Shown here: piece after piece, positions 1-26,726 of the stretch | Numbering within the stretch: position 1 is the first letter of the stretch | Layout: each line of letters opens with the position of its first letter | Virus record (IMG/VR): IMGVR_UViG_3300027969_000373 | Coordinates: 1 to 26,726 of that record | Origin: a virus | Reading direction: 5' to 3' (one strand) | DNA: 26,726 nucleotides | The notes under the pieces: generated by a model | What the model was told of the DNA's origin: nothing | The model's input: the letters and a program-made list of their open reading frames with translations, nothing else | The model's database searches: none | Made by a program: the position numbers and the translations under genes

Positions 1-1
1 C

Positions 2-562
2 TCAGGCACCGGTTCCGGTCAATATTCTGGGTTCATGTCATATAATGTCACAACCACTGGTGCTAGAACCGTGACACTGGGAATTTGGTCTACCGCAACC
101 ACATCAGTGATTGATAGTGGTGATGGTAGAACCTGGATGCGAGCCACACAACTTGATTCAATCTTTGCCCTGAACACACTGGCCACAATGAGTGTAACTG
201 GTAATGTTACTGTTGGTGGCAACTTGACGGCAACTGGTGGTATTCGCAAGAGTGCTAGAGTGCTTACTACAACCACTACATTGACAGTGGCAGATGCTAG
301 TGGCTTTATTGAGTTTTCTCCAGGAAGTGGCCCATACACAATTACATTGCCCAATCCTACACTCGCTGCTAATTCAGGTATTGGTTATAGATTCTGGCAG
401 AACACCACCGATAATATTACTCTAAGCACTCCGGCTGGCGCTTTTTATGGACCAAGTGGTAGTAACACCAGCACAAAAGTTTTAACACAGGCTACCACAC
501 AATATTGGGATGTGTGGAGTGATGGTTACAACTGGGCTGTATTTGGAATAAAGATAGCATAA
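2..562 (+). CDS. Probable tail or fibre structural protein, 3' end only
   Basis: The reading frame is open from the first complete codon of the window to the stop, so the gene starts upstream and only its last 186 codons are visible. The visible part is rich in Thr, Ser, Gly and Asn. It has many short beta-type stretches and ends in a compact aromatic segment (W-x-V-W-S-D-G-Y-N-W near the C-terminus), a composition common in phage fibre and baseplate decoration proteins. No enzymatic motif is seen. The first ATG (position 35) lies in mid-domain and lacks a Shine-Dalgarno sequence, so it is probably not the true start. It lies just upstream of the terminase, in a late region. The structural role is inferred from composition and context only. 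Confidence 0.6.
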   Translation, partial: SGTGSGQYSGFMSYNVTTTGARTVTLGIWSTATTSVIDSGDGRTWMRATQLDSIFALNTLATMSVTGNVTVGGNLTATGGIRKSARVLTTTTTLTVADASGFIEFSPGSGPYTITLPNPTLAANSGIGYRFWQNTTDNITLSTPAGAFYGPSGSNTSTKVLTQATTQYWDVWSDGYNWAVFGIKIA

Positions 563-592
563 CCACTTAATTATAAATTGGGTAGTTATCCA

Positions 593-600
593 CATAAATA
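593..600 (+). promoter_or_regulatory. T4-type late promoter box CATAAATA
   Basis: CATAAATA matches the T4 late consensus TATAAATA at 7 of 8 positions. If the box covers -13 to -6, as in T4, the transcript would start at about position 606, on the A of the terminase ATG. No Shine-Dalgarno sequence precedes that ATG. Confidence 0.7.
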
Positions 601-605
601 AAGTT

Positions 606-2159
606 ATGAATAAAACAGGTCAAGCATCTCTAGTAAAAGATCCTTATACTAAAACAAAATTTAAGAACGATAAGGAATTACAAGACTTTATAAAGTGTTG
701 CGACCCTGACACAGGTTATCTATACTTCATGGATAACTTCTTTATGATACAACACCCTACTAAGGGAAGTATGGTGTATCATCCCTATAACTATCAGAAA
801 CGATTAATCAACACATATCATAACTATCGTTTTAGTATCAGTTTGATGCCTCGACAATCAGGCAAATCAACTAGTGCAGCTGGGTACTTACTTTGGTATG
901 CTATGTTTGTACCTGACAGTACTATTCTTATCGCAGCACACAAATACACAGGCGCACAAGAAATTATGCAGCGTGTTCGCTATGCATACGAAAACTGCCC
1001 AGATCATATCAAAGCAGGCGTAACAACATACAACAAAGGCTCATTAGACTTTGAAAATGGTAGTCGTATCGTAAGTGCAACTACTACTGAAAATACAGGT
1101 CGTGGTATGAGTATTACATTACTATACCTAGACGAGTTTGCATTCGTTCGTCCAAGTATTGCTAGAGAATTCTGGACATCTATCACACCAACATTAAGTA
1201 CTGGTGGTAAAGCAATTATCACCAGTACACCAAATAGTGATGAGGATCAGTTTGCTTTCATTTGGAAAGGTGCTAACAAAACTGAAGATGAGTTTGGTAA
1301 CACAACTGAATTAGGCGTTAACGGATTCAAAGCATATAGAGCAGACTGGCAAGAACAACCAGGCAGAGACCAAAAGTGGGCTGATGAAATGAAAGCACAA
1401 TTAGGTGAAGATCGTTTCCGACGAGAGATTGGTTGTGAATTCATTATCGCTGACGAAACACTTATCAATCCAAATACATTATTGATGTTAGAAGGAATAG
1501 AACCTATAACTAGAATGGGACAAGTTCGTTGGTATCAGAAACCCAAGAAGGGTAATATCTATACAGTAGCATTAGACCCTAGTATTGGTACAGGTAATGA
1601 CCCAGCCGCGATACAAATATATGAAGCAAATACAGTAACACAGGTTGGTGAATGGAAACACAACAAAACTGATATCCCGACACAGATTAAACTAATGGCT
1701 CAGATAAACAAATACATTGTTGAATGTACAGGTGAACCAAACAATATCTATTATAGTGTAGAGAATAACAGCATTGGCGAAGCAGCATTAGTATCACTAA
1801 ACGAATATGGGGAGAATAACATCCCGGGAATCTTTATCAGCGAACCAGGTAAGAAGCGTAAAGGTTTCAATACTACAAACAAGAGTAAATTAACCGCTTG
1901 TGCTAAGTTTAAAACATTACTTGAGAGCAAGAAATTAACCGTAAATAGTCGTAGTCTTATTAGTGAATTGAAAGCGTTTGTAGCACATGCGGGTAGTTAT
2001 GCTGCTAAAGTTGGGGACACAGACGATTTGATAATGGCCAGTTTATTAAGTGTTAGAATGATACAGGAATTGGGTTCATATCACTTTGAATTAGACAGTT
2101 ATGTTAAGGACCATGAAGAATTCATTGCTCCCTTGCCATTCTTTGCCGTGCTAAGTTGA
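606..2159 (+). CDS. 17: Terminase large subunit (gp17-like packaging ATPase/nuclease)
   Basis: This is the motor ATPase and headful nuclease that pumps DNA into the prohead. The ATPase domain shows Walker A at residues 83-89 (R-Q-S-G-K-S-T) and Walker B at about 172-177 (LLYLDE, ending D176-E177). A C-terminal RNase H-like nuclease domain follows, with D324 (A-L-D-P-S), E386 (S-V-E-N-N) and an Asp cluster at 471-474 (D-T-D-D), which correspond to the T4 gp17 acidic triad. The length is 517 residues against about 610 in T4; the T4 N-terminal extension is largely absent. The ATG at 606 directly follows a late promoter box without a Shine-Dalgarno sequence. No small terminase gene is adjacent in this window. 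Confidence 0.96.
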   Translation: MNKTGQASLVKDPYTKTKFKNDKELQDFIKCCDPDTGYLYFMDNFFMIQHPTKGSMVYHPYNYQKRLINTYHNYRFSISLMPRQSGKSTSAAGYLLWYAMFVPDSTILIAAHKYTGAQEIMQRVRYAYENCPDHIKAGVTTYNKGSLDFENGSRIVSATTTENTGRGMSITLLYLDEFAFVRPSIAREFWTSITPTLSTGGKAIITSTPNSDEDQFAFIWKGANKTEDEFGNTTELGVNGFKAYRADWQEQPGRDQKWADEMKAQLGEDRFRREIGCEFIIADETLINPNTLLMLEGIEPITRMGQVRWYQKPKKGNIYTVALDPSIGTGNDPAAIQIYEANTVTQVGEWKHNKTDIPTQIKLMAQINKYIVECTGEPNNIYYSVENNSIGEAALVSLNEYGENNIPGIFISEPGKKRKGFNTTNKSKLTACAKFKTLLESKKLTVNSRSLISELKAFVAHAGSYAAKVGDTDDLIMASLLSVRMIQELGSYHFELDSYVKDHEEFIAPLPFFAVLS

Positions 2160-2165
2160 GATTAA

Positions 2166-2173
2166 GATAAATA
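2166..2173 (+). promoter_or_regulatory. T4-type late promoter box GATAAATA
   Basis: GATAAATA lies 4 nt upstream of the ATG at 2178. By T4 geometry, transcription would start at about 2179, so the mRNA would be essentially leaderless. Confidence 0.65.
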
Positions 2174-2177
2174 CAAT

Positions 2178-4967
2178 ATGCCCACTAATTCTGAATCATT
2201 AAACCGCGAACTTTATAGATTATTAACTAAATATAAACCAAAACCTCTAGATGCTGAAGGTAAAACCACTCCAGTACCTGAAGAAGCAGATGTTTTCAAG
2301 TTTGAATTTACTAAAGACGGAGACGATTACGGTACAGTTTATGTTACTTTAGATGAAGATAGAGTATTAACCGTTTATTTTGGCGATGACGTATCTGATA
2401 GTCCTAGCGATAGAACACCCGGAATAGATTACGATGATACATGGACTGGGTTATTACAACAATTAAGTGCTTGGAGAATGACCAAGGGCCTAAGAGGATT
2501 TAAAACACAAAACAAAGACCGTGTCAATGATGACATGGCAAAAAGGAACCATATGAGAAACAAAGACAAAATAGCAGAAGGTTACTACCCAATGGGTAAA
2601 AAAGCAAGTTATAGCGATGCTATACCTACAGTGAAGATTGTTATTGAACATAGCCGAGTCATCGAAGAAGGTGAAAAACGCTATCGCAATATTAATAAAA
2701 TCTTTTTAGAAAATCAAGATGGTGAACGTTATTTACTTGATACCAAGAAGCCTGGCGTTGCCCGTGTCTATGCTAGACATATTGCTGAAGGTGGAAAAGT
2801 TAATGATGATCGTTGGAACCATGTTCATAGTCTTTGTGAAGAATATAGTAAGATGGCTGGATTTGTTCGTGCTACACGCAATGGTCAATTCAATGAATCA
2901 GCACAATCATTAGTTAATGAAGGCATTGCACACTATCAAAGTTTGCGTGAATCATTAAGTCGTATGACCGGTAAGCGTGGATATAACGCATACTTTGAGA
3001 GTTGGACACCACCTTTGATGGAAGACGGAACTGAAGAAAACAATCTAAATGAATTGTTTGTACAAGAGACATTAGATCCACGCATTGAAAGTGTAATGCC
3101 AATATTAAACAGAATACATAAGAAAGTTTCTGAGTCAGTTATTGATAAAGAAATGAATAAGTTAGCAGAGTGGGCTGATAGTTTAGTTGAAGAAGAAAGT
3201 ATTAAATCTAACAACCCGGTCGGTATTCCTGAAGGTAAAGGAGATTTCAGCCAAGCAATTGAACAGTTATCAGGTTGGGATGAAGTTGAACCAGATGAAC
3301 CTGGTACAAGACAATATGATTTTGATGACCGAGAAGGTGGCTATTATGCTCAAGGTACTGTTGTGCAAGATTTGAAAACTGGTCAAATTAAAATAGAATT
3401 TAAAGATGACGGTGAGTATGGTGGACATGAGATTAATGATACTTTTAACTCAATTGGTGATGCTATGAACGCCCTTAGAAACATAACAACACGTAGAAGT
3501 AAATCAGGCAGGGCTCAAAACTTTGATACATTGGGTGCAAGAGAATTAACCGGTCCTGATGATGTGTACAAAACAGATAAGATTGGTAAAAAAGGAACTC
3601 TTAAAAAAATTCGCACGGATATAATGAAAGCAAGTAGTCCATATCGTATGCGCGGCGGACCAAAAGGTGTATTGCCGGAAGCTGCCAGTCCCGACGATCC
3701 AATGAGACCGCAGAGCAAAATTATTAAAAGCCTCCGTGATATGGCAATAATGTCTCCCACATTAACATTTCAACATTTTAGACAATCAGGAAAAGAATCG
3801 GTAATTACTGATGCAATAATGGCTGCTAAACAAATGAAAAGCTATTATCAACAACAAGGTAATCAGGGGGCGGCGCAGTTTGTCTACAATTTAGAAAACG
3901 AAATTGACAATTTCAAGCGAGGATATGATGGCAACACACAGGATGGAGACACAATGGATCTTTCCGACTTGATGCGAGGAACTCTTAGTAAGATACAATT
4001 TCAAACTAAACCAGGTGTGACGGAAGGCTCGCATGAAGAACAAGTCGCAAGTTTAGCCGCATATAATGAAAAAATGGCTGGTGAAAATCCACCAATCGAC
4101 TTAGGCCTACGAGAAGTAGGAAACTGGGCAAAGGTTGGTCACTATGGTGATCCTATCAAAACAGCTTGGTTCAATATAGCAAAATACGGAATTAGAAACA
4201 ATAAATTCAATGATTCTGTTGACAAAGCAATGTTGGCAATAGGTGATTTCCCTGACAAGTATGATCTTAGTATACCCGAAATTGATGCATTATATAGTGC
4301 CTATGAAACAGTATATGACCAATGGGAACAATCACGAGGTGCGGCTAATGAAAACTTTATAAACCAAGCTGACCAAGCAGTTGTATCTGAAGAGGATGAA
4401 ATGGCTGAAGGTGTGCTTGATGCTATTAAGAGAGGTGTCGCTGGCGCAAAACAATTTGGTAAAGAAGTTAAAGACGCTACCAAACAAGCATGGGATGAAG
4501 AAATACCTAAATTAAAACAAGATTGGAAAAATCCAATTAAAACTGCATTTGCCGAAGAAGATGAAATGGATGAAGGGGCACATACTCAACATTATGATGC
4601 CGCTAATAAATTCACAGGTGATATTGACCACGGTGAACGTCCTCCAACTGATTGGAGCACTGATCCTATTGAAGCCGGCACAGATAGAATACATAATAAA
4701 ATATCAAGTATGTTAAAGAAATTGTCAAAGCCTAAAGATAATCAAGACTTAGATGAAGCAGCCGCACCTTGGGAAGATGAAGATGAAGCAGATAAAGAAG
4801 ATGATAAGAAGCCAAACGATAAAAAAGGTAGTGATGGTGCAAACCATGATGGTCATTCTAGGGCAAAGCATCTAGCAAAACAAGCAATACCAAAAGAAAA
4901 GGAAGAAGTCAAAGAAGGACAAGATGACTTAGACCGTATCTTAACTATAATGAATCATAGAAGATAA
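2178..4967 (+). CDS. Large late protein of unknown function (929 aa)
   Basis: I recognise no enzymatic domain, though proteins resembling the N-terminal half are familiar as unnamed proteins of uncultured T4-like phages. Residues 1-120 are acidic and probably folded. Residues 130-300 form the best-conserved-looking part (R-Y-R-N-I-N-K-I-F-L-E, then A-R-H-I-A-E-G, then F-V-R-A-T-R-N-G). The last 180 residues are low-complexity, strongly charged and contain repeated E-E-D-E-M-x-E-G motifs. I-x-E-G tetrapeptides at 132-135, 162-165, 202-205 and 350-353 resemble T4 prohead protease (gp21) cleavage sites, so a head-associated, processed protein is possible. It is driven by a late promoter box abutting the ATG, is followed by a hairpin, and starts 18 nt after the terminase stop. 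The virion role is inference. Confidence 0.85.
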   Translation: MPTNSESLNRELYRLLTKYKPKPLDAEGKTTPVPEEADVFKFEFTKDGDDYGTVYVTLDEDRVLTVYFGDDVSDSPSDRTPGIDYDDTWTGLLQQLSAWRMTKGLRGFKTQNKDRVNDDMAKRNHMRNKDKIAEGYYPMGKKASYSDAIPTVKIVIEHSRVIEEGEKRYRNINKIFLENQDGERYLLDTKKPGVARVYARHIAEGGKVNDDRWNHVHSLCEEYSKMAGFVRATRNGQFNESAQSLVNEGIAHYQSLRESLSRMTGKRGYNAYFESWTPPLMEDGTEENNLNELFVQETLDPRIESVMPILNRIHKKVSESVIDKEMNKLAEWADSLVEEESIKSNNPVGIPEGKGDFSQAIEQLSGWDEVEPDEPGTRQYDFDDREGGYYAQGTVVQDLKTGQIKIEFKDDGEYGGHEINDTFNSIGDAMNALRNITTRRSKSGRAQNFDTLGARELTGPDDVYKTDKIGKKGTLKKIRTDIMKASSPYRMRGGPKGVLPEAASPDDPMRPQSKIIKSLRDMAIMSPTLTFQHFRQSGKESVITDAIMAAKQMKSYYQQQGNQGAAQFVYNLENEIDNFKRGYDGNTQDGDTMDLSDLMRGTLSKIQFQTKPGVTEGSHEEQVASLAAYNEKMAGENPPIDLGLREVGNWAKVGHYGDPIKTAWFNIAKYGIRNNKFNDSVDKAMLAIGDFPDKYDLSIPEIDALYSAYETVYDQWEQSRGAANENFINQADQAVVSEEDEMAEGVLDAIKRGVAGAKQFGKEVKDATKQAWDEEIPKLKQDWKNPIKTAFAEEDEMDEGAHTQHYDAANKFTGDIDHGERPPTDWSTDPIEAGTDRIHNKISSMLKKLSKPKDNQDLDEAAAPWEDEDEADKEDDKKPNDKKGSDGANHDGHSRAKHLAKQAIPKEKEEVKEGQDDLDRILTIMNHRR

Positions 4968-4985
4968 GGGTAAATTGCTTATCAA

Positions 4986-5010
4986 AAACCTCACTTAAAA
5001 GGTGAGGTTT
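4986..5010 (+). terminator. Hairpin, probable terminator after the 929-aa gene
   Basis: There is a perfect 9-bp stem (AAACCTCAC / GTGAGGTTT) with a 7-nt loop, 18 nt after the stop codon. The T-tract is short (three T within the stem base), so it may be a weak terminator or an RNA 3'-end stabiliser. Confidence 0.6.
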
Positions 5011-5021
5011 ACCACATTAGG

Positions 5022-5029
5022 CATAAATA
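5022..5029 (+). promoter_or_regulatory. Late promoter box CATAAATA upstream of the SSB gene
   Basis: The CATAAATA box lies 3 nt upstream of the TTGACA of a sigma70-type promoter. The SSB gene would then be transcribed both early and late, as expected for a replication protein needed throughout infection. Confidence 0.5.
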
Positions 5030-5032
5030 CTA

Positions 5033-5061
5033 TTGACAGGGAGAGAAAGTACTGCTATACT
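5033..5061 (+). promoter_or_regulatory. Strong sigma70-type promoter of the SSB gene
   Basis: TTGACA at 5033-5038, a 17-nt spacer and TATACT at 5056-5061. The predicted start near 5068 gives a leader of about 73 nt, long compared with other transcripts here and able to hold the RNA structure at 5076-5116. Confidence 0.75.
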
Positions 5062-5075
5062 TACTCATCGTGTTA

Positions 5076-5116
5076 GTTACTTCATGGTGAAGTAGCGAAT
5101 TTAAAAACGAGACCAT
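5076..5116 (+). promoter_or_regulatory. Candidate pseudoknot operator in the SSB mRNA leader
   Basis: Stem 1 is 8 bp (5076-5083 with 5089-5096, including one G-U pair). Its 5-nt loop ATGGT (5084-5088) is exactly complementary to ACCAT at 5112-5116, which gives an H-type pseudoknot 24 nt upstream of the ATG. An AU-rich stretch with the Shine-Dalgarno AAGGAA (5127-5132) follows. T4 gene 32 mRNA has a pseudoknot in the same relative place, where gp32 nucleates to repress its own translation. The competing 4-bp hairpin GAGA/TCTC around 5109-5119 is an alternative fold. Confidence 0.55.
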
Positions 5117-5140
5117 CTCAATTTATAAGGAAAATATATT

Positions 5141-6151
5141 ATGGCATCATTAGCAGAAATCCGCGCTCGTATCGCAGCGCAAGACACAAAATCAAACACA
5201 AAGGGTTCTAACACCCAATCAGATAATTCTATCTACCCCCACTGGAATATGGACGAAGGCACAACAGCCGCAATTCGTTTCTTGCCCGATGGCGATACAA
5301 AGAACGAATTCTTCTGGGTAGAAAAACAAATCATCAAACTCGCATTCAATGGAGTTAAAGGTGATAGCAATGTAAAACAAATCGTAGTACAAGTACCATG
5401 CGTAGAAATGTATAACGATGGTTCAGTCTGTCCTATCTTGGCTGAGGTTCGTCCTTGGTATAAAGATGAGACATTGAAAGAAATGGCAAACAAATATTGG
5501 AAGAAGCGTAGTTATCTCTTTCAAGGCTTTGTACGTCAAAACCCACTTGGTGATGACAAGACACCAGCGAATCCAATTCGCAGATTTGTTATCAGTCCAC
5601 AAATTATCCCAATCATTAAAAGTGGATTACTAGATCCTGAAATCATGGAATTGCCAACAGACTATACACGTGGTCTTGACTTCAACATTAAGAAGTCTAG
5701 CAAAGGTGGATATGCTGATTACTCAACAAGTAATTGGGCACGTAGAGAAACAGCATTAACTGATGCTGAACAAGCAGCAATTGAAGCACACGGATTGTTT
5801 AATCTTAGTGACTTCTTGCCGAAGAAGCCAGGTGAAGCTGAATTGCGTATTATGAAAGAAATGTTTGAGGCATCAGTAGATGGTCAACCTTACGACAACG
5901 AACGTTGGGGTAACTACTATCGTCCATGGGGCTTAGATGCTCCGGCAGGTGGTGCAACAACTGAAGCAGCACCGATGCCCGTTCGTACTGCTCCGGCAGC
6001 AGCAACTAATCTACCCGCTTGGGAAGATGATGTTAGTGCAGCAGAAGCATCTTTCACCAGTTCACCGGTTGTAGTTCCTACAGCGGCTCCATCAAGTGAC
6101 AAAGCGCAAGACATTCTAGCAATGATACGTGCTAGACAAAACAAGTCTTAA
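5141..6151 (+). CDS. 32: Single-stranded DNA-binding protein (gp32-like)
   Basis: The protein coats single-stranded DNA in replication and recombination and partners UvsX/UvsY and the helicase. It begins M-A-S-L-A-E-I-R-A-R, a basic/hydrophobic N-terminal arm like the cooperativity domain of phage SSBs. A central OB-type core rich in aromatics follows (W35, F57-W59, W106-Y107). The T4 zinc site (one His, three Cys) is not preserved: only two Cys exist, C87 and C97. The C-terminus has an Ala/Pro/Thr linker (about 265-320) and ends in a short helix (D-I-L-A-M-I-R-A-R) instead of the strongly acidic T4 tail. The length is 336 against 301 in T4. The start is set by AAGGAA 8 nt upstream. It lies next to uvsX and uvsY. 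Confidence 0.88.
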   Translation: MASLAEIRARIAAQDTKSNTKGSNTQSDNSIYPHWNMDEGTTAAIRFLPDGDTKNEFFWVEKQIIKLAFNGVKGDSNVKQIVVQVPCVEMYNDGSVCPILAEVRPWYKDETLKEMANKYWKKRSYLFQGFVRQNPLGDDKTPANPIRRFVISPQIIPIIKSGLLDPEIMELPTDYTRGLDFNIKKSSKGGYADYSTSNWARRETALTDAEQAAIEAHGLFNLSDFLPKKPGEAELRIMKEMFEASVDGQPYDNERWGNYYRPWGLDAPAGGATTEAAPMPVRTAPAAATNLPAWEDDVSAAEASFTSSPVVVPTAAPSSDKAQDILAMIRARQNKS

Positions 6152-6156
6152 TCTTA

Positions 6157-6176
6157 ATAGGGGCCACGGCCCCTAT
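6157..6176 (+). terminator. GC-rich hairpin after the SSB gene
   Basis: ATAGGGGC (6157-6164) pairs with GCCCCTAT (6169-6176) around a CACG loop, 5 nt after the stop. No T-run follows (CTTAGGAG, the next gene's Shine-Dalgarno). It may be an attenuator or a 3'-end stabiliser of the abundant SSB mRNA rather than a full terminator. Confidence 0.5.
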
Positions 6177-6190
6177 CTTAGGAGAACACT

Positions 6191-6430
6191 ATGACATTAC
6201 CAGACGAAAGATATCGTGCCTTAAAGCAAGGTAAAAAATTACTAGAGGAACTTTGTGATCCTGGACGTACACCACGTGTACCTAGTTTAATCAGAGACCG
6301 AGCAAGAGCCGCACTACGTCATTATCCGCAAGATTGGGAGATTGATTCAATTGCTGAAAAATGTCCCGATATACTTGATAAAGTATCATTTAGTGATAGA
6401 ATGTACTTAACAGGTACAAACAACCGATAA
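6191..6430 (+). CDS. BPSL0761-family small protein
   Basis: This 79-residue protein begins M-T-L-P-D-E-R-Y-R-A and carries R-D-R-A-R-A-A-L-R-H-Y-P at about 35-46. This layout (N-terminal D-E-R-x-R-A, central R-D-R-A followed by L-R-H-Y-P) matches the BPSL0761 family of short uncharacterised proteins found on beta- and gammaproteobacterial chromosomes; the assignment is from memory of the family. Its function is unknown. GGAG at 6181-6184 lies 6 nt before the ATG. It sits between the SSB and uvsX genes without a promoter of its own, so it is probably read with the recombination genes. It could be a host-derived acquisition. Confidence 0.8.
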   Translation: MTLPDERYRALKQGKKLLEELCDPGRTPRVPSLIRDRARAALRHYPQDWEIDSIAEKCPDILDKVSFSDRMYLTGTNNR

Positions 6431-6450
6431 AAAAGAAAGAGAGAATCTAA

Positions 6451-7518
6451 ATGGCCAAACCGTTCGATATATCAAAATTTCGCCGAGAGATTACTAAAAG
6501 TATTGAGGGACTTAGCATAGGATATAACGATCCAACCGATTGGATCAGTACAGGAAATTATGGACTTAATTATCTCATCAGTGGTGATTTTAATAAAGGC
6601 GTACCTCTTGGTAAAGTTACTGTCTTTGCCGGAGAGTCTGGATCAGGAAAATCATTCATCTGCTCAGGGAACCTCGTCAGACACGCACAACAACAAGGAA
6701 TCTACGTTGTACTAATTGACAGCGAAAACGCCTTAGATGAAAAATGGCTACACGCATTAGGTGTAGATACAAGCGAAACTAAATTGCTTAAACTAAACAT
6801 GGCTATGATTGATGATGTGGGTAAAACTATATCAGAATTTATGAAGTCATACAAACTAATGGCGGAAGATGATAAACCAAAAGTATTGTTTGTTGTTGAC
6901 AGTCTCGGTATGCTATTGACTCCAACTGACGTTAATCAGTTTGAAGCAGGTGATATGAAAGGTGATATGGGTCGTAAGCCTAAAGCACTAACTGCACTTG
7001 TTCGTAACTGTGTTAATATGTTTGGTAGTCACAATGTAGGATTAGTTGCCACTAATCACACATATGCAAGTCAAGATATGTTTGATCCAGATGATAAAAT
7101 TTCAGGTGGTCAAGGATTTGTTTACGCAAGTTCAATCGTAGTTGCTATGAAGAAACTCAAACTCAAAGAGGATGAAGATGGTAACAAGATTTCTGATGTA
7201 ATGGGCATTCGTGCTGCTTGCAAAGTTATGAAAACTCGCTATGCAAAACCTTTTGAAAGTATTCAAGTTAAGATTCCATATGAAACAGGTATGAGTCCTT
7301 ACAGTGGTTTAACTGATATGCTTGAGAAGTCTGGCGCATTGAAGAAAGAAGGAAACAGTTTAGTTTATGTAACTGAAGATGGTGAAATTCTTAAAGCATT
7401 TCGTAAGGGTTGGGAAGCTAACAAAGACGGAATACTTGATAAGGTGATGCTTGAATATACTGGAAAAAGTAAAAGTGTGATAAGTAATGTAACATCTACG
7501 GAGGAAGTTACAGAATGA
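6451..7518 (+). CDS. uvsX: UvsX, RecA-like recombinase
   Basis: The protein forms filaments on single-stranded DNA and drives strand invasion for recombination-dependent replication and repair. Walker A is at residues 61-68 (G-E-S-G-S-G-K-S). The RecA-type acidic residue is in I-D-S-E-N-A-L-D (E92), and Walker B is L-F-V-V-D-S at 146-151. A T-N-H-T motif at 201-204 occupies the RecA motif position that senses nucleotide. The length is 355 residues, against about 390 in T4. The Shine-Dalgarno is a purine run ending in GAGAGA, 9-15 nt upstream of the ATG. Its stop overlaps the next start (ATGA), coupling it to the small acidic gene and UvsY. Confidence 0.96.
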   Translation: MAKPFDISKFRREITKSIEGLSIGYNDPTDWISTGNYGLNYLISGDFNKGVPLGKVTVFAGESGSGKSFICSGNLVRHAQQQGIYVVLIDSENALDEKWLHALGVDTSETKLLKLNMAMIDDVGKTISEFMKSYKLMAEDDKPKVLFVVDSLGMLLTPTDVNQFEAGDMKGDMGRKPKALTALVRNCVNMFGSHNVGLVATNHTYASQDMFDPDDKISGGQGFVYASSIVVAMKKLKLKEDEDGNKISDVMGIRAACKVMKTRYAKPFESIQVKIPYETGMSPYSGLTDMLEKSGALKKEGNSLVYVTEDGEILKAFRKGWEANKDGILDKVMLEYTGKSKSVISNVTSTEEVTE

Positions 7519-7760
7519 GTTTAGACGTTATATCAGAAGTTTGGGATGCATTGCGTGAGCATATTGATTTAAGTGAACGTGATGATGCGGCAGATACACT
7601 TGTCAATTTTTTAATTGATAATAACTATGAGATAGATGATATCAAAGATGCCTTCAAAGACAAAGATATCACTAAAGCATTAAAGGGCTATGCTGAACAA
7701 CATTTCCAAGAAGAAGAATACGAAGATTTTGAAGAAGAAGATTTAGACGAATGGGATTAA
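7515..7760 (+). CDS. Small acidic protein between uvsX and uvsY
   Basis: This 81-residue protein is strongly acidic, above all in its last 20 residues (runs of Glu and Asp, ending D-E-W-D). Its start codon overlaps the uvsX stop by 4 nt (ATGA), and the uvsY ATG follows its stop immediately. Similar short acidic proteins next to uvsX are familiar in T4-like phages but have no assigned role. The acidic tail could bind a DNA-binding surface of UvsX, UvsY or SSB. That is inference from charge and position; no motif supports a specific activity. Confidence 0.85.
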   Translation: MSLDVISEVWDALREHIDLSERDDAADTLVNFLIDNNYEIDDIKDAFKDKDITKALKGYAEQHFQEEEYEDFEEEDLDEWD

Positions 7761-8219
7761 ATGTCAAATTGGTATACAAGAGTATCAGTGAATTTAGGTG
7801 TAATCCCTGATTTCATTCAGCACTTTGAATCTGAGTTAGAACAAGCAAAAAAAGAAGTAAAGGTATACGGCAATGTTGAAAAGAACATTGCTGCTATTCC
7901 CGGTGTTACCGAACATAGATTCAATCAATTACAAGAAGTAGAAGCGGTACTTAACTTGCTCAATATTAGATTAAAGAAGATTCGCCGAACTCATTTTCAA
8001 AAATATTTAGAAGCGTATAATAGAGCATTGACAAGCCGTGATGCTGAAAAGTATGCTGAAGGTGAAGATGAAGTAATTGATATGGAAGTATTGATTAACG
8101 AAATTGCCTATCTCAGGAATAGATTTTTGGGGATTATCAAAGCATTAGAATCAAAAAATTTCATGCTAGGTCATATTGTTCGTTTAAGAGCGGCCGGCAT
8201 GGAAGATATATCAATATAA
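7761..8219 (+). CDS. uvsY: UvsY-like recombination mediator
   Basis: UvsY loads UvsX onto SSB-coated single-stranded DNA and acts as an oligomer at replication and recombination forks. The protein is 152 residues long (T4 UvsY has 137) and largely helical. The segment around 30-90 is rich in Lys, Glu and Arg (R-L-K-K-I-R-R-T-H near 70-78). The C-terminal signature is L-R-N-R-F-L-G-I-I-K-A-L-E, then G-H-I-V-R-L-R-A-A-G-M-E-D, which I recognise from UvsY of T4-like phages. Its position two genes after uvsX, in a coupled operon, supports the call. It starts directly after the preceding stop codon. Confidence 0.85.
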   Translation: MSNWYTRVSVNLGVIPDFIQHFESELEQAKKEVKVYGNVEKNIAAIPGVTEHRFNQLQEVEAVLNLLNIRLKKIRRTHFQKYLEAYNRALTSRDAEKYAEGEDEVIDMEVLINEIAYLRNRFLGIIKALESKNFMLGHIVRLRAAGMEDISI

Positions 8220-8233
8220 CATGGAATATACAA

Positions 8234-9148
8234 TTGGCTAATTCAACTAACGTAAAACAACAACTTGCAGCACATCAAAACGCCGCAAAATCTTTAACTA
8301 TTAATCGTAATGGTAGTAACACTTTTCCTTATACTAATGGTGTTATTAGTGGTGCTCAAGGCACGACTAGTCACAATACAATCACAATGGGGAATGTTCA
8401 ACCATTGACCGCAATGAATATGGCCCAAATAGGAGCCGGTATGATGTTTGATCAATTTTCTAATACTCAACATGTTAAAAAATATGAAGTGTTTGAAACC
8501 ACTGAAGATATTTTAGCATTAAGTGTTACTTGGCATAGATTGCGCCCGTTAATCAGTCATGGTATTAGTAATATAATTAATCCTAGTAATAGGCCAACTA
8601 AACTTACTGATAGTGTTTTGTTTAAGGAACTTATTCAAGAAGATAGAGATAAGGCTGATGTTATACGTGACTATTACAGTAAGAAAATTATGATGTTGAC
8701 CTTAAAGGGACAACCATTAACTAGTTACCGAAAAGATTTAAATACATTTATTCATGGTGATTGTAAAGTAGTTAAAGAAGAAATGATGCCATTAGTGTAT
8801 CGTTTACCTGAATTCTATGAGTATGATGTTGGGCTAGAGGAAATGTTTAGAGAACTAGATACTAGATTTGAAGGATCACAAATTGCGTCATCTACAATAA
8901 AAACACTTAATCCAGTTAAAAAATTTACAGTAAAACGCAAAAGTAGAAGATTTGTAGAGTATTGGTTGAAGGACGAAGAAAATAAACCTTACAAAATTGA
9001 GATTGATTCAAATAATGATTTGATGCACTTGTGGGATTACTTTTATGATAGGGGTAAATTTCACGAGATAACACTTGATACTGTAATTAGATTTAGCAAT
9101 AGGGATAGTATTTCCCATTATAAATTGATTAAGTGGAAGTTAGCATGA
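8234..9148 (+). CDS. Conserved phage protein of unknown function (304 aa)
   Basis: No domain is recognised. The first 70 residues are Asn/Thr/Gly-rich and probably disordered, and the rest is a mixed, folded region with a basic patch near 232-242 (K-K-F-T-V-K-R-K-S-R-R). The start codon is TTG with GGAA 7 nt upstream; an ATG at 8221 is out of frame and gives only six codons. The gene lies in the uvsX-uvsY operon and overlaps the next gene by 4 nt (ATGA). This suggests co-translation with recombination functions, but the role cannot be told from sequence. Virion or DNA-binding roles are both open. Confidence 0.8.
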   Translation: MANSTNVKQQLAAHQNAAKSLTINRNGSNTFPYTNGVISGAQGTTSHNTITMGNVQPLTAMNMAQIGAGMMFDQFSNTQHVKKYEVFETTEDILALSVTWHRLRPLISHGISNIINPSNRPTKLTDSVLFKELIQEDRDKADVIRDYYSKKIMMLTLKGQPLTSYRKDLNTFIHGDCKVVKEEMMPLVYRLPEFYEYDVGLEEMFRELDTRFEGSQIASSTIKTLNPVKKFTVKRKSRRFVEYWLKDEENKPYKIEIDSNNDLMHLWDYFYDRGKFHEITLDTVIRFSNRDSISHYKLIKWKLA

Positions 9149-9708
9149 CTGTAACTATATTTCCTAAATTTATAACCACAGAAGAATGTGAGATTCTAAA
9201 TTTGTGGACAGAACATGCATTGCATAACAATATGTTAGGCAAGGGAATAAATGCATATGGTAAGGCAGGAGCAGATAATAGATACTCATCTAGGGCACAT
9301 CCTGATAGATTTGATAGCTATCCTGATGTAGCATATTCAATCTATGATAGAATTTTAAAATATCTAGATTTACATGGCTTAGAAAAAAGTGTCAATAACG
9401 GTGGGAAAGATAGTATAATTGTTAACTGTACATTGCCCGGTGGTGATGTTTTTAAGCACATAGACTTTATGGAACCAAATGGCAATCATTTATTGCGTTG
9501 CAATATATTAACTCAACCAGCGGATATGGGTGGTGAGTTATTTGTTAATGATAACAAAATAAGCATAGAAGTTGGGGATTTACATTGTTATCTTGTTACT
9601 AAATACCAACATACTGCTACTGAGGTACAGGGAGATTCTAATAGAATACTTTGGATGTTTGGGTATCAAATATCAGAATCTGATCCTAGATTTTCTCGCT
9701 GGTCCTAA
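9145..9708 (+). CDS. 2-oxoglutarate/Fe(II)-dependent oxygenase-like protein
   Basis: The 187-residue protein fits the prolyl-hydroxylase-type 2OG oxygenases. An H-x-D iron-binding pair lies at H105-I-D107, a distal His at H156 (Y-Q-H-T-A-T-E-V), and an Arg 11 residues later (R167, N-R-I-L-W-M-F) suits the 2OG carboxylate. G-G-E-L-F precedes the distal strand, as in the family. Such enzymes hydroxylate proteins, nucleic acids or small molecules; the substrate here is unknown. T4-like phages, notably cyanophages, often carry them. The ATG at 9145 is chosen because it overlaps the preceding stop (ATGA) and has GGAAG 5 nt upstream; a GTG at 9133 would add four residues. A terminator follows. Confidence 0.8.
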   Translation: MTVTIFPKFITTEECEILNLWTEHALHNNMLGKGINAYGKAGADNRYSSRAHPDRFDSYPDVAYSIYDRILKYLDLHGLEKSVNNGGKDSIIVNCTLPGGDVFKHIDFMEPNGNHLLRCNILTQPADMGGELFVNDNKISIEVGDLHCYLVTKYQHTATEVQGDSNRILWMFGYQISESDPRFSRWS

Positions 9709-9728
9709 TCATTGCTCTCATAAGAACA

Positions 9729-9763
9729 AAAGCCCCAAGAATTTGTGTTTTTGGGGCTTTTTT
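9729..9763 (+). terminator. Rho-independent terminator (probably bidirectional)
   Basis: A 10-bp stem AAAGCCCCAA / TTGGGGCTTT (9729-9738 with 9751-9760) ends in a T-run at 9758-9763. Complementary flanks (AGAAC / GTTCT) extend it. It closes the recombination operon and insulates it from the early promoter array. Confidence 0.85.
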
Positions 9764-9789
9764 GTTCTGGCCAGAGCAAAATCCTGAGG

Positions 9790-9818
9790 TTGACATTAAA
9801 TGGTTTTGGGTATATAAT
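9790..9818 (+). promoter_or_regulatory. Early promoter cassette, copy 1
   Basis: TTGACA (9790-9795), 17-nt spacer TTAAATGGTTTTGGGTA, TATAAT (9813-9818). The transcribed leader AGAGTCTTATTCAGTTAGTTAAAGGA is also nearly shared with other copies and contains the Shine-Dalgarno AAAGGA of the gene at 9851. Confidence 0.9.
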
Positions 9819-9850
9819 AGAGTCTTATTCAGTTAGTTAAAGGACTTTTT

Positions 9851-10123
9851 ATGACCCAAGTTTACGACCGTTTGACAGACAAAGAAAAGCGTGAAGTTCG
9901 TATGTACGGCGTGACCGTAGAAGGTATGCGTGAGTCTGTGGAATCTAGCATCACTTTCAAACTGTCCGGTCCTGCTATGATGGTTGCGGGTTTAATGTCT
10001 GACGCCCAAGAAATGGTTAACACCGAGTACGGTGAAGTTGACTATATGCGGGCCGAAGATGCCCGTCAATGTCTGAATCGTGCTAAGTGGATTCTGTTTG
10101 AATATGTAATGAAAAAGGATTGA
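9851..10123 (+). CDS. Early protein of unknown function (90 aa)
   Basis: A mostly helical, mildly acidic protein with several Met residues and the segment M-R-A-E-D-A-R-Q-C-L-N-R-A near 65-77. I do not recognise a family. It is the first gene of the promoter-cassette region, with AAAGGA 7 nt upstream of the ATG. Its codons look more GC-rich than those of the recombination genes. The stop codon TGA lies inside the TTGACA of the next promoter copy (10120-10125), so gene end and promoter are fused. Confidence 0.88.
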   Translation: MTQVYDRLTDKEKREVRMYGVTVEGMRESVESSITFKLSGPAMMVAGLMSDAQEMVNTEYGEVDYMRAEDARQCLNRAKWILFEYVMKKD

Positions 10124-10148
10124 CAATAAATGGTTTTGGGTATATAAT
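10120..10148 (+). promoter_or_regulatory. Early promoter cassette, copy 2
   Basis: TTGACA, 17-nt spacer (one change, ATAAATGG for TTAAATGG) and TATAAT at 10143-10148. The -35 box contains the stop codon of the preceding gene (TGA at 10121-10123). Its downstream leader is the most divergent of copies 1-5. Confidence 0.88.
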
Positions 10149-10178
10149 GTACTCTTAGATTGATTAATGGAGCAGAAA

Positions 10179-10376
10179 ATGACTACTGTAGCAAAAATGA
10201 CAGACGGCCGCATGGTCGAAGTCGTGCGGGTTGCAGAAACAGTTGGCTTCAGCCCTGAGAAGGGTTGGGTCATGGTCTGCATGGACTTTGAGAAAATAAG
10301 CCGGAAGCGGGAACAATTCAAGTGGGTTCCCTCTACTACCCGTTTTGAGTGGGTCAGGGAATTTGCTTTCGGTTGA
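10179..10376 (+). CDS. Early protein of unknown function (65 aa)
   Basis: A small basic protein with beta-type alternation (V-V-R-V-A-E-T-V, then W-V-M-V-C-M-D-F). The C-terminal half has K-R-E-Q-F-K-W-V followed by F-E-W-V. No family is recognised. I chose the ATG at 10179 because GGAG at 10169-10172 is 6 nt upstream, matching the leader geometry of the sister genes; an in-frame ATG at 10167 would add four residues but lies within the Shine-Dalgarno region. The TGA stop is embedded in the next TTGACA. Confidence 0.8.
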   Translation: MTTVAKMTDGRMVEVVRVAETVGFSPEKGWVMVCMDFEKISRKREQFKWVPSTTRFEWVREFAFG

Positions 10377-10401
10377 CATTAAATGGTTTTGGGTATATAA
10401 T
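10373..10401 (+). promoter_or_regulatory. Early promoter cassette, copy 3
   Basis: TTGACA at 10373-10378, the same 17-nt spacer as copy 1, and TATAAT at 10396-10401. The -35 box overlaps the preceding stop codon (10374-10376). Confidence 0.9.
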
Positions 10402-10433
10402 AGAGTCTTAATCAGTTAGTTAAAGGAACAAAT

Positions 10434-10808
10434 ATGTCTGAATTCACTACTTGGGAACAAATGTCTGACTTGGAGCAGGCCCAATGTCAATATTGGGATA
10501 TGTACAAGGACGCTTACGGTGTTCGTCCTCGCGGTGTTGACACCTCTATGTGGACCCTTGCGGACTTTGACGCTGAGTTCCAGTTGCTCGGTGAAATCAT
10601 CAAGCAAGAGGACATTGCCCGCAAAGCGGCCGAAACTGAGGCTATTGAGAAGTTTGAGAAGCATGTCTCCGATACAATTTGCATGGGTGCCCGTAATCGT
10701 GAGACAGCATTGCGCTGGATTATGGATGCTAGCAACGCCAACGGTGATTGGGAATATTTGTGTTATGATTTGGGCTTGCCCTATCATTATTTTCGTAAGG
10801 TTGCGTAA
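10434..10808 (+). CDS. Early protein of unknown function (124 aa)
   Basis: An acidic protein of two parts. Residues 1-45 are aromatic-rich (three Trp; W-E-Q-M-S-D and Q-Y-W-D-M-Y-K-D-A-Y-G-V). A long helical section of about 50-100 ends in R-N-R-E-T-A-L-R-W-I-M-D. The closing segment W-E-Y-L-C-Y-D-L-G-L-P-Y-H-Y-F-R is compact and aromatic. The sequence looks like small unnamed proteins of proteobacterial phages, without a function. The Shine-Dalgarno AAAGGAA precedes the ATG. The following gene has no promoter of its own and is probably read from the same transcript. Confidence 0.88.
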   Translation: MSEFTTWEQMSDLEQAQCQYWDMYKDAYGVRPRGVDTSMWTLADFDAEFQLLGEIIKQEDIARKAAETEAIEKFEKHVSDTICMGARNRETALRWIMDASNANGDWEYLCYDLGLPYHYFRKVA

Positions 10809-10818
10809 GGAGAAAAAA

Positions 10819-11085
10819 ATGTATAAAGAAAGAAAAATAGTAGAAAAAATAGCAAAATATGAAATAGTGTATTACCGTAGTAAGCACGGCAAGCGGGTTA
10901 TAGGTAAGGTACACAAAGTAAATCGGGTAAACTCTAAGGTAGAGGCTCTTGCAATTGGTGACCAAGTGGTTTCTCGTTCAAATACACTGGATACAGTGGA
11001 TGTGTATAAGGGATATTTGCGCCGGGCTACTCCCAAAATGATTGAATTAGTATTTGAAGTACACTTAAATCCTAATATGTACTGA
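10819..11085 (+). CDS. Basic early protein of unknown function (88 aa)
   Basis: A Lys/Arg-rich protein with predicted beta strands: Y-E-I-V-Y-Y-R-S, then R-V-I-G-K-V-H-K-V, then a closing I-E-L-V-F-E-V-H. It could be a small nucleic-acid or protein-binding beta domain, but no family is recognised. The ATG at 10819 has AAGGAG 6 nt upstream, so the much longer open frame upstream (from 10519) is only a shadow of the neighbouring gene. Its stop lies 2 nt before the next TTGACA, in the sequence TGAGGTTGACA that also precedes promoter copy 1. Confidence 0.85.
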   Translation: MYKERKIVEKIAKYEIVYYRSKHGKRVIGKVHKVNRVNSKVEALAIGDQVVSRSNTLDTVDVYKGYLRRATPKMIELVFEVHLNPNMY

Positions 11086-11087
11086 GG

Positions 11088-11116
11088 TTGACATTAAATG
11101 GCTTTGGGTATATAAT
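11088..11116 (+). promoter_or_regulatory. Early promoter cassette, copy 4
   Basis: TTGACA at 11088-11093, 17-nt spacer with one change (GGCTTT for GGTTTT), TATAAT at 11111-11116. The downstream leader keeps CTTAGACAGTTAATTAAAGGA. Confidence 0.9.
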
Positions 11117-11149
11117 ACAATCTTAGACAGTTAATTAAAGGACTAGAAA

Positions 11150-11416
11150 ATGGCTAAAAAAATCTCTATCAAAGTTTTTTCAGACCCGGGTCATGCTTGG
11201 GCCCGCTTCCCTAAAGCAAAGTTGGTCCAACTTGGTATTGCGGATAAGATTAGTACTTACAGTTACCAGAATGGTACCAATGCTTTTCTGGAAGAAGATT
11301 GTGATTTGTCAGTGCTAGTAGTCGCTTTGCGTGACCGTGGGTATGAGATTAAATTCAACGAAAGCCACGCTAATAAGCAAAGCAAAATCCGCAATTACTC
11401 TACATACAGGGCTTGA
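11150..11416 (+). CDS. Early protein of unknown function (88 aa)
   Basis: The protein begins M-A-K-K-I-S-I-K-V-F-S-D-P-G-H-A-W-A and ends in a basic tail (N-K-Q-S-K-I-R-N-Y near 76-84). Between them lies I-S-T-Y-S-Y followed by an acidic turn (L-E-E-D-C-D) and a helix. The alternation suggests a small alpha/beta domain. I know similar unnamed proteins in phages, but no function. It has its own promoter copy and the Shine-Dalgarno AAAGGA. The stop TGA lies inside the next TTGACA. Confidence 0.88.
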   Translation: MAKKISIKVFSDPGHAWARFPKAKLVQLGIADKISTYSYQNGTNAFLEEDCDLSVLVVALRDRGYEIKFNESHANKQSKIRNYSTYRA

Positions 11417-11441
11417 CATTAAATGGTTTTGGGTATATAAT
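11413..11441 (+). promoter_or_regulatory. Early promoter cassette, copy 5
   Basis: TTGACA at 11413-11418, spacer identical to copy 1, TATAAT at 11436-11441. The preceding gene's stop codon is at 11414-11416, inside the -35 box. Confidence 0.9.
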
Positions 11442-11475
11442 ACATACTTAGACAGTTAATTAAAGGACTTAGAAA

Positions 11476-11670
11476 ATGACAAATTTCGCAATGTTTACTG
11501 ACGCTGGTAATGATGCAGTTGGTTCCATCGTAAAGTTGGCAATCAATCAAAACTTGAGTTGGACTGTTGTTCGAGGATTGCTCAAGGCCTTGACTCAGGA
11601 CGAGCGTTTTGAGGAAGCAAACGACACCGCAGTGCGGGAAGCAGTCTACAAGGCTTGTGATTTTAGTTGA
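11476..11670 (+). CDS. Early protein of unknown function (64 aa)
   Basis: A small, probably all-helical protein with an acidic second half (T-Q-D-E-R-F-E-E-A-N-D near 41-51). Residues 10-40 contain an amphipathic pair of helices around L-S-W-T-V-V-R-G-L-L-K-A-L. No family is recognised. The ATG follows AAAGGACTTAGAAA, the same leader as the gene at 11150. Its stop TGA is again inside the -35 box of the next promoter copy. Small size, strong promoter and early position would suit a host-takeover factor, but nothing in the sequence proves it. Confidence 0.85.
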   Translation: MTNFAMFTDAGNDAVGSIVKLAINQNLSWTVVRGLLKALTQDERFEEANDTAVREAVYKACDFS

Positions 11671-11695
11671 CATTAAATGGTTTTGGGTATATAAT
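11667..11695 (+). promoter_or_regulatory. Early promoter cassette, copy 6
   Basis: TTGACA at 11667-11672, spacer identical to copy 1, TATAAT at 11690-11695. It overlaps the preceding stop (11668-11670). The leader diverges after ATTCAGT. Confidence 0.9.
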
Positions 11696-11728
11696 AGAGT
11701 CTTATTCAGTCAACAACAGGAGTTTTAT

Positions 11729-11947
11729 ATGGGCTACAAAGTTATCGCAGACAAACATCAGATGGATGAAATGCGTACCAAATACGGCCCACGTAAAGGT
11801 CTAGAAGGTCCTTTCAATTTCTCCGGACGTGTCCTCTATTACGACAACAAGGAAGGTCAATACTATGACCCTAAGACGGATTTCTATGTTGAGCAGGATG
11901 AAATGGATATGATCCATCAGCGTATTGTTAACATTTTGAAGGCATAA
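11729..11947 (+). CDS. Early protein of unknown function (72 aa)
   Basis: The protein starts M-G-Y-K-V-I-A-D-K-H and has a Tyr-rich acidic middle (V-L-Y-Y-D-N-K-E-G-Q-Y-Y-D-P near 41-54) before a short C-terminal helix. No family is recognised. The ATG at 11729 is chosen over an in-frame start at 11609 because AGGAG (11718-11722) lies 6 nt upstream and the promoter lies between the two. The next gene begins 3 nt after the stop and shares this transcript. Confidence 0.85.
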   Translation: MGYKVIADKHQMDEMRTKYGPRKGLEGPFNFSGRVLYYDNKEGQYYDPKTDFYVEQDEMDMIHQRIVNILKA

Positions 11948-11949
11948 TT

Positions 11950-12126
11950 ATGTTTTGGACTATAGTTTTAATCGGTGCAGGATTGTCATCTACTAGCATC
12001 ATGTATGTGGGTCAGTTTGAGCAACAGGAAATCTGTGCTAAAGCGGCACAGGAATTTAAGGCTCAGGGTATGAAAGCCGCTTGCGTACAAGCAAAAGCGG
12101 CAGATGTGACCGCGGTCAAAAAATAA
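11950..12126 (+). CDS. Small membrane or exported protein (58 aa)
   Basis: A short gene with a hydrophobic N-terminal segment at about residues 2-21 (M-F-W-T-I-V-L-I-G-A-G-L, continuing to M-Y-V-G). It is followed by a polar helix with two Cys (residues 34 and 51) and a Lys-ending tail. This fits a membrane anchor or uncleaved signal with a small periplasmic or cytoplasmic domain; the two Cys could form a disulfide. GAAGG at 11938-11942 lies 7 nt before the ATG. It is co-transcribed with the gene before it. Early phage membrane peptides often act in lysis control or superinfection exclusion, but nothing here distinguishes these. Confidence 0.75.
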   Translation: MFWTIVLIGAGLSSTSIMYVGQFEQQEICAKAAQEFKAQGMKAACVQAKAADVTAVKK

Positions 12127-12127
12127 T

Positions 12128-12156
12128 TTGACATTAAATGGGTTTTAGTGTATCAT
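12128..12156 (+). promoter_or_regulatory. Early promoter cassette, copy 7 (diverged)
   Basis: TTGACA at 12128-12133 and TATCAT at 12151-12156 with 17-nt spacing. The spacer TTAAATGGGTTTTAGTG is a degenerate form of the other copies, and the leader still reads CTTAATCACTTAATAAAGGG. It drives the AAA+ ATPase gene and is probably weaker because of the TATCAT -10. Confidence 0.75.
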
Positions 12157-12189
12157 AACGGCTTAATCACTTAATAAAGGGTTTTATCT

Positions 12190-13224
12190 ATGTCAACAAT
12201 TCGCATTCTTTCCGGCTCTTATCGTAATCAACCTGTAATTGATGAAGTGTTTACGCTAGTCAAGGGATTTCAAACAGGTAAAAAAGGTAACTATGTTACT
12301 GTAAAAAATGAGGGACAATTCGCTATTGCTATTGATGAAGTCAAAGTAAAAGTGGATTCGATTGAGGATATTCAATTCATGAACGGAGAAGAAGTGTTAG
12401 GTAATGTAATAGAGTTTAAAGCAAAACAGGAAGTGTCCTCAGAAACTGAAACTGAGGCGATGGACCGTATTGCACTACGTTTCGGCATTCTTGATGAAAT
12501 GGCAAGTGCTTGTATCAGCGGTGACATTCGTGCAATGATTGTGTCAGGTCCTCCGGGAGTTGGTAAGTCGCACGGTGTTGAAACACAAATGGAAAAAGCC
12601 AGCATGTTTGACAAAATTGCTGACAAGAAAATTCGTTTCAATGTTGTTAAAGGTGCAATGACTGCACTTGGGTTGTATGCTCAACTGTACAAATATTCTG
12701 ACAGAAAAAATGTACTAATTTTTGATGACTGTGATAGCGTGTTCGGTGATGAATTGGCATTGAACATTCTTAAAGCAGCATTGGATTCAGGTAAGACTCG
12801 CAAGATTTGCTGGAATAGCGATTCACGTTTATTGCGTGAAGAAGGTATCCCGAATCAATTCAATTTCAACGGTAGTGCAATTTTCATTACTAACTTGAAA
12901 TTTGAAAATGTGAAAAGCAAGAAGTTGCAGGATCACTTAGAGGCATTGCAAAGTCGTTGTCACTTTCTGGACCTGACTATTAACAGTGAGCGTGACAAAA
13001 TGTTGCGTATCAAACAGGTCCATCGTGATGCTGACGGCGGTGTGTTCAAGGATTATGATTTTGAAGAAATTCAATCAAATGAAATTCTTGAATTCATGTG
13101 GGAAAATCACGGTAAGCTACGTGAATTGAGTTTGCGTATGTGCTTAAAGATTGCTGATCTAGTTAAGATCAGCCCGACAAACTGGAAAAATCTTGCACGT
13201 ACCACTTGCATGAAGAATGCTTAA
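12190..13224 (+). CDS. AAA+ ATPase, phage early or replication region
   Basis: Residues 1-85 form a separate N-terminal domain with beta-type alternation. The AAA+ module follows: Walker A at 120-127 (G-P-P-G-V-G-K-S), Walker B at 175-181 (V-L-I-F-D-D-C), a sensor-1 Asn in F-I-T-N (N235) and a likely arginine finger at R256 (L-Q-S-R-C). The C-terminal lid contains L-R-E-L-S-L-R-M. It is not the gp44 clamp-loader ATPase, whose motifs differ. The substrate is unknown; DNA remodelling or loading roles are plausible from position. Expression comes from the seventh, diverged early promoter copy. AAAGGG precedes the ATG and a strong terminator follows. Confidence 0.88.
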   Translation: MSTIRILSGSYRNQPVIDEVFTLVKGFQTGKKGNYVTVKNEGQFAIAIDEVKVKVDSIEDIQFMNGEEVLGNVIEFKAKQEVSSETETEAMDRIALRFGILDEMASACISGDIRAMIVSGPPGVGKSHGVETQMEKASMFDKIADKKIRFNVVKGAMTALGLYAQLYKYSDRKNVLIFDDCDSVFGDELALNILKAALDSGKTRKICWNSDSRLLREEGIPNQFNFNGSAIFITNLKFENVKSKKLQDHLEALQSRCHFLDLTINSERDKMLRIKQVHRDADGGVFKDYDFEEIQSNEILEFMWENHGKLRELSLRMCLKIADLVKISPTNWKNLARTTCMKNA

Positions 13225-13244
13225 TTAATACTTACTCACTTTCA

Positions 13245-13271
13245 GGGGAACTTTATGTTCCCCTTTTTTTG
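13245..13271 (+). terminator. Rho-independent terminator after the AAA+ gene
   Basis: GGGGAAC (13245-13251) pairs with GTTCCCC (13257-13263) around a TTTAT loop, followed by C and seven T (13265-13271). It ends the early promoter-cassette block. Confidence 0.9.
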
Positions 13272-13281
13272 CCTTTATGTT

Positions 13282-13311
13282 TGCAATTACTAATTATTTT
13301 ATGTTATACTA
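13282..13311 (+). promoter_or_regulatory. Extended -10 promoter of the UvsW gene
   Basis: TTGCAA at 13282-13287, 18-nt spacer, and TGTTATACT with the -10 hexamer at 13306-13311. Transcription would start about 4 nt before the ATG at 13322, leaving no room for a Shine-Dalgarno sequence. Confidence 0.65.
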
Positions 13312-13321
13312 AGTACTAATT

Positions 13322-14809
13322 ATGAAACAATGTAAAATAATCGTCAGGGATGAAGTCAATGTAAAGATTGAAGGGTTAGAATTAACCGAACGAAAATCTC
13401 TAGTAAAGATGTTTGAGTACGAAGTGCCCGGTGCAAGGTATCTTCCTGCGGTCCGTCTCGGTAGATGGAATGGCAAGGTTAGTTTCTTTAGTCTCGGTGG
13501 CTCAAGTTACGTTAACTTACTACCCGAAATACTCCCTTATATAGATGAAAAAGGTTATGATATTGAACTAGAGGACCTTCGTACATACAGTACAACATTC
13601 AATTTTACTGAAGTGTCCGAGGCTACGTTCAAACACAAGAATTGGCCTGAAGGTCACCCAATTGCAGGACAACCTGTAGTATTGCGTGACTATCAGATAT
13701 CAATCATTAATGAGTTTCTAAAGAACCCGCAATCATTACAGGAGATTGCTACAGGTGCTGGCAAGACATTAATCACCGCAGCATTAAGTTGGTCTATTGA
13801 AAGTTACGGACGCAGTATTGTTATTGTCCCGAACAAAAGTCTTGTAACACAAACAGAAGCAGATTACATTAATCTAGGATTAGATGTTGGGGTATATTTT
13901 GGTGATAGAAAAGAATACAACAAGACACATACCATCTGTACTTGGCAAAGTCTGAATAACATGCTTAAGAAAACAAAAGCAGGTGAAGCAGATGTTGAGA
14001 TCGGTGATTTCTTAGAAGGTGTAGTTTGCGTCATGGTAGACGAGGTTCACATGGCTAAAGCAGACGCACTAAAAGAATTATTAACTGGTGTAATGAGTAA
14101 CATTCCAATTCGTTGGGGATTGACTGGTACTATACCTAAAGAGAAATTTGCAAGTCAAGCTATCTTTATTAGTCTCGGTAATGTCATTAACAAACTATCT
14201 GCTAGTGAATTACAAGATAGAGGGGTATTAGCACAATGTCATGTAAACATTGTACAACTACAAGACGGAGTTGAATTCTCTAATTACCAATCTGAACTAA
14301 AACATTTACTTGAAGATGATAAACGATTAAATAAAATTACTCAATTGGTTGATACAATTAAGAACAGTGGTAATACATTGATACTTGTTGATAGAGTGGC
14401 AGCAGGTAAAGAATTACATAATAAATTAGCCGAACTACTACGTAATTTTAAAACAGAATATGATGTTGTATTTGTATCAGGTAATACTGGTATGGATGAA
14501 CGCAAAGAACAGTACGATGAAGTTGCAACAGCAACTAACAAAATCATCATAGCAACATATGGCATAGCTGCCGTCGGTATTAATATTCCCCGAATCTTTA
14601 ACCTTGTTCTTATTGAACCGGGTAAGAGTTTTGTTCGGGTAATACAAAGTATCGGGCGTGGTATTCGTAAAGCCGAAGATAAGAACTTTGTGCAGATTTG
14701 GGATATCACCAGTAATTGTAAGTTTGCAAAACGGCATCTTACACAAAGAAAAGCATTTTATAAAGAGGCTAATTATCCATTTGATGTTGAAAAACTTGCA
14801 TATAAATGA
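13322..14809 (+). CDS. uvsW: UvsW-type superfamily 2 helicase
   Basis: UvsW unwinds R-loops and branched DNA and drives fork regression and branch migration, shifting replication from origin to recombination mode. After a 110-residue N-terminal domain come the SF2 motifs: L-R-D-Y-Q at 121-125, Walker A A-T-G-A-G-K-T at 143-149, D-E-V-H at 240-243, motif III G-L-T-G-T at 266-270, and motif VI Q-S-I-G-R-G-I-R in the second RecA-like domain. The length of 495 residues agrees with T4 UvsW (about 500-590 depending on the start). The T4 gene is late-expressed, whereas here a sigma70-like promoter abuts the ATG, suggesting earlier, leaderless expression. Confidence 0.92.
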   Translation: MKQCKIIVRDEVNVKIEGLELTERKSLVKMFEYEVPGARYLPAVRLGRWNGKVSFFSLGGSSYVNLLPEILPYIDEKGYDIELEDLRTYSTTFNFTEVSEATFKHKNWPEGHPIAGQPVVLRDYQISIINEFLKNPQSLQEIATGAGKTLITAALSWSIESYGRSIVIVPNKSLVTQTEADYINLGLDVGVYFGDRKEYNKTHTICTWQSLNNMLKKTKAGEADVEIGDFLEGVVCVMVDEVHMAKADALKELLTGVMSNIPIRWGLTGTIPKEKFASQAIFISLGNVINKLSASELQDRGVLAQCHVNIVQLQDGVEFSNYQSELKHLLEDDKRLNKITQLVDTIKNSGNTLILVDRVAAGKELHNKLAELLRNFKTEYDVVFVSGNTGMDERKEQYDEVATATNKIIIATYGIAAVGINIPRIFNLVLIEPGKSFVRVIQSIGRGIRKAEDKNFVQIWDITSNCKFAKRHLTQRKAFYKEANYPFDVEKLAYK

Positions 14810-14815
14810 TATAAT
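14787..14815 (+). promoter_or_regulatory. Extended -10 promoter inside the end of uvsW
   Basis: TTGAAA at 14787-14792, 17-nt spacer and TGATATAAT with the -10 at 14810-14815. The predicted start falls at about 14822, the A of the next ATG, which gives a leaderless mRNA. Confidence 0.7.
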
Positions 14816-14821
14816 AACACT

Positions 14822-15322
14822 ATGAGAATTTTGACCCTAGATAACGAATACTATAACTTAGAGACATTACCAGAGGAGATAGATGACCTACGATTTGCGA
14901 TACTAGATAACAGTAACCCAAGTAATGTAGATTATCATTATATACCATTAATCTTTTTAGAAAGTTTTAATGCCCCTGCACTTGTACTAAAGATTGGTAA
15001 ACACACGATTAAGATGCCTGTAGATTGGCAGATATTGATTGGTGAAAAAGAACACGGTGATTTAGAAACGTTACCATTAACAAGTATCAATGACAGAGGG
15101 TTTAATGCGTTTGAGTTTAATCCATTAACAAGTTTTAGTCCTACATTCTTACCTATTGAGATAGTAGATATTTATCACGATGTAACATGGTATGCTCCTA
15201 GATTAAAGAACGGGCAGTTTCTGTGTGTACCTTTGAATGATGGACCTAAACCTGAATGTGTATATTTTGTAAAAGAGATTAGTAGAAATTGTGAGATAAT
15301 AGATTATAGTCAGGCCTTCTAA
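14822..15322 (+). CDS. Conserved phage protein of unknown function (166 aa)
   Basis: I know this family as a conserved unnamed protein of T4-like phages. The first 30 residues hold N-E-Y-Y-N-L-E and an acidic stretch, D-D-L-R-F-A-I-L-D. The centre holds M-P-V-D-W-Q-I-L-I-G, and then comes L-T-S-I-N-D-R-G-F-N-A-F at about 87-98. The conserved D-R-G-F and aromatic positions look structural, and no catalytic motif is evident. It has its own extended -10 promoter directly at the ATG and overlaps the next gene by 1 nt (TAATG). It lies among replication genes, so a replication-linked or regulatory role is likely but unproven. Confidence 0.88.
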   Translation: MRILTLDNEYYNLETLPEEIDDLRFAILDNSNPSNVDYHYIPLIFLESFNAPALVLKIGKHTIKMPVDWQILIGEKEHGDLETLPLTSINDRGFNAFEFNPLTSFSPTFLPIEIVDIYHDVTWYAPRLKNGQFLCVPLNDGPKPECVYFVKEISRNCEIIDYSQAF

Positions 15323-15915
15323 TGGCAACAAGAAAAGCAGCAGTCCCGGTTGATGAAAAATTTGACAAACAAGATTTAGACTTGTTTGAGGTCCTTGCCG
15401 CATTGGATAAGAAAGATTATGATTTCTTTGACAGATTAAGTCCTGAACAACAAAAGAAGTTTGTCCCATTCACAATGATACAATGGCTTAGTGCTATTAA
15501 AGGTAGTGAAGGATTAAGTCGTTACTACGTAATGAGTACGGCTGAGTATGCAAACAAATATCTATTCAACGAGAACATACAGAAGCATCCTAAACTACAA
15601 TGGTTGATGATGTGTGCGAGTAGCCCGGGAGTTGGTAAACAATTTCATCAGTGGATACCTAACATCAGTCCCAAAGTAAGCAAGTTGCAAGCACCTGCAA
15701 AACTAAAAGATATCAAAGAGTATTACAAGAAGATATATCCCAAAGCGGATAGTGATGATATTGATGCGGTAAGTGAAGCGTTTGTGGCCAATCAAAAGCG
15801 CAAACTTAAATTAGCAGAATTGTTTCCTAACATGAAACACACAGACATTGAGACATTAAATGAAACTATTACTGAAGACCAACTTAAGCAATATGAAAGA
15901 GACCTTGGCAACTAA
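15322..15915 (+). CDS. Possible clamp-loader small subunit (gp62-like)
   Basis: The length of 197 residues is close to T4 gp62 (187). The pattern L-F-E-V-L-A-A-L-D-K-K-D-Y (about 21-33), then K-F-V-P-F-T-M-I-Q-W-L-S, then H-P-K-L-Q-W-L-M and a basic end G-K-Q-F-H-Q-W follows the layout I know for gp62 proteins of T4-like phages. In T4, gp62 joins the gp44 ATPase to load the sliding clamp. No gp44 or gp45 gene is in this window, so the neighbourhood does not confirm it. The start codon overlaps the preceding stop (TAATG) and the C-terminus overlaps the zinc-finger gene by 23 nt. If not gp62, it is a conserved replication-region protein. Confidence 0.6.
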   Translation: MATRKAAVPVDEKFDKQDLDLFEVLAALDKKDYDFFDRLSPEQQKKFVPFTMIQWLSAIKGSEGLSRYYVMSTAEYANKYLFNENIQKHPKLQWLMMCASSPGVGKQFHQWIPNISPKVSKLQAPAKLKDIKEYYKKIYPKADSDDIDAVSEAFVANQKRKLKLAELFPNMKHTDIETLNETITEDQLKQYERDLGN

Positions 15916-16594
15916 TCTAGTCAAGTATGGCTGTGAATTTTGCAAGAGGGAGTTCTTGCGTGAATCAACCACGCTTAGACATGTATGTGAACCAAAGCGT
16001 AGATGGTTAGATAAAGACAATCACGGCAATAGAATTGGGTTTCAATGTTGGTTAGAGTTTTACAAGAAGAATACTTCAAAAAGAAAGAATCTTAAACAAG
16101 AAGATTTCATTAAGAATCCATACTATACTGCGTTTGTTAAATTTGGTAATTATTGTGTTAATATAAATGCGATAAATATACCAAGATTCACTGATTGGTT
16201 ATTAAAGAATCAAGTTAAGATTGACAATTGGTGTAGTGATAGCACCTATACTAAATATCTAGTTGAGTTTTTGCGACATGAAGATGCATTTGATGCTATT
16301 CATCGTAGTATTGAACACTGTATGGGAATGGCAACTGATGCCAAAATATTGCCACATGACATGTTAAGATATGGAAATGCTAACAAGATTTGTTATGCGA
16401 TAACAACGGGTAAGATTAGTCCGTGGTTGTTGTTTCAAAGTGATAGCGGTGTCCGTTTCTTAGAGACATTAAATGAAGGCCATGTTAAAATGATTATTGA
16501 TTATATAAATCCAGAACAATGGGCAATAAGATTTAAAAGAGACATAGAACTGACTAAACGGATTAATGATACGTTGAAAGATGCCGGATATTAA
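15893..16594 (+). CDS. Zinc-finger protein of unknown function (233 aa)
   Basis: A C-x2-C...H-x-C finger lies at the N-terminus (C14, C17, H30, C32), followed by P-K-R-R-W. The rest is mostly helical with aromatic and basic patches (N-P-Y-Y-T-A-F-V-K-F-G, then I-D-N-W-C, then K-I-S-P-W-L-L-F). Such finger-plus-helical proteins are known as unnamed members near gp62 in T4-like phages. A DNA- or RNA-binding role is inferred from the finger. The ATG at 15893 is preferred because the finger follows it directly; an in-frame ATG at 15860 would extend the overlap with the previous gene to 56 nt. The L-R-W array starts 3 nt after its stop. Confidence 0.8.
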   Translation: MKETLATNLVKYGCEFCKREFLRESTTLRHVCEPKRRWLDKDNHGNRIGFQCWLEFYKKNTSKRKNLKQEDFIKNPYYTAFVKFGNYCVNINAINIPRFTDWLLKNQVKIDNWCSDSTYTKYLVEFLRHEDAFDAIHRSIEHCMGMATDAKILPHDMLRYGNANKICYAITTGKISPWLLFQSDSGVRFLETLNEGHVKMIIDYINPEQWAIRFKRDIELTKRINDTLKDAGY

Positions 16595-16597
16595 AGA

Positions 16598-16816
16598 ATG
16601 AGCAAACGTTGGCAAGATATAAGACCAGGTTGGCATGAATTAGTCATTCAATTGAATGAAGAAAACCCACATCCGCATAAAATAGAAATCGTAGAATGGA
16701 TTGAAAAAACTATACAAATGCCTGATAGGCATTGCATGTATACTTGGACAGATGAAATAGTAAAAATTAAATTTAGATATCAGCGTGATTATGTGTTAGC
16801 GAGGTTACGATGGTAA
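16598..16816 (+). CDS. L-R-W array protein 1 (72 aa)
   Basis: First of ten tandem small genes. It has three Trp in the first half, a helix around I-E-I-V-E-W-I-E-K, and ends Y-V-L-A-R-L-R-W followed directly by the stop. The next gene's ATG lies inside the final R-W codons (CGATGG), a 7-nt overlap. No strong Shine-Dalgarno is seen, so translation may be coupled to the zinc-finger gene, whose stop is 3 nt upstream. Confidence 0.78.
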   Translation: MSKRWQDIRPGWHELVIQLNEENPHPHKIEIVEWIEKTIQMPDRHCMYTWTDEIVKIKFRYQRDYVLARLRW

Positions 16817-17040
16817 AATTACCTTTTATCGCACATTTATATGGTGCAGATTATGTATCACTGTTGGTTTGGTTACAACGCCATATAGGAAAAATGACTG
16901 ATAGTAAACCGATAATCTGGTGGGAAGGCAACAATTGGCATATGAAATTGGTGCAGGGCAAGTTTGGTGATTCATATTGCGAAATTCATTTTGCTAATAA
17001 AAAACATTTAAAGGTATTTGAAAAAGAGTGGACCGAATGA
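16810..17040 (+). CDS. L-R-W array protein 2, divergent member (76 aa)
   Basis: It begins M-V-K-L-P-F-I-A-H-L-Y, with a helix L-V-W-L-Q-R-H-I and strands around W-W-E-G-N-N-W-H-M. The C-terminus reads F-E-K-E-W-T-E instead of L-R-W, so it is either a drifted member or an unrelated neighbour of similar size. It keeps the layout strand-helix-strand-strand-helix. The stop overlaps the next ATG (ATGA). Confidence 0.75.
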   Translation: MVKLPFIAHLYGADYVSLLVWLQRHIGKMTDSKPIIWWEGNNWHMKLVQGKFGDSYCEIHFANKKHLKVFEKEWTE

Positions 17041-17354
17041 TAAAGAAACGTGCTATGGCTCGGGACAAATGGGGATCCGCCGAATGGATATCCGAACTAG
17101 CTAAAGAATGGATCAATGAAATTGATATGAAACGCCTTGAAACTGGTTATGCTGACAATCAACCTAAATGGCCATACTGGGTGCGCCCGCACAACTACGA
17201 TGAGAAAGAGTGGTATGACATGGACAAATGGCTGATAAACATAATGGGTGATAATAATTGGCATAAAGAAAATGCACGTTGGGTAGGCAGTAATCGTAAG
17301 TATTGGTTCCGTGATGAAGCAGATAGAACCTTTTTCATATTGAGATGGTCATGA
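17037..17354 (+). CDS. L-R-W array protein 3 (105 aa)
   Basis: The longest member. An extra N-terminal basic section (M-I-K-K-R-A-M-A-R-D-K-W) and a Pro/Trp-rich loop (P-K-W-P-Y-W-V-R-P) come before the common core. The core has D-M-D-K-W-L-I-N-I-M-G, then Y-W-F-R-D-E-A-D-R-T-F-F-I-L-R-W-S. The start at 17037 overlaps the previous stop; a GTG at 17028 is the alternative. The final codons TTGAGATGGTCATGA hold both this gene's end and the next gene's ribosome-binding region and start. Confidence 0.8.
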   Translation: MIKKRAMARDKWGSAEWISELAKEWINEIDMKRLETGYADNQPKWPYWVRPHNYDEKEWYDMDKWLINIMGDNNWHKENARWVGSNRKYWFRDEADRTFFILRWS

Positions 17355-17593
17355 ATAGCAAACAGCGTAGAAAAGCAAAACGTGATATTGACAATAATTA
17401 TCACAAGGTACATCTTACAATAAGCCCGGGAATGAATTGGACTGATTGGTGTGATCAAGTTGCGGAAATGGTTAGGTGGGTTACGAAATATACTAGGCGT
17501 AATTGTTTTTTGTTAAAAAATGAGTGGGCTAGTAGTACATTCTATTTCTCGGACGTAAAAGATGCCACACATTTTACATTGAGATGGTCATGA
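17351..17593 (+). CDS. L-R-W array protein 4 (80 aa)
   Basis: A basic N-terminus (K-Q-R-R-K-A-K-R) leads into the core: strand V-H-L-T-I-S, helix W-T-D-W-C-D-Q-V-A-E-M-V-R-W, strands, then D-A-T-H-F-T-L-R-W-S. This is the clearest case of the strand-helix-strand-strand-helix layout. Two starts are possible in ATGGTCATG (17345 or 17351); the second gives the usual ATGA overlap and has GAG 6 nt upstream. Confidence 0.8.
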   Translation: MNSKQRRKAKRDIDNNYHKVHLTISPGMNWTDWCDQVAEMVRWVTKYTRRNCFLLKNEWASSTFYFSDVKDATHFTLRWS

Positions 17594-17835
17594 GTAAATT
17601 TACACATAAAACAGAACGCTATTTCGGTAGCAAAATTAATATACATACAATTTCTTGGAAGAACCAAGAAGATGTTGACACCAAAGAAATAAAGAAATGG
17701 TGTAAAAAGAATTACGGAAATTCAGGATATGATGATGAAACTGGAAGTAATCGTTGGGTAGATAACATTAAACAGTGTGAGATAATGCTTACCCGTGATG
17801 AAGATTTAACATTGTTTTTATTACGATGGAACTAA
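17590..17835 (+). CDS. L-R-W array protein 5 (81 aa)
   Basis: It has the core helix D-T-K-E-I-K-K-W-C-K-K-N-Y-G, matching the W-C-x-x-x-x-G position of other members, and ends E-D-L-T-L-F-L-L-R-W-N. The start overlaps the previous stop with ATGGTCATGA. Unlike most members, its end does not overlap the next gene, which begins 9 nt later. Here the R-W codons are CGATGG, not AGATGG. Confidence 0.8.
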   Translation: MSKFTHKTERYFGSKINIHTISWKNQEDVDTKEIKKWCKKNYGNSGYDDETGSNRWVDNIKQCEIMLTRDEDLTLFLLRWN

Positions 17836-17844
17836 GAATCATCT

Positions 17845-18042
17845 ATGAAAATTGATGTATCTGATCACGGAGATTTCTATCATTTATCTATAAATCCCTT
17901 CACAGATGAAATACAAACTTGGATTGAAACACAGTTTGATATGAATGCTTGGTGGATTGCCGGTGGACATGACCATGGTGAGACTTGGCTTTGTATGAAA
18001 CATCATAAAGATGTAACGTTATTATTACTTAGGTGGTTATGA
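17845..18042 (+). CDS. L-R-W array protein 6 (65 aa)
   Basis: The shortest member. It shows strand F-Y-H-L-S-I-N, helix D-E-I-Q-T-W-I-E-T-Q-F, and a His/Gly turn G-G-H-D-H-G-E-T-W (residues 39-47), and closes K-D-V-T-L-L-L-L-R-W-L. It starts freely after a short gap with only TAAGAA as a weak ribosome-binding site. Its last codons AGGTGGTTATGA form a good Shine-Dalgarno sequence for the next gene. Confidence 0.78.
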   Translation: MKIDVSDHGDFYHLSINPFTDEIQTWIETQFDMNAWWIAGGHDHGETWLCMKHHKDVTLLLLRWL

Positions 18043-18242
18043 AATCTGTAACCATCTACGGCAAAAGTACAAATGAACTAACGGAATTATTAGGTCAAAT
18101 GAAACAGCATGGATGGGTTATTGGAGTAGATTTTGATTGGGCATATTATCGTTCTTCTACATATGATACAAGAGATCGCCACGCAGTGTTTAATTTCTAC
18201 AAAGAAGAATACAGCACCTATTTTGCATTGAGGTGGCTATGA
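18039..18242 (+). CDS. L-R-W array protein 7 (67 aa)
   Basis: It has strand S-V-T-I-Y-G-K-S, helix N-E-L-T-E-L-L-G-Q-M-K and strands around W-V-I-G-V-D-F-D-W-A-Y-Y, and ends Y-S-T-Y-F-A-L-R-W-L. The N-terminal half is the most compact in the array and the hardest to align outside the C-terminal motif. The start overlaps the previous stop; the ending GAGGTGGCTATGA is the strongest Shine-Dalgarno-like junction in the array. Confidence 0.78.
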   Translation: MKSVTIYGKSTNELTELLGQMKQHGWVIGVDFDWAYYRSSTYDTRDRHAVFNFYKEEYSTYFALRWL

Positions 18243-18454
18243 GTTTCTGCATAACAATTAAAGATAGCACTATCGGTGGTATGTATGACTATGAAGAAGT
18301 TTTAAAATGGATTGAACAATATTGTAAAAGTTATACTGGAGTTCTGTCTAAAGCTATTTATAAAACCGATCATTATATCCCTGATTACCATGAGATACTG
18401 TATCATTTTGATGATGAATCCGATGCTACATTGTTTGGATTAAGATGGTCATGA
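18239..18454 (+). CDS. L-R-W array protein 8 (71 aa)
   Basis: It has strand S-F-C-I-T-I-K-D, helix Y-E-E-V-L-K-W-I-E-Q-Y-C and strands ending E-I-L-Y-H-F-D-D, then E-S-D-A-T-L-F-G-L-R-W-S. The D-x-A-T-x-F-x-L-R-W ending is nearly the same as in array proteins 4 and 5. It overlaps both neighbours by 4 nt. Confidence 0.8.
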   Translation: MSFCITIKDSTIGGMYDYEEVLKWIEQYCKSYTGVLSKAIYKTDHYIPDYHEILYHFDDESDATLFGLRWS

Positions 18455-18720
18455 CTAATATATCAAAATCATTTCAAGATTATGATGACGATGATCCGGC
18501 ATTACATCAACGAAAGAATCGTTGGAGGTATTGGGAAGCATTGAAAAAAGTTCGTGTAGAGTACATGGAAACTAAAACAGAATTTGACGCATATGATTTT
18601 GAAGATTACCTTAAAAAGAAGTACGGTGTAAGAATGAATATTGTCAATGGCAATATAACAGATGGTTATCAAATAGTAGATGAAAAACTCTACTTAATAT
18701 TTTTATTGAAATGGGGATAG
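18451..18720 (+). CDS. L-R-W array protein 9 (89 aa)
   Basis: An added acidic/basic N-terminal half (D-Y-D-D-D-D-P, then R-K-N-R-W-R-Y-W) precedes a core with helix F-E-D-Y-L-K-K-K-Y-G and strand M-N-I-V-N-G-N. The ending is L-I-F-L-L-K-W-G, a conservative variant of L-R-W. The next ATG follows one base after the stop, so coupling continues without overlap. Confidence 0.78.
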   Translation: MTNISKSFQDYDDDDPALHQRKNRWRYWEALKKVRVEYMETKTEFDAYDFEDYLKKKYGVRMNIVNGNITDGYQIVDEKLYLIFLLKWG

Positions 18721-18721
18721 T

Positions 18722-18994
18722 ATGGCATACACAAATATTGGAACTTTTGCCCCAGCAGCAACATTTACAAGTAGCCAACTGTGCCGTGACAGTAAATCTA
18801 AATCTGGACACAAAACAGTCTACAACAGAGATTGTAGATATCACAAAGAAGATCCAACTATCATTGTAAAATGGATGAGAAGAAATTTTGGGCATAGACA
18901 CCAAGGTTGGGACTTCTCTTTAATTGGCGGATGTGTTACAATAGAGTTGTGGGATGATAAGTTTATAACAATGTATGAAATGTGGCAGATGTAA
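18722..18994 (+). CDS. L-R-W array protein 10, divergent member (90 aa)
   Basis: The last array gene. It has T-I-I-V-K-W-M-R-R-N-F-G, which aligns with the helix and glycine of the other members, then strands W-D-F-S-L-I-G-G and V-T-I-E-L-W-D-D-K, and ends T-M-Y-E-M-W-Q-M instead of L-R-W. The first 40 residues contain two Cys and a basic stretch unlike the rest. Its stop overlaps the exonuclease start (TAATG), so the array is translationally linked to the nuclease genes. Confidence 0.78.
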   Translation: MAYTNIGTFAPAATFTSSQLCRDSKSKSGHKTVYNRDCRYHKEDPTIIVKWMRRNFGHRHQGWDFSLIGGCVTIELWDDKFITMYEMWQM

Positions 18995-19542
18995 TGGCAA
19001 ATGATATAATGATTGACATGGAGACACTTGACACAAGTCCATATTGTGTTATACTAACTATAGGAGCTGTACGGTTTGATCCTAAAGGTAGTGGTGTAGT
19101 AGAACGACTAGAATTACGTCCTACAATAGATGAACAAACTGAGAAATACAATAGGGTAATTAATGAAGATACTATTAGATGGTGGGGAGAGCAGTCTGAA
19201 GCTGCAAGAGAAGAAGCAATGGGAGATGAAGGACGTATATCGTATCGTGAATGTATGGAAGCCCTTTATAAGTTTTGTTGGAATCGTAGGGCTGTGTGGT
19301 CTAATGGTGCTGCATTTGATGTCGTGGTTGCAGAAACAGCATGGCAACAACTTGGAATGCGAATACCGTGGCCATTCTATACCGTACGAGATACTAGAAC
19401 GTTGTATGAAGTCGCAGGAGTCAAACTCAGTGATGGCGGTCACTCAACTACACACAAAGCGGTAGAAGATGCCGAAAGACAAGCTATTGTTGTACAAAAA
19501 GCGTATAGTAAGTTAATCAAAGCAGGAGTAATGCAACCGTGA
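18994..19542 (+). CDS. DEDDh 3'-5' exonuclease (DnaQ/DexA-like)
   Basis: The protein has the exonuclease motifs in order: Exo I D8-x-E10 (I-D-M-E-T), Exo II with D109 in W-S-N-G-A-A-F-D, and Exo III H154-x4-D159 (H-K-A-V-E-D). This is the DEDDh type of the DnaQ superfamily, which degrades DNA or RNA from the 3' end. T4 DexA is a member of similar function. The length is 182 residues from the ATG at 18994, chosen because it overlaps the previous stop (TAATG); a GTG at 18982 would add four residues. It is followed by endonuclease VII and a DnaE-like protein, a local nuclease-polymerase group. Confidence 0.9.
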   Translation: MANDIMIDMETLDTSPYCVILTIGAVRFDPKGSGVVERLELRPTIDEQTEKYNRVINEDTIRWWGEQSEAAREEAMGDEGRISYRECMEALYKFCWNRRAVWSNGAAFDVVVAETAWQQLGMRIPWPFYTVRDTRTLYEVAGVKLSDGGHSTTHKAVEDAERQAIVVQKAYSKLIKAGVMQP

Positions 19543-19934
19543 GTTATGAATTATTCGAAGGGTTAGAAGAAGATACAAAACTTTGTACTATGTGCAATAG
19601 AATTTTGCCTGTATATAATTTTGCAAAAGAAGGTAGTAAAGGTTATCTAAGATATGAATGTAGAGAATGTGCTAGAAAACAAGGAAAGCTAGTAGCAAAA
19701 ATTAAAAAATCTGCCCCACCTGCACCCAAAGATCATGTTTGCCCTGTATGTCAACGCACGGCAGATCAATTAACTACATATGGAAAGAATAAAAAATCAG
19801 TATGGGTAGCTGATCATGACCACGAGACTGAACTATTTCGGGGATGGTTATGTCATAAATGCAACTTAGGATTAGGTAATTTAGGCGATGATGCTGAAAG
19901 ATGTAAACGTGCAGCGGAGTATCTGTTACTATGA
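19539..19934 (+). CDS. 49: Recombination endonuclease VII (Holliday junction resolvase)
   Basis: Endonuclease VII cuts branched DNA so that the concatemer can be packaged. The core motif is near the C-terminus: C-P-V-C, then W-V-A-D-H-D-H-E-T at about 87-95, R-G-W-L-C-H-K-C-N and L-G-L-G-N-L-G-D. This is the His-Cys fold of T4 gp49 with its zinc Cys pairs. An additional Cys4 finger occupies the N-terminus (C-T-M-C near 16-19 and C-R-E-C near 36-39). The length is 131 residues (T4: 157). The start is GTG at 19539, overlapping the previous stop (GTGA), with AGGAG 10 nt upstream. Confidence 0.93.
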   Translation: MSYELFEGLEEDTKLCTMCNRILPVYNFAKEGSKGYLRYECRECARKQGKLVAKIKKSAPPAPKDHVCPVCQRTADQLTTYGKNKKSVWVADHDHETELFRGWLCHKCNLGLGNLGDDAERCKRAAEYLLL

Positions 19935-20542
19935 GAATAGATAGCGATATTGACATTGATTTTGGTTCAAGAGATAGATTGCTTGAACTGATTAAATATA
20001 CTACTGCGGCAATGCGTAATGTCAATCCTATTCGTAAACATGCCACTGGTGTATATGTTACACCTATTCCCTATGACCCAGTGCTTGATATAGCAAGTAT
20101 TGATTATACAGTGGCAGAAAAACGTGGTTACTTCAAACTTGACTTATTGAATGTTCATGTCTATGAGAATGTACGTGATGAACAACATCTTAATGAGTTA
20201 ATGGTTGAGCCTGATTGGAGTAAACTAAAGGATAAGAGTTTTGTTGAGAAACTAATTCACTTGAATAATCAGTACTATAACTTAGAGAAGATGCCAGAAC
20301 TTATAGATAGTATCCCAAGATTAGCAATGTTCTTAGCAGTAATTCGTCCTGGTAAAAAACATTTGATTGGGAAGACCTGGGGTGAGATTAGTAAAACTGT
20401 ATGGGATAAGGGAACTGATGGGTATATATTCAAAAAAGCACATGCAATTGCTTATGCTCAATTAGTAGTGGTTCACATGAATTTATTAGGGAAGTCGTTT
20501 GACGAGGGTGATACTACGGCGTTTACTTCTGCGTTTGCTTAA
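19931..20542 (+). CDS. Mini DnaE-like protein (condensed Pol III alpha motifs)
   Basis: This 203-residue protein holds, in the correct order, four signatures of bacterial C-family DNA polymerase (DnaE). D6-I-D-I-D10-F is like P-D-F-D-I-D-F, the palm Asp motif, and is followed by R-D-R-L-L-E-L. K69-L-D71-L-L is like V-K-F-D-F-L, which supplies the third catalytic Asp. L-A-x3-A-V-I-R139-P-G is like L-A-L-x-R-P-G. F167-x-K-x-H171-A-x-A-Y175 is like the fingers motif K-S-H-x-x-A-Y. In DnaE these span about 370 residues inside an 1,100-residue enzyme; here they occupy about 170. PHP, OB and beta-binding parts are missing. Whether it polymerises is unknown. The family is known to me as an unnamed phage protein. 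It overlaps gp49 by 4 nt. Confidence 0.7.
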   Translation: MRIDSDIDIDFGSRDRLLELIKYTTAAMRNVNPIRKHATGVYVTPIPYDPVLDIASIDYTVAEKRGYFKLDLLNVHVYENVRDEQHLNELMVEPDWSKLKDKSFVEKLIHLNNQYYNLEKMPELIDSIPRLAMFLAVIRPGKKHLIGKTWGEISKTVWDKGTDGYIFKKAHAIAYAQLVVVHMNLLGKSFDEGDTTAFTSAFA

Positions 20543-20866
20543 TTCATTCATACTACAAGTTGGACCGTGCACCACTATAAGACTTTTGTTATTGAAGGTC
20601 CTTATAAAGGGTTTAAAAGGTAACCATTCATCCTTTAAGAACAAATTGATGGGTATAAGTCTATTGGATTCCCACCACCAAATCTCTCCTAATTCTAAGA
20701 ACTTTTCTTTTATTAGATTGTCTGTTATGGCCCCGTAATCATAGATAGTGGTGACCATATCATCACGGTTTTGAACAATTCCAACATAGTCTTGGTTGGC
20801 ATATGAACATACTGTAATGAACGGGTGATTTTCAGTCAATCGTTTAAAAAATTCGTTTTGGATCAT
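20486..20866 (-). CDS. Conserved late phage protein on the minus strand (126 aa)
   Basis: The only credible minus-strand gene here. It begins M-I-Q-N-E-F-F-K-R-L and has a mixed core with Y-A-N-Q-D-Y-V-G-I-V-Q-N, I-Y-D-Y-G-A-I, G-E-I-W-W-W-E-S-N-R, and a very basic C-terminus (S-K-R-R-S-K-R-R-S-I-T-L-V). I recall similar unnamed proteins in large phages. A late box GATAAATA on the same strand lies 17 nt upstream of the ATG, and no strong Shine-Dalgarno is visible. Its 3' end overlaps the DnaE-like gene tail to tail by 57 bp. The basic tail might bind DNA or another virion part; function unknown. Confidence 0.8.
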   Translation of the reverse strand: MIQNEFFKRLTENHPFITVCSYANQDYVGIVQNRDDMVTTIYDYGAITDNLIKEKFLELGEIWWWESNRLIPINLFLKDEWLPFKPFIRTFNNKSLIVVHGPTCSMNELSKRRSKRRSITLVKRLP

Positions 20867-20883
20867 TATTTTAGTTAACTGTT

Positions 20884-20891
20884 TATTTATC
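20884..20891 (-). promoter_or_regulatory. Late promoter box GATAAATA on the minus strand
   Basis: GATAAATA read on the minus strand predicts a transcript start near 20878, about 12 nt before the ATG at 20866. Its fit to the other boxes supports the minus-strand gene. Confidence 0.65.
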
Positions 20892-20924
20892 GGGTAACCA
20901 AAGTTATTTAAATTAATATAATAT

Positions 20925-20932
20925 ACTAAATA
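20925..20932 (+). promoter_or_regulatory. Possible late promoter box ACTAAATA
   Basis: ACTAAATA differs from the local NATAAATA pattern at one key base. It lies upstream of the structural gene at 21031, divergent from the minus-strand late box, with predicted start near 20938. Confidence 0.4.
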
Positions 20933-21030
20933 CGTTATAGGAGCCTACATTTGTGTATTCAACATCAGTATTTTATTACGTTCAGCGCAACATTGTTGTG
21001 CTATTGTCAGGCTATTCACCGAGGAGATAT

Positions 21031-21717
21031 ATGCCACAGTACGCAAAACCATTAACTTTACACAAGGGAGTTGATAATCAGATCCAGTTCCAGTTTATCA
21101 ACCAAGAGCAAAAACCCATAGATATTACAGGCAAAAGCATAACTTGCCGTATATTAAACTACATGGGTAATGAAATCTTAATACAAAAAGCATTGACATT
21201 GCAATTTGCACCCACTGGTATATGTGCGTTATATTTAAATGCTGCGGACCTTGAGAATATTGAGGCTCAAAAATGCTATTACACATTAGAAATCCCAGTA
21301 AATGACTTTGATTTCCCTGTATTTGTGGATCAAAATGCCGGTGCTCGTGGTGTAATGAACATCGTTAATAGTGTATTACCTAACTTTGTTCCATCTTACA
21401 ATATCACTATCCCAACTGGACAGGCATTCCCTAACAGTCCAAATGCTAACGGAAGCAGTATCACATACACTACCAGTGTATTGAGTACTAACAATAATCC
21501 AATATTAACTATCCAAACTGAATACATTGAATTTTATGGAAATACAACCATTCAAGGTAGCAGTATCGTAGACAATGATTGGTATGACATTGTTACTACC
21601 GAAGAAGTATCCAATGTTACACAAACGGTTGGGTATGTAATACAAGGATTTCATCCTTATATCCGCATGCAATTCACTAGCAATGCGGGCGCAGTAACAA
21701 ATATATTGTCCAGATAA
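21031..21717 (+). CDS. Probable virion protein with N-terminal Ig-like domain
   Basis: The first 110 residues follow a pattern seen at the N-terminus of phage baseplate and fibre proteins of the BppU type: K-G-V-D-N-Q-I-Q-F-Q-F, then P-I-D-I-T-G-K-S-I-T, then alternating strands ending Y-Y-T-L-E-I. The rest is Asn/Ser/Thr-rich and beta-type, ending I-R-M-Q-F-T. No enzyme motif is seen. I prefer the ATG at 21031 because GAGGAG lies 4 nt upstream and M-P-Q-Y-A-K-P looks like a natural start. A GTG at 20953 with AGGAG is in frame and would add 26 residues including a hydrophobic stretch. It probably belongs to the tail, from late-promoter context and composition. Confidence 0.75.
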   Translation: MPQYAKPLTLHKGVDNQIQFQFINQEQKPIDITGKSITCRILNYMGNEILIQKALTLQFAPTGICALYLNAADLENIEAQKCYYTLEIPVNDFDFPVFVDQNAGARGVMNIVNSVLPNFVPSYNITIPTGQAFPNSPNANGSSITYTTSVLSTNNNPILTIQTEYIEFYGNTTIQGSSIVDNDWYDIVTTEEVSNVTQTVGYVIQGFHPYIRMQFTSNAGAVTNILSR

Positions 21718-21718
21718 T

Positions 21719-21747
21719 TTGCTTTAACATTATGATTGTGTTACAAT
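21719..21747 (+). promoter_or_regulatory. Promoter of the primase-helicase operon
   Basis: TTGCTT at 21719-21724, 17-nt spacer and TGTTACAAT (-10 at 21742-21747). The start falls at about 21754, the ATG itself. The -35 region also contains TGCTTTA (21720-21726) centred at about -31, where T4 middle promoters have the MotA box. Confidence 0.6.
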
Positions 21748-21753
21748 CAATAG

Positions 21754-22728
21754 ATGTTTGATATCCTGTCTATATTACCTGGTAAAAAGAAACAAACAAG
21801 TTCGGGTTGGACTAGCTTTAACGCTACCTGTTGCACCCATTTTGGTCATAGACAAGACAAACGTATGCGCGGTGGCATCAAGTTTGATGGCAACAATTGG
21901 TCAATGCATTGTTTCAATTGTGGATTCAAGTGTAACTTTGTACTCGGTCGTTCAATCAGTAGTAAAACTCGCAATCTATTAGTTTGGTGTGGCATAGACG
22001 ACCAACAAGTCAAGCGATGGAGTTTAGAAAGTTTACAACAAAAGGACTTGATAGACTTTACTCAGCCAAAAAAGCAAAAGATAAAAATAAAATTCAATGA
22101 ACACAAACTCCCTGAAGGGGAGATTGTTGATATTAATAATCCATTACACAAAGTATACGTAGAGTATCTGCAAAATAGGAAGATAGATAGTAATAGTTAT
22201 CCGTTCTTAATTACACCAAATGAAAAAGGTAGAATGGCTAACAGAGTCATTGTCCCCTACACATATAAGAATAAGATTGTAGGACATACAAGTAGATTCT
22301 TAGATAATAAAATCCCAAAATATATCAATGAACAACAACCAGGCTATGTGTTTAACATCGATATGCAAAAACCAGAATGGGGTGTATGTATCGTAACAGA
22401 GGGTATATTTGATGCATTAAGTATTGACGGGGTAGCATTGATGCACAATGACATTAGTAGTGACCAAGCATTATTACTTAGTACATTGAATAAACAACTT
22501 ATACTAGTTCCGGATAGAGATAAGACAGGATTAGCATTATGTGATAAAGCATTGGAATTAGGTTATAGTGTTAGCTTACCTAATTGGGATAATGATGTAA
22601 AAGATGTAAATGATGCAGTAGTTAAATATGGTAAACTACCTACCCTGTTAAGTATACTACATAGTGCAACAAATAGTAAAATCAAAATAGAAATGCAGAG
22701 GAAGAAAATTGGCAAAGCAGGAAACTAA
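21754..22728 (+). CDS. 61: DNA primase (gp61-like)
   Basis: Primase makes RNA primers for the lagging strand in partnership with the gp41 helicase. A zinc-binding N-terminal domain is seen (C26-C27-T-H29 and C53-x2-C56, with H32 and C60 nearby). The TOPRIM domain follows: E216 in V-T-E-G-I-F-D, D254-x-D256 in V-P-D-R-D-K-T-G, and an acidic D-V-K-D-V-N-D near 281-287. The length of 324 residues is near T4 gp61 (342). The helicase gene starts within its 3' end (20-nt overlap), so the two primosome parts are co-translated. The sigma70-like promoter abuts the ATG without a Shine-Dalgarno sequence. Confidence 0.93.
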   Translation: MFDILSILPGKKKQTSSGWTSFNATCCTHFGHRQDKRMRGGIKFDGNNWSMHCFNCGFKCNFVLGRSISSKTRNLLVWCGIDDQQVKRWSLESLQQKDLIDFTQPKKQKIKIKFNEHKLPEGEIVDINNPLHKVYVEYLQNRKIDSNSYPFLITPNEKGRMANRVIVPYTYKNKIVGHTSRFLDNKIPKYINEQQPGYVFNIDMQKPEWGVCIVTEGIFDALSIDGVALMHNDISSDQALLLSTLNKQLILVPDRDKTGLALCDKALELGYSVSLPNWDNDVKDVNDAVVKYGKLPTLLSILHSATNSKIKIEMQRKKIGKAGN

Positions 22729-24136
22729 AAAACAGTTAGAATATACAACCGATGTTCAGAAATTATTTTTGAGGATGATGGTTACAAATGCGGAATTGTA
22801 TACCCGCGTGATGAACATTATGAATAGTGAGAACTTTGACCGTTCTCTAAGACCAGTAGCTGAGTTGTTTAAAACACATACTGACAAGTATAGAGTGTTA
22901 CCTGATACAACACAAATCAAAGCAACAACAGGTATAGATATTGATCCTATCCCAGAATTAAATGACGGACATTATGAATGGTTTTTTGATGAATTTGAAT
23001 CGTTTACTAAACGACAAGAATTAGAACGTGCAATTCTTAAAGCAGCAGACTTGTTGGAGAAGGGTGAGTTTGAACCAGTGGAGAAACTAATCAAAGATGC
23101 GGTACAGATTAGTTTACAGAAAGACATGGGTACAGATTACTTTGCTGATCCTAAAAGTCGTATCAACAAATACTTTAACAGCGGTGGACAAGTATCTACG
23201 GGTTGGCCACAGATGGATCGTATTCTATATGGTGGTATGAGTAGAGGTGAATTGAATATCTTTGCTGGTGGTTCAGGTTCAGGTAAATCGTTAGTGATGA
23301 TGAACATTGCATTAAGCTGGTTGCAAGCTGGTATGAGTGGTGTTTATGTTACATTGGAATTGAGTGAAGAATTAACATCATTAAGAACAGATGCAATGTT
23401 AACCATGATGGGCACAAAGGCAATTCGTAAAGACATTGATACAACAGAACTACGTGTTAAGATGGCAGGCAAGAAGTCTGGTAAATATCGTGTTAAAAAT
23501 TTACCTGCACAAAGTAATGTAAACGACATTCGTGCTTATCTGAAAGAAGTACAGATTCAAACTGGTATTAAGATTGACTTTGTAATGGTTGATTACTTAG
23601 ACTTGGTTATGCCTGTGTCAGTTAAAGTCAACCCAAACGATCAGTTTATCAAAGACAAGTATGTTGCTGAAGAATTGCGTAATCTAGCAAAAGAACTTGG
23701 TATATTATTAGTAACTGCAAGTCAGTTGAATCGTAGTGCGGTTGACGAGATTGAGTTTGATCACAGTCATATTGCAGGTGGTATCAGTAAGATTAATACA
23801 GCAGATAATGTGTTTGGTATTTTTACAAGTCGTAGTATGCGTGAGCGTGGTAAATATCAGATTCAATGTATGAAAAGTCGTAGTTCAACGGGTGTGGGTA
23901 TGAAAATTGATTTAGAATATGATGTTGAAACTATGCGTATTAGTGATCCGGGAGTTGACGGGGAACAGAGTTATACACCAAAACCCAGTGCAAATGACAT
24001 AATGAGTACATTAAAGCCAATGGCTACTGTGGATGCTAGTACAGGTGAAATAACATTAGAACCAGTGATTAGGACTGTACACTCTGATGTACAGGGCACA
24101 AAATTGAAGTCTTTATTGAATTCCTTAAAGAAATAA
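22709..24136 (+). CDS. 41: Replicative DNA helicase (gp41-like, DnaB family)
   Basis: This hexameric helicase unwinds DNA 5'-3' at the fork and recruits primase. After a 150-residue N-terminal domain comes the RecA-type motor: Walker A G-G-S-G-S-G-K-S at 187-194, the DnaB H1a Glu in L-E-L-S, Walker B F-V-M-V-D-Y at 291-296, then V-T-A-S-Q-L-N-R and a C-terminal arginine-rich turn. The length is 475 (T4 gp41: 475). The start is TTG at 22709 with GAGGAAG just upstream, inside the primase gene; in-frame ATGs near 22775 would remove conserved N-terminal residues. The next gene starts 38 nt later behind a late promoter. Confidence 0.94.
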   Translation: MAKQETKKQLEYTTDVQKLFLRMMVTNAELYTRVMNIMNSENFDRSLRPVAELFKTHTDKYRVLPDTTQIKATTGIDIDPIPELNDGHYEWFFDEFESFTKRQELERAILKAADLLEKGEFEPVEKLIKDAVQISLQKDMGTDYFADPKSRINKYFNSGGQVSTGWPQMDRILYGGMSRGELNIFAGGSGSGKSLVMMNIALSWLQAGMSGVYVTLELSEELTSLRTDAMLTMMGTKAIRKDIDTTELRVKMAGKKSGKYRVKNLPAQSNVNDIRAYLKEVQIQTGIKIDFVMVDYLDLVMPVSVKVNPNDQFIKDKYVAEELRNLAKELGILLVTASQLNRSAVDEIEFDHSHIAGGISKINTADNVFGIFTSRSMRERGKYQIQCMKSRSSTGVGMKIDLEYDVETMRISDPGVDGEQSYTPKPSANDIMSTLKPMATVDASTGEITLEPVIRTVHSDVQGTKLKSLLNSLKK

Positions 24137-24150
24137 TTATACCATAATCG

Positions 24151-24158
24151 CATAAATA
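24151..24158 (+). promoter_or_regulatory. T4-type late promoter box CATAAATA
   Basis: The box predicts a start near 24164, leaving an 11-nt leader with AGGATAA before the ATG at 24175. It drives the three-gene late operon 24175-26620. Confidence 0.7.
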
Positions 24159-24174
24159 CAAGTAGGATAATTAT

Positions 24175-24414
24175 ATGCAAAAACAAACCCGCTCCCTCTT
24201 GCAGGAATTAGAAGCACTTGGAAATAACCGTGATACAACTCACATTATTGAGAGTAGAGCCCATAATATCATAACCAGCGCCATTAATTTACTAGAATTA
24301 ATTAATAAGCACTACCCTGAGGAACAAGCGCAGATATTAGAGAGAAAGCTATTAAGTTCAATTAAGAGCAAGGATCAGCAGAGATTTTCCAAATCATTGA
24401 GGAAAAAACCGTGA
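24175..24414 (+). CDS. Small late protein of unknown function (79 aa)
   Basis: A mostly helical protein: M-Q-K-Q-T-R-S-L-L-Q-E-L, then H-I-I-E-S-R-A-H-N-I-I-T-S-A-I-N-L-L, ending in basic R-F-S-K-S-L-R-K-K-P. The heptad-like hydrophobic spacing in the middle suggests a helical bundle or coiled coil. It resembles unnamed small proteins at this place in other T4-like phages, from memory. It is the first gene after a late promoter box and overlaps the next by 4 nt (GTGA), so a virion assembly role, perhaps a core or chaperone subunit, is possible. Confidence 0.82.
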   Translation: MQKQTRSLLQELEALGNNRDTTHIIESRAHNIITSAINLLELINKHYPEEQAQILERKLLSSIKSKDQQRFSKSLRKKP

Positions 24415-25472
24415 AATTATCTGAATTAAAAAGTAAATTAAATGAGGTATTCGACCCGCAAGCAGATGCCAAATTAAATTATGAAAAAGATGTTACGGGT
24501 CAGCTAAGTTCTTTAATATCAAAGGCTATTCAAATGGGAGTGGTTGATCCAAATATTAATAGTGCAGCACCCGTCAATACAGCACCAACTAATGCAGCAC
24601 CTGTCAATGCAGCGCCGGCCGGAGAAACACCGGAGCAAAAACGCATAAGATTACAAAAAGCAAGTCAACAGAATATTGATAAAACTGCTACTCCTGTTGC
24701 ACCGAAGGCAACGCCTGAACAAATACGACAACAAAGACAAGCACAAGCAACACAAGCTGCTAGAGCGGGTATGACAACTAGAGAAAACAAAAGAATTGAA
24801 AGATTAAATTCATTATTTGAAAATATAATCAATATTAATGAAGCCGATGCTCCAATGTCTATTAGTGATTTTGTGCAAAGTAAAATTGGTCCTATCACAA
24901 GAAGTAACATGTTTACTACTTCTCCTTATAAAGAAGAAGTTCAAAAAATAGCTGATGCAATTCAAGCATCTTATGCTCAAGACAAAGGACAAGTTGGAAT
25001 TCAAGCACTAGCTAATTATACTTGGGGTATGTTGACAGGTGGAAGATCACGTAATAGAGTAAGTGCGTCAGCAGCACCTACAGCAGCACCTACAGCAGCA
25101 CCTACAGCAGCACCTACAGCAGCACCTACAGCAGCACCTACAGCAGCACCTACAGAGGACCCGATAGCACAACAGCAATCTAAAATTGGTGTAAGACAGA
25201 TTAACAAAATTATACCTACATTACGTAAAAGAGATTTGTTGAGTGTTAAGAAAAATGTCGATAATACATTAGCAGGACGCGGCGCTAGTACTACTGCTGC
25301 ACCTGTAGCAGCACCAGCTGCGGCACCAGTAGCAACACCTCCTCCGGCAGATAATACAATAAGAATGCCAAAGGGTAAAGTCAGAGCAGCTAGAGAAGGT
25401 GGAGTAACACCCGAAGAACAAGCAAAGTTTGATGAAAAAGTTAGACAAGCAATGGCGGCACAATCTAAATGA
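24411..25472 (+). CDS. Ala/Pro-rich repeat protein, probable late virion or core protein
   Basis: A 353-residue protein made of folded pieces joined by low-complexity linkers. Residues 1-45 form a helical head (M-K-L-S-E-L-K-S-K-L-N-E). Residues 50-135 are rich in Ala, Pro, Asn and Gln. A folded middle at about 145-205 begins I-N-E-A-D-A-P and ends W-G-M-L-T. Seven A-A-P-T repeats (residues 221-248) and a basic C-terminal part follow, then a further Ala/Pro linker. I-N-E-A resembles a T4 gp21 prohead cleavage site. The GTG start overlaps the previous stop and has GAGGAA 6 nt upstream. A tail-fibre linker, scaffold or core role is inferred; no known family is recognised. Confidence 0.8.
   Translation: MKLSELKSKLNEVFDPQADAKLNYEKDVTGQLSSLISKAIQMGVVDPNINSAAPVNTAPTNAAPVNAAPAGETPEQKRIRLQKASQQNIDKTATPVAPKATPEQIRQQRQAQATQAARAGMTTRENKRIERLNSLFENIININEADAPMSISDFVQSKIGPITRSNMFTTSPYKEEVQKIADAIQASYAQDKGQVGIQALANYTWGMLTGGRSRNRVSASAAPTAAPTAAPTAAPTAAPTAAPTAAPTEDPIAQQQSKIGVRQINKIIPTLRKRDLLSVKKNVDNTLAGRGASTTAAPVAAPAAAPVATPPPADNTIRMPKGKVRAAREGGVTPEEQAKFDEKVRQAMAAQSK
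25071..25154 (+). repeat. Seven perfect 12-bp tandem repeats (GCAGCACCTACA)
   Basis: The 84-bp tract consists of seven identical copies encoding A-A-P-T in frame. The unit length is a multiple of three, so slippage changes linker length without frameshift. No interruption or base difference is seen among copies. Confidence 0.95.
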
Positions 25473-26620
25473 AACTTGCAGAATCACTAGCAATACTTAG
25501 AGATAAAGTAGATAAAATATCTTCTATTAAAGAAGATAAAGGTCACCTAGACCATCCGGAAGATTTGATATTCTTAGGTGGTAGCGAGGGAGCAAATCGT
25601 GCGTTACAAGCAAGTATAGCAACTGTAAAGAATCCTAAAACTGTTACTATTAAATGGGACGGGTACCCGGCATTGATATTTGGTCGTAATAGTCGTGGCA
25701 AGTTTTCTATTATGGACAAGCATATGTTCAATAAGAAAGATGGAACTGGTCGGCAAGTATTCAGCCCAGAACAGTTTGTGCAATATGATCAGGCTAGGGG
25801 AGTTGATCGGTCAGGATTATATGGTTTGATAGCAGAATTATGGCCTGGATTAACAAAAGCATCTAGTGGTGCTAACGGATATTATTGGGGAGACTTGTTA
25901 TTCAGTAAACCCTTACAAGAACAAAATGGATTATATGTATTCAAAGCTAATCCAAAAGGCATTACTTATAAAGTAGTTGCTGATAGTGATTTAGGTAAAC
26001 TCATGGCCGGTAAGCAAGGTGGTATTGCAGTACATCAATATCTAGCACCTAACGCCATGACAACAGATGATGCTACTACATTAGATGGTTCTATAGGACA
26101 ATTAAAGAATAATAGCAATGTTGCTATTGTTCCTAGCGCAATGCCAATTACTCCTAAAATGAAAATAGATGCATCTTTAGTTAAAAGTACTCAAAATGCT
26201 ATTAAAAAATACGGAGCAGCAGTAGATCAAATGATGGATACTGCACCTCAAGCACGTAACACATTTAATCAATTGTTTACAGTTTATATCAATAAGAAAA
26301 TTGTTGCAGGTGATTTAAATAACATGCTTGATGGATTTATGGACTTTGTAGAATCTAGACCAATGACAGATAAAATGAAAGCTAAGATAGTTGAGCATCT
26401 TACTAATAATCAACAAGCATTAGTTGGTGCATTTACTATTTGGGTAGAGATGTATAAGTTAAAAATGTCTATTGTAGACCAACTTAATAAAGCAGCAGAA
26501 TCTAGCCCTGTAAAAGGACAGTTAGATGACGGTACAGAAACACATGAGGGTTTCGTATCAAATGGCTTAAAATTTGTTGATAGAATGGGATTTAGTCGCC
26601 AAAATCTAGCCGGCCGCTAA
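25469..26620 (+). CDS. Late protein with KxDG nucleotidyltransferase-like motif (383 aa)
   Basis: K62-W-D-G65 followed by Y-P-A-L-I-F-G-R73 resembles motif I of the ligase/capping nucleotidyltransferase superfamily, in which the Lys is adenylylated. Y-W-G-D142-L-L-F could be motif III, G-L-Y-V-F-K159 motif IV and T-Y-K168 motif V. The spacing from III to IV is short, so the fold may be related without activity. The rest, after 190, is helical with a charged C-terminus. The protein resembles a family of conserved T4-like phage proteins of unknown function. ATG overlaps the previous stop (ATGA); no terminator with a clear T-tract follows. Confidence 0.82.
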   Translation: MKLAESLAILRDKVDKISSIKEDKGHLDHPEDLIFLGGSEGANRALQASIATVKNPKTVTIKWDGYPALIFGRNSRGKFSIMDKHMFNKKDGTGRQVFSPEQFVQYDQARGVDRSGLYGLIAELWPGLTKASSGANGYYWGDLLFSKPLQEQNGLYVFKANPKGITYKVVADSDLGKLMAGKQGGIAVHQYLAPNAMTTDDATTLDGSIGQLKNNSNVAIVPSAMPITPKMKIDASLVKSTQNAIKKYGAAVDQMMDTAPQARNTFNQLFTVYINKKIVAGDLNNMLDGFMDFVESRPMTDKMKAKIVEHLTNNQQALVGAFTIWVEMYKLKMSIVDQLNKAAESSPVKGQLDDGTETHEGFVSNGLKFVDRMGFSRQNLAGR

Positions 26621-26648
26621 TCCAAAACCGTGTTTTTTTTGGTTCTGG

Positions 26649-26656
26649 CATAAATA
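26649..26656 (+). promoter_or_regulatory. T4-type late promoter box CATAAATA
   Basis: The box predicts a start near 26662 and a leader of about 40 nt that includes AAAGGA before the ATG at 26702. In contrast to the other late genes, this one has a proper ribosome-binding site. Confidence 0.7.
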
Positions 26657-26701
26657 TATGTATGAGGCAGTAGGCTTCAAAATATTAAAAGGAATTTCAA
26701 A

Positions 26702-26726
26702 ATGGCACAATTTACAAAAGTTAACG
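26702..26726 (+). CDS. Start of a further late gene, cut by the window end
   Basis: Only M-A-Q-F-T-K-V-N can be read. AAAGGA at 26687-26692 lies 9 nt upstream of the ATG and a late promoter box lies about 50 nt upstream, so this is very probably a real late gene. The product cannot be told from eight residues. Confidence 0.7.

Follow-up and report, generated by a model that had tools for sequence, protein, structure and literature searches.

Gene content around the C-unit

The window, a virus record of 26,726 bases (IMGVR_UViG_3300027969_000373), is a stretch of a T4-related genome in which a real open reading frame runs on the plus strand from an ATG at 19931 to a stop at 20542 and encodes 203 residues; the opposite strand is stop-rich. 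We refer to the product as the C-unit, the predicted C-terminal unit of a split, minimal DNA polymerase III (Pol III) alpha subunit, with palm strands that bear D6, D8, D10 and D71 and reduced fingers that contain IRPG and FKKAHA.AY. Four motifs on the plus strand follow one another in the order found in DnaE: DIDIDF (19946..19963, residues 6-11), aligned to D401/D403/D405 of E. coli DnaE; KLDLL (20135..20149, residues 69-73), in which D71 is aligned to DnaE D555; IRPG (20342..20353, residues 138-141), aligned to FRPG of the DnaE fingers; and FKKAHAIAY (20429..20455, residues 167-175), aligned to DnaE FNKSHSAAY. The first-pass annotation had named these four signatures and their order, and both were confirmed, the motifs being conserved across the family. 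It had also described the PHP, OB and clamp-binding parts as missing; this proved correct for the 203-residue chain, from which nearly all of the thumb is missing too, the predicted model consisting of palm and fingers only. The Gly-Ser motif of the palm is likewise missing from the chain, which begins a few residues ahead of the first catalytic Asp.

Genes for a putative terminase large subunit (606-2159), a putative gp32-like SSB (5141-6151) and a putative UvsX/RecA-like recombinase (6451-7518) were recognized by sequence. A plus-strand frame at 9133-9708 resembles a 2-oxoglutarate/Fe(II) dioxygenase by eye (H.D motif) and gave no Pfam match. A UvsW-like helicase gene (13322..14809, plus strand) forms the upstream end of a conserved replication/recombination block; downstream of the C-unit lie a Toprim DNA primase (21754..22728, plus strand), which is a conserved neighbour, and a putative DnaB/gp41-type replicative helicase (22709..24136, plus strand), the latter recognized by sequence and by its position after the primase in relatives. 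The 3' end of the C-unit gene is overlapped by a small convergent gene on the minus strand (20486..20866; PHROG 11637), and a gene in the same position and orientation also follows the C-unit in named relatives. From the window to RaK2, PA5oct and Atu_ph07 a single order is kept: uvsW, PHROG 11279, 11758 and 11058, variable genes, the C-unit, the convergent PHROG 11637-type gene, a structural-type protein, primase and helicase. A plus-strand frame near the end of the window (24411-25472) encodes a low-complexity protein with a repeated AAPT stretch.

Seven small plus-strand ORFs of 65-108 residues stand in a row at 17028-18720, most of them overlapping the next by about 10 nt. They share a C-terminal [FL].L[RK]W ending and are otherwise very diverged, a single pair being matched by phmmer (E 2e-5); their relatives occupy the same place in close relatives of the window. 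An eighth small ORF (18722-18994, plus strand), which does not have the LRW ending, follows the row, and its place is also kept in relatives.

The next gene encodes an Rv2179c-like DEDDh 3'-5' exonuclease (18982..19542, plus strand; PF16473, E 2e-34), a candidate partner of the C-unit, and is separated from the C-unit gene by an endonuclease VII-like gene (19539..19934, plus strand; PF02945) with 4-nt overlaps on both sides. The endonuclease VII-like gene is missing at this place in most close relatives. Among 130 distinct loci of the window's clade, a DEDDh exonuclease was encoded within 2.5 kb of the C-unit in 87 and directly upstream in 62, and in 57 of these 62 the two genes overlap by 4 nt. 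RaK2 instead carries an RNase_T-type exonuclease, about 4.5-5 kb upstream of the C-unit in the same gene row. An exonuclease two genes upstream had been reported at first reading as DnaQ-type, and a reduced Pol III core pair had been proposed; a DEDDh enzyme is indeed present there, but it is Rv2179c-like rather than Pol III epsilon, and the pairing, which fits the frequent adjacency and 4-nt overlap within the clade, is weakened by this family assignment and by the lack of adjacency in RaK2-like relatives. Judged by gene arrangement, the DEDDh exonuclease is a plausible proofreading partner of the C-unit in the window's clade.

Homology of the C-unit to C-family polymerases

The C-unit belongs to PHROG 11778, annotated 'DNA polymerase' (E 6.4e-55 over residues 5-187), and tblastn located it in 63 named phage records, all below 60% identity to the window version; carriers include RaK2-like phages of enterobacteria, PA5oct-like Pseudomonas phages, Atu_ph07, Phosso and a Vibrio phage, among others. 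At least 257 loci in IMG/VR are related to the window C-unit, and further ones were found by profile. Cellular relatives were restricted to seven MAG contigs among the 84,980 genomes searched for a cellular origin. The MAGs with C-unit relatives include ones attributed to Neomarinimicrobiota, Cloacimonadota, Methylophilaceae and others, and the contigs may be phage contigs binned with bacteria.

The gene is under purifying selection, with a dN/dS of 0.06-0.13 between the window and eight relatives of 79-95% identity. Across 164 distinct homologues, one retrieval pattern for which itself contained D[IV]DID, residues D6, D8, D10, H37, K69, D71, R139, P140, K142 and H171 were invariant or nearly so. 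The same residues were invariant in a nine-member alignment, six members of which are named phages from the tblastn search with 38-47% identity, and the active-site residues were held across homologues down to about 30% pairwise identity.

Family profiles of the C-unit aligned to E. coli DnaE at 401-421, 598-641 and 752-767, in order, and also at 539-558 when the larger alignment was used. The score was low, at 7.0 bits, against a best of 4.8 bits among 2,000 block-shuffled DnaE sequences, 651 of which gave any match. The window protein had no match in Pfam, the DNA_pol3_finger model being touched by four of nine relatives (best E 0.006), and PDB sequence searches with the window protein and with the nine-member profile returned chance matches only.

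The AlphaFold model of the C-unit was confident (pLDDT 91.0, pTM 0.81), and Foldseek placed Pol III alpha structures at ranks 1-8, with modest E-values of only about 0.01. In VIA-align the top 15 entries were all Pol III alpha or PolC, and the next, the best unrelated chain, had a Z of 2.5; the best agreement was with PolC 3f2b (Z 10.2, 199 residues aligned, rmsd 3.2), followed by Taq Pol III alpha (Z 9.1-9.4) and the E. coli enzyme (Z 7.7). The model spans residues 397-791 of E. coli DnaE, 458-848 of the Taq enzyme and 968-1307 of PolC, and a near-full-length structural match was limited to C-family polymerases. The homology to DnaE palm and fingers suggested at first reading is thus upheld by sequence profiles and predicted structure alike, and the predicted palm is of the beta-nucleotidyltransferase-like kind, the model matching C-family polymerases specifically in both structural searches; the refuting outcome named at first reading, a fold devoid of such a palm, did not arise. 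The suggestion that all three catalytic Asp are retained also held: in profile alignments, on which the assignment rests, D6/D8/D10 correspond to D401/D403/D405 and D71 to D555, and both the invariance of these residues and the predicted structure agree.

A separately encoded N-unit

When ten related records were searched with PF07733, one extra small ORF was found in nine, distant from the C-unit gene. These ORFs, which we call the N-unit (PHROG 11127), are 169-177 residues long from the likely start, carry G[VL]GRGS..S..L and terminate at or near EFLK/EFLN; their matches cover only about positions 16-98 of the PF07733 model. GxGRGSS is invariant or nearly so. The N-unit profile aligned to DnaE 320-393 and found Pol III alpha structures in a PDB sequence search (E 8e-4 to 0.02), and the N-unit model (pLDDT 88.9) aligned to residues 278-393 of the E. 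coli enzyme, 295-455 of Taq and 823-964 of PolC. Because the ranges of the two units adjoin in all three reference polymerases (..393/397.. in E. coli, ..455/458.. in Taq and ..964/968.. in PolC), the two products abut without overlap.

The Arg of the cellular ERFLN motif, which presumably lies near the nucleotide site, is a conserved Glu in the N-unit; nucleotide handling may therefore differ, and another nucleotide or substrate is conceivable. The first approximately 70 residues of the N-unit (for example L196:10001-10210) had no counterpart in the structural alignments to Pol III, and could stand in for the PHP domain or serve to bind another protein. The frame L098:1228-1740 matches two longer profiles, PHROG 13169 and 7513, and these N-unit-like matches stop near the profile ends (409/463 and 438/461), a hint that other phage DnaE genes may be divided at a similar position, though with more sequence on the N-terminal side.

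The two units co-occur. N-unit genes, which lie 11 to approximately 220 kb from the C-unit gene in relatives, were present in 16 of 21 C-bearing records. Every one of the 11 records that reach 229 kb or more is among these 16, and the five that lack the N-unit are fragments of 144-201 kb. Conversely, nine of 14 records found by the N-unit carried the C-unit; the two records longer than 260 kb are among the nine, and the remaining five measure 88-121 kb. The lists of named phages in GenBank were nearly equal (63 for C and 62 for N), and in Stenotrophomonas phage RAS14 a C-unit that tblastn had missed was found by profile. Phage Sharanji, whose host is the laboratory E. coli K-12 strain MG1655, carries both units. 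Two 141-kb Alishewanella phages are on the N list, one of which was shown to carry the C-unit 11 kb away, so that the pair also occurs in genomes smaller than 200 kb. In one of these phages, Slicko01 (141 kb, both split units), family-B polymerase matches fall in two open frames of 578 and 322 residues, and its family-B gene may itself be split or interrupted. None of the 199 C-unit ORFs and 107 N-unit ORFs searched for a fusion contained both units. The N-unit was not found in the 26.7-kb window, which is a fragment, and was present in three close relatives of the window.

A family-B polymerase, expected at first reading of a T4-like phage, was present in all 12 related records tested. Family-A polymerase (PF00476) was sought in ten related records and found in none.

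Interpretation and comparison with known systems

We consider it quite probable that the C-unit is the C-terminal subunit of a two-protein, minimal C-family polymerase specific to phages, most likely a low-processivity auxiliary DNA polymerase. The physical assembly, catalysis, substrate and role of such an enzyme, as we infer them, would be as follows. The C-unit would supply the palm strands with three metal-binding Asp (D6, D8 and D71) and shortened fingers, and the N-unit, of approximately 170 residues and encoded elsewhere, outside the window fragment, would supply the palm segment with GxGRGSS; the two would dock non-covalently into one complete beta-nucleotidyltransferase palm. The Gly-Ser loop of the N-unit would hold the phosphates of the incoming nucleotide and the Asp residues of the C-unit two metal ions, with K69, R139, K168 and H171 of the C-unit occupying positions that are conserved in the palm and fingers of Pol III. 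The enzyme would be distributive, carrying out short synthesis in recombination, repair, gap filling or lagging-strand processing beside the family-B replicase, and in the window's clade the nearby DEDDh exonuclease may proofread for it.

An auxiliary, low-processivity role is suggested by the combination of hardly any thumb, no PHP, OB or clamp-binding part and a full T4-type family-B replicase alongside; the lack of a thumb and clamp site in particular argues against processive synthesis. The location of the C-unit within the uvsW-primase-helicase block was counted in favor of a polymerase. The large distance between the two genes counts against a single enzyme, yet subunits of one enzyme may be encoded apart. 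A self-contained mini-polymerase was considered and rejected, as the C-unit does not contain the Gly-Ser half of the palm.

The same losses can be read in another way, namely that the split palm is a nucleotidyltransferase other than a DNA polymerase, with an RNA 3' end, a small molecule or a protein as its substrate. The fold of the C-family palm is that of polymerase-beta-type nucleotidyltransferases (PMC7824862), thumb, OB and clamp-binding parts have been lost, and the N-unit has Glu for the ERFLN Arg; the fingers motifs RP and FK..H...Y are nevertheless invariant or nearly so and the gene is fixed within the replication/recombination block, and we regard this alternative as unlikely. The minimal nucleotidyltransferase put forward in the first-pass annotation is tenable for the two-protein assembly only, the C-unit by itself having no Gly-Ser motif, which is encoded separately in relatives. 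Chance resemblance of motifs, or a decayed remnant of a captured dnaE, could be invoked from the lack of a Pfam match for the window protein, but is already refuted by the PHROG assignment (E 6e-55), the dN/dS of about 0.1 and the confident fold with its specific structural match, and we give it practically no credence.

A decoy of host Pol III had also been raised at first reading. As such a decoy, or as an inhibitor, the palm fragment would bind a partner in the host replisome and block host replication; host-like fragments are a known phage strategy, and the hosts use Pol III whereas these phages carry family B. The invariance of active-site residues over homologues to about 30% pairwise identity is difficult to reconcile with such a role, as are the retention of the other palm half in the same genome, the very different bacteria that serve as hosts, and the fact that the parts through which the host enzyme would contact the clamp, tau and the exonuclease are the missing ones; with its active site intact and its partner gene always present, the C-unit is highly improbable as a decoy. 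A structural, catalytically idle replisome subunit, such as one that holds the exonuclease or the family-B polymerase, would suit the fixed synteny with primase and helicase and the 4-nt overlap with the exonuclease gene in many relatives. Unlike in typical dead enzymes, however, strong selection has maintained all three Asp, K69 and the Gly-Ser motif of the N-unit, and we allow this explanation only a very slight chance.

Nearly all bacterial chromosomes are replicated by C-family polymerases, an enzyme family of unclear origin in which we know of no characterized member substantially smaller than the large cellular forms. If the two-protein polymerase is real, a two-piece palm of approximately 370 residues in many giant phages would define the minimum for a Pol III catalytic core, and would show why a phage with its own family-B replicase retains a second polymerase lineage. 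In a bolder form, to which we assign a limited chance, the split palm with its coupled DEDDh exonuclease would be an additional type of phage DNA polymerase, an active C-family core of approximately 370 residues that assembles by itself, has no thumb and proofreads through a separate subunit, and a living model of Pol III before its gain of PHP, thumb, OB and clamp-binding parts.

A split minimal Pol III alpha in 'group 2.2' jumbo phages has already been predicted computationally (Iyer et al. 2021, Viruses, PMC7824862); the N-unit was noted as a truncated alpha subunit in the CBB paper (PMC5259590), and the Atu_ph07 paper lists a predicted alpha subunit (PMC6102473). The window protein adds to the family predicted in 2021, and the same conclusion was reached here; to it we add the precise position of the split, the set of invariant residues, the occurrence of both units in 141-kb phages and the DEDDh exonuclease that is often directly upstream in the window's clade. 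A search of the open-access literature, which leaves out most subscription journals, found no experimental test of the split Pol III, and the sequence sets together with the exact split point make the 2021 prediction directly testable. The window protein belongs to the same family as the C-unit of the group 2.2 phages (PHROG 11778; the N-unit family is PHROG 11127) and, like it, comprises the Mg-binding Asp and the template-binding part with no other Pol III domains. Relatives of the window have the same split into distant genes and the family-B companion, and the window neighbours are as in RaK2, GAP32, PA5oct, Atu_ph07 and Phosso. The window protein differs as an environmental relative with 38-47% identity to named members, and in its Rv2179c-like DEDDh exonuclease and intervening endonuclease VII-like gene, which were unseen at that place in named relatives. 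Both units are also carried by phage Paride, a phage able to replicate in dormant P. aeruginosa (PMC10761892); since its close relatives do likewise and the passages considered draw no link between the two, no inference on dormancy is made.

The C-unit has in common with E. coli DnaE, Taq Pol III alpha and Geobacillus PolC the palm/fingers fold, the three catalytic Asp and the motifs K.D.L, RPG and F.K.H..AY. It carries the Asp-bearing half of the palm only, whereas DnaE and PolC contain the whole; PHP, OB, HhH and clamp-binding parts and almost all of the thumb are absent, and the Gly-Ser half lies in another gene in relatives. Full-length DnaE-like polymerases of phages, for instance those of Gordonia, Streptomyces and Bacillus (PHROG 405, 11165 and 12219), are also phage-borne members of the C family and gave weak matches to one or both halves, but their profiles span 782-1190 residues, compared to 203 for the C-unit. 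In cyanobacteria, Pol III alpha is made from two genes, DnaE-N and DnaE-C, by means of a split intein; the split lies downstream of the catalytic Asp and the halves are rejoined by protein splicing. The phage split, in contrast, falls inside the palm, the C-unit beginning a few residues before the first catalytic Asp.
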